From Marmoricola sp. (GTDB lineage: Bacteria; Actinomycetota; Actinomycetes; Propionibacteriales; Nocardioidaceae): DNA of 42,315 bases. How positions within the stretch are numbered: the stretch's first letter is position 1; each line of letters begins with the position of its first letter. The position numbers and the translations under genes are program-made. The stretch is taken from assembly GCF_025965215.1 (NCBI RefSeq), contig NZ_JAOPXI010000025.1:1-42315 (forward strand), read 5' to 3'. Below the pieces are notes generated by a model. That model ran no database searches and was not told where the DNA came from. It saw only the letters and a list, made by a program, of their open reading frames with translations. This document shows positions 1 to 42,315 of the stretch, one piece after another.

Positions 1-456
1 ACCGATGTACCCCGAGTAGCGGCCACGGTCGCGCGGCGGCACCATCGAGGCGATGACGACCTGGACGAGCGCGGTCACACCACCGACGCCGAGGCCCTGG
101 ACGGCGCGTGCGGCGATCAGTACGCCCATCGACTGGGCGACCGAGGCGACGATCGAGCCAGCGACGTAGATGACCAGCGCGGTCTGCACCAGCGTCTTCT
201 TGTCGAACTGGTCCGAGAGCTTGCCCCAGATCGGCGTCGAGGCCGTCATCGCGAGCAGCGTCGCCACCACGATCCAGGTGTAGCCGGACTGGGTGCCGTG
301 CAGGTCGGAGACGATCCGTGGCAGGGCGTTGTCGACCACCGTGCTGGAGAGCATGGCGACGAACATGGCAAGAAGAAGGCCGCGAAGCGCGCCGAGGATC
401 TCCCGGTGCGACATCGGGCCGGCCTGCTCGGCAGGCGGTGCGGAAGCCAAAGTCAT
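1..456 (-). CDS. MFS drug exporter, DHA2 (EmrB/QacA) type, 5' part only
   Basis: The N-terminal 152 residues of a major facilitator run off the left edge. They begin MTLASAPPAEQ and carry a first membrane helix ending in SSTVVDNALPRI, a variant of the DHA2 motif LDxTIVNVALP. The cytoplasmic loop motif GKLSDQFDKK (motif A type) and AARAVQGLGVGG follow. About four membrane helices are visible of an expected 14. Family knowledge predicts proton-driven efflux of drugs or other lipophilic compounds at the cytoplasmic membrane. No Shine-Dalgarno is present, because the base before the ATG already belongs to an operator palindrome, so a leaderless mRNA is likely. Substrate and C-terminus cannot be judged from this window. 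Confidence 0.85.
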   Translation of the reverse strand, partial: MTLASAPPAEQAGPMSHREILGALRGLLLAMFVAMLSSTVVDNALPRIVSDLHGTQSGYTWIVVATLLAMTASTPIWGKLSDQFDKKTLVQTALVIYVAGSIVASVAQSMGVLIAARAVQGLGVGGVTALVQVVIASMVPPRDRGRYSGYIG

Positions 457-494
457 AGTTGCATTCTGCAACTATCTAGTTGCGTTCCGCAACT
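457..494 (-). promoter_or_regulatory. Twin palindromic operators and promoter of the DHA2 exporter
   Basis: Two 17-bp palindromes of the form AGTTGC-N5-GCAACT lie at 457-473 and 478-494. Their centres are 21 bp apart, about two helical turns, and the first abuts the exporter ATG. On the minus strand a weak promoter is embedded in them: TTGCGG, 18-nt spacer, CAGAAT, then 6 nt to the ATG. A dimeric MarR- or TetR-type repressor bound to one face would block it. The cognate regulator is not in the visible sequence and may lie left of the window. Confidence 0.8.
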
Positions 495-528
495 TTTATG
501 AGGCAGGTCACACCAGCCGGGCACGCAG

Positions 529-679
529 CGACCCGCAGGTGTCAGGCTCGCGCCTGGTACCGGCGGACTACCGGTTCACCTGCGGGTCGGGTGGCTGCGG
601 TGGATTCGCTGGCAGCCGCCAGCGTGCCCCACGGAACTCACGAGGAGCGGGGGCGTGGAGCTGCTAGCTAGCAGCCACC
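529..679 (-). ncRNA. Structured RNA: three-way junction plus attenuator-like stems
   Basis: On the minus strand two helical domains abut. At 529-589 a perfect 12-bp stem (CGACCCGCAGGT with its complement) closes two hairpins, ACCGG/CCGGT with a 7-nt loop and CAGGC-GCGA-GCCTG, joined by 2-nt linkers. GCGA is a GNRA tetraloop only when read on the minus strand. At 590-679 a 9-bp stem (671-679 with 590-598) encloses CGCTGGC-GGCT-GCCAGCG (607-624). The palindrome at 660-675 competes with that 9-bp stem. There is no U-tract, so it is not a simple terminator. Boundaries and function are inferred; a DNA palindrome family is the alternative. Confidence 0.6.
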
Positions 680-702
680 TCACTTGTCCTGAAAGATTGC
701 AT
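664..702 (-). CDS. Twelve-codon putative leader peptide
   Basis: ATG at 702 opens a 12-residue frame, MQSFRTSEVAAS, ending with TAG at 664-666. It is preceded by a strong purine-rich ribosome-binding site (AAGGAGGTGG on the minus strand, about 11 nt before ATG) and by a well-spaced promoter. The last five codons and the stop codon form one arm of the GCTGCT/AGCAGC hairpin and also of the competing 9-bp stem, which is the usual layout of a translated attenuator leader. It sits between the end of the ABC exporter operon and the DHA2 exporter. It shows no run of a single amino acid, so the signal, if any, is not evident. It could be a chance frame. Confidence 0.5.
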   Translation of the reverse strand: MQSFRTSEVAAS

Positions 703-734
703 CTCTTCGGACCACCTCCTTCCTGTGTGCGACC

Positions 735-763
735 ACGGTACGTCGCGTGAAGCGTCCTCACAA
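735..763 (-). promoter_or_regulatory. Promoter of the leader RNA
   Basis: On the minus strand TTGTGA (763-758) and TACCGT (740-735) are separated by exactly 17 nt. A start near 728 would give a short 5' UTR carrying the AGGAAGGAGG ribosome-binding site and then the 12-codon leader ORF. This is an inference from consensus similarity only. Confidence 0.5.
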
Positions 764-782
764 CGGGTTAACGACAGCTCTC

Positions 783-2762
783 TCAACCGGCCAGCGCTGC
801 CGCGAACTGGGCGTTGTACAACCGCGCGTAGGCGCCGTTCGCGAGGAGCAGCTCGTCGTGCGTGCCCTGCTCGACGATCGATCCGTCCTCCATCACCAGG
901 ATCAGGTCGGCGTCCCGGATGGTGGAGAGTCGGTGCGCGATCACGAACGAGGTCCGGTCGATGCGCAGCGCCGCCATCGCGCGCTGCACCAGCAGCTCGG
1001 TGCGGGTGTCGACCGAGCTGGTCGCCTCGTCGAGGATCAGCAGCGCCGGGTCGGACAGGAAGGCACGCGCGATCGTGACCAGCTGCCGTTCACCGGCGGA
1101 CAGGTTCGAGCCCTCCTCGTCGATGAGGGTGTCGTAGCCGTCCGGCAACGAGTGCACGAACCGGTCCACGAACGTGGCCCGCGCTGCCGAGAGGATCTGC
1201 TCCTCGGTCGCATCCGGGTTGCCGTAGGCGATGTTGTCCCGGATGCTGCCCTCGAACAGCCAGGTGTCCTGGAGCACCATCCCGGTCTGCGACCGCAGTG
1301 CTGAACGCGGCATCGCGGCGATGTCCACACCGTCTAGCGTGATCCGTCCGGCCTGCACGTCGTAGAACCGCATCACCAGGTTGACCAGCGTGGTCTTGCC
1401 GGCCCCAGTCGGGCCGACGATCGCGACCGTGTGGCCGGGATCGGCGACCAGGGAGAGATCGCGGATCAGTGGCTTGTCAGGCAGATAGGAGAACGTCACG
1501 TTCTCGAAGCGCACCTCACCTCGGCGCAGGCCCGTCGCCACGGCGTCGGTGTGGCCTTCGACCGGCTCCTCGGGTGCGTCGAGCAACTCGAAGACGCGCT
1601 CGGCCGACGCGACACCGGACTGCAGCAGATTGGCCATCGACGCGACCTGGGACAGGGGCTGGGTGAACTGCCGCGTGTACTGGATGAACGCCTGGACGTC
1701 TCCCAGGGACAGCGAGCCGCTCGCCACGCGCAGCCCGCCGAGCACAGCGACCGCCACGTAGTTGATGTTCCCGATGAACATCATGATCGGCATGATCAGG
1801 CCGCTCACGAACTGAGCCGAGAACGAGGCCTTGAACAACGCCTCGTTCTCCACCTCGAACACCCGCTCGGAGTCGGACAGGCGGCCGAACACCTTGACCA
1901 GGGAATGTCCCGAGAAGGTCTCCTCGATGTGTGAGTTCAGCCGGCCGGTGCGACGCCACTGCTGGACGAACATGCCTTGGGAGCGCCTCATCACCCGGCC
2001 GGTGACGAGCATCGAGATCGGGACGGTGACCAGGGCGACCAGGGCCAGCAAGGGCGAGATCCAGATCATCATCGCGAGCACCGCGAACACGGTGAGCACG
2101 GAGGTGAGCAGCTGGCTCATGGTCTGCTGGAGCGACTGGCTGACGTTGTCGATGTCATTGGTGACCCGACTGAGCAGCTCACCACGGGGCTGGGAGTCGA
2201 AATAGCTCAACGGCAACCGGTTGACCTTGTCCTCGACGTCGGAGCGCATCGTGAAGATGGTGCCCTGCACCACGTCGTTGAGGATGTAGCCGGCAAGCCA
2301 GGCGAGCGCCGAGCCCAGGACGTAGATCGCCAGCACGATCAGCAGGACGCGACCGACCTTGTCGAACTCGACCCCGAGCCCGGGGTGCACATCCATCGAC
2401 GACACCATCGAGGCGACCTTGCCCTGACCGGTCGCCCGGAGGTGCGCCACCGCCTGGGCCTTGGTGATCCCGGCAGGCATCTTGCCGCCGATCAGTCCGG
2501 CAAAGATCAGGTCCGTCGCCTTGCCGAGGATCCGCGGACCGATCGCACTGAGGACGACGCTCGCCACGGTCAGCGCCAGGACGGCGCTGGCCTTGACCCG
2601 GTACGGCCGCATCCGTCCGAGCAGCCGCTTGGCCGACGGCTTGAAGGTCGAGGCCTTCTGGCCCACCATGCCGCCACCGAACGGCCCACGACCTGGACCG
2701 GCGCCGGGGCCGGCGACGACGCGCTCGGTCTCCTTGAGCTTGCCGCCCTGGGCCTCGCTCAT
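783..2762 (-). CDS. ABC exporter subunit with consensus Walker B (heterodimer partner)
   Basis: 659 residues with one transmembrane domain (about 55-345) and one nucleotide-binding domain. Walker A GPTGAGKTT starts at residue 450, the signature LSAGE is near 554, Walker B ALLILDE near 573-579 with the catalytic Glu present, and the H-loop His is in AHRLS near 610. The N-terminal 45 residues are Gly-rich and likely disordered. It overlaps the upstream ABC gene by ATGA (4 nt), so the two are co-translated. The partner lacks the catalytic Glu and the H-loop His, so the pair fits the TM287/288 and BmrCD class of heterodimeric multidrug exporters. The substrate is unknown; the adjacent TetR gene suggests an inducible efflux role. 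Confidence 0.93.
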   Translation of the reverse strand: MSEAQGGKLKETERVVAGPGAGPGRGPFGGGMVGQKASTFKPSAKRLLGRMRPYRVKASAVLALTVASVVLSAIGPRILGKATDLIFAGLIGGKMPAGITKAQAVAHLRATGQGKVASMVSSMDVHPGLGVEFDKVGRVLLIVLAIYVLGSALAWLAGYILNDVVQGTIFTMRSDVEDKVNRLPLSYFDSQPRGELLSRVTNDIDNVSQSLQQTMSQLLTSVLTVFAVLAMMIWISPLLALVALVTVPISMLVTGRVMRRSQGMFVQQWRRTGRLNSHIEETFSGHSLVKVFGRLSDSERVFEVENEALFKASFSAQFVSGLIMPIMMFIGNINYVAVAVLGGLRVASGSLSLGDVQAFIQYTRQFTQPLSQVASMANLLQSGVASAERVFELLDAPEEPVEGHTDAVATGLRRGEVRFENVTFSYLPDKPLIRDLSLVADPGHTVAIVGPTGAGKTTLVNLVMRFYDVQAGRITLDGVDIAAMPRSALRSQTGMVLQDTWLFEGSIRDNIAYGNPDATEEQILSAARATFVDRFVHSLPDGYDTLIDEEGSNLSAGERQLVTIARAFLSDPALLILDEATSSVDTRTELLVQRAMAALRIDRTSFVIAHRLSTIRDADLILVMEDGSIVEQGTHDELLLANGAYARLYNAQFAAALAG

Positions 2763-4492
2763 GCCGCCTCCTCCGCGCTCATCTGGGACGCGACGATCTC
2801 CTGGTAGGTCTGACAGCCATCGAGGAGCTCGTGATGCGATCCGCGCCCGACGATCTCACCGTCCTCGACGACGAGAATCAGGTCGGCGTCGCGAATCGTC
2901 GAGACCCGCTGCGCGACGATCACCACCGTGGCGTCCGCCGTCACCGGCTTGAGGGCGGCCCGCAGCCGTGCGTCGGTGGCGAGGTCGAGCGCCGAGAACG
3001 AGTCGTCGAACAGGTAGATCGCGGGCTTGCGGATCAAGGCTCGCGCGATCGCCAGCCGCTGGCGCTGACCTCCGCTGACGTTAGTCCCGCCCTGGGCGAT
3101 CGGGGAGTCCAGGCCGTCGGGCATCGCCGCGACGAAGTCGCGTCCCTGGGCGACCTCGAGCGCCTGCCACATCTCTTCCTCGGTCGCGTCCGGTTTGCCG
3201 TACCGCAAGTTGCTGGCCACGGTGCCCATGAACAGGAAGCCCTTCTGCGGGACCAGACCGAGCTGGGCCCACAACGCCTCGGCATCGAGGTCGCGGACGT
3301 CGACCCCGCCGACCAGCACCCGACCGTCGGAGGCGTCGAAGAGCCGCGGAACCAGGTTGACGATCGTCGACTTCCCGGCACCGGTGGAGCCGATGATCGC
3401 CACGGTCTGTCCCGGGCGGGCCTCGAAGGAGGCGTCTCGCACGACCCCGACATCGGCGCCCGGGTAGGTGAAGCCGACCTGCTCGAAGCGCAGCACCCCG
3501 GGCTCGACGAAGGTCGTCACGCCGACGTCGGGCAGGACCACCGACGAGTCGGTCTCCAGCACCTCGACGATCCGGTCGGCACACACTGCGGACCGCGGAA
3601 TCATCATCAGCATGAAGGTCGCCATCATCACGCTCATCACGATCTGCATCAGGTAGGACAGGTACGCCGTCAGGTCGCCGATCTGCATCTGGCCGCCCTG
3701 CACGCGATGACCGCCGAACCAGAGCACGGCGACCGACGCGACGTTCGCGACCAGCATCACCGTCGGGAACATCCCGGCCTGCCAGCGACCAGCGCGGATC
3801 GACACGTCGGTGAGGTCGCCGTTCGCCGCCGCGAACCTCGCGGTCTCGCGCTCCTCGCGCACGAAGGCGCGCACCACCCGAACGCCGGTGATCTGCTCGC
3901 GCAGCAGGCGGTTGACCTCGTCGATGCGCTCCTGCATCAGCCGGAAGCTGGGCACCATCCGGGTCACGATGAAGCCGATCGAGACCGCCAGCACGGGCAC
4001 CACCAGGGCCACCAACCACGACAGCCCGGCATTGACGCGGACCGCCATCACGATGCCGCCGACCATCATGATCGGCGCCGAGACCATCAAGGTCCCGCCG
4101 AGCAGCACGAGCATCTGGACCTGCTGGACGTCGTTGGTCTCACGGGTGATCAGCGACGGTGCACCGAAGTGCTGAACCTCGCGCGCCGAGAACCCACCGA
4201 CCTGGTGGAACAGCCGGGCACGCACGTCGCGACCGAACGCCATCGCCGTACGGGCCGAGAACCACACCGCGACGATCGAGCAGGTGATCTGCAGCAAGGA
4301 GATCGCCAGCATCAACCCGCCGTGGCGAAGGATGTAGCCGGTGTCCCCGGTGATCACCCCGTTGTCGATGATGTCGGCGTTCAGGCTCGGCAGGTAGAGC
4401 ATGGCTCCGGTACCGACGAACTGGAGGCCCACGACGATCGCCAGCGATCGACGGTAGGGCCGCAGGAACTCGGAGATCAGACGGATCAGCAT
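2759..4492 (-). CDS. ABC exporter subunit with degenerate ATPase site
   Basis: 577 residues with a six-helix membrane domain (about 15-300) and a nucleotide-binding domain with Walker A GSTGAGKST at 368. The signature is VSGGQ near 472. Walker B reads IYLFDDSF, with Asp in place of the catalytic Glu near 497, and the H-loop His is replaced by Gln (VAQRVST, near 528). This is the degenerate half of a heterodimeric exporter. Its consensus VSGGQ would complete the active site on the partner, while the partner's weaker LSAGE faces this degenerate site. Its ATG shares one base with the TGA of the TetR gene, so the order is regulator, this subunit, partner, all translationally coupled. Confidence 0.93.
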   Translation of the reverse strand: MLIRLISEFLRPYRRSLAIVVGLQFVGTGAMLYLPSLNADIIDNGVITGDTGYILRHGGLMLAISLLQITCSIVAVWFSARTAMAFGRDVRARLFHQVGGFSAREVQHFGAPSLITRETNDVQQVQMLVLLGGTLMVSAPIMMVGGIVMAVRVNAGLSWLVALVVPVLAVSIGFIVTRMVPSFRLMQERIDEVNRLLREQITGVRVVRAFVREERETARFAAANGDLTDVSIRAGRWQAGMFPTVMLVANVASVAVLWFGGHRVQGGQMQIGDLTAYLSYLMQIVMSVMMATFMLMMIPRSAVCADRIVEVLETDSSVVLPDVGVTTFVEPGVLRFEQVGFTYPGADVGVVRDASFEARPGQTVAIIGSTGAGKSTIVNLVPRLFDASDGRVLVGGVDVRDLDAEALWAQLGLVPQKGFLFMGTVASNLRYGKPDATEEEMWQALEVAQGRDFVAAMPDGLDSPIAQGGTNVSGGQRQRLAIARALIRKPAIYLFDDSFSALDLATDARLRAALKPVTADATVVIVAQRVSTIRDADLILVVEDGEIVGRGSHHELLDGCQTYQEIVASQMSAEEAA

Positions 4493-5091
4493 CAGGCCCT
4501 CTTCTTTCGCGGATCGACCAACAGGCCGTAGAGAACGGTGTCGACGATCTCCTCGGGCGACATCAGGTCACCGTCGGACATCTGGGTGTTGCTGCCGCCC
4601 AGGGTGAGCAGGCGCAGGGTGTTCACGAGCTTGGCCGGGGCGATCCGGATCAGGTCGGCGTCAGGCTCAACCAGGGCGACCATGGCCAGGTCTACGTGCT
4701 TGCGCCAGTCGCGGTGCCGGTCGTGATCGGCCTTGACGGCAGCCGGTGGACCCATAGTCCCGAGTGCCCGGATCAGGCCGAAGGTGGAGATGTACCGCTG
4801 CTGGAGCAGCTCGGTGATGGCGATCAGCCGGTCCCGCAACGGCAGGCCGACGTCGACGCCATCGAGTTGCTGGACGAAGGTCGCCGAGCGGAACGCATGG
4901 ATCACGGCCTCGTCGACGAGCTCGTCCTTGGAGTTGAAGACCCGGAAGATCGTGCCCTCTGCGACCCCGGCCGCTTCCGCGATCTGACGCGTCGTCACCG
5001 CACGCCCGTGCTGGTGCAACAGCGGCAGCGCGGCCTCGATCAAGGCAGTCCTCCGCTCGCTGGCGGGCAGAGCAGGGGCACGGGGAGTCAC
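4492..5091 (-). CDS. TetR-family transcriptional regulator
   Basis: 199 residues. An N-terminal helix-turn-helix (about 12-60) contains TTRQIAEAAGVAEGTIFRVF followed by NSKDELV, the standard TetR DNA-binding core. The C-terminal part is a typical all-helical ligand domain without recognisable specificity. The start is GTG at 5091, chosen because a TAGAGT -10 box ends 6 nt before it and no Shine-Dalgarno is present, so the mRNA is probably leaderless. A perfect 20-bp palindrome lies inside its promoter. It is first in an operon with two ABC exporter genes, so it most likely represses its own operon until an exporter substrate or similar ligand binds. Confidence 0.92.
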   Translation of the reverse strand: MTPRAPALPASERRTALIEAALPLLHQHGRAVTTRQIAEAAGVAEGTIFRVFNSKDELVDEAVIHAFRSATFVQQLDGVDVGLPLRDRLIAITELLQQRYISTFGLIRALGTMGPPAAVKADHDRHRDWRKHVDLAMVALVEPDADLIRIAPAKLVNTLRLLTLGGSNTQMSDGDLMSPEEIVDTVLYGLLVDPRKKRA

Positions 5092-5126
5092 CGGGACACT
5101 CTATGTGAGTGAGCGCTCACTCACAA
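5092..5126 (-). promoter_or_regulatory. Promoter and TetR operator of the ABC exporter operon
   Basis: On the minus strand the -35 is TTGTGA (5126-5121), the spacer is 17 nt, and the -10 is TAGAGT (5103-5098), followed by 6 nt and the GTG start. The spacer is filled by GTGAGTGAGCGCTCACTCAC (5105-5124), a perfect 20-bp palindrome that overlaps the -35. This is the expected position for an autorepressing TetR protein. Confidence 0.85.
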
Positions 5127-5131
5127 ACGGA

Positions 5132-5782
5132 TTACGGAGCCAACCGGTGCGTGCTCCAGGTCTCGCCGTGACGCCGGTAGACGAGCCGGTCGTGCATCCG
5201 GCCGCGTCTGCCCTGCCAGAACTCGATCGTGCTCGGTCGGACCCGGTAGCCACCCCAGTACGGCGGTGCCGGGATGTCCTGGCCCAGGTAGTAGGCGCGG
5301 ATCTCGTCGTACGTCGCCTCCAGGGTGTCCCGGGACACGACCTCGCGGGACTGGGCCGAGGCCCACGCACCGATCTGCGAGTCCCGGGGACGCGACGCGA
5401 AGTACGCCTCGGTCTCCGACCGTCGTACGACGTCGGCGGTGCCCTCGATCCGGACCTGGCGCTGCAGGCCGTACCAGCCGAAGAGCAACGAGCACCGCGG
5501 ATCCGCGGCCAGCGCGACGCCCTTGCGCGACTCGTGGTTGGTGAAGAACACGAAGCCGTGGGCATCGAAGCCCTTGAGCAGCACCGTGCGCGAGGACGGC
5601 GTACCGCCTGCATCGACGGTCGAGAGCACCATCGCGTTGGGCTCGGTGACGCCGGCTGTGCGGGCGATCTCGAACCAGGTGCTGAAGAGCTCGAGCGGAT
5701 CAGGAGTCAGATCGGACTCGTCGAGGCCGCCCAGTTCGTACTCCTCGCGCAGACTCGCGAGGTCGGGCGTGACCGGATCCAT
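5132..5782 (-). CDS. pdxH: Pyridoxamine 5'-phosphate oxidase
   Basis: 216 residues, the usual PdxH length. The FMN-binding PNPOx fold shows PSSRTVLLKGFD (about 62-73), FFTNHESRKG, and the C-terminal substrate-binding block RPSTIEFWQGR with RMHDR. It oxidises pyridoxamine or pyridoxine 5'-phosphate to pyridoxal 5'-phosphate in the cytoplasm with FMN and O2. It is divergent from citrate synthase. The ATG at 5782 is preceded by TAATCT and a 6-nt gap with no Shine-Dalgarno, so it is probably leaderless. serC, whose product needs PLP, lies about 4 kb away. Confidence 0.95.
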   Translation of the reverse strand: MDPVTPDLASLREEYELGGLDESDLTPDPLELFSTWFEIARTAGVTEPNAMVLSTVDAGGTPSSRTVLLKGFDAHGFVFFTNHESRKGVALAADPRCSLLFGWYGLQRQVRIEGTADVVRRSETEAYFASRPRDSQIGAWASAQSREVVSRDTLEATYDEIRAYYLGQDIPAPPYWGGYRVRPSTIEFWQGRRGRMHDRLVYRRHGETWSTHRLAP

Positions 5783-5794
5783 GCAGCCAGATTA
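5783..5794 (-). promoter_or_regulatory. Leaderless -10 box of pdxH
   Basis: TAATCT (5794-5789 on the minus strand) lies 6 nt before the pdxH ATG. No good -35 hexamer is seen at 16-18 nt. Confidence 0.55.
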
Positions 5795-5889
5795 GAACCT
5801 GTTCCGGGATACGGCAGAATGCCTGTGACGTCGCTGACGAGCGCGATCCGTTCGAAGCGACCACAGACCTGGACAAAGGAGTTCACGAG

Positions 5890-6996
5890 ATGACTGAGGT
5901 ACACCACGGGCTCGAGGGCGTCATCGCCTTCGAATCGGAGATCGCCGAGCCGGACAAGGAAGGCTCTGCCCTCCGCTACCGCGGAGTCGACATCGAGGAG
6001 ATCGTCGGACGGATCCCGTTCGAGAAGGTCTGGGGACTGCTCGTCGACGGCGCCTACGACCCCGGCCTGCCGCCGGCCGAGCCGTACCCGCTGCCCGTGC
6101 ACTCCGGTGACATCCGGGTCGACGTGCAGAGCGCGATCGCGATGCTCGCACCCGCCTGGGGCATCCAGCAGACCTACGACATCGACGACACCCAGGTCCG
6201 CGAGGACCTCGGTCGTGTGGCGGTGATGGTGCTGTCCTACGTCGCCCAGGCCGCCCGCGGTGTCGGCCAGCCGATGGTGCCCCAGAAGGAGGTCGACCGG
6301 GCCTCCACGATCGCCGAACGGTTCATGATCCGCTGGCAGGGCGAGCCCGATCCGCAGCACGTCAAGGCGATCGACGCGTACTGGTCCTCGGCGGCCGAGC
6401 ACGGCATGAACGCCTCCACCTTCACCGCACGGGTGATCACCTCGACCGGCGCCGACGCCTGCGCAGCGCTCTCCGGCGCCGTCGGCGCGATGAGCGGCCC
6501 GCTGCACGGCGGCGCCCCGGCCCGGGTGCTCACGATGATCGAGGACGTGGAGAAGAGCGGCGACGCGACGGCGTACGTCAAGAAGCTGCTCGACGAGGGC
6601 GACCGGCTGATGGGCTTCGGCCACCGGGTGTACCGCGCCGAGGACCCGCGGGCGCGGGTGCTGCGCCGTACGGCGCGGGAGCTGAACGCGCCGCGCTACG
6701 AGGTGGCCGAGGCGCTCGAGAAGGCAGCGCTCAAGGAGCTCAAGGAGCGCCGTCCCGACCGCGTCCTGGAGACGAACGTCGAGTTCTGGGCGGCCATCGT
6801 CCTGGACTTCGCCCAGGTGCCGCCGCACATGTTCACCTCGATGTTCACCTGTGCCCGCACCGCCGGCTGGTCGGCGCACATCCTCGAGCAGAAGCGGACC
6901 GGTCGACTGATCCGCCCGTCGGCGATCTACACCGGTCCCGCGTCCCGAAGCGCCTCGGACGTCGACGGCTACCACTCGGAGTGGGCGCTGTCCTGA
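5890..6996 (+). CDS. Citrate synthase, short actinobacterial type
   Basis: 368 residues, the length of the short type I enzymes often annotated citrate synthase 2 in actinobacteria. Catalytic His candidates sit in EHGMNASTF (H171), GPLHGGAP (H206) and the family signature GFGHRVYRAEDPRA (H245). The enzyme condenses acetyl-CoA with oxaloacetate; family members may also act on propionyl-CoA (2-methylcitrate), and sequence by eye does not settle which. An AAAGGAG ribosome-binding site lies 8 nt before the ATG. It is divergent from pdxH and ends at the strong hairpin at 7015-7074. Confidence 0.93.
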   Translation: MTEVHHGLEGVIAFESEIAEPDKEGSALRYRGVDIEEIVGRIPFEKVWGLLVDGAYDPGLPPAEPYPLPVHSGDIRVDVQSAIAMLAPAWGIQQTYDIDDTQVREDLGRVAVMVLSYVAQAARGVGQPMVPQKEVDRASTIAERFMIRWQGEPDPQHVKAIDAYWSSAAEHGMNASTFTARVITSTGADACAALSGAVGAMSGPLHGGAPARVLTMIEDVEKSGDATAYVKKLLDEGDRLMGFGHRVYRAEDPRARVLRRTARELNAPRYEVAEALEKAALKELKERRPDRVLETNVEFWAAIVLDFAQVPPHMFTSMFTCARTAGWSAHILEQKRTGRLIRPSAIYTGPASRSASDVDGYHSEWALS

Positions 6997-7014
6997 TTTG
7001 ACCGACGGACGCGA

Positions 7015-7074
7015 TAGTCCGGAGCAGTTGGCACGGTTCGAGGTCCTCTCGGCCGTGCCAGTTGCTCCGGACTA
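7015..7074. terminator. Long hairpin between two convergent genes
   Basis: Two 22-nt arms (7015-7036 and 7053-7074) pair except for a central 3-nt mismatch, with a 16-nt loop. It begins 18 nt after the citrate synthase stop. On the other strand it contains the TAG stop codon of the DedA gene (7072-7074), so it can serve both convergent transcripts. There is no U-tract, as is common in actinobacteria. Confidence 0.75.
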
Positions 7075-7737
7075 CCTGTCCTTGGGGTCCGGAGCGTCGC
7101 CGAGCGATTCGTCGACCGTGTCCTCGAGCTCGTCGATCTTCTTCTCCGACCGGACTCGCCAGACGATCAGCGCGGCGACGACGAGCACGGCAAGGCCGAT
7201 GGCCAGGCCACGGCCGGCCAGCTGCTCGATCCGGTGGTACGACTGCCCTGCCAGGTAGCCGATGCTCACGAAGACCGAACCCCACACGATCCCGCCGGCG
7301 GCGTTCCAGGCCAGGAAGCGGCGATAGGGCATCAGTGCGGCGCCTGCCAGCGCAGGCATCATCGCCCGGAAGAACGCGGTGAACCGCGCCAGGAAGACTG
7401 CGACCCCGCCGCGGCGGCGCAGGAAGTCCTGGGCGTGCGCGATCCGGGAGCGGTGCTTGTCGAGGAAGCGCACCTTGTCCATCGCGGGACCGAGCCACGC
7501 GCGGCCGACCTCGTACCCGACCGAGTCACCGACGATCGCCGCCACCACGACCACCGCGATCGCCGCCGCCAGCGGCACATGGCCGAGCCCGGCGGCGACC
7601 CCGGCGATCACGGCGGCGGTCTCCCCCGGTACGACGAACCCGAGAAAGACGGCATCCTCGGCGAAGACGAGCAGTCCTGCGATCACCAACAACCAGACCG
7701 GGTCCAGGTTCAGAAGGTTGTCCAGGGTGCTGCTCAC
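7072..7737 (-). CDS. DedA-family membrane protein
   Basis: About 221 residues from GTG at 7737; a start at 7764 is also open but adds a non-family MARSGTLAQ prefix. DedA hallmarks are present: FLGFVVPGETAAVIAGV near the N-terminus, RRRGGVAVFLARFTAFFRAMMPALAGAALMPYRRFLAWNAAGG in the middle (core FxRxxPxxAG, Y.F..N..G), and a final membrane helix with a charged tail ending in DPKDR. Members are polytopic inner-membrane proteins linked to lipid-carrier (undecaprenyl phosphate) and phospholipid translocation and to membrane homeostasis. The gene is convergent with citrate synthase and divergent from the next gene. The exact substrate is not inferable. Confidence 0.88.
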   Translation of the reverse strand: MSSTLDNLLNLDPVWLLVIAGLLVFAEDAVFLGFVVPGETAAVIAGVAAGLGHVPLAAAIAVVVVAAIVGDSVGYEVGRAWLGPAMDKVRFLDKHRSRIAHAQDFLRRRGGVAVFLARFTAFFRAMMPALAGAALMPYRRFLAWNAAGGIVWGSVFVSIGYLAGQSYHRIEQLAGRGLAIGLAVLVVAALIVWRVRSEKKIDELEDTVDESLGDAPDPKDR

Positions 7738-7798
7738 CTGAGCCAGTGTGCCTGATCGGGCCATCCCCTCGGACTGCCGCTGCCCCGGTCGGGCGATT

Positions 7799-7810
7799 TA
7801 CAGTGCACCC
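7799..7810 (+). promoter_or_regulatory. Leaderless -10 box of the PEP mutase-like gene
   Basis: TACAGT (7799-7804) stands 6 nt before the ATG at 7811, and no Shine-Dalgarno is visible. Confidence 0.55.
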
Positions 7811-8641
7811 ATGACCATCGCGGATCCCACCGACCGCGTCACGGCCTTCCTCGCGATGCACCGCCCTGGCGCCGGTTTCGTGCTCCCGAACGCCTGGGAC
7901 GCGGGCTCGGCCAGGATCCTGGAGCAGGTCGGCTTCCCGGTGATCGCGACGACCAGCGCCGGCATCGCGTTCTGCCACGGCGTCCCGGACGCCGGACTGT
8001 CGTGGCCGGAGATGCTCGAGTCGATCGACCGGATCGTCTCCGCGGTGAGCTGCCCGGTCAGCGCCGACCTGGAGTCCGGCTACGGGGCCACCGCCCAGGA
8101 CGTGGCGGCGACGATGGCCGACGCCGTCGGCATAGGTGTCGTCGGCGGCAACCTCGAGGACGCCGACGGCGGTGAGCTGTTCGGCATCGACGCTGCGATG
8201 GAGCGCCTCCAGGCCGCCCGAGGCGTGGCCCCGGCCGGGTCGTTCGTCCTGAACGCCCGGACCGACGCCTACATGGTCGGGCACCCCGATCCGTTCGCCG
8301 AGTCGATCCGGCGGGCGCAGCGGTACCTGGAGGCCGGAGCGGACTGCATCTTCGTGCCCGGGATCAGCGACGCCGACGAGATCGCCTCCCTGACGGCGGA
8401 GATCGGTGCGCCCGTCAACGTCGTCGCCGGGTTGCGCGATCCGGTCCTCGACGCCGCGACGCTGCGTTCCCTGGGCGTCGCCCGAATCAGCATCGGCGGC
8501 ACCATGACCCGGTCGATGCTCACCCTGGTCGAGCGCGCAGGCCGGGAGATGCTCGACGCAGGCACGTTCGGGTTCGCAGACGGGGCGTTGCCGTACGCCG
8601 AGCTGCAGAGCCGCCTCGCCCGGGACGCGCCTAGCTCATGA
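7811..8641 (+). CDS. Isocitrate lyase/PEP mutase superfamily protein
   Basis: 276 residues from ATG 7811; an upstream in-frame ATG at 7748 is rejected because the family begins with the FLAMHRPGAGFVLPNAWDAG block. The superfamily core is clear: PNAWDAGSARILEQ, substrate/metal loop SADLESGYG, NLEDADGG and LNARTDAY. The KKCGH catalytic loop of true isocitrate lyases is absent, so it is more likely a C-C or P-C bond enzyme of the oxaloacetase, 2,3-dimethylmalate lyase or carboxy-PEP mutase kind, using Mg2+ on a small dicarboxylate. It overlaps the convergent GNAT gene by 11 bp. The substrate is unknown. Confidence 0.85.
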   Translation: MTIADPTDRVTAFLAMHRPGAGFVLPNAWDAGSARILEQVGFPVIATTSAGIAFCHGVPDAGLSWPEMLESIDRIVSAVSCPVSADLESGYGATAQDVAATMADAVGIGVVGGNLEDADGGELFGIDAAMERLQAARGVAPAGSFVLNARTDAYMVGHPDPFAESIRRAQRYLEAGADCIFVPGISDADEIASLTAEIGAPVNVVAGLRDPVLDAATLRSLGVARISIGGTMTRSMLTLVERAGREMLDAGTFGFADGALPYAELQSRLARDAPSS

Positions 8642-9128
8642 GCCGACGGGCCATGCACCGGTTCCGCGGCGAGCTCCGGTAGAGACCGAAGCCGGCGATC
8701 GCCTCGTAGCCGGCGGAGCCGTACAACGCGATCGCCTCCGGCTGCCCGGTGCCGGTCTCCAGGATCATCACCTCGGCACCCGAGGACGCTGCGGTCCGCT
8801 CCAGGTGTGCCAGCATCGCCCGCGCCCGTCCACGTCCACGAGCGGCCGGTACGACGTACATGCGCTTGATCTCGGCGGTGGCGTTGCTACCCAGCGCGTC
8901 CACGTCGGTACGCCGTCGCCAGGCACCGGTCGCCACCGCCACACCATCGAGGTAGCCCACGAAGAATGCACCTGCCGGCGGCTCGAAGTAGCCCGGCTCG
9001 ATCGGTGTCTCGTCGCGACCGCCGTAACGGGCGACGTACTCGGCCTGTACCTCCTCGACGAGCCTGGCGGCATCCGGATCAGTGATCGAGCAGCGCTCGA
9101 TCCGCCACGAGGTGCTGACCGTGTCCAT
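8631..9128 (-). CDS. GNAT-family N-acetyltransferase
   Basis: 165 residues from ATG 9128; a TTG three codons upstream is also open. The acetyl-CoA-binding core reads AEIKRMYVVPAARGRGRARAMLAHLE (R/QxxGxG/A type), followed by LETGTGQPEAIALYGSAGYE, the usual beta5-alpha4 region. The substrate cannot be named. It is convergent with and overlaps the PEP mutase-like gene by 11 bp, and is divergent from serC. Confidence 0.88.
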   Translation of the reverse strand: MDTVSTSWRIERCSITDPDAARLVEEVQAEYVARYGGRDETPIEPGYFEPPAGAFFVGYLDGVAVATGAWRRRTDVDALGSNATAEIKRMYVVPAARGRGRARAMLAHLERTAASSGAEVMILETGTGQPEAIALYGSAGYEAIAGFGLYRSSPRNRCMARRLMS

Positions 9129-9174
9129 CGGGTCCAATCCGTTATGCCTACTCTGGTCGGTGCTGTCACAATAG

Positions 9175-10350
<1,176 letters not shown>

Positions 10351-10375
10351 CGGTGAACCGCTCGCGTCGAGGGCG

Positions 10376-11422
10376 CTAGACCTCGCGTGCGAGCTCGGCG
10401 CGAAGTGCAGCCACCAGCTCACGCGCGAAGTGGAGCCGACCGGTCCCGTTGAGGTGCGCCGGGTCGGCGAAGTCCTGCTGCGGCGAGAGGGTGATCGAGT
10501 TCAGCACCGCACCCAGGCCGCGGGAGTTCTCCCGGTAGGTGTTCTCCAGCAGAGCGCCGTTGGCGAGGACCTGCTCGACAGCGGGTTCGCCCCAGAACTT
10601 GCGGACCACCTCGAGGTTCACCGGCGGGATGTAGGCCAGCGAGCGCTGTCCGCTTTCGGCGAGCCGGGCACTGAGGTTCCCCGCGAGCACCACGCCCTCA
10701 CTGGTCGCGTCGAGGCGCCCTGCGTTGGACAGGCTCAGGAGATGGCGCACCCGGACCAACTTCTGCCAGTTGGTCGTTGGCAGCCCGATCTCGGTCGGCG
10801 GGATCGCGTTGGTGATCATCCGGATCTCGCCGAGGGTCTGCTGCGCGCCCGTGAAGCTGGGCGCGGGCGTCCGGTCGAAGGCGTTCCAGTCCTCCTCCTG
10901 CGCGCGAGGCAGCCGGTCCGGGTAGGGCTCGCCTGCCGCGATCATGGCGCGGATGGCGTCGGTCTCGATCACTGCACCCATGACCGGGTGACGAACCCAG
11001 GAGACCGAGGCCATCATCAGCGACATCGGGACCACGATGACCTGGGGCCGGTGCTTCAGCTCGTCCAGGACCTCGACGAACGCACCGACCAGCCGCGAGT
11101 TGTAACCCGGTCCGACGATCGTGTGCACCCGGTCGGAGCCGAACTCGTCGCTGACCATCTGGGTGAGCTTGCGCGGGTCGCTCTCGCCGGTCCGCGTCCA
11201 GAACATGGTCGAGTCCCCGAAGACGAGCACCTCGGGACCGTTGTCACCGGAGTACGCCTCCCGGAGCGCCCTGAGCTGACGCACCTCGACGTCAGGCAGA
11301 CGTGCGTCGTACCTGGCACGGAGGCGGTAGTACCACGGACGGTCCAGCCGGGCCTTGATCTTCGCGGAGACGCGCCGCTGGAGCGACGGCTTCTGCAAGG
11401 CCCCCGGTGCGTTCGTCGACAT
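10376..11422 (-). CDS. SGNH/GDSL-like hydrolase of the carrier-protein cluster
   Basis: 348 residues without signal peptide or membrane helix, so likely cytoplasmic. Block I reads LVFGDSTMF (S71), block II/III could be GPGYNSR, and a C-terminal DPAHLNGTG supplies the Asp-x-x-His pair (D320, H323). Between them lie about 200 residues unlike common GDSL esterases. Members cleave or transfer O- or thioester-linked acyl groups. Its ATG directly follows the TAG of the preceding carrier-protein gene, so the two are tightly coupled. A plausible job is release or transfer of the acyl group held on the carrier. The substrate is unknown. Confidence 0.72.
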   Translation of the reverse strand: MSTNAPGALQKPSLQRRVSAKIKARLDRPWYYRLRARYDARLPDVEVRQLRALREAYSGDNGPEVLVFGDSTMFWTRTGESDPRKLTQMVSDEFGSDRVHTIVGPGYNSRLVGAFVEVLDELKHRPQVIVVPMSLMMASVSWVRHPVMGAVIETDAIRAMIAAGEPYPDRLPRAQEEDWNAFDRTPAPSFTGAQQTLGEIRMITNAIPPTEIGLPTTNWQKLVRVRHLLSLSNAGRLDATSEGVVLAGNLSARLAESGQRSLAYIPPVNLEVVRKFWGEPAVEQVLANGALLENTYRENSRGLGAVLNSITLSPQQDFADPAHLNGTGRLHFARELVAALRAELAREV

Positions 11423-11686
11423 CTACGCGGTCGCACCGTTTCGCTTGGCCAGCACGGCCTGGATCGAGGCGACGCTGGTGAACTCCTGCACCTCTTCGTC
11501 GTCGAGCATGATGTCCAGGGTCTCCTCGACCAGGGTGATCAGGCTCAGCGTCGCCAACGAGTCCCACTCCGGGAGGTCCTGACGTGTGGCCGCGAGCAGC
11601 TCGGCATCGGTGAGGTCCGGGAAGACAGTCCGGGCGCACTCCAGGATCGCCGTCTCCAGCCCTTGGGCAGAATCGAACACAGTCAT
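11423..11686 (-). CDS. Acyl carrier protein (second of the cluster)
   Basis: 87 residues from ATG 11686; the frame stays open upstream but that part overlaps the preceding gene. The phosphopantetheine site is EWDSLATLSLI with Ser43, and the rest (LVEETLDIMLDDEEVQEFTSVASIQAVL) has the helix pattern of a carrier protein. The Ser would be modified by a phosphopantetheinyl transferase encoded elsewhere. It lies 16 nt after the FkbH-like gene and abuts the SGNH gene, an arrangement typical of FkbH enzymes and their own carrier. Confidence 0.88.
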   Translation of the reverse strand: MTVFDSAQGLETAILECARTVFPDLTDAELLAATRQDLPEWDSLATLSLITLVEETLDIMLDDEEVQEFTSVASIQAVLAKRNGATA

Positions 11687-11702
11687 CAGAAACCTTCCGT
11701 AG

Positions 11703-13436
11703 TCAGCGCGACACGAACTCGACAGCGTGGACTGCAGCTGTATCCCCCAGATCAAGCTGGCTGACGTCAACACCCACTGATTCGCCCTCAGTGTATCCAA
11801 GCGACTTCATCAGCTGGGCAACGACTCCGTTGCGATCGGTCGGCACGAAATCGAACCGGATCCGGGTCGGTTCGTACCGCTCGATCAGCGCTGCCAGCAC
11901 GTGGTGCTCGATGCCGCGCGAGAACGCCCGGCAGCTCAGCACCCAGGTGTCGACGGTCAGGATCCCGGCGTCGAGAACCCCGGTCAGGACCGAGATCGCG
12001 CCCAGGGTCCCGAACTTGTCACTGTAGGTCATGCTCCAGCCGACCGCTCCGGGACGGGTACGGCGCTTGTGCCACTCCGCCTCGGCAACCCGGTGGCCGT
12101 TGAGGTTGAACTGGTTCGTCTTGTTGACGAGCTCGAAGGCACGGACCGAATCCCAGAGGTCGTGATCGTCGATGACGACCTGTCCGTCCAGGCCGCGGAG
12201 GAACTGCACCGGGTCCTCAGCCTCCGAGCGGTCCTGCTCCAGCGCAGCAGCGGAGCGCAGGCTGCTCACCCGGACGGCGTCCTCGGCAGTCAGCCGCTCA
12301 CGCCAGAACAGTGCACCGAGCCGGGTCAGCAGCTCACCGACCGCGCGTGGTTCCTGGGTCGGGAACTTCAGCGCCGTGATCCCGGGGTGCGCCGCCGACA
12401 CCTCAGCCAGCTCCAGATCACTGTCGTCGACGAACACGACGTCGCGCGCACTGATGTTCCAGGCCGCCAGGATCCGATCGACCGCAGCCGACTTGGAATT
12501 CCAGGACGCCTCGATCGGGAACAACGAACCCACGTCGACCAGGAGGTCGGGACGCGCCAACGCGCGAGCGACGACGTCCGGCTCGTTCTTGCTGCAGACC
12601 GCGATCAGCACGCCGCGACGGGAGAACTCGGCAAGCAGCTGCTGGTACAGGCCGTGCACCAGGGTCCCGGACTCGAGGTCCCAGGTCACGGCGTCCGGAC
12701 CGATCTCGCCGACGAGCCCCCTCCACAGTGTGTCGTCGAGGTCGGTGATCAGACCCTTCATGGTCGGTCGGGGAAGCAGGGCCTCGGCCGCGGCACGGGC
12801 CAGCTCGGCCGCGCGCGCAGTCGTGAACGGGAAGCCCGAGCGGAGGTCCGACTGCAGGTCGCGCTCCGAGACGGCTGCCTCCAGGGAGACGATCCGCAGG
12901 CCGTTCACACCGAGCAGGGATGCGGCGTACTCCGCCACCAGCAGGTTCAGCCGCGCCTCCAGGACGCCGAGGCGACCCGCCGGGGATGCATAGACGTACG
13001 GCAGTTCTAGGGACGGCAGCACCACCGCGACCGGACAGGTCGACGCAACCGCTTCCAGGCCCTGCCTGATCCGCGCCAGCCGCACCTGGGCGGTGGCGAT
13101 GATGTCGTCGAGCTCGGCACGCCGCGCCGTCGCTGACTCCCGCAGTCCCAGCCGGGGGTCGAGGTCGCTCCACTCGATCAGGACCGCGCACAGGTCCGGT
13201 CCCTGATCGGCCACGTGACCGATGCTCTCGGTCAGGGCGCCGTAGAGACCGGGAAGCATGACCACCCGGGACTCGGGTCGGGCGACCTGGACGGACGCGT
13301 GCAGGAAGGTCTGCAGGTGCAACGGGGTGAAGCTGGAGGCCAGGCCGACGGTGAGGGTGGGTGCATCGTCAGGAAGCTCACGGGCGCGGCCGACGGCAGC
13401 CATGGCGTCGCGAAGCGTAGAGATCTGCTCGGTCAT
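11703..13436 (-). CDS. FkbH-like HAD-IIIC family protein
   Basis: 577 residues. ATG 13436 is chosen because AGGAAG lies 7 nt upstream. It is a long-form FkbH protein: an N-terminal alpha/beta region (30-220), the HAD core with DLDDTLWRG (D232/D234), ACSKNEP (about 280) and VFVDDSD (334-340), and a GNAT-like C-terminal part with ELVNKTNQFNLNG. Characterised relatives take 1,3-bisphosphoglycerate, remove phosphate and load a glyceryl unit onto a stand-alone carrier protein in methoxymalonyl and tetronate pathways. It is flanked by two carrier-protein genes. No ketosynthase or dehydrogenase is present, so a polyketide extender role is doubtful. Confidence 0.88.
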   Translation of the reverse strand: MTEQISTLRDAMAAVGRARELPDDAPTLTVGLASSFTPLHLQTFLHASVQVARPESRVVMLPGLYGALTESIGHVADQGPDLCAVLIEWSDLDPRLGLRESATARRAELDDIIATAQVRLARIRQGLEAVASTCPVAVVLPSLELPYVYASPAGRLGVLEARLNLLVAEYAASLLGVNGLRIVSLEAAVSERDLQSDLRSGFPFTTARAAELARAAAEALLPRPTMKGLITDLDDTLWRGLVGEIGPDAVTWDLESGTLVHGLYQQLLAEFSRRGVLIAVCSKNEPDVVARALARPDLLVDVGSLFPIEASWNSKSAAVDRILAAWNISARDVVFVDDSDLELAEVSAAHPGITALKFPTQEPRAVGELLTRLGALFWRERLTAEDAVRVSSLRSAAALEQDRSEAEDPVQFLRGLDGQVVIDDHDLWDSVRAFELVNKTNQFNLNGHRVAEAEWHKRRTRPGAVGWSMTYSDKFGTLGAISVLTGVLDAGILTVDTWVLSCRAFSRGIEHHVLAALIERYEPTRIRFDFVPTDRNGVVAQLMKSLGYTEGESVGVDVSQLDLGDTAAVHAVEFVSR

Positions 13437-13455
13437 CGGAGTCTTCCTGCTGAGA

Positions 13456-14022
13456 TCAGAGCGCGTTCTTCTGGGAGGCAACGTCCCGGGTCCCGATCAG
13501 GCGTGCCGGCACCCCGAGCACGATGCCGTAGTCCGGTACGTCGGCCAGCACCAGCGAGTTCGCGCCGACCTGCGCGCCGACGCCGATCCGGACACCCCCG
13601 AGAACCGTCGCGCCGGCGAGCAGCGCCGCGTCGTCGCAGATCACCGGGAACTTGGGGTCGTCCGCTTCCCAATCCCGAGCGCCCGCCGTCACGCCCTGAG
13701 CGAGCGTGACGTTGTTGCCGATCACCAGCGTGTTACCCATCGTCACCCCGTTGGGGTGCGGGATCAGCAGTCCCAGACCGATGGTCATGCCCGGCGTGAA
13801 GTCAGCCCCGACCAGCGTCGTTCCGACCACCCGCATCACGTTGGCGAGCCGGTGGTGGCCCGATCGGAACAGGCACTGCTGGGCGCGGAGAATGATCGAC
13901 GCAGTCATCCCCGGGAGCGTCAGGCAGCGGGTCAGGACACCCAACCAGGTCGGCTTGCCTTCCCGATACCGAAGCAGGTCGGAGAAGACGAGTTCACTGA
14001 AGCTCGGGGATACCTTCGGCAT
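13456..14022 (-). CDS. Hexapeptide-repeat acyltransferase, serine acetyltransferase-like
   Basis: 188 residues from ATG 14022 (TAAGG about 9 nt before). A helical N-terminus (LLRYREGKPTWLGVL) is followed by a left-handed beta-helix: GMTIGLGLLIPHPNGVTMGNTLVIGNNVTLAQGVTAG, ending GVPARLIG. The serine acetyltransferase-like catalytic His is in PHPNG. Usual members acetylate serine or sugars from acetyl-CoA. Here it sits between a carrier-protein gene and an FkbH gene, with 19 nt to the latter, so an acyl-carrier-linked donor or an acceptor on the carrier is possible. It is too short for a true CysE, which carries a longer N-terminal domain. Confidence 0.82.
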   Translation of the reverse strand: MPKVSPSFSELVFSDLLRYREGKPTWLGVLTRCLTLPGMTASIILRAQQCLFRSGHHRLANVMRVVGTTLVGADFTPGMTIGLGLLIPHPNGVTMGNTLVIGNNVTLAQGVTAGARDWEADDPKFPVICDDAALLAGATVLGGVRIGVGAQVGANSLVLADVPDYGIVLGVPARLIGTRDVASQKNAL

Positions 14023-14104
14023 GGGCCAAACCTTAGTCAACGGCACGAGGACGTACCGACGAATCTCGACAACCCGAGGGCGGCTCGGACGCCGCGCTGG
14101 ACTC

Positions 14105-14356
14105 CTAGGCCTGCGACTCCGCGGCAGGCTCGTCGTAGAAGGCGACGACCTCGCCGAGGGTCTGCGGAAGCTGGCCCTCCGCGAACGGGTCAGAGCCCAG
14201 CTCGTCTTCGAGGATCGCGGACAATTCAGCCGTCTCGAGCGAGTCCAGGCCAACCCCGTCGGCGTAGAGGTCGGTGTCGAGGTCAACCGCGTCGGTGTTC
14301 TTCACCCGGCGGATGAAGGCCCGAATCGTACGCTCGGCATCGCGTTGACTGGCCAT
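14105..14356 (-). CDS. Acyl carrier protein (first of the cluster)
   Basis: 83 residues with the phosphopantetheine site GLDSLETAELS (Ser39) and an acidic composition typical of carrier proteins. It is the first gene of the five-gene minus-strand cluster. A GGAG lies about 10 nt before ATG 14356. It differs clearly from the second carrier protein of the cluster (GLDSLE against EWDSLA), which suggests different partners, for example one for the acyltransferase and one for the FkbH enzyme. Confidence 0.88.
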   Translation of the reverse strand: MASQRDAERTIRAFIRRVKNTDAVDLDTDLYADGVGLDSLETAELSAILEDELGSDPFAEGQLPQTLGEVVAFYDEPAAESQA

Positions 14357-14439
14357 GGGAACAGCACTCCTAGCATCGAGGGGGATGCCGGGAGGTTATC
14401 CCAACGCACCGTGGTTCGTGAGCAACTCCCAAGAAGCGG

Positions 14440-14952
14440 TCAGGGTTGCGCGGCACCACGGTCGATGGCGGCGACGACCCGCTGGAACCGGTCGTGGTCG
14501 TAGGCCACGATGCGCGCCTCGACGACATCCGTGGCTGCCGCTCGCAACGTCTCGACGGCAGCCAGGACCGCGTCGTCGACCGGCCAGCCGTACACACCGG
14601 CCGAAACAAGCGGGAACGCCACCGTCGTCGCGCCGAGCTCGTCGGCGACCGCTAAGGCACCGGTGTAGCAGGAGATCAGCAGGGACCGGTCGGTCTCACC
14701 GGCGGTGCGGTTCGGGCCGACCACGTGGATCACCCAGCGTGCGGGCAGGTCCCCACCGGTGGTCCAGCCCGCGGCACCGGTGGCGAGACCGTGCGGGAAA
14801 CGCGCGATGCAGTCGGCCAGGATCGCAGGGCCGCCGGCCCGGTGGATCGCACCGTCGACGCCACCTCCGCCGCGCATCTGGCGACTGGCCGCGTTGACGA
14901 CGGCATCGACGCGCTGCGTCGTGATGTCGCCGGCCACCGCAGTCAGCTTCAT
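14440..14952 (-). CDS. Macrodomain protein, O-acetyl-ADP-ribose deacetylase-like
   Basis: 170 residues from ATG 14952; the longer open frame upstream overlaps the preceding gene. Macrodomain signatures are GDITTQRVDAVVNAAS, the loop MRGGGGVDGAIHRAGG and PLVSAGVYGWP. Such proteins hydrolyse O-acetyl-ADP-ribose or remove ADP-ribose from acidic residues. It starts 7 nt after the stop of the methyltransferase gene, so the two form an operon. Confidence 0.92.
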   Translation of the reverse strand: MKLTAVAGDITTQRVDAVVNAASRQMRGGGGVDGAIHRAGGPAILADCIARFPHGLATGAAGWTTGGDLPARWVIHVVGPNRTAGETDRSLLISCYTGALAVADELGATTVAFPLVSAGVYGWPVDDAVLAAVETLRAAATDVVEARIVAYDHDRFQRVVAAIDRGAAQP

Positions 14953-14959
14953 GCGCGTC

Positions 14960-16147
14960 TCACCCGAGCAGCTCGGCCAGCCGCGGCCGGACCTGCCAGG
15001 TCGCGACCAGGTCGGCGTACTCGGTTGACGCGGCATCGCCCGAGCCGCCCCTGAGGACCGCCCGGATCAGGGTGTTGCGCGGCGTGTGCTCGCTGCCGAC
15101 GAACTCGACGACCTCGACGCGGTAGCCCCGGGTGCGCAGCAGCGTCGCGCGCAGTGCATCGGTCAGGGTGTCGGCGAAGCGCTCCCGGAGGATCCCGTCC
15201 CGGGTCAGCAGCGAGTACGGCGCCGGGGTCGGCTGGTCGCGCAGCTGGCGGGAGATGTCGTGGTGGCAGCACGGCGCGGCCAGGATCAACGGCGCTCCCC
15301 AGCCGACCCCGCGCGCCAACGCGTCATCGGTCGCGGTGTCGCAGGCATGCAGCGCGAGTACGACATCGGGTGCGGTCGCGAGCTCGACGTCGTCGATCCC
15401 GGAGACGACGAAGGTGACGTCGTCGGAGACCCCGAGCTCGGCGGCGACCGCGGTGTTGTGCGTCCGCGACTGATCCTTCACATCGACCCCGACGACCTCG
15501 ACGGGCACGCCGCGGACCCGGCTCAGCCACGCGTGCGCGGCGAAGGTCAGGTAGGCATTGCCGCATCCGAGGTCGACCAGCCGGAGCGGTCGGTCCGTGG
15601 GCAGATGACCGGCTGCCTGCGCATCCTCGACCGCGGCCGAGAGCTCGCGCAGGAACTCCTCGACCTGGCGGTACTTGGCACGACGGCTCGGCTTGACGCG
15701 GCCCTGCGCGTCGCTGATCCCGAGGACTCGCAGGACCGGGTCGTCCTCGGCCAGCAGCCGCGACTTCTCGCGGTCATGCGCACGATCCGGTACGACGCCG
15801 GGTCCCGGCTGGATCCCGACCACCGCATCGCCGCTCTTGGTGACGCGCAACTGGAGGGTCTGGGTGCCGGTCTCGACGTGCCAGTTGCCGAACGGCTCCG
15901 CGAGCAGCTCGTCCAGGGCCTCGCCCACCGACGCCTCGCCGTGGTTGGCCACGTGGGCCTGGGTGTCGTCGTACCGGGTGACCTGGAGGTGCCGCCCGGC
16001 CTTGAGGTCGACGTACCGGAGCTCCACGCGGCGCCAGCCGGGTCGGTGGCCCTTGCGCCGCCCGCTGGCCAGGGCGCGGATCAGCCCGTCGGAGTCCAGG
16101 ACCAGGTCCCGGATCCGATCCAGGGCGGGAGCAAGCGGTTCAACCAT
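14960..16147 (-). CDS. SAM-dependent methyltransferase with PCCHH motif
   Basis: 395 residues from ATG 16147; the frame upstream overlaps other genes. The first 150 residues are a separate region of unknown fold. A Rossmann methyltransferase core follows, with RLVDLGCGNAYLTFAAHAWL, GVDVKDQS and LHACDTATDDAL, then APCCHHDISRQL, which is typical of the Methyltransf_32 group. Relatives act on RNA or protein; the substrate is not inferable. It is cotranscribed with the macrodomain gene. Confidence 0.82.
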   Translation of the reverse strand: MVEPLAPALDRIRDLVLDSDGLIRALASGRRKGHRPGWRRVELRYVDLKAGRHLQVTRYDDTQAHVANHGEASVGEALDELLAEPFGNWHVETGTQTLQLRVTKSGDAVVGIQPGPGVVPDRAHDREKSRLLAEDDPVLRVLGISDAQGRVKPSRRAKYRQVEEFLRELSAAVEDAQAAGHLPTDRPLRLVDLGCGNAYLTFAAHAWLSRVRGVPVEVVGVDVKDQSRTHNTAVAAELGVSDDVTFVVSGIDDVELATAPDVVLALHACDTATDDALARGVGWGAPLILAAPCCHHDISRQLRDQPTPAPYSLLTRDGILRERFADTLTDALRATLLRTRGYRVEVVEFVGSEHTPRNTLIRAVLRGGSGDAASTEYADLVATWQVRPRLAELLG

Positions 16148-16152
16148 CGGGG

Positions 16153-16239
16153 CTACTTGAGCAGCTTCGTGACCACGACGAGCAGGATCAGGCCGACGAG
16201 TGCGCCCGTGATCACCAGTCGTCGGTAGCGGGGATGCAT
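16153..16239 (-). CDS. 28-residue single-span membrane microprotein
   Basis: ATG 16239 opens a 28-codon frame ending with TAG at 16153-16155. The sequence MHPRYRRLVITGALVGLILL continues VVVTKLLK: a basic N-terminus, about 17 hydrophobic residues and a short basic tail. It fills the gap between the MFS stop (16249) and the methyltransferase start (16147) and runs in the same direction. No clear Shine-Dalgarno is seen. The charge pattern and exact fit between neighbours argue for a real gene; the function is unknown. Confidence 0.5.
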   Translation of the reverse strand: MHPRYRRLVITGALVGLILLVVVTKLLK

Positions 16240-16248
16240 GCAGTGAGT

Positions 16249-17541
16249 CTAGGCAGCCACGGACTCTTCGGCCGCGGCGTCGTCCATGACCGCGCTGCTG
16301 CGCCAGTGCAAGGGGCTGCGGGCACCCCCGAACACAGTGACCGCGATCAGGATCCCGAGCAGCGACAGCCCGCCGCCGCCGATCAGGGTCCAGCGGGCGC
16401 CGAACGTCGCGCCGACCCATCCGATGAACGGTGCGCCGATCGGCGTGCCGCCCATCACCACCATCATGTACAGCGCCATCACGCGGCCGCGCATGGCCGG
16501 ATCGACACTCAGCTGGACCGTGGTGTTCGCGGCGTTGAGCATGGTCAGCAGGCTCAGGCCGAGCAGCGGGGTGACCAGGGCGAAGGTCAGGTACGAGGGC
16601 ATCGAGCCGAGGATGATCTCGACGGTGCCGAAGGAGATGCCGGCAAGGATCACCAGGTTCGCCCGCGGCCGGCTGGTCCGGCGGGCCCCGAGCAGCGCGG
16701 CGGTGAGCGACCCGATCGCCAAGGTGGTCCCGAGCAGGCCGTACTCGCTGGGGCCCTTGTGGAAGATCTGGGTGGCCATCAGGGCCGATGTCATCTGGAA
16801 GTTCATCCCGAAAGTCCCGGCGAACGACGCCGCGACCAGGATCATCTTCAGGTCCGGCCGGGCGCGGACGTAACGGACCCCGTCGCGGATCATGCCCTTG
16901 CCGCGGGGTGCCCGCTCGACGGGAGTGAGCTCGTCGGCGCGCATCAGCCGCAGGGCGCTGATCACCGCCAGGTAGCTGGCACCGTTGAGCAGGATCACGA
17001 CCCCGGTCGCGTGGACGCCTGACCCGAGCAGGGCGATCAGGGCGCCGGCGAGCGCCGGGCCGATGACGCGGGCCAGGTTGAACGAGGCCGAGTTGAGGCT
17101 GACCGCGTTCGTCAGGGTGTCCGCGTCGACCATCTCGCTGACGAACGACTGTCGAGCAGGCGCGTCGAAGGCGGCCCCCAGGCCGAAGGAGAACGCCAGG
17201 ACGAAGACCATCCAGGTCTGCACCACCCCGGTGAGGGCGAGGACTGCCAGCAGGATCGCGACCGCTCCCATCCAGGCCTGGGTCAACTGGAGCAGCTTGC
17301 GCTTCGGCAGCCGGTCAGCCACCAGTCCGGCGTACGCGGAGAACAGCAGGATCGGCAGGAACTGGAGGCCGGTGGTCAGGCCGAGGGCGGTGCTCGCCTC
17401 GGCCGCGCTGCCGTGGTGCAGCTGGAGCACCAACCAGTCCTGCGCGACCCGCTGCATCCAGGTACCGGTGTTGGAGACCACACCTCCGAGGGCGTAGAGC
17501 CGGTAGTTGCGGATGTGCAGGGCACGGAAGGTTGGACTCAA
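16249..17541 (-). CDS. MFS transporter (MFS_3, EntS-like)
   Basis: 430 residues with about 12 membrane helices. It begins MSPTFRALHIRNYRLYALGG and has AQDWLVLQLHHGS, motif A-like GLVADRLPKRKLL, and FSFGLGAAFDAPARQSFVSEMV, all typical of the EntS/MFS_3 exporter branch. The TTG start at 17541 overlaps the TGA of the MarR gene (17540-17538), so it is translated by coupling. Efflux of a small molecule controlled by the MarR protein is the likely role. Confidence 0.9.
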   Translation of the reverse strand: MSPTFRALHIRNYRLYALGGVVSNTGTWMQRVAQDWLVLQLHHGSAAEASTALGLTTGLQFLPILLFSAYAGLVADRLPKRKLLQLTQAWMGAVAILLAVLALTGVVQTWMVFVLAFSFGLGAAFDAPARQSFVSEMVDADTLTNAVSLNSASFNLARVIGPALAGALIALLGSGVHATGVVILLNGASYLAVISALRLMRADELTPVERAPRGKGMIRDGVRYVRARPDLKMILVAASFAGTFGMNFQMTSALMATQIFHKGPSEYGLLGTTLAIGSLTAALLGARRTSRPRANLVILAGISFGTVEIILGSMPSYLTFALVTPLLGLSLLTMLNAANTTVQLSVDPAMRGRVMALYMMVVMGGTPIGAPFIGWVGATFGARWTLIGGGGLSLLGILIAVTVFGGARSPLHWRSSAVMDDAAAEESVAA

Positions 17542-17987
17542 TCTGTGGCCAATCGTTCGATCAGGGGAGCGGCGCGACGGATCAGGGCGCGCTCCTCGGC
17601 GGTGAGCTGGGAGAGCTGACGGACCAGGAAGGCGTCGCGCTGGCGCCGATCTGCGTACAGCGTCTGGCGGCCCTTCTCGGAGATCTCGATGAGGACGACG
17701 CGGCCGTCGTCGGGCGACGGGCGGCGCACGACGTACCCCTCGTCGACCAGTGCGTTGACCCGACGCGTCATCGAGGGCGGCTGCACGCGTTCCTGGGCGG
17801 CGAGCTGTCCGACGGTGCTCTCACCGTTGCGGATCAGCACACCCAGAACGCTCATGGCGCCGACGCTCAGCGGGTTCGCGGGGTCTCGTTCGCTGCGCAG
17901 GCGACGTGCGAGCCGCGCGACGCTGAGCCTGAGCTCGCTAGCCAGGCCCGCGTCGGTGCGGGCAACGGTCGCGACGGTGGGTGTCAT
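17538..17987 (-). CDS. MarR-family transcriptional regulator
   Basis: 149 residues with a winged helix: LSVGAMSVLGVLIRNGESTVGQLA, QERVQPPSMTRRVNALVDEGYVVRR, then the wing SPDDGRVVLIEISEKG. This is the MarR pattern. It is first in an operon with the MFS gene. The ATG is leaderless (TACGCT ends 7 nt before it) and an inverted repeat covers the promoter, so autorepression relieved by a ligand is likely. Confidence 0.93.
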   Translation of the reverse strand: MTPTVATVARTDAGLASELRLSVARLARRLRSERDPANPLSVGAMSVLGVLIRNGESTVGQLAAQERVQPPSMTRRVNALVDEGYVVRRPSPDDGRVVLIEISEKGRQTLYADRRQRDAFLVRQLSQLTAEERALIRRAAPLIERLATD

Positions 17988-18021
17988 GGTACTTAGCGTA
18001 ACTCTTTACCCCCGCTAAGTA
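17988..18021 (-). promoter_or_regulatory. MarR operator and leaderless promoter
   Basis: TACTTAGCG (17990-17998) and CGCTAAGTA (18013-18021) are perfect 9-bp inverted repeats with a 14-nt spacer. The -10 box TACGCT (18000-17995 on the minus strand) overlaps the proximal half-site and lies 7 nt before the MarR ATG. Confidence 0.75.
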
Positions 18022-18037
18022 TTCCGAATATTCGCCC

Positions 18038-18114
18038 GGTGGTTGAGCAGGGCCGGCACGGCCTGTGGGTTCCTGAGGAGGTTGCGCAGCAATGCTCTCG
18101 AAGGGCCCGAAACC
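18038..18114. repeat. REP-like intergenic repeat, degenerate double copy
   Basis: The stretch starts GGTGGTTGAG, contains CTGAGGAGGTTGCGCAGC and ends CGAAACC. This resembles an intergenic repeat that I recall from Nocardioides and related genomes (GGTTTCGAGAC...CCTCAACCACC, reversed). It lies between the MarR promoter and the NCS2 permease stop. Family membership is from memory. Confidence 0.4.
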
Positions 18115-18121
18115 CGGGCGA

Positions 18122-19540
18122 TCAGGTGAGCCAGCGGGTGATCGGCTCGATCGCGAAGTAGACGACGAACAGCGCGGCGATAACCCAGAGCAGGTTGTGC
18201 ACCTCCGCAGCCTTGCCCCGGACCACCTTGATCACCACATAGACGATGAAGCCTGCGCCGATGCCGACGCTGATGGAGTAGGTGAACGGCATCAGCACGA
18301 CGGTGAGGAACGCCGGGATGGCGATCTCGAGGTCGTCCCAGTCGATGCCCTTGACCTGCTGCATCATCAGGAAGCCGACGACCACCAGGGCGGGCACCGC
18401 CGCCTCGCTCGGGATCACGTCGACCAGGGCCGAGAACGGCATCGCGAGCAGGAACAGTACGCCGGTGACCACGGACGCGAGCCCGGTCCGGGCTCCTTCG
18501 CCGACCCCCGAGGCCGACTCGATGTAAGAGGTGTTCGAGGACACGCCGGCGACGCCACCGGCCGCAGCGGCGAGCGAGTCCACGATCAGGATCTGCTGGG
18601 TGTTCGGCGGGATGCCCTCCTCGTCCAGCAGCCCTGCCTCGGCGCCGATCGCGGTCATCGTGCCCATCGTGTCGAAGAAGTCCGAGAGCATCAGCGTGAA
18701 GACCAGCAGGATCGTGGTCACCGCGCCGGCCTGGCTGAACGACCCGAAGAGGTTGAAGTGCCCGAAGGTCCCGAAGTGCGGCGTGCTGATGATCTTGTCC
18801 GGCCACTTCGGCACGTTCAGTCCCCAGCCCAGCGGGTTCTTGTCGCTCTTGGCACCGATGCTGCCGATCGCCTCGACGATGATTGCCAGGATCGTCGTGC
18901 CGATGATCGAGATCAGGATCGCGCCGCGGACCTTCTTGACCCACAGCACGATCACCAGCAGCAGGCCCACGATGAAGACCAGCACAGGCCAGCCGGCGAG
19001 CTGGCCGTCAGGACCGAGCTGGACCGGCGTGCCGACACCGGAGCGGACGAAGCCCGCATCCACGAAGCCGATGAAGGTGATGAACAGGCCGATGCCGACC
19101 GAGATCGCCACCTTGAGCTGAGCCGGTACGGCGTGGAACACGGCGGTCCGGAACCCGGTCAGCACGAGGACCAGGATGATCAGGCCCTCCAGCACGATCA
19201 GGCCCATCGCGTCGGACCACGTCATCTGGGACGCGACCGAGAACGCCAGGAACGCGTTCAGCCCGAGACCGGTGGCGAGCGCGAGCGGGTAGTTCGCCAC
19301 GACGCCCATCAGGATCGTCATCACCCCTGCGACGAGCGCCGTACCGGCGGCGATCAGACCGAAGTTGTCGGCCGTGCCGCCGAGGAAGTGCCCCGAGTGA
19401 TCCTTGACCCCGCTCAGGATGATCGGGTTCAGCACGATGATGTACGCCATCGTGAAGAAGGTGACGATGCCTCCGCGGATCTCCCGACCGATGGTCGAAC
19501 CGCGCTCAGTGATCTTGAAGTAGGTGTCCACCCGCCGCAT
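18122..19540 (-). CDS. NCS2 purine permease, AzgA type
   Basis: 472 residues from ATG 19540; the upstream extension lacks family similarity. AzgA-type hallmarks are FKITERGSTIGREIRGGIVTFFTMAYIIVLNPIIL at the N-terminus, GLGLNAFLAFSVA, DFFDTMGTMTAIGAEAGLLDEEG and SNTSYIESASGVGEGARTGLASVVTG. It is a proton-coupled importer of guanine, adenine or hypoxanthine with about 13-14 membrane segments. It diverges from the DUF2530 gene. No purine-salvage gene is adjacent. Confidence 0.92.
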   Translation of the reverse strand: MRRVDTYFKITERGSTIGREIRGGIVTFFTMAYIIVLNPIILSGVKDHSGHFLGGTADNFGLIAAGTALVAGVMTILMGVVANYPLALATGLGLNAFLAFSVASQMTWSDAMGLIVLEGLIILVLVLTGFRTAVFHAVPAQLKVAISVGIGLFITFIGFVDAGFVRSGVGTPVQLGPDGQLAGWPVLVFIVGLLLVIVLWVKKVRGAILISIIGTTILAIIVEAIGSIGAKSDKNPLGWGLNVPKWPDKIISTPHFGTFGHFNLFGSFSQAGAVTTILLVFTLMLSDFFDTMGTMTAIGAEAGLLDEEGIPPNTQQILIVDSLAAAAGGVAGVSSNTSYIESASGVGEGARTGLASVVTGVLFLLAMPFSALVDVIPSEAAVPALVVVGFLMMQQVKGIDWDDLEIAIPAFLTVVLMPFTYSISVGIGAGFIVYVVIKVVRGKAAEVHNLLWVIAALFVVYFAIEPITRWLT

Positions 19541-19596
19541 CGTGGCAGAGTCGCGGCTCGCTGAACACTGGTACGCGCGTGATTTCACACAGCCGA

Positions 19597-19608
19597 TACA
19601 TTGAGCGC
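19597..19608 (+). promoter_or_regulatory. Leaderless -10 box of the DUF2530 gene
   Basis: TACATT (19597-19602) is followed by 6 nt and GTG at 19609, with no Shine-Dalgarno. Confidence 0.55.
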
Positions 19609-19884
19609 GTGTCAGACGAGCACCCCGTGGTCCACGAGTTCGGCAACCGGACCTACATCGTGGCCGATGTCGATCCGCTCGACGTCGACGGCGTGCGCAC
19701 GCTGGCGGTCGGCACGATCCTGTGGGGCATCGCGTTCCTGATGCTGCTGCCGTTCTCCGGTCGGCTACGCACCGACGGCCACCTGTGGTGGCTGTGGACG
19801 TGCGTGGCCGGCTTCGGCCTCGGCCTCGTCGGCTGGGACTACTGCCGTCGGCGGCGCAACGCCCGGCAATCAGAAGCTGGCTGA
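19609..19884 (+). CDS. DUF2530 membrane protein
   Basis: 91 residues from GTG 19609; an ATG at 19579 is open but lies upstream of the likely -10 box. Two membrane helices (VGTILWGIAFLMLLPFSG and LWWLWTCVAGFGLGLVG) are followed by the basic tail CRRRRNARQ. This is the DUF2530 layout, restricted to actinobacteria. The function is unknown. It is convergent with DUF3027 and divergent from the NCS2 permease; I recall this order in other actinobacteria. Confidence 0.82.
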   Translation: MSDEHPVVHEFGNRTYIVADVDPLDVDGVRTLAVGTILWGIAFLMLLPFSGRLRTDGHLWWLWTCVAGFGLGLVGWDYCRRRRNARQSEAG

Positions 19885-19905
19885 GTTCCTGCTGGTTCAC
19901 ACCGA

Positions 19906-19935
19906 GGTTTCGAGACGATCACCCTGATCTCCACC
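19906..19935. repeat. Short REP-like repeat remnant
   Basis: GGTTTCGAGACGATCACC, continuing to CTCCACC, lies between the convergent DUF2530 and DUF3027 genes. It matches the ends of the element at 18038-18114 read in the other direction. Confidence 0.35.
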
Positions 19936-19943
19936 CGAGGAAG

Positions 19944-20711
19944 TCAAAAGTCTTCCAGGTCCCCGCGGGAGACGGTGTCGAACACCGGGTCGGGCAGCGA
20001 CGGGGGCAGCTGCTTCTTGCGCAGCTGGGCCTCCGAGTGCGCACCGCACCCGTGCCGGAGCGAGACCACCCGGGCGTCGTCGTTGGCGAACTCGTTGGCG
20101 CACACGCCGAAGCCGGTCGCCAGCGGCCCCGAGAGCCGCACCAGGAAGCCGCACGAGTCGCAGTTCGCCGGGGCGGACTGGGCCAGCGGGACGTCGGGGC
20201 CCTGGTCGCCGCCGTACCAGCGCTGGGCGGCGAGCTGACGGCCCTCGATCGAAAGCACCCGCGGACGGCCCAGCCCGAGCTCGTCGGCGATGATCTTGAC
20301 CTGCTGGCGCTCGGCCGAGTCCAGGGTGGCGTCGTCGCCCGGGTCGCCGGTGAGGTACGTCGGCACCAGGCGCGGGTCGTCCTCGTCGACGGGCAGCAGG
20401 TCGCCGGGGCCGAAGTCACCGGGCTGGATCCGCTCCCGCCACGGGACCCACGCCGGAGCGAGGATCGCGTCGTGGCCGGGCAGGAGCACGACCTCGTCGA
20501 TCGTGACGCCGTCCTGGCCGGGCGCGTGCACGACCGTGACCGCCCAGCGCCAGCCCGGATAGCCGGTCTGGATGCAGGTGAAGTAGTGGGTGACGACACC
20601 CTCGTCCTCGGTCACGCCCTCGAGATACTCGCCGACGACACCGTCGCCGACCTGCTCGAGCAGGGCAGCCCGGGCGGCATCGACAGCGGCCACGGCAACG
20701 TCATCGGTCAT
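19944..20711 (-). CDS. DUF3027 protein
   Basis: 255 residues from ATG 20711 (GGAG 5 nt upstream; an ATG at 20714 is equally close). It matches the actinobacterial DUF3027 family: an N-terminal region with VGEYLEGVTEDEGVVTHYF, GYPGWRWAVTV and LLPGHDAILAPAWVPW, then NCDSCGFLVRL, FGVCANEF and RHGCGAHSE. The Cys/His arrangement could bind zinc. The function is not established. It is divergent from the following MFS gene with an 83-bp gap. Confidence 0.88.
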   Translation of the reverse strand: MTDDVAVAAVDAARAALLEQVGDGVVGEYLEGVTEDEGVVTHYFTCIQTGYPGWRWAVTVVHAPGQDGVTIDEVVLLPGHDAILAPAWVPWRERIQPGDFGPGDLLPVDEDDPRLVPTYLTGDPGDDATLDSAERQQVKIIADELGLGRPRVLSIEGRQLAAQRWYGGDQGPDVPLAQSAPANCDSCGFLVRLSGPLATGFGVCANEFANDDARVVSLRHGCGAHSEAQLRKKQLPPSLPDPVFDTVSRGDLEDF

Positions 20712-20794
20712 CATCACTCCGGGATTGTCCCCCATGGGTCCCCAGGATGTCGCCCCGGGCCGCGATGTGTCCGATCTCTTGGCAGGATGGGGTC

Positions 20795-22177
20795 ATGGAA
20801 CCGGAGCCGGAGGTCAGCGACCCACGTCGCGGGGACCGGTTCGCGGACGCGACCGGCCGTGGGGTCGCGGCCGGCGCCAAGGGCCTGCTCGCGGCGGGAC
20901 GAGCCACCGGTCGCGGTGCGTCGCGGTTGTTCCGCTTCGCCCGCCGGGCGGCTCGCGCCGAGGGCGCGGGCGACACCGGCCTGTCGCGGCTCATCGAGCT
21001 GCACGCCATCAATGCCGCCGGGGACGCCGCGGTCGCGATCTCGCTGGCCGGCACGCTGTTCTTCGCGAACCCGGGCGAGGCCCGGGGCTCGGTGGCCCTG
21101 TTCCTCGGCCTGACGATGCTGCCGTTCGCCGTGGTCGCACCGCTGCTCGGACCCTTCCTGGACCGGTTCAGCCACGGCCGACGCTGGGCGATCGGCGCCA
21201 CGATGGCGTTGCGGGCTTTCTTCTGCCTGATGATGGCCGACGCGGTCGCCTCGGGCTCGGTGGCGATGTACCCCTACGCGCTCGGCTGCCTGGTGGCCTC
21301 GAAGGCGTACGGCGTCACCCGCGCAGCGACGATCCCCCGACTGATGCCGGCCGACCTCACCCTGGTGAAGGCCAACAGCCGGATCTCCCTGGCCGGGGTC
21401 GTCGGAGCCGCGGTCTCGGCGCCGCTGGCCGGGATCGCCTCCACCTTCGGGTCGCAATGGGTGCTGCGCTACGGCTTCGTCGTGTTCATCGGCGCCACCG
21501 TCCTGGCGATCCTGCTCCCGGCCGCCTCGGACGCCACCGCGGGCGAGGAGGACATCGGCATCATCGGGCGCAGGACGAAGTTCCGGGTCCCCGGGAGCGT
21601 CGTGTTCGCGTTGCGGTGCAACGTCGGTCTGCGCACGGTGTCGGGCTTCCTGACGATCTACATGGCCTTCGTCCTGCGCCAGCACCCGTTCGCCGGCTGG
21701 GAGCACCGGACCACGATCCTGATGGGCCTGGTCATCGGCGCGGCCGGGCTCGGCAACACCGCGGGCATCGGCCTGGCCTCGGTCCTGCGCCGTGCCAACC
21801 CTGGCATCGTGGTAGTGATCGCGCTGATCGTGGACGCGACCGCGGCGGTGCTCGTCTCCTGCTTCTACAGCCTGGTCGCTGCGATCGCGTTCGGCCTGGC
21901 CGTGGGCATCTCCGCCTCGATCGGCAAGCTGGCCCTCGACGCCACGGTCCAGCGTGACGTGCCCGAGACCAACCGGACCTCGGCCTTCGCGCGCTCCGAG
22001 ACCCTGCTGCAGCTCGCCTGGGTGATCGGCGGCTTCGCCGGGATCGCCCTGCCGTTCAACCACCCACGGATGGGGCTGATCGTGCTGGCCTCGGTGATCG
22101 TGACGTGGACGCTCTTCGTGCTGGTACGCCGGGCCCGTCCGGCCGTGCCGGTCTCGACGGACGCGATGGCAGGCTGA
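20795..22177 (+). CDS. MFS-fold membrane protein
   Basis: 460 residues from ATG 20795 (AGGA upstream). A charged N-terminus of about 70 residues precedes about 12 membrane helices. GPFLDRFSHGRRWAIGATM resembles the MFS motif A loop, and RTVSGFLTIYMAFVLR and SIGKLALDATVQRDVPETNRTSAFARSETLLQLAWV recall VB1-type and lysophospholipid-transporter-like MFS branches. The substrate is unknown. It is divergent from DUF3027 and convergent with the cold-shock gene. Confidence 0.8.
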   Translation: MEPEPEVSDPRRGDRFADATGRGVAAGAKGLLAAGRATGRGASRLFRFARRAARAEGAGDTGLSRLIELHAINAAGDAAVAISLAGTLFFANPGEARGSVALFLGLTMLPFAVVAPLLGPFLDRFSHGRRWAIGATMALRAFFCLMMADAVASGSVAMYPYALGCLVASKAYGVTRAATIPRLMPADLTLVKANSRISLAGVVGAAVSAPLAGIASTFGSQWVLRYGFVVFIGATVLAILLPAASDATAGEEDIGIIGRRTKFRVPGSVVFALRCNVGLRTVSGFLTIYMAFVLRQHPFAGWEHRTTILMGLVIGAAGLGNTAGIGLASVLRRANPGIVVVIALIVDATAAVLVSCFYSLVAAIAFGLAVGISASIGKLALDATVQRDVPETNRTSAFARSETLLQLAWVIGGFAGIALPFNHPRMGLIVLASVIVTWTLFVLVRRARPAVPVSTDAMAG

Positions 22178-22276
22178 CTTCTCGAGCGCCGCACCGCATC
22201 TCGGCACGCTCGGTCACCAGCTCGTGCCGCGGTCCTGCTCGATGACCGACGATCAGGTCCGCTGTCGCGTCCTTGG

Positions 22277-22672
22277 TCAGAGCTCCAGCTCATCGGCGAG
22301 GGCGCGGAGCAGCTTCGCGGTCGGCGCGGCAGTCTTGCCGTCCGGGTGACGCCCGTGCCGGTAAGCCTCCTCGACACCCTCGAGCAGCTTGATCAGGTCT
22401 TCGACGATGACCGCCATGTCCTCGGGCTTGCGCCGCTGCGCGTGCCGCTGGGCGGTCGACACCGACGCCGGAGCGTCGAGCACCTTGACCTGGTGTGCCT
22501 GCTCGCCCTTGCGGCCGGAGAGGATGCCGAACTCGACACGGGTCCCGGCCTTGAGCGTGGCGATGCCCTCAGGCAACGACGACGAGCGCACGTAGACGTC
22601 CTCGCCGTCTTCGCGCGACAGGAAGCCGAAACCCTTCTCGGCGTCGTACCACTTGACCTTTCCGGTGGGCAC
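22277..22672 (-). CDS. Cold-shock domain protein with C-terminal extension
   Basis: 131 residues from GTG 22672 (AAAGG 8 nt upstream). The first 66 residues are a cold-shock OB fold with RNP1 KGFGFL and an RNP2 variant VYVRSS (usually VFVHFS). A helical tail of about 65 residues follows (EDMAVIVEDLIKLLEGVEEAYRHGRHPDG). The CSD binds single-stranded RNA or DNA. Long-tailed CspA-like proteins are common in actinobacteria and are not necessarily cold-inducible. Confidence 0.92.
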   Translation of the reverse strand: MPTGKVKWYDAEKGFGFLSREDGEDVYVRSSSLPEGIATLKAGTRVEFGILSGRKGEQAHQVKVLDAPASVSTAQRHAQRRKPEDMAVIVEDLIKLLEGVEEAYRHGRHPDGKTAAPTAKLLRALADELEL

Positions 22673-22747
22673 CAGCTCGGCCTTTCTCTCCAGTTGAATG
22701 CGAAGGCACAGCGTAGGGCAGGCGCAGACTTCGAGCGAGTCGGTTGA

Positions 22748-24187
22748 TCAGCGATAGCGCTCGGGGTCGGGCAGGAGCTCGTTCATCGAGCCTGTCCGGA
22801 AGCCGAGCGGGTCGATCTCGACGTCCTCGAAACCCGCCGCCCGGATCGCGTCGGTCACGGTGTCGTCGAGTCCGCCGATCAGGTCCCGGTCGACCTCGAG
22901 GCGTGCTCGATCACCGAGATCGCGCACCCGTACGTCGCGAGCGGTCAGCCCGAGCGCGGCGATCGCTTCCCGGGTTGCAGCCTCGGCGCGTTCGACGCGG
23001 GCCAGGCGTTCTTTGGTGACCTCGACGCCGAAGGCAATCCGCGAGCTCAGGCAGGCGGCCGCGGGCTTGTCCCAGGTGGGCAGGCCCCAGGCGCGGGAGG
23101 CGGCGCGCACCTGGGCCTTCGTGAGGCCGACATCGAGCAGCGGGGTGACCGCGCCCCGCTCGGCCGCGGCCGCGATCCCGGGCCGGAATCCGATCCGCGC
23201 ATCGTCGGCGTTTGTCCCGGTCGCGACGGCCGCAAAGCCGTGCTCGCGCGCCAGCGGACCGAGGACGTCGAGCAGCTCGGACTTGCAGAACGCGCACCGG
23301 TCGCCGGCGTTGGCGACGTACCCGGGCCGGGCCAGCTCGTCGGTCTCCGGTGTCAGGACCGTCACGCCCAGGCTGCCGGCGAAGTCCAGCGCCGACTGGC
23401 GTTCGGACAGCGGCAGCGACGGCGAGTACGCGGTGGCGGCGGCGACCTTGTCGGGGCCGAGCGCCCGGACCGCCGCAGCGAGCAGGAACGCCGAGTCCGC
23501 TCCCCCGCTGAACGCCACCATCAACGACTCCTGACGGCGCACGTGCGCCTCCAGCGCAGCGAGCCGCGACTCCAGCAGATAGCCGGCAAGCCATGCCGGG
23601 AAGGCGGTGAGGTCCTCAAGGACGACGTCGGTACCGGCGGCTTCGAGCTCCTCGCGACGGCAGCCACCGGTCAGGACCGAGACACTCAGGATGCCCGCGG
23701 CGCGGGCTCCCTCGACGTCGTGGACGTGATCGCCGACGTACATGATCGCGCCGTGCTCACGCAGCACCGCACCCTTGGCCTCACCCCAGACCCAGCCTTC
23801 GACGTGGTCGACGTCGAGCCCGAGGTGCTCGACGTGGAGCAGCGCGTTCGGCGCGTACTTGCCGGTCACCAGGACGACCTTCCCGTGCTCGGCACGCACC
23901 GCTGCCAGTGACTCGTGAACTCCCGGCAAGGTCGGCGTCGGCGGGACGGCATGCGTCGGGTAGAGCGAGCGGAAGCGGTCGGCCGCGGGCGCGAGGGCCT
24001 CCTCGGCCAGGTACGGCGCCAGCATCTGGTCCAGCGGTGGACCGAGCCTGTCGCTCATGGCAGCGGACGGGAACGCGACTCCCAGCTCGTCCCCGAGGGC
24101 GTCCAGGGTGGCGATGAAGCCGGGCACGGTGTCGATCAGGGTCATGTCGAGGTCGAACCCGATCACCAGCTTCCCAGCGTCTCCCAT
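22748..24187 (-). CDS. HAD phosphatase - LarE fusion protein
   Basis: 479 residues from ATG 24187. Residues 1-205 are a HAD-IA phosphatase (FDLDMTLIDT with D12/D14, VTGKY about 107, YVGDHVHD about 150). Residues 206-479 match LarE, the ATP-dependent sulfur transferase that makes the nickel-pincer cofactor: PP-loop FSGGADSAFL (about 227), GDRCAFCKSEL (C298, C301) and AAACLSSRI (C379). Three cysteines mark the iron-sulfur-type LarE subgroup. No larB, larC or racemase gene is in the window. TAACCT lies 7 nt before the ATG, so it is probably leaderless. A phosphatase role in cofactor maturation is speculative. Confidence 0.85.
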   Translation of the reverse strand: MGDAGKLVIGFDLDMTLIDTVPGFIATLDALGDELGVAFPSAAMSDRLGPPLDQMLAPYLAEEALAPAADRFRSLYPTHAVPPTPTLPGVHESLAAVRAEHGKVVLVTGKYAPNALLHVEHLGLDVDHVEGWVWGEAKGAVLREHGAIMYVGDHVHDVEGARAAGILSVSVLTGGCRREELEAAGTDVVLEDLTAFPAWLAGYLLESRLAALEAHVRRQESLMVAFSGGADSAFLLAAAVRALGPDKVAAATAYSPSLPLSERQSALDFAGSLGVTVLTPETDELARPGYVANAGDRCAFCKSELLDVLGPLAREHGFAAVATGTNADDARIGFRPGIAAAAERGAVTPLLDVGLTKAQVRAASRAWGLPTWDKPAAACLSSRIAFGVEVTKERLARVERAEAATREAIAALGLTARDVRVRDLGDRARLEVDRDLIGGLDDTVTDAIRAAGFEDVEIDPLGFRTGSMNELLPDPERYR

Positions 24188-24200
24188 GAGGAGAAGGTTA
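24188..24200 (-). promoter_or_regulatory. Leaderless -10 box of the HAD-LarE gene
   Basis: TAACCT (24200-24195 on the minus strand), then 7 pyrimidine-rich nt, then ATG. There is no Shine-Dalgarno. Confidence 0.55.
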
Positions 24201-24260
24201 CGGTGCTGCACGGACACCGTCGGACGCCCCGCTGCGGCCGACAGACCCGGAGGTCGGCAG

Positions 24261-24821
24261 ATGCCACAGTTGATCTACTCCTACATCGCCTCGCTGGACG
24301 GGTACGTCGAGGACGCGGCCGGCACCTTCGACTGGGCCGCGCCGGATGCCGAGGTCCACGCGTTCGTCAACGACCTGGAGCGCCCGATCGGCACCTATCT
24401 CTACGGCCGCCGGATGTATCAGACGATGCAGTACTGGGAGACCGCGAGCACCGGCGACGACGAGTCACCCGAGCACCGGGACTTCGCGGCGATCTGGCAG
24501 GCGGCGGAGAAGATCGTCTACTCGCGCACCCTCGAGGCAACGACCAGCGCTCGGACCCGCCTCGAACACGACTTCGACGTCGACGCGGTCGCCGAGCTCA
24601 AGGCGTCTGCGGAGAGCGACCTCTCCATCGGTGGCGCCGGGCTCGCCCGCGAGGCGCTCGCTGCCGGCCTGGTCGACGAGTGTCACGTGGTGCTGTGCCC
24701 GGTCGTGGTGGGCGGCGGCAAGCCGGCCCTGCCCGTCGACGTGCGGCTCCGGCTCGATCTCCTCGACGAGCACCGCTTCGAGAGCGGAGTCGTGCACCTG
24801 CACTACGCGATCCGCACCTGA
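24261..24821 (+). CDS. Dihydrofolate reductase-like protein (RibD C-terminal domain)
   Basis: 186 residues from ATG 24261, with GGAGGT 6 nt upstream. The RibD_C/DHFR-like fold shows YSYIASLDGYVED at the start, GRRMYQTMQYWE, then DLSIGGAGLAREALAAGLVDECHVVLCPVVVGGGKPALP. It is likely an NADPH-dependent reductase of unknown substrate, not riboflavin-specific since the deaminase domain is missing. It is divergent from HAD-LarE. Confidence 0.88.
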   Translation: MPQLIYSYIASLDGYVEDAAGTFDWAAPDAEVHAFVNDLERPIGTYLYGRRMYQTMQYWETASTGDDESPEHRDFAAIWQAAEKIVYSRTLEATTSARTRLEHDFDVDAVAELKASAESDLSIGGAGLAREALAAGLVDECHVVLCPVVVGGGKPALPVDVRLRLDLLDEHRFESGVVHLHYAIRT

Positions 24822-25003
24822 ACCGGTCTCGCGACGATGACGTCGGGTCCCATGCCTTTCCCATGCCCGAGCCCGTTCAGGATGCAGCGGTCCGTTGCGA
24901 TACCGGTCACGGCGACACCCCGAGCTCGTCGCCGCCGTCCACCACGCTGTCTCGACGCCCCTAACGCATGCGGCACAACCTGTTCATCGGCCTCGATGAG
25001 GGC

Positions 25004-25053
25004 TTGCCCTCGGCGCCGACTCGCTCTACCCTTTAACTATGATGTTAGATAAA
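25004..25053 (+). promoter_or_regulatory. Promoter and operator of the GntR/ABC operon
   Basis: TTGCCC (25004-25009), 17-nt spacer, TACCCT (25027-25032), then 6 nt to ATG 25039 give a leaderless promoter. TTTAACTATGATGTTAGATAAA is two bases over the quoting limit, so by position: 25032-25053 is an imperfect palindrome with half-sites TTTAnCTA and TAGnTAAA. It covers the start site, fitting autoregulation by a YtrA-type GntR protein. The 182 nt upstream (24822-25003) show no gene. Confidence 0.7.
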
Positions 25054-25530
25054 GAGATCAATCCGAGTGGGCAACCGTCGTCGCCGATCATGTTCACCCT
25101 CGATGCGACCTCCGGCGTTCCGACGTACCTCCAGCTCGTGCACCAGGTGGAGCACGCCCTGCGTCTGGGGTACCTCAAGGTGGGTGACCAGTTGCCGAAG
25201 GTCCGCGAGGTGGTCGCCGATCTGGCGATCAACCCGAACACCGTCCTGAAGGCCTACCGCGACCTGGAAGGCAAGGGCCTGACCGCGGGCCGACCGGGGC
25301 AGGGCACCTTCATCAAGGCGGGCCTCGACCAGATCGACCTCGCCGGAGTGACCGGACTGCGCACCTCCCTGCTCGTCTGGCTGCGCGGAGCGGACGCGTC
25401 CGGGCTCGACCAGGACGGCATCGTCGCGCTGTTCACGAGCACGCTCCGGGATTTTGTTGAGCGCCGCGAGACGGACACCTCTCGCGGCGTACGGGACGAG
25501 GGTGCGCAGGCCGGCGGAGGCGCAGCATGA
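25039..25530 (+). CDS. GntR-family regulator, YtrA type
   Basis: 163 residues from ATG 25039. A later ATG at 25090 starts at the conserved MFTLDATSGVPTYLQLV, but the promoter places the RNA 5' end at the first ATG. The winged helix reads LGYLKVGDQLPKVREVVADLAINPNTVLKAYRDLEGKGLTAGRPGQGTFI. The short C-terminal helical region without a ligand-binding domain is the YtrA subgroup. It overlaps the ABC ATPase gene by ATGA, so it is first in a three-gene operon and probably represses it. Confidence 0.9.
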   Translation: MMLDKEINPSGQPSSPIMFTLDATSGVPTYLQLVHQVEHALRLGYLKVGDQLPKVREVVADLAINPNTVLKAYRDLEGKGLTAGRPGQGTFIKAGLDQIDLAGVTGLRTSLLVWLRGADASGLDQDGIVALFTSTLRDFVERRETDTSRGVRDEGAQAGGGAA

Positions 25531-26414
25531 CCACCGTCATCGAGACGTGCGAGCTCGGCAAGAACTACGGCCGGGTCGTCGCCCTGACCGGCTGCACCCT
25601 CGACGTTCCCGAGGGCCAGCTCGTCGCGCTCGTCGGCCCCAACGGCGCCGGGAAGAGCACCCTGCTCAACCTGGTTGTCGGACTGGCGGCGCCGACCAGC
25701 GGCACGGTCTCCGTCCTCGACGGCGTCCCCGCCGGGTCACCGCCAGCGCTGGACGGGATCGCCTTCGTCGCGCAGGACATGCCGCTGTACCGGCAGCTCT
25801 CGGCGCTCGACATGATCCACCTGACGCGCAACCTCAACCAGCGATTCGACGACGCCTTCGCCCGCCGCCGGCTCGAGGACCTCGCCATTCCCGGGCGCCA
25901 GAAGACCGGCAAGCTGTCCGGTGGCCAGCGCGCGCAGCTCGCCCTCACCCTGGCCCTGGCGCGGCGGCCCCGGTTGCTCGTGCTCGACGAACCGACTGCG
26001 TCACTCGACCCGTTGGCTCGCCACGACTTCATGGCGACGGTGATGACAGCCATGGCCGAGGACGGCGTCTCGGTCCTCCTGTCCTCACACGTGCTCGCCG
26101 AGCTCGAGCGCGTGGCCGACCACCTCATCCTCATCTCGCACGGCCGGGTGCACCTCAACGGTGCGGTCGAGGACCTGCGCGACCGGCACCGCCTGGTCAC
26201 AGGTCCCCGTGACCAGCCCGGCGACCCGGAGTGGCGAACCATCCAGCAGAGCACTGCCGGCGTCCAGAGTCACCGCCTGGTGGAGGTGGCGAATCCCGGG
26301 CCGCCCCCCTCGGGCTGGGAGGCACGGCCGGTCAGCCTCGAGGAACTGACCATGGCCTACCTGCGTGAGGACGCCCGAACCGCACGCACCAGCACCCTGG
26401 AGGCGATCCGATGA
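25527..26414 (+). CDS. ABC transporter ATP-binding protein
   Basis: 295 residues. Walker A is VGPNGAGKSTLLN, the Q-loop FVAQDMPLY, the signature is LSGGQRAQLALTLALARRP, Walker B RLLVLDEPTASLDP and the H-loop LLSSHVLAELE. A 70-residue C-terminal region follows. It is the soluble ATPase of an ABC-2 type exporter whose membrane partner is encoded next with a 4-nt overlap. Confidence 0.94.
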   Translation: MTTVIETCELGKNYGRVVALTGCTLDVPEGQLVALVGPNGAGKSTLLNLVVGLAAPTSGTVSVLDGVPAGSPPALDGIAFVAQDMPLYRQLSALDMIHLTRNLNQRFDDAFARRRLEDLAIPGRQKTGKLSGGQRAQLALTLALARRPRLLVLDEPTASLDPLARHDFMATVMTAMAEDGVSVLLSSHVLAELERVADHLILISHGRVHLNGAVEDLRDRHRLVTGPRDQPGDPEWRTIQQSTAGVQSHRLVEVANPGPPPSGWEARPVSLEELTMAYLREDARTARTSTLEAIR

Positions 26415-27454
26415 GCACGACGACCCTGGCAGGAGTGCCGCCCCAGCAGGTCCGACCCATTCCCTGGCGCAGCCTTGCCTGGGTCATCTGGCGTCGGCAA
26501 CGGACCACGACGCTGACCATCCTCGGCATCCTCGGGCTGCTCGCGATCTACCTGCTCGTGTCCGGGCTGCAGATGCGCTCGGCGTGGAACACCGTGCAGG
26601 CCTGCACCCCGGTGCACTCGAGCGCCTGTCAGTTCGCGTGGGAGAACTTCAGGAACGCCCACTCCAACCCCGGCATCGTCAGCGCGGTCTTCATCTTCGC
26701 TCCGCTGCTCATCGGGGCGTTCGCCGGCGCACCGCTCATCGGCCGGGACCTGGAGACCGGCACCTTCCGTTACGCCTGGACCCAGGGGGTCGGCCGGCTG
26801 CGCTGGGCCGTTGCCCTGCTCGTGCCCGGCGCCATCGCCGTCGGGGTGCTGACCGGCGCATTCGGCGCACTGATCGCCTGGCACGACCACCCGCTGTGGG
26901 AGGCAGACGTCGCGAGCCGACTGCAGGCGAGCGAGTTCCCCACGACCGGGATCGCGATCGTCGGCTGGAGCCTGGCTGCCTTCTCGCTCGGGGTGCTGGC
27001 CGGCTACCTCTGGAGACGTGTCCTGCCGGCGCTCGCGACGGCGATCGGGATCGGGTTCGGGCTGGCCCTGGCGACCTCCAAGCTCCGGTTCCGCTACATG
27101 GCACCACTGCGCACCAAGAGTCTCGACTTCGTGACCGGCTCCCAGACCGTCCAGCAATGGTGGGAGAAGGCGGGTGCAGTCGTCAGCAACCGGGATCTCA
27201 ACACAGCGCTCCAGTCGGCCGGGATCCAGCAGATCGACATCGGCAACGGGGGCAACACCACCGTCACCGCGTCGCCGAGCAACGGCGTCGACCCGATCAC
27301 GTACCTGCTCCAGCACGGATACCAGCAATGGACGAGCTACCAACCGAGCAGCCGCTACTGGCGGTTCCAGTGGATCGAGTTCGGCTGGCTCACAGCCCTC
27401 GCGGTGCTCCTCCTGGCGGCGACGTTCCTGCTCATCCGCCGCCGGGACGCCTGA
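26411..27454 (+). CDS. ABC-2 type permease
   Basis: 347 residues with about six membrane helices: TTTLTILGILGLLAIYLLVSG, then an extracytoplasmic loop with two Cys (ACTPVHSSAC) that could form a disulfide. After AFAGAPLIGRDLETGTFRYAWTQ, the usual ABC-2 membrane/cytoplasm motif, come three more helices. A second loop of about 100 residues (27080-27370) precedes the last helix. The YtrA-GntR regulator and ATPase upstream suggest export linked to cell-envelope stress or an unknown antibiotic. The substrate is unknown. Confidence 0.88.
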   Translation: MSTTTLAGVPPQQVRPIPWRSLAWVIWRRQRTTTLTILGILGLLAIYLLVSGLQMRSAWNTVQACTPVHSSACQFAWENFRNAHSNPGIVSAVFIFAPLLIGAFAGAPLIGRDLETGTFRYAWTQGVGRLRWAVALLVPGAIAVGVLTGAFGALIAWHDHPLWEADVASRLQASEFPTTGIAIVGWSLAAFSLGVLAGYLWRRVLPALATAIGIGFGLALATSKLRFRYMAPLRTKSLDFVTGSQTVQQWWEKAGAVVSNRDLNTALQSAGIQQIDIGNGGNTTVTASPSNGVDPITYLLQHGYQQWTSYQPSSRYWRFQWIEFGWLTALAVLLLAATFLLIRRRDA

Positions 27455-27506
27455 GCGTTGCGCGCGGGTCCAGCGCCGCCAGCGCCTCGACGGAGCCCTG
27501 CGGCCC

Positions 27507-28991
27507 TCACGATCCCGGGCGTTGGGGTCGCAGGCGCGCGGCGGCGACGATCACACCGCCGGCCACGACCGCGATCACGGCGAGGATCCAGGCCCACAGG
27601 CCGCTGTTTCCCGAAGGCGACGCAGCCGGCGGAGAGCTCGCCGAGGTCCCGGCGATGGTCGGGTCGGCGGTCGGCGGATCCGTGGCGGTCGCGGTGGGTG
27701 TCTGGGTGGCGGCCGGTGCCGTGAAGGTGTGATCGGCGCCCGCCGTGGTGCCGTTCTGGTTGGTGGCCACGGCGCGGAAGTGGTACGTCGTACCGGCGAC
27801 CAGACCGGTGATGGTGGCGTGGAACGCAACCGGGCCGTTGCCGGAGCCGATGACCTGCGCGGGCGTGTTGCTGCTGTAGGCCGAGCTGCTGCCGTACTCG
27901 AAGGTGACCGTGGTGGCTGCACCGCTCGGATCGGCGGTGGCGTTCAGCGTGGCCGAGGTCGCTGTCAGCCCGGTCGCACCGCCGGTCGCCGCCGTTGGTG
28001 GCTTGGTCGTGGTGAAGGTTCGGTCAGTGCCGTCCGCGCTGCCGCTCTGGCTCGTCGCGACCGCACGGTAGTGATAGGTCACGCCGGGGACCAGGCCGGT
28101 GAGATCGGCGTAGAACGTGATCGACGCGGTGGCGGACCCGACGGGAACCGCGGGGGTGGTGCTGCCGTAGGCCACGCTGGTGCCGTACTCGAAGTTCACG
28201 GTCGTCGCGGACCCTGGCTGGTCTACGGTGCCGGTGAGCGTCGCGGTGGTCTGCCGCACCGCGCTCGCGGCACCGGTCGTCACGCCGGACGCCTTGCCCG
28301 TGGTGAACGTGTTGTCGAACCCGTCAGTGGTCCCGTTCCTGTTCGTGGCGACGGCGCGGTAGTGGTAGGTCGTCGCCGGGGCGAGCGCCTTGAGATCCGC
28401 GTGGATCCCGACCGAGCCGTTGCCGGACCCGACGAGGACTGCGGCAGTGCTGCTGCCGTACGCGGCGCTCGTGCCGTACTGGAAGCTCACGGTGGTCGCG
28501 GACCCGGCCGGGTCGACGGTCCCGGTGAGCGTCGCGGTGGTCGGCTGCACGGCGGTCGCCGCACCGGTCACCACCGTGGGAGGCATCGGTGTGATGAAGG
28601 TCTTGTCGCCGCCGAAGGCAGTCCCGTTCTTGTTGGTGGCCACGGCACGGTAGTGATAGGTCGTCCCGGGGGCGAGGCCGATGAGGTCCGCGTGGAAACC
28701 GACCGACCCGGTGCCGCCTCCGGCGGCCACCGCGCCGGTGCTGCCGTTGCCGTAGCTCGTGGTCGTGCCGTACTGGAACCTGACGGTCGTCGCGAAGCCG
28801 TAGGAGTTGACGGTCCCGTTGACCGTGGCCGAGGTCTGACGCACGGCTGTCGCGCTGCCCGTCGTGACGGCCGGCCTCTGACCCGGCGCCCGGGCAGTTG
28901 CTGCCGGAAGCGCCAGCACCGAGACGGCCAGCCAGACAACGGCCGTCGACACGACGATGAGGGACCGCCCACCGTCTCGAGGACTTCTCAT
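27507..28991 (-). CDS. Surface protein with four tandem Fn3-like domains
   Basis: 494 residues from ATG 28991 (GGAGGGAGGG about 9 nt upstream). A signal peptide (about 1-34, ending LPAATARA) precedes four repeats of exactly 97 residues, aligned on TYHYRAVAT at 111, 208, 305 and 402. Each repeat contains GTV, F[QE]YGT and L.P.TTYHYRAVAT.NGT, the common bacterial Fn3-like surface pattern. A Thr/Pro-rich linker (428-460), one membrane helix (465-486) and a basic tail complete a cell-surface anchor. No enzymatic domain is present. It is convergent with the ABC permease. A role in adhesion or cell-wall spacing is inferred. Confidence 0.85.
   Translation of the reverse strand: MRSPRDGGRSLIVVSTAVVWLAVSVLALPAATARAPGQRPAVTTGSATAVRQTSATVNGTVNSYGFATTVRFQYGTTTSYGNGSTGAVAAGGGTGSVGFHADLIGLAPGTTYHYRAVATNKNGTAFGGDKTFITPMPPTVVTGAATAVQPTTATLTGTVDPAGSATTVSFQYGTSAAYGSSTAAVLVGSGNGSVGIHADLKALAPATTYHYRAVATNRNGTTDGFDNTFTTGKASGVTTGAASAVRQTTATLTGTVDQPGSATTVNFEYGTSVAYGSTTPAVPVGSATASITFYADLTGLVPGVTYHYRAVATSQSGSADGTDRTFTTTKPPTAATGGATGLTATSATLNATADPSGAATTVTFEYGSSSAYSSNTPAQVIGSGNGPVAFHATITGLVAGTTYHFRAVATNQNGTTAGADHTFTAPAATQTPTATATDPPTADPTIAGTSASSPPAASPSGNSGLWAWILAVIAVVAGGVIVAAARLRPQRPGS
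27711..28868 (-). repeat. Four in-frame 291-bp tandem repeats
   Basis: Each repeat encodes one 97-residue Fn3-like unit. The block around TAGTGGTAGGT (minus-strand TACCACTACCG type, coding TYHYRAVAT) recurs every 291 bp. The regular period implies expansion by unequal exchange. Confidence 0.85.
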
Positions 28992-29094
28992 CCGGGCACC
29001 CTCCCTCCGCCGTGGCATGCGAAAGTCTAGGTGCGGCCGCGGCCGTCGGGCGGCGGTCTGGAGAACATCGCCGCCGGCGCGCCGTGACAGGAAT

Positions 29095-29922
29095 TCACGC
29101 GGACGCGGGACTCGCGACAACGTCGAATGACCGGATGCGAGCCTCGATCGGTCCCGGCCCGAAATAGCGGAGCAGAGCGGCCTCGGCGATCGCGGTCGCG
29201 GCTGCCACGTCCAACGTGGGGTGAGCCTCGATCTCGCCGCGCAGCGGGGTGCCCTGGCAGTAGGCGATCGCTGCCTCGGCGACGCTGCTTCGACTGATGC
29301 CGTCGACCGGCGTGACCGTGACGTCAGGCAGCCCCGCGCGTTCCAGGTCGGCCCGGATCAGCGCCGGGTCGTGGTAGCCGTGCGGGGTGCGGCTCAGGAA
29401 GGTGAGCGGGCTCTCCGGCGCCGCCTCGATCAGCGCCGAGGTGATGACGTGCGGAACCTCGTTGTTCTCGACCTTGTCCCACACGTTGAACAGGAACGCG
29501 CCGCCCGGCTTCAGCACCCGTCGTGCCTCCCGGTAGCCCTGGATCCGATCAGGGAAGAACATCACTCCGAACTGGCAGACGACCACGTCGAACCTGTCGT
29601 CGTCGAAAGGAAGATCGAGCGCATCGGCCTGCTGCCACCGCACGCGCTCGTCAACGATCGTGCGAGCCGCGGTGTCCAGCATCGGCTGGTTGAGATCGGT
29701 GGCCGTGATGCTGGCGCCGGGGCAGGTACGCACGAGCTCGCGGGTCAGCACCCCGGTGCCCGCCGCCGTCTCCAGCACGTCGTCGGGCGTGCGCGCGCCG
29801 ACGGCGCCTGCCAGCCGCAGTGCCGCGGCGTGGAAGATCATCGGGACCAGCAGCCGTTCGTAGATCTCCGGAATCTCGCCGACGAACCGGGAGTCCACGC
29901 TTTCGTCGCTGGTTCCACTCAT
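29095..29922 (-). CDS. Class I SAM-dependent methyltransferase
   Basis: 275 residues from ATG 29922, since TACGTT ends 6 nt before it (leaderless). The Methyltransf_11-type core has VLETAAGTGVLTREL, ITATDLNQPMLD, QQADALDLPFDDDRFDVVVCQFGVMFFPD and EARRVLKPGGAFLFNVWD. A C-terminal region of about 100 residues may bind the substrate. The pattern is like ubiquinone/menaquinone-type methyltransferases but specificity is unknown. It is divergent from the next methyltransferase. Confidence 0.88.
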   Translation of the reverse strand: MSGTSDESVDSRFVGEIPEIYERLLVPMIFHAAALRLAGAVGARTPDDVLETAAGTGVLTRELVRTCPGASITATDLNQPMLDTAARTIVDERVRWQQADALDLPFDDDRFDVVVCQFGVMFFPDRIQGYREARRVLKPGGAFLFNVWDKVENNEVPHVITSALIEAAPESPLTFLSRTPHGYHDPALIRADLERAGLPDVTVTPVDGISRSSVAEAAIAYCQGTPLRGEIEAHPTLDVAAATAIAEAALLRYFGPGPIEARIRSFDVVASPASA

Positions 29923-29934
29923 CTGGTGAACGTA
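29923..29934 (-). promoter_or_regulatory. Leaderless -10 box of the methyltransferase at 29922
   Basis: TACGTT (29934-29929 on the minus strand) followed by 6 nt and ATG. Confidence 0.5.
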
Positions 29935-30002
29935 CCGCCGTCCGCTGCTCGGGGCCATGCGCGCCGGTCCGCACTCGGGGTGGTTGCTCCATGATGGTCA
30001 CC

Positions 30003-30776
30003 ATGCGCAGGCGCGAAGGAACCCGGACACCGTTGGGGGCGAGTAAGTCGCTCGTCGACGACCGCGTCGCTGTCACGCTCTACCGCCGCTTCTTCGGCGC
30101 CGAGGACATGCACTCCCACTACCGCTGGAACGCCGTCGCGCCCCTGATCGACCTCGACGCCACCCGGACCCTCGAAGTCGGCGGAGGGGACGGGCGCATC
30201 AGCTTCGAAGTCGCCTCGCTGGGCCACACCGCCCCTATCGTGATGACCGAGTTCGATCCCGCCTCCGTCAGGGAGGCGGTCGACATCAAGGCCGCCGGGG
30301 GCTTCGCCCAGGTCGAGGTCTCCCAGCAGGACCTCCGCCAGCTCGGGGTCGGCGAGGGGTTCGACCAGGTCCTGGCCATCGACGTCCTCGAGCACATCGA
30401 CGACGACGACCTCGCGATCCGCCAGATCGCCCAGGCACTGCGCTCCGGCGGGCGCCTGGTCGTCTCCGTGCCGACGCCCCGATACCCGGTCATGTTCGGT
30501 CGCAGGTTCCACGAGCACCTCGGCCACGTTCGCGACGGCTACTACCTCGAGGACCTGGAACCGAAGCTCTCCGCCGCCGGCCTGAGGGTCGAGAGCCACC
30601 GCTACTACACCGGTGCCTGGGTCTCCTGGGCCTGTCGACTGTTCTACGGGCTGCGCATCCCGTACGTCGTCGGGGTGCTGTGGGCGCCGCTGGTACGGCC
30701 GCTGCTCATGCGCACCGAGCGAACAGCTCGCCGCGCCGAGGCGTGCAGCCTGGCGCTGGTCGCCGTCAAGCCCTGA
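30003..30776 (+). CDS. Class I SAM-dependent methyltransferase
   Basis: 257 residues from ATG 30003; ATGs at 29991 and 29994 are in frame, and CATGAT 7 nt before 30003 favours the latter. The core reads RTLEVGGGDGRISFEVA, VMTEFDPASVREAVD, QDLRQLGVGEGFDQVLAIDVLEHIDDDDLAIRQIAQALRSGGRLVVSVPTP. The C-terminal half contains RLFYGLRIPYVVGVLWAPLVRPLLMR, which is hydrophobic and may associate with the membrane, as in methyltransferases of glycan or lipid assembly. The substrate is unknown. Confidence 0.85.
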   Translation: MRRREGTRTPLGASKSLVDDRVAVTLYRRFFGAEDMHSHYRWNAVAPLIDLDATRTLEVGGGDGRISFEVASLGHTAPIVMTEFDPASVREAVDIKAAGGFAQVEVSQQDLRQLGVGEGFDQVLAIDVLEHIDDDDLAIRQIAQALRSGGRLVVSVPTPRYPVMFGRRFHEHLGHVRDGYYLEDLEPKLSAAGLRVESHRYYTGAWVSWACRLFYGLRIPYVVGVLWAPLVRPLLMRTERTARRAEACSLALVAVKP

Positions 30777-30801
30777 AGGTCTCGATCCGGCGGCCGATGG
30801 T

Positions 30802-30814
30802 TAGGGTGGTCGTG
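30802..30814 (+). promoter_or_regulatory. Leaderless -10 box of the small winged-helix gene
   Basis: TAGGGT (30802-30807) followed by 7 nt and ATG 30815. Confidence 0.5.
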
Positions 30815-31231
30815 ATGAATGCCGTCGACTATTGCGACCTGTGTGATCTGCCCCGGTCCCAGTGCATCCATGGCCAGCCACCCAGGGTGCCGGCAGCGGC
30901 GACCAAGGCGCCGGCGCGGAAGCGGTCGGCTCCGGTCAAACGCTCGGTCCCGGACAGGGTGGTGACCCGGCGCTGGAGTCCTCCCGAGGCGTTCCGGCCG
31001 TTGATCCTCGCCGTCCTGGAGCAAGCCGGCGGCGAGCTGGAGAACGACGACATGTTCCTCGAGCTCGAGATCGTGGCCGGGGACACCCTGTTGTCCGGAG
31101 ACCGGGACAAGACCCCGGAGGGCGAGGAGCGGTGGCGCTATGCCGCTCGTCGTGCCCGGGTGGCGCTGATCAGCGAGGGCGTGATGACGAAGTCCAAGCC
31201 CGGCTTCTGGCAGCTCGCTCCGCCGGGCTGA
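30815..31231 (+). CDS. Small Cys-rich, Mrr_N-like winged-helix protein
   Basis: 138 residues from ATG 30815, leaderless by the TAGGGT box. The N-terminus has CDLCDLPRSQCIHG (Cys 8, 11, 18; His 20), a plausible zinc site. A basic linker with many Lys/Arg/Pro follows, then RPLILAVLEQAGGELENDDMFLE and WRYAARRARVALISEGVMTKSKPGFWQLAPPG. The last part resembles the Mrr N-terminal winged helix (RpliLrvLadgG...R..WA...L...Gll...rGvW.lT). No nuclease domain is attached. DNA binding is likely by analogy; the role is unknown. Confidence 0.75.
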   Translation: MNAVDYCDLCDLPRSQCIHGQPPRVPAAATKAPARKRSAPVKRSVPDRVVTRRWSPPEAFRPLILAVLEQAGGELENDDMFLELEIVAGDTLLSGDRDKTPEGEERWRYAARRARVALISEGVMTKSKPGFWQLAPPG

Positions 31232-31251
31232 GGCGACGAACCAACGCGGCC

Positions 31252-32727
31252 TCAGCCGTAGGAGATGTTCGAGCAGGGGTTGGCGGTGGCCGTGCGGATC
31301 GTTCCGGTCACACTGGTCGGCAGCGTCTTGGGTGCCGTCGTTCCGGTCCACCGGTGCGACGAACCGAGGATCAGGGTGAGGGTCCGGGCGTTCGAGTCGG
31401 GCACCAGGGTCGCGCCGAGGTAACGCGCCAGGACCGCAGCTCGTGCCGCGTCGGCCGGCCGGTAGTGGATCTCGGACCGGGTCACCGTGGTCGTGGGTGC
31501 GTTGCCCGGCTTGGCGATGAAGCCCACCTTGGTGAGCCGGGTGGAGATGCGTCCGGCGAGACCGCGGGTGGTCGTGCCGTTCAGCACGTTCACCTTGCCG
31601 GTGCCGCGGGGTGTGGCCTTCGAGGTCTTCGCCGGCGCGGACTTACCGATCAGCTGGCGGTTCGCCCGCAGGGCTGCCCAGAGCTCGTTCGCGTCCGGCT
31701 GCACGATCGCGACCCGGGCCCCGTCGTAGCGCCACGGCACCGTGACGAAGCCGATCTTCTTCGGGTCCAGTCCCTTGAGGCTCTGGGCGAAGGACAGCAG
31801 TTTCGTCGGACTCGACAGACTCGGATCGAACGTGATCGCCGAGGTGGCCGCCCGCACCAGGGGCAGGATGTTGCCCAGCTGGAGGCCCTTGTTCTTGATG
31901 GTGATCACCATGCTCGCCAGGAACGCCTGCTGGCGCTGGATCCGGCCGATGTCGGACCCGTCGCCGATGCCGTGACGCACGCGCACGTACTGGAGGGCCT
32001 GGGCGCCCGAGACCAGCTGCCGCCCCGCCTTGAAGATCAACTTGCCCTGATAACCCAGGTTGGGGTCGAGGTCACCCTGGTAGACGTCGTTCGGGACGCA
32101 CACCGGGACACCGCCGACGGCCGAAGACATGTCGGCGAAGCCGGCGAAGTTGATCACCATGGTGTGGTCGATCCGCAGCCCGGTCATCCGTTCGACCGTG
32201 TTCACCGTGCAGGCCGGGTTGCCGGCCCGCGTCAGCCCGACCGAGAACGCGGAGTTGAACATCACGTTGGTCTGGGTCTGGGTCCACGACCCGTCGGGCA
32301 TCCTGCACGGCGGAATGGTGACCAGGGAGTCGCGCGGGATCGAGACACCGACGGCCGAGGTCCCTCCCGGGTAGATGTGCACCAGGATCGTCGTGTCGGA
32401 ACGTCCCACCAGGTCGCCAGCGCCACCGAGCTTGCTGTTCTGCCCACCGCGGGCATCGGTGCCGATCAGCAGGATGTTCATGCCCTTGGTCTCCGCGGGA
32501 CGAACCTTCTCAAGTCCCTTCGAGTCGAAGGTCTTGATGCTTCCCGCAAGGACCGCGTAGGCAACCCCGAAGACCGAGGTCACCAGCATGAGGACGACCG
32601 ACACCGCGATGACGATGCGGCGGCGACGGTTGGGATGTTTGCCGTTTCGTCGTCCGGCACGCCGCCGACCACCCGGATCCGCGGCAGGCAGAAGCGCACC
32701 GTCTCCGGGCACCTCACCAATCGACAT
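31252..32727 (-). CDS. LytR-CpsA-Psr (LCP) family cell-wall glycopolymer ligase
   Basis: 491 residues. A basic cytoplasmic N-terminus and one membrane helix (about 38-61) precede the LCP domain (about 80-275) with NILLIGTDARGG, SDTTILVHIYPG, VSIPRDSLV, the lipid-binding Arg residues and YVRVRHGIGDGSDIGRIQRQQ. A C-terminal LytR_C domain (about 372-460, KVNVLNGTTTRGLAGRI) follows. LCP enzymes transfer polyprenyl-linked wall polymers such as arabinogalactan or teichoic acid to peptidoglycan outside the membrane. GAGGAG 6 nt before ATG 32727 sets the start. Confidence 0.94.
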   Translation of the reverse strand: MSIGEVPGDGALLPAADPGGRRRAGRRNGKHPNRRRRIVIAVSVVLMLVTSVFGVAYAVLAGSIKTFDSKGLEKVRPAETKGMNILLIGTDARGGQNSKLGGAGDLVGRSDTTILVHIYPGGTSAVGVSIPRDSLVTIPPCRMPDGSWTQTQTNVMFNSAFSVGLTRAGNPACTVNTVERMTGLRIDHTMVINFAGFADMSSAVGGVPVCVPNDVYQGDLDPNLGYQGKLIFKAGRQLVSGAQALQYVRVRHGIGDGSDIGRIQRQQAFLASMVITIKNKGLQLGNILPLVRAATSAITFDPSLSSPTKLLSFAQSLKGLDPKKIGFVTVPWRYDGARVAIVQPDANELWAALRANRQLIGKSAPAKTSKATPRGTGKVNVLNGTTTRGLAGRISTRLTKVGFIAKPGNAPTTTVTRSEIHYRPADAARAAVLARYLGATLVPDSNARTLTLILGSSHRWTGTTAPKTLPTSVTGTIRTATANPCSNISYG

Positions 32728-32833
32728 TGCCTGCTCCTCGTCACGGCCCTGCCGTTCGACTCGGGCTGAGCCAGTCTAGGCAAGCAGCCTGAACGCTTCC
32801 TGACGGAACCGCTGAGCGCAAATTCAGGGTCGA

Positions 32834-34486
32834 TCAGGCCAACCGCGCGTGAACGACCTCGTCGAGCACCCCCAGCGGCAACGAACCGTTGTCGAGGACA
32901 GCGCTGTGGAACTTCCTGACGTCGAAGCGGGCGCCCTGGCGCTGGCTCGCCTCGGCACGCATCCGGAGGATCTCCAGCCGCCCGATCATGTACGACGTCG
33001 CCTGGCCCGGCGTGAGGATGTAGCGATCGACCTCGGGCCGGCAGATCGCCTCGGTCATCGGTGAGTTCTCGACCATGAAGTCGACGGCCTGCTGGCGCGA
33101 CCAGCCGAGCGCATGCAGACCGGTGTCGACGACGAGCCGGCAGGCGCGCAGCGAGTCGGCCGAGAAGATGCCCATCCGGTCGAGCGCACCCGAGTACAGC
33201 CCCATCTCGTCGGCGAGCCGCTCGGTGTACAGGCCCCAGCCCTCGGCGTACGCGGCGTTGTGCAGGTGCTTGCGGAACTCCGGTACGCCAGTGAGCTCGC
33301 TGGCGATGGCGAGCTGCAAGTGGTGCCCCGGGATGCCCTCGTGAAAGGCCATCGACTCGAGCTCGAAGGTCCCCCAGGCACCCGGGTCCTCCACGTTGAT
33401 GAAGAAGGTGCCGCCGCGCGAGCCGTCCGTCGCCGGCGCGAAGTAGAAGGCCTTCGCACCGGTCGTGGTCGCCTGTACGGCGCACTTGGCCTGCGGGAGC
33501 ACCTCGAACCAGTCCCCCATGGCGTCCCAGGCGCGCTGCATCGCGATCTCGGACGCCTCGACGAGCTGGTCACCGGTCTCGAAGTGCAGCGACGGGTCGG
33601 TACGCATCGCCTCGAAGATCTCCTGCAGGTCATCGGTACCGACGACCTCGGGTCCGAGTTCGCGGTACTCCTCGGCCAGACGGGCGATCTGGTCGAGGCC
33701 GATGTCGTGGATCTCCTGCGCGGTCTTCGTCGTGGTCGTGTAGTAGCGCAGCGTGCGGTCGTAGTCCTCGGCCCCGTCCGGAAGCCAGCACAGGCCGACG
33801 CGGTCATCGGGTCGCGCGGCCGGCAGCGCCGCCTCGACGAGCGCCTCCCGGTACGCCGCCATGCCCGGTCGGATCGCGCTCGCGATCGCCTCGATCATCT
33901 CCGCGCGCCAGGCATCGGCATCCACGTCGGCCGGCAGACCGGTGAGGTCGAGCAACGGGTCCTCGGCGACCGGGACGGCGAGCGCGGCGTCGAGCTGAGC
34001 GATCGTTCCAGTCACGGCGAATCCGGGCGACACCCGACCCCGAGCGACGCCCTCGTGCTGGCGCTGGGCAAGATCGACGTACCAGCGACCGATGGCGCGG
34101 TACTTCTCGACCATGGCCGCAGCGACCTCGGCCGTCGGGATCGCCAGCATCCCCACGACGAGCGGCAGCGAGACCTGGTCGCCGAAGATGGGGTCGGCGG
34201 CGAACTCCCGGAAGCGTCCCTCGATCATTCCCAGCCGGGTCGTCGCCTCGTTGAGCAGCACCGAGCGGGTGATTCGCTGCTGGTCGTCGAGGAGATCGAC
34301 CTCCAGCGCCTCGGCACGGTCGACGAAGTCGCGCAGCTCGGCGGTCTGGCGGTCCTCTTCAGCCCGGCTGGCACCCTCGAACCGGGCGGCGTGCCGGTAG
34401 TCGCCGAGCAGGTGCGCCTCAGTCGGGTTGGCGCGCACGTGCGCTGCGTAGAAGTCCTCCGCGAGTCGGTCGATCGAGTCGGCCAT
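32834..34486 (-). CDS. DUF885 family metallopeptidase-like protein
   Basis: 550 residues from ATG 34486 (AAAGGGG 7 nt upstream). The DUF885 hallmarks are clear: AFHEGIPGHHLQ, the zinc-binding HExxxHH variant, YAEGWGLYTERLADEMG, and the C-terminal ICRPEVDRYILTPGQATSYMIGRLEILRMR. There is no signal peptide, so a cytoplasmic peptidase or carboxypeptidase role is possible. The substrate is unknown. Confidence 0.93.
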   Translation of the reverse strand: MADSIDRLAEDFYAAHVRANPTEAHLLGDYRHAARFEGASRAEEDRQTAELRDFVDRAEALEVDLLDDQQRITRSVLLNEATTRLGMIEGRFREFAADPIFGDQVSLPLVVGMLAIPTAEVAAAMVEKYRAIGRWYVDLAQRQHEGVARGRVSPGFAVTGTIAQLDAALAVPVAEDPLLDLTGLPADVDADAWRAEMIEAIASAIRPGMAAYREALVEAALPAARPDDRVGLCWLPDGAEDYDRTLRYYTTTTKTAQEIHDIGLDQIARLAEEYRELGPEVVGTDDLQEIFEAMRTDPSLHFETGDQLVEASEIAMQRAWDAMGDWFEVLPQAKCAVQATTTGAKAFYFAPATDGSRGGTFFINVEDPGAWGTFELESMAFHEGIPGHHLQLAIASELTGVPEFRKHLHNAAYAEGWGLYTERLADEMGLYSGALDRMGIFSADSLRACRLVVDTGLHALGWSRQQAVDFMVENSPMTEAICRPEVDRYILTPGQATSYMIGRLEILRMRAEASQRQGARFDVRKFHSAVLDNGSLPLGVLDEVVHARLA

Positions 34487-34632
34487 CGGTGCCCCTTTCC
34501 GGGACGAGGGCCGAGCGCCCTCGTCGTGCAGGTCCTCCGACCCTAGGGATTCTTCAGGTCCGACGACAGTCTTTAGGTGCTCCCTGGGAAGGGTCCGCCA
34601 CCGCGCGGCATCCGGCACCACCTCGAGGTCCG

Positions 34633-34645
34633 TAGAATTGGCCGG
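34633..34645 (+). promoter_or_regulatory. Leaderless -10 box of the helicase-associated gene
   Basis: TAGAAT (34633-34638), close to the TATAAT consensus, then 7 nt and ATG 34646, with no Shine-Dalgarno. Confidence 0.6.
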
Positions 34646-36871
34646 ATGCCCACCCCCGACGCACCGCGGACTCTCGCCGACCAGTTCCGGAACTGGCCCG
34701 ACGACCGGGTCGCTGCGCTCCTGGAACAGCGCCCTGACCTCGGCGTGCCGGCACCGTTGGACTCCGCGCAGCTGGCCTCGCGTGCCGTCGTCCGGGTCTC
34801 GGTGGTCCGCGCACTCGACCTGCTCGACCGGCTCGAGCTGGAGACGCTGCTGGCGGTGATCCAGGTCGGCCCGGCGCCCGAGCACGAGATCGCCGCGGTC
34901 CTTGCGGCCCAGCCGGCGTCAGTGGCCACGGCCCTGGAACGACTGGCCGCGCTCGCTCTGGTCTGGGGAACGACCGATGCCTGGCGCGCTACCACGGTGG
35001 TGGCCGACCTGATCGGCCTCCCGGCCGGACCACCGGCGGCGGAGATCGACGGCCTGCTGGCCGACATCGACGAGCGGGCGCGCACGATCCTGGACCACCT
35101 CGACGAGACGGACGCGGCCGGCACGGTGGCCGACGCCCGGACACCGGTGCGGGTCGCCGGTGCCGCCACGCCCACCGAGCACCTCCTCGCCCGGCGCCTG
35201 TTGATGGCCCGAGACGACCGGCACGTGGTGGTGCCGTGGACGGTCCGGCTGCACCTGCGTGGCGGGCGATCGACCCGGTACCCCGTCGACATCGCTCCCG
35301 AGCTCGCCGACAGCGAGCGGACCGCGGCCCAGATCGACCGAGCCGCGGCGGGTGCGGCGTACGAGTTCACCCGACGTACCGAGATGTTGCTGGAGGCCTG
35401 GGCCACCCGGCCACCGGCAGGCCTGAGGGCCGGTGGGCTCGGTGTCCGCGACCTACGTGCGGCGGCCGACCTGATCCACGCCGAGCTGGCCGCAACAGCA
35501 CTGGTCATCGAGACAGCCGCTGCGGCGCACCTGCTCGCACAGGGGATGAACGACGACCTCGACTCGGCCTGGCTGCCGACCGACGCGTACGACGCCTGGG
35601 CAGCTCGATCGACTGCTGAACGTTGGCAGGTGCTGGCCAGGGCCTGGCTCGACAACCCCAGGCTCGCGTCGGCGGTCGGCGGACGTGACGGCGACAAGCC
35701 GATCAACGCCCTCTCCCCCGGGCTCGAACGGTCCTGGCTTCCCGGCGACCGGCGAACGACCCTGGAAGCGCTCGCGGACCTGCCGGTCGGCCGAGCCCTT
35801 GCTGCCGGTACCGGGACCGCCTCCCTGGTCGCGCGTCTGCGCTGGCGCCATCCGCGGCGCCCGGCTGCTCGCCTCGACCTGACGGCCACCACCCTGGAGG
35901 AAGCCGCAGCGCTCGGGCTCACCGGTCTCAGCGGCCTGTCGGGCTTCGGCAGGATGTTGCTGGCCGGCGACGACCCGGCACCGGCCCTGTCCGACTTGCT
36001 CCCGACACCCGTCGACCACGTGCTGATCCAGGCCGACCTGACCGCGGTCGCTCCCGGCCCGCTCGAGCAGGAGTTCGCACGGCGACTGGCCCTGCTGGCC
36101 GACGTCGAGTCGCGTGGCGGCGCCACCGTCTACCGCTTCACCGTCGACTCGGTCCGCCGCAGCTTCGACTCGGGGTGGTCGGCCGTCGAGGTCAAGGACT
36201 TCCTCGCCACCTCCTCGCGGACCCCGGTCCCGCAGGCGCTCGACTACCTGGTCGACGACGTCGCCCGGCGCTTCGGCACCCTGCGGCTCGGTGCGGCGGA
36301 GGCGTTCCTGCGCAGCGACGACGAGACCGCGCTGACCGAGCTGATGCACAACTCCGCTGCCGCATCGCTCCGGCTGCGCCGGATCGCGCCGACGGTGATC
36401 GTCTCCGATGTGCCCCTCCAGGTCCTCCTGCCGAGGCTCCGCGAGCTCGGCGCGGCACCCGTGGTCGAGGCAGCTGACGGCACCGTCCGGATCGCCCGGC
36501 CCGACGAGTTCCGGGCCCGCACACCCCGGTCGCGCACCGCTGAGGTCCGCGCCGACGCGCGCCGAGCCGCCCGCACCTCGGCGGTCGTCGCAGCGATCCG
36601 GGCCGGTGATCGTGCCGCCGCCGAACGTCCCGTGCGAGGTCCGGCGCGCGCACCCGCCGACGTGATGAGCCTGCTGCGTGAGGCCGCCGAGACCTCGGCC
36701 GAGGTCTGGATCGGCTATCTCGACAACCACGGCACGTCCTCGGAACGGGTGGTCAAGCCGCTGGAGGTCGGCGGTGGCCAGCTCTCGGCGTACGACGCGC
36801 GCACCGAGGAGGTCCGCTCCTTCGCGGTGCACCGGATCACGCAGGCCCGACTCGCATCGGCACCCGAGTAA
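34646..36871 (+). CDS. Helicase-associated domain protein (XPB partner)
   Basis: 741 residues from ATG 34646. Actinobacterial proteins of this length with winged-helix repeats (for example LVIQADLTAVAPGPLEQEF near the middle and YRFTVDSVRRSFDSGWSAVEVKDFL), a C-terminal WYL-like segment (EVWIGYLDNHGTSSERVVKPLEVGGGQLSAYD) and no ATPase motifs are annotated helicase-associated or helicase C-terminal-like. It is followed by the XPB helicase gene 29 nt downstream. The two probably act together in DNA repair or transcription-coupled processes. The C-terminal block could recognise RNA, DNA or a nucleotide ligand as in WYL proteins. Confidence 0.85.
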   Translation: MPTPDAPRTLADQFRNWPDDRVAALLEQRPDLGVPAPLDSAQLASRAVVRVSVVRALDLLDRLELETLLAVIQVGPAPEHEIAAVLAAQPASVATALERLAALALVWGTTDAWRATTVVADLIGLPAGPPAAEIDGLLADIDERARTILDHLDETDAAGTVADARTPVRVAGAATPTEHLLARRLLMARDDRHVVVPWTVRLHLRGGRSTRYPVDIAPELADSERTAAQIDRAAAGAAYEFTRRTEMLLEAWATRPPAGLRAGGLGVRDLRAAADLIHAELAATALVIETAAAAHLLAQGMNDDLDSAWLPTDAYDAWAARSTAERWQVLARAWLDNPRLASAVGGRDGDKPINALSPGLERSWLPGDRRTTLEALADLPVGRALAAGTGTASLVARLRWRHPRRPAARLDLTATTLEEAAALGLTGLSGLSGFGRMLLAGDDPAPALSDLLPTPVDHVLIQADLTAVAPGPLEQEFARRLALLADVESRGGATVYRFTVDSVRRSFDSGWSAVEVKDFLATSSRTPVPQALDYLVDDVARRFGTLRLGAAEAFLRSDDETALTELMHNSAAASLRLRRIAPTVIVSDVPLQVLLPRLRELGAAPVVEAADGTVRIARPDEFRARTPRSRTAEVRADARRAARTSAVVAAIRAGDRAAAERPVRGPARAPADVMSLLREAAETSAEVWIGYLDNHGTSSERVVKPLEVGGGQLSAYDARTEEVRSFAVHRITQARLASAPE

Positions 36872-36904
36872 ACTCACGCGGTGATCGTGAGCCTGACGCC
36901 GTGA
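36869..36904 (+). promoter_or_regulatory. Internal promoter and seven-codon coupled ORF before the XPB gene
   Basis: TAAACT (36869-36874) overlaps the TAA stop of the upstream gene. Six nt later GTG 36881 opens a leaderless seven-codon frame, MIVSLTP. Its TGA (36902-36904) overlaps the GTG start of the helicase (36901-36903). The helicase has no Shine-Dalgarno, so reinitiation from the mini-ORF could be how it is translated. No clear -35 is seen. Confidence 0.5.
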
Positions 36905-38550
36905 ACGACGGCCCCCTGATCGTCCAGTCGGACAAGACCCTCCTGCTGGAGGTCGACCACGAGCGCGCTGCCGAGGCGCGCCGGGCGATCGCCCCGTTCG
37001 CCGAGCTCGAACGTTCGCCCGAGCACATCCACACCTACAGGCTCACCCCGCTCGGCCTGTGGAACGCACGCGCTGCCGGCCACGACGCCGAGCAGGTCAT
37101 CGACACCCTGCTCGCGTTCAGTCGCTACGCGGTCCCGCACTCGCTCCTGGTCGACATCGCCGAGACGATGGACCGCTACGGCCGCCTGCGCCTGGAGAAA
37201 CACCCGGTCCACGGCCTGGTCCTGGCCACCACCGACCGCGCCGTGTTCACCGAGGTGATCCGCAGCAAGAAGGTCGCCGGCATGCTCGGCGAGATGCTGG
37301 ACGAGGACACCGTGTCAGTGCACCCCTCCCAGCGCGGCAACCTCAAGCAGGCGCTTCTCAAGCTGGGCTGGCCAGCGGAGGACTTCGCCGGCTACGTCGA
37401 CGGCGAGGCCCATGCGATCGCCCTCGTCGAGGACGGGTGGCAGCTGCGCGACTACCAGAAGCAGGCGGCCGAGTCGTTCTGGCACGGCGGCTCGGGGGTC
37501 GTCGTCCTGCCTTGTGGTGCCGGCAAGACGATCGTCGGCGCGGCGGCGATGGCGCACGCGCAGGCGACCACGTTGATCCTGGTCACTAACACGGTCAGCG
37601 CCCGTCAATGGAAGGCCGAGCTGCTCAAGCGAACCACTCTGACCGAGGAGGAGATCGGTGAGTACTCGGGCGCCCGCAAGGAGATCCGTCCGGTCACCAT
37701 CGCGACGTACCAGGTCCTGACGCTGCGCCGGAAGGGCGTCTACCCCCACCTCGAGCTGCTCGACGCCCGCGACTGGGGCCTGGTCGTGTACGACGAGGTG
37801 CACCTGCTGCCCGCCCCGATCTTCCGGATGACCGCCGACCTGCAGGCCCGTCGCCGGATCGGCCTCACCGCGACCCTGATCCGCGAGGACGGTCGCGAGG
37901 GCGACGTCTTCAGCCTGATCGGCCCCAAGCGTTTCGACGCCCCGTGGAAGGACATCGAGGCGCAGGGCTGGATCGCCCCGGCGGACTGCGTCGAGGTCCG
38001 CGTCACCCTGCCCGAGGGCGAGCGGCTGGCGTACGCGACCGCCGATGCCGACGAGCGCTATCGGCTGGCCAGCTGCACGCCGGCCAAGTCGAGGGTTGCC
38101 GAACAGCTCGTTGCCCAGCACCTGGGCGAGCCGACGCTGGTGATCGGCCAGTACCTCGACCAGCTCGACGAGCTCGGCGAGCACCTCGGCGCCCCGGTGA
38201 TCAAGGGCGAGACGAGCGTGAAGGAACGCGAGGAGCTGTTCGCCGCGTTCCGCGAGGGCGAGATCGACCTGCTGGTCGTCTCGAAGGTCGCGAACTTCTC
38301 GATCGACCTGCCCGAGGCCGCCGTCGCGATCCAGGTGAGCGGGTCGTTCGGGTCACGCCAGGAGGAGGCCCAGCGGCTCGGCCGGCTGCTCCGGCCGAAG
38401 GCGGACGGCCGGACAGCCCGGTTCTACACGATCGTCGCGCGCGACACCGTCGACGCCGACTTCGCCCAGAACCGGCAGCGCTTCCTGGCAGAACAGGGGT
38501 ACGCGTACCGGATCCTGGACGCAGCCGACATCGGCAAGGTGGTCGACTGA
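36901..38550 (+). CDS. XPB/Rad25-type DNA repair helicase
   Basis: 549 residues from GTG 36901. Residues 1-180 hold the N-terminal damage-recognition-like region. The helicase core has LRDYQKQAAESF, Walker A PCGAGKT (204-210), DEVH (298-301), GLTATLIREDGREGDVFSLIGPKRFD with the RED motif of XPB (328-330), and motif VI QRLGRLLRPK. It is an SF2 3'-5' helicase. Actinobacterial XPB unwinds DNA and is linked to repair. Upstream is its helicase-associated partner, and a coupled mini-ORF precedes the start. Confidence 0.95.
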   Translation: MNDGPLIVQSDKTLLLEVDHERAAEARRAIAPFAELERSPEHIHTYRLTPLGLWNARAAGHDAEQVIDTLLAFSRYAVPHSLLVDIAETMDRYGRLRLEKHPVHGLVLATTDRAVFTEVIRSKKVAGMLGEMLDEDTVSVHPSQRGNLKQALLKLGWPAEDFAGYVDGEAHAIALVEDGWQLRDYQKQAAESFWHGGSGVVVLPCGAGKTIVGAAAMAHAQATTLILVTNTVSARQWKAELLKRTTLTEEEIGEYSGARKEIRPVTIATYQVLTLRRKGVYPHLELLDARDWGLVVYDEVHLLPAPIFRMTADLQARRRIGLTATLIREDGREGDVFSLIGPKRFDAPWKDIEAQGWIAPADCVEVRVTLPEGERLAYATADADERYRLASCTPAKSRVAEQLVAQHLGEPTLVIGQYLDQLDELGEHLGAPVIKGETSVKEREELFAAFREGEIDLLVVSKVANFSIDLPEAAVAIQVSGSFGSRQEEAQRLGRLLRPKADGRTARFYTIVARDTVDADFAQNRQRFLAEQGYAYRILDAADIGKVVD

Positions 38551-38551
38551 C

Positions 38552-40198
38552 TCAGCGCAGTCCGATCGTCTGCGCCGCCATCAGCTCCTCGCGCAGCGCC
38601 GGCGACATCCCAGCACTGAGCATCCGGAACGCCACCCTCGAGGAGCCGTTGGCCGGCGGCGGCGGGACGTGCGGGCAGTTGACGTCGGCACGCCGCCCCG
38701 AGACCCGGGCCGGCAGCGCTCCGGTCGCGAGGAAGCTCGCGATCCGGTCATCGACACAGGCGACGCCCGAGAGCGACGACGCGTGCGTCGTACCGCCGAC
38801 GCCGGCGATCAGTCGCGACGTCGGGAAGCGTCCACGCACGGTGAGGGCACCCGAGTACGGCGTGGCCGCGTCGAGTGTCTCGTTGATCAGCAGCACCTTG
38901 CCGGTCACGCGCGCACCGGTGACGTAGACGCGCTGGTGCGACGGGGCCGGCCAGTGGAAGCACGGCGCGTTGTACCAGGTGTTGTCCCACGCGAGGAACG
39001 GGTGCGTCCGGTTGATCCGGCGCGCGTCTCTCATCTGCTTGCGGAACGGAGGCCGGTACACGTCGGTGCACTGGACCGCGTCGTAGACGGCGTACCCGTT
39101 GTCGTCGCCCTGGTTGGCTGCGGCGTACATGTCGAACAGCGCCTTGCCGTGGTGGTGCCGGACCAGGTCGGAGTAGGCCGCACCGATCGTTGCCCAGTCG
39201 TAGACGTAGTAGCCCGCGTCGAGCATCGCGTCGGTGAGCTCGTCGGGGCCGAGGCGTCCGTTGGCGAGCGGGTGCTTGTCGAGCTGCTTGAGCACGAGGT
39301 TGAACCCGGCACGGATGTTCTTGCCGCTCCTTCCCAGGTGGAAGACGCTGTGGTGGCGCGCCATCCAGTTGAAGAACACGTTGATGTTGCGGTCGAAGAA
39401 GATCTCCTGCTGGAGGTTCGCGCCGTACCAGTAGTTCGTCGGGTCGACGATGCCGTCGAGGACGAACTTGCCCACCCGGTTCGGGTACATGGTCGCGTAG
39501 ACCTGGCCGAGGTAGGAGCCGTAGGAGAAGCCGTAGAAGTTGAGCGTGTCGAGCTTCGCGATCTTGGCGGCATCGAGCAGCGGGTTGAACTGGGCCTGGT
39601 AGGCCACCCGCAGGCTCTCCATGTCCTTGACCACATCGCGCGTGCTCATGAACGGCAGCAGCGGCTTCGCCGCGCTGCGACCGCACGCCGCCGCGTAGCC
39701 GTTGGTCTTCCTGATCCAGTAGCGCATCAGGCGCCGGTTGGACGGCTTGAAGTCGGGCCGGTTGTTCCCGAAGTAGTGCGAGTTGCAGTGCAGCGACGGC
39801 TGGCTGCTGCCGACCCCGCGCGGGTCGAACCCGATCCAGTCGTAGGTCATGCCGCCGCCGTTCGGCACGGCTCCCTGGAGGTTCGCGTACGGCAGGCCAG
39901 AGCCGCCGGGTCCACCTGGATTCACGACCATGATGCCCTGGTAGGCACCGGCGGTCGGGTCGGCCAGGACCCGGCTGACGGCGATCTTGACCGTCTTGCC
40001 GTTGTCAGGGTTGGCGTAGTCCAGCGGGACCGTCAGCGTCGAGCACTGCATGCCCCCGCCCGAACAGGACGCCCATGCGGCCAGGGTCGGGGCGAACGCT
40101 GCCTGAGCAGGAGCGACAGGTTCTGCCTGTGCGCCGGTGAACCCCGAGACCGTGATGGCCAGAACCGAACACACGATCAGTACGACGACACGCTTCAC
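38552..40198 (-). CDS. Secreted alpha/beta hydrolase, tripeptidyl aminopeptidase-like
   Basis: 548 residues from GTG 40198 (AAGGA 7 nt upstream). A Sec signal peptide (MKRVVVLIVCSVLAITVSGF, cleavage near AQA-EP at 25) precedes the fold. The oxyanion loop is VNPGGPGGSG, the nucleophile elbow GFSYGSYLG has Ser225, Asp lies in TLDAATPYSG and His in GGTTHASS. The length and the TAP-like C-terminal domain (ending VNCPHVPPPPANG) match Streptomyces tripeptidyl aminopeptidases. It acts outside the membrane on peptides. It is convergent with the XPB gene, with only 1 nt between them. Confidence 0.92.
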   Translation of the reverse strand: MKRVVVLIVCSVLAITVSGFTGAQAEPVAPAQAAFAPTLAAWASCSGGGMQCSTLTVPLDYANPDNGKTVKIAVSRVLADPTAGAYQGIMVVNPGGPGGSGLPYANLQGAVPNGGGMTYDWIGFDPRGVGSSQPSLHCNSHYFGNNRPDFKPSNRRLMRYWIRKTNGYAAACGRSAAKPLLPFMSTRDVVKDMESLRVAYQAQFNPLLDAAKIAKLDTLNFYGFSYGSYLGQVYATMYPNRVGKFVLDGIVDPTNYWYGANLQQEIFFDRNINVFFNWMARHHSVFHLGRSGKNIRAGFNLVLKQLDKHPLANGRLGPDELTDAMLDAGYYVYDWATIGAAYSDLVRHHHGKALFDMYAAANQGDDNGYAVYDAVQCTDVYRPPFRKQMRDARRINRTHPFLAWDNTWYNAPCFHWPAPSHQRVYVTGARVTGKVLLINETLDAATPYSGALTVRGRFPTSRLIAGVGGTTHASSLSGVACVDDRIASFLATGALPARVSGRRADVNCPHVPPPPANGSSRVAFRMLSAGMSPALREELMAAQTIGLR

Positions 40199-40314
40199 AC
40201 GATTTCCTTCCGAAGTCCCGCCGGCACACGGCCGACATCCCGGCCCACCCTGTCTCGCGCAGGCGGAGATGTCCACCGTTTCGGGCGGATTCGGGCAAAC
40301 GGAGCCGGCGCGGG

Positions 40315-41076
40315 TCAGTCGACCGGTACGCCGAGCGCACGCTGGTGGGCGTCGTCGACGAGCAGGCGCCACGCTCGAACCGCAGCAGGATCGACGTACG
40401 CCTTGGTCCAGGATCCGTCAGGTCGCACCTCGTCGGACAGGCCGAACCGACGGACGCCGGCGCGGATCAGCCACGGCACGTGCTCGGCCTCCAGGCCACC
40501 GCACGCCAACAGCAGGGCTGCGATCCGCGGATCACCCTGGGCACGGGAGATCAGCTCCTCGCTTCCCGAGGCCAGGCCGCGGGTCGACCCTGCGGACGCG
40601 ACGCCGACCAGCCCGGGCAGCATCTGCACGTCGCGCCACGCGCGCCGCGCCTCGAGAGCGGAGTCGAACCCGCGGTGGAAGGTCCAGGGCACACCGGACA
40701 GCTCGGCGGCCAGCTCACTGCAGGTCGCCCGGTCGACCTCGAGGTCGCGGTCCAGGAAGCCGAAGGACAGGCCCTCGGCACCGAGCTCGACATAGGCGCG
40801 GGCCAGGGTCACGAGCTCGGTGAAACCCGCGGCATCGACCTCGAGCGAGTCGCGCGTCCGCAGCATCACCCGGACCGGCAGGTCGGTCTCGCGCACGATC
40901 GCGGAGACCGTCGACGGGTCCGGCGACCGGCCGCCCGAGGCCGGCTCGGCGACGAAGAGCAGCGCATCCGCCTCTCCGGCAGTGGCCGCCGCGGCGTCGC
41001 GGGCATGCAGGACGGTGACCTCGAGCAAGGGTGCGGCTTCAGGCGTCGGTGCACAGGGAGGGGACACAATGGTCAT
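40315..41076 (-). CDS. CutC family protein
   Basis: 253 residues if the ATG at 41076 is used; GTG 41067 or TTG 41028, which begins LLEVTVLHARDA, may be the true start since the family starts there. CutC features are LEVTVLHARDA, ELGAEGLSFGFLDRDLEVDRATC, WTFHRGFDSALEARRAW and LLLACGGLEAEHVPWLIRAGVRRFGLS. The barrel fold is conserved; the earlier link to copper homeostasis is disputed. It is divergent from the small Cys-rich gene, with start regions that overlap. Confidence 0.8.
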   Translation of the reverse strand: MTIVSPPCAPTPEAAPLLEVTVLHARDAAAATAGEADALLFVAEPASGGRSPDPSTVSAIVRETDLPVRVMLRTRDSLEVDAAGFTELVTLARAYVELGAEGLSFGFLDRDLEVDRATCSELAAELSGVPWTFHRGFDSALEARRAWRDVQMLPGLVGVASAGSTRGLASGSEELISRAQGDPRIAALLLACGGLEAEHVPWLIRAGVRRFGLSDEVRPDGSWTKAYVDPAAVRAWRLLVDDAHQRALGVPVD

Positions 41077-41419
41077 CGTGGCATTCGACGACCCGGTGAT
41101 GACGGCGCGCGCGCTGGTGTTGCGCGACATGGAGAAGACCGGCGTCGCCGACGCCGAGGGAGTTTCCCTGCTCGAGGAGGCTCTCGCCCAGCGCGCGTGG
41201 TGGCTGGAGCAGTGGCCAGACGGTCGGCCGTTCGTCGTCGGCCTGGTCGCCCAGGACGTCCAGGACGCGCTGCTGGAGTCAGCCGGACGCTGGCCGGTCT
41301 GCACGGCCTGCGAGCACAGCACCCACGCCCTGTACGTCGACCCCGACCTCGGCGGCCCGGACCCCAGCTGGGTCTGCGAAGAGGTCGGCGTCGTGGTCGC
41401 ACCGGTCGGCGGTCTCTGA
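41069..41419 (+). CDS. Small protein of unknown function with a Cys cluster
   Basis: 116 residues from ATG 41069, with GGGAGGGG 6 nt upstream. The N-terminal half is alpha-helical and acidic (VAFDDPVMTARALVLRDMEK). The C-terminal half has PFVVGLVAQDVQDALL, then RWPVCTACEHSTHALYVDP and PSWVCEEVGVVVAPVG. Three Cys and a His could bind zinc. I do not recognise the family. It is divergent from the CutC-like gene with the two start codons 8 bp apart. Confidence 0.7.
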   Translation: MVIVAFDDPVMTARALVLRDMEKTGVADAEGVSLLEEALAQRAWWLEQWPDGRPFVVGLVAQDVQDALLESAGRWPVCTACEHSTHALYVDPDLGGPDPSWVCEEVGVVVAPVGGL

Positions 41420-41442
41420 GGTTTCGACGAGCTCGACCACCG
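41420..41442. repeat. Short REP-like element
   Basis: GGTTTCGACGAGCTCGACCA, continuing CCG, lies just after the stop codon of the small Cys-rich gene and 17 nt before the end of the convergent GntR gene. The core CGAGCTCG is palindromic. It shares its ends with the repeats at 18038-18114 and 19906-19935 and may act as a boundary or terminator. Confidence 0.4.
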
Positions 41443-41458
41443 TTGTGCAGGCGACGGG

Positions 41459-42190
41459 TTAGCGGAGGTGTTCCGGGCGCAGGACAGGCACCCAGAGGGT
41501 GTAGCGGTCGGCGCGGTAGATGCTGCGGGTCACCTCGACCGCAACCTCGCGGCAGAAGGAGCGGCGCGAGATGTGCAGCACCGGCGCACCCGGGTCGAGC
41601 TCGAGCGACTGCGCCTCCTCCTCGGTCGCCACCGCGGCAACGACGGAGTCCTCGCCCCAGGTCGGCATCAGGTCCCGGTCGGCGAAGAAGTAGTACAGGC
41701 TCGAGGGCAGGGCATCGTCGAGGAAGCGCGGGAACGTCTCGAGGGAGAGGTAGACGTGCTGGATGGCGATCGGCTGGCTGTCGGCCAACCGCAACCGCTC
41801 CCAGTGCACGATCGGCGCTCCGACCTCGGCCTCCAGGGCGCGGGCCAGACCCGGACCGGCGGTCTCGCGCCGGGCCAGCAGGGTGCGCGACTCGGGGACC
41901 TTGCCTCGGCGTTCCATCTCCTCGGAGAACGAGGAGAGCCGCATCTGCATGTCGATCAGCGGCTTGGTCACGAAGGTGCCACGACCCGGAATCCGCTCGA
42001 GCAGGCCCTGAGCCACCAAACCGTCGAGGGCATGGCGGACCGTCATCCGCGCCACCCCGAACTGCTCGACGAGGTCGCGCTCGGAGGGGGCGGGGCTGCC
42101 GGGTTCCGCGTCGACGATCAGGGAACGCACGTATTCACGCACCAGCAGGTGCTTGCGCCCCCGCTGGGTCGCCGGAATACCGTGGTCCAC
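41459..42190 (-). CDS. GntR-family regulator, HutC/UTRA type
   Basis: 243 residues from GTG 42190 (GGGAGG 7 nt upstream). The winged helix (about 15-80) reads SERDLVEQFGVARMTVRHALDGLVAQGLLERIPGRGTFV; the UTRA ligand domain (about 95-240) has RETAGPGLARALEAEVGAPIVHWERLRLADSQPIAIQHVYL and APVLHISRRSFC. UTRA regulators bind phosphosugars or small acids; DasR-type relatives respond to GlcN-6-P. The target is not apparent nearby. Confidence 0.93.
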   Translation of the reverse strand: MDHGIPATQRGRKHLLVREYVRSLIVDAEPGSPAPSERDLVEQFGVARMTVRHALDGLVAQGLLERIPGRGTFVTKPLIDMQMRLSSFSEEMERRGKVPESRTLLARRETAGPGLARALEAEVGAPIVHWERLRLADSQPIAIQHVYLSLETFPRFLDDALPSSLYYFFADRDLMPTWGEDSVVAAVATEEEAQSLELDPGAPVLHISRRSFCREVAVEVTRSIYRADRYTLWVPVLRPEHLR

Positions 42191-42286
42191 CAGCTTGCCT
42201 CCCGTCGCTCCGTCGTCACCTTAACGAGGAGACGCGAGCCCGCGAGGCGTTTTGCGAGGTCCCGCATAAGTCGGATGCGACGTGTC

Positions 42287-42315
42287 GGTGGGCGATGCGA
42301 GACTCGAACCGATGC
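42287..42315 (-). tRNA. Possible tRNA 3' end, cut by the window edge
   Basis: On the minus strand GCATCGG-TTCGAGT-CTCGC-ATCGCCC-A-CC reads like a T-arm plus acceptor: TTCGAGT is a perfect T-loop at the right distance and ATCGCCC-A-CC would pair with a GGGCGAT 5' end, as in actinobacterial tRNA-Val. However, ATCGG and CTCGC pair poorly in the T-stem (two mismatches). It could be a degraded copy, an attachment-site remnant or a chance match. The 5' part lies beyond the window. Confidence 0.4.

Follow-up and report, generated by a model that had tools for sequence, protein, structure and literature searches.

An RF02471 match and its surroundings

The DNA analysed here (the window) is a stretch of 42,315 nt from a Marmoricola sp., i.e., positions 1–42,315 of contig NZ_JAOPXI010000025.1. 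Near its beginning, the minus strand carries a match to the Rfam family RF02471 (Ms_IGR-5, listed as "Actinobacteria sRNA") at positions 523–728, which is full-length (model positions 1–184 of 184) and, with 104.9 bits and an E-value of 9.5e-23 (cmscan), exceeds the curated threshold of 45 bits. An exporter gene (MFS_1) is the next gene in the same direction. The first-pass annotation, made from the letters of the window, had called this gene a DHA2 pump, a term that is its own, and had read the region in front of it as a ribosome-controlled attenuator with a promoter, a 12-codon open reading frame (ORF) and two competing stems. All coordinates of the features named there check on the minus strand; a pseudoknot between the ORF and the 3′ domain had been overlooked. 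The parts of the element are given below in the direction of transcription, all on the minus strand.

763–758: −35-like box TTGTGA, followed by a 17-nt spacer
740–735: −10-like box TACCGT; both boxes have counterparts in the letter preferences of the 276 elements
729–727: putative transcript start, guessed to lie near these positions
724–709: extended Shine-Dalgarno sequence AGGAAGGAGGTGGTCC, complementary to the 16S rRNA 3′ tail
702 (ATG) to 664 (stop TAG): 12-codon ORF MQSFRTSEVAAS, from the comparison of frame, start and stop
689–686: pseudoknot 5′ strand GGAC within ORF codons 5–6, from covariation and prediction in further loci
679–671: 5′ strand of the long pairing PL at the end of the ORF, GGTGGCTGC as DNA and GGUGGCUGC as RNA, from covariation and folding
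675–660: local palindrome GCTGCTAGCTAGCAGC, the rival of PL in the window sequence, weakly conserved
667–660 and 616–609: helix P2, CUAGCAGC (including the stop codon) with GCUGCCAG, supported in part; pair columns from locus L005, window strands assigned by eye
601–607: GAAUCCA between P2 and PL, from alignments by eye
598–590: 3′ strand of PL, GCAGCCACC, from covariation and folding
529–589: terminator-like P3 domain with outer stem CGACCCGCAGGTG (589–577) and CACCTGCGGGTCG (541–529), enclosing hairpin P3a (575–559) and a second hairpin
568–565: 3′ strand of the pseudoknot, GUCC, within the P3a loop, from covariation and prediction in further loci
493–479 and 472–458: two palindromes before the exporter gene, outside the RNA, with a putative operator role

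The Marmoricola genome contains one RF02471 match in all. At a contig end of the same genome, a DNA search returned a partial 44-nt copy of the 3′ stem region with 83% identity (G000:C120:10825-10868, locus L002).

Distribution of the element and comparison set

RF02471 was detected in 252 of 294 genomes of the same taxonomic family, nearly every listed positive genome having one match, in 244 of 394 genomes of the class (242 of them over the cut-off) and in 88 of 396 genomes of the phylum (50 of them over the cut-off); in each of these surveys none of 14 controls was positive. A search for the motif formed by the long Shine-Dalgarno sequence and the GAGGTG of the ORF marked 93 of the 396 phylum genomes (reversed control: 2), of which 45 had no RF02471 match, and the union of both searches comprises 133 genomes. 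Some of these motif matches look spurious, e.g., one match out of two in each of G507 and G526. Among the matches listed, record titles with a similar motif include Nocardioides, Mycobacterium, Mycolicibacterium, Micromonospora, Amycolatopsis, Cellulomonas, Frankia and Geodermatophilus, and the family looks wider than the reach of its present model. The lineages L319–L332, which are motif matches in genomes lacking an RF02471 match, have ORFs ending V-T-V-E-V-x-x-x (A-T-V-E-V in L325) and a knot strand reading UGAC or CGAC.

For the comparison, 276 distinct elements were retained out of 316 loci, leaving out the partial match L002, the 100-base placeholder row L083, four loci that were too short (L018, L260, L275, L279) and repeats of the same element. 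The pattern used to locate the ORF requires a GGAGGTG-type site and G[AG]GGTG, and part of the loci were found by such a motif, so that the invariance of these letters is partly given by construction; on loci found through the Rfam model, the pattern missed only L002 and L083. Within this scope, the reading frame of the ORF and the long pairing are conserved.

Transcripts of the family have been recorded previously. Ms_IGR-5 appears among the small-RNA transcription units of Streptomyces avermitilis (PMC8780764), receives RNA-seq support in Streptomyces lividans (PMC8079986) and is detected in M. smegmatis, there as a transcript exceeding its originally described length (PMC10454040). Ribosome protection of this RNA has been described for M. 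abscessus and M. smegmatis, along with the authors' warning that non-coding RNAs also leave footprints (PMC4974804). Searches of open-licence literature yielded mentions of the RNA only, with no assigned function and no report of an ORF or a pseudoknot found there.

Conservation of the reading frame and its initiation signals

The 12-codon ORF proposed for the window keeps its start, stop and frame across the 276 elements. A canonical start in frame, counted if 13–20 nt downstream of where the ribosome-binding site begins, is present in 265 of them, compared with 9 and 5 in the other two frames, and the first stop follows exactly 15 nt after GAG in all 276 (TAG 249, TGA 17, TAA 10). Most ORFs with a canonical start (253 of 266) have 12 codons, the start being TTG in 132, ATG in 102 and GTG in 32 cases. 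Nine elements of a 168-element set show ATT, ATC, CTG or ACG at the expected place instead of a canonical start, which may represent near-cognate starts or a loss of the start. The ORF is also readable in 20 further loci.

On a tree derived from the region that follows the stop codon, the start codon, taken as the three bases from 21 nt before GAG, changed 46, 10 and 13 times at its three positions in all 276 elements, compared with 70–74 changes at each of the three preceding bases. In 254 rows preselected for a start-like codon these numbers were 36, 0 and 1, and in the same preselected rows the stop codon changed 0, 8 and 15 times and was never lost. At the beginning of the peptide, changes altered the amino acid in 106 of 111 cases for codon 2, in 60 of 86 for codon 3 and in 99 of 125 for codon 4, summing up to 265 of 322. 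Regarding conservation of the peptide, frame, start and stop are consequently kept, whereas the residues of codons 2–4 are free to change, and it is for this reason that being translated, rather than the N-terminal part of the peptide, appears to be what is selected.

The promoter-like boxes with their 17-nt spacing are found where the first-pass annotation had placed its promoter, and at the corresponding places of the 276 elements −35-like and −10-like letters occur in excess (T in 72% at −44, A in 57% at −20), with a blur of roughly one base. The ribosome-binding site, described there as strong, pairs with the 16S rRNA tail over a far longer stretch than the sites of neighbouring genes: contiguous pairing extends over 12–20 nt, most often 17 (G-U allowed), in the 276 elements, about 10 bases of which follow by construction from the locating pattern, and over 3–11 nt, most often 5, in 482 neighbouring genes with script-called starts. 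The sequence used here is one which we take to be the 16S rRNA 3′ tail; a search recovered it from 11 of 20 relatives and not from this fragmented assembly.

Covariation of the helices

The long pairing PL is supported by compensatory changes both in pooled counts and on the tree. It is paired in 97.9% of cells versus 93.3% in shuffles, with 95 double changes versus 16, and its pairs 7, 8 and 9 changed on the same branch on 6, 10 and 9 branches, where 0.16, 0.40 and 1.25 were expected; pair 5 showed no such excess (2 vs. 2.5 expected). None of the slid controls gave more than a weak signal (lowest p 0.01). The minimum-energy fold contains PL in 212 of the 276 elements, and in 237 a fold with PL lies within 2 kcal/mol of the minimum. 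For the window sequence, the minimum-energy fold uses the local palindrome, and the PL fold lies about 3 kcal/mol above it (+3.1 for the printed 215-nt stretch, +3.6 for the aligned stretch), corresponding to a PL probability of 0.006 in an energy model without pseudoknot.

The idea that the last codons of the ORF choose between two mutually exclusive pairings holds up well for the long partner, which is clearly conserved, and less so for the local palindrome. The latter is paired in 77.5% of cells, i.e., slightly above every shuffle (75.9% on average, 76.7% at most), and on the tree one of its six pairs has a same-branch excess (p 8e-4), the others having p above 0.05, which sets the palindrome back as a conserved rival of PL. 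Covariation strongly supports the P3 stem and supports P2 in part. About 12 nt after P3 the base preferences fade in a stretch with some T, which is compatible with a terminator. As seen by eye, a GAAUCC-like stretch, unpaired in the model, recurs in many relatives and could possibly be a contact site for a protein or for a tertiary interaction.

A pseudoknot between the ORF and the 3′ domain

While the structure line of the Rfam match leaves the middle of the ORF and the P3a loop unpaired, both are paired in the model presented here, with GGAC of the ORF facing GUCC in the loop. This pseudoknot is paired in 99.3% of cells (shuffles 98.3%), with 11 double changes compared with a mean of 0.6 and a maximum of 3 in shuffles. 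At its fourth pair, for which 274 elements have letters, 261 have a C on the ORF side, invariably facing G, and 13 have a U, which faces A in 11 and G in 2; same-branch changes amount to 5 versus 0.15 expected (p 3e-8). The stricter independent-pairs method on the starred branches yields only three pairs, on average 2.8 of them concordant and none against. A fifth pair, strong in pooled counts, was discarded, as independent pairs on the tree did not support it.

The loop partner was also predicted from the ORF in other lineages before 20 further loci were fetched. By eye, the expected four-base word lies at the corresponding place in 19 of these 20 loci, which represent few lineages and hence fewer independent events, and is absent there in L336; examples of knot strand and partner are UGAC-GUCA, CGAC-GUCG, AGAC-GUCU and GGAU-AUCC. 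Under an automatic rule, by which the word had to fall into the loop of a hairpin comprising five or more paired bases, the predicted word was recovered in 16 of the 20, compared with 6% for random words and one-letter variants, L336 being among the four loci that failed. Predictions of a six-base loop held in part, e.g., GAGACC has GGUCUA, not GGUCUC. In addition, a 5′ GUCC could form a hairpin with GGAC around the start codon; this hairpin is paired in 98.7% with one same-branch change in all and, being nearly invariant, is hardly tested by these counts.

Neighbouring genes and the exporter

Neighbours were counted at 241 loci with sufficient flanking sequence and called genes to either side, the calls being made by means of our own codon score; gene names in the clusters were assigned by eye unless a Pfam result is given. 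Of these loci, 111 have the next gene on the strand of the element and 130 have it on the other strand, and the downstream proteins fall into 86 clusters, the exporter cluster accounting for 18 loci. The exporter that follows the element in the window is consequently the neighbour in a minority of relatives, and no sign of a neighbouring gene as the output was found among the 241 loci. The mycobacterial downstream gene is presumably Rv0813c, and Ms_IGR-5 might, as a lead only, be identical to scr4389. If the former assignment is correct, the small ORF described before Rv0813c in one article would lie on the other strand (PMC11133741).

The exporter gene has conspicuous sequences of its own. 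At positions 458–493 of the minus strand, just before its start codon, the window contains two exact copies of GTTGC-N5-GCAAC, where 0.02 are expected in the window, and one or two palindromes of this kind precede the exporter gene in 12 of 16 loci with the exporter signature. Their occurrence in the window and in these loci suggests a separate control of the exporter, which looks as if it had its own repressor system. In L087, a MarR-like reading frame (by eye) is located 3′ of the exporter.

Folding calculations were performed for 262 elements with the ORF either free or occupied. The mean pairing probability of the P3 stem was 0.82 in both states (one occupancy, in a model that ignores pseudoknots and kinetics), so that no antiterminator is visible among these elements.

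Discussion

The reading that we consider rather probable, and which names no target, is that the RF02471 element of the window is an independent small-RNA gene and no cis-acting leader, its fold and the translation of its ORF excluding each other. Comparison across relatives shows an element lacking a fixed neighbour and possessing an ORF with evolutionary marks of translation, the long pairing and the pseudoknot, and its own promoter-like boxes together with the lack of a conserved neighbour speak for a separate transcription unit. The leader-type ORF of the first-pass annotation is supported: it bears evolutionary marks of translation, and its last codons take part in a structure that is impossible under a ribosome.

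In the proposed model, codons 5–6 are knotted to a loop of the 3′ domain and codons 8–11 form part of PL, which ends beside this domain. As the ORF strands of both pairings would lie under a translating ribosome, the fold and translation exclude each other, and the geometry suggests that the ribosome would reset the fold of the RNA. The cell could use this exclusion as a switch: efficient initiation at the ORF would free the 3′ domain from the pseudoknot, and inefficient initiation would let the RNA close. Translation initiation would then serve as input, and the output would lie in the state of the 3′ domain (freed or closed) or in the lifetime of the RNA, with a trans target, RNA lifetime or the holding of 30S subunits as candidates. 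Counted from the first base of the start codon, the knot strand of the 12-codon class starts at a distance of 13 nt, approximately where an initiating ribosome has its front edge. A more specific and tentative version, which we regard as conceivable and yet doubtful, is that this phylum-wide RNA senses initiation itself: the long Shine-Dalgarno sequence would recruit the 30S subunit, often to a weak start codon, the pseudoknot at the leading edge would be opened by elongation only, and the fold, and with it a trans output, would report the initiation capacity of the cell, e.g., the balance between Shine-Dalgarno-led and leaderless initiation.

Several other readings share parts of this evidence. 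The long Shine-Dalgarno helix and a knot at the ribosome's front edge could also hold subunits, with the RNA acting as a decoy for 30S subunits or ribosomes that lowers Shine-Dalgarno-led versus leaderless initiation; a 16S-tail pairing that greatly exceeds the one at neighbouring genes, the distribution of start codons (TTG 132, ATG 102, GTG 32) with near-cognate candidates in nine of 168 elements, the spacing of 13 nt and the reported ribosome protection (PMC4974804) are in line with it. A pure decoy, however, would not need the kept stop codon and frame, and we consider this explanation unlikely. The kept frame, in turn, together with its readability in the 20 further loci and the E-V before the last three residues, would fit a gene for a self-acting peptide of 12–15 residues, the synthesis of which is merely tuned by RNA structure. 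Against this stands the large share of amino-acid-altering changes in codons 2–4, and the invariant GAG GTG is no evidence for a peptide because the locating pattern demands it and the GTG lies within PL; a peptide gene is to us decidedly unlikely. The signatures of start and stop on the tree and the frame counts make a coincidental reading frame very unlikely at the family level, so that an ordinary trans-acting small RNA, as which the family is filed in Rfam and detected in three studies (PMC8079986, PMC8780764, PMC10454040), is hardly credible as the full description.

Spelled out, the attenuator of the first-pass annotation would mean that slow translation of the leader shifts the pairing and lets polymerase into the pump gene. 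In its favour, the exporter gene of the window runs in the same direction and follows the ORF, the mutually exclusive pairings and a terminator-like stem. Ribosome-mediated attenuators of the trp, ermC or whiB7 type likewise combine a short leader ORF, a pairing of its codons that is prevented by the ribosome and a terminator-like stem nearby. The RF02471 element differs from them by having no conserved downstream gene, no antiterminator visible in the folded elements and no regulatory codon run: the leader ORF is, judging by its conservation, translated, but a co-directional gene to be regulated exists in the window and not across the family. With the next gene in opposite orientation at 130 of 241 loci, the exporter at 18, palindromes of its own in front of the exporter and a P3 stem indifferent to occupancy of the ORF, attenuation of the exporter did not stand up, and we judge it very improbable. 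Codons 2–4 change freely. The codon tallies of the ORF contain no obvious run of one codon and thus lend no support to a leader responding to amino-acid starvation, which was also considered. The window thus illustrates that judging an element of this kind by its neighbouring gene can mislead.

The independent small-RNA gene favoured here resembles dual-function small RNAs such as SgrS/SgrT, which are also stand-alone RNAs that are translated; the RF02471 ORF differs in being 12–15 codons long, in lying inside the structure and in having first residues that are free to change. A named small-RNA family, for which no function was found in our searches, would be a translated RNA with its reading frame woven into a conserved pseudoknot, present in numerous lineages of a phylum that ranks among the largest in bacteria, including mycobacteria and, by published Rfam matches, Streptomyces. 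This makes for a concrete hypothesis that is accessible to mutation of the start codon, a swap of the knot strands and changes to the long Shine-Dalgarno sequence, and it possibly offers a handle on how actinobacteria monitor translation initiation.

A minor observation concerns the genomic position of the element. A few kb from the RNA, the window contains a pdxH-like gene (PNPOx) at 5132–5782 and a citrate-synthase-like frame (by eye) at 5890–6996. In 22 of the 241 loci, the downstream neighbour on the opposite strand is a pdxH-like protein (by eye), and in 4 such a protein is the upstream neighbour on the same strand; this recurrence suggests that the RNA may sit at an old location into which the ABC genes were inserted later.
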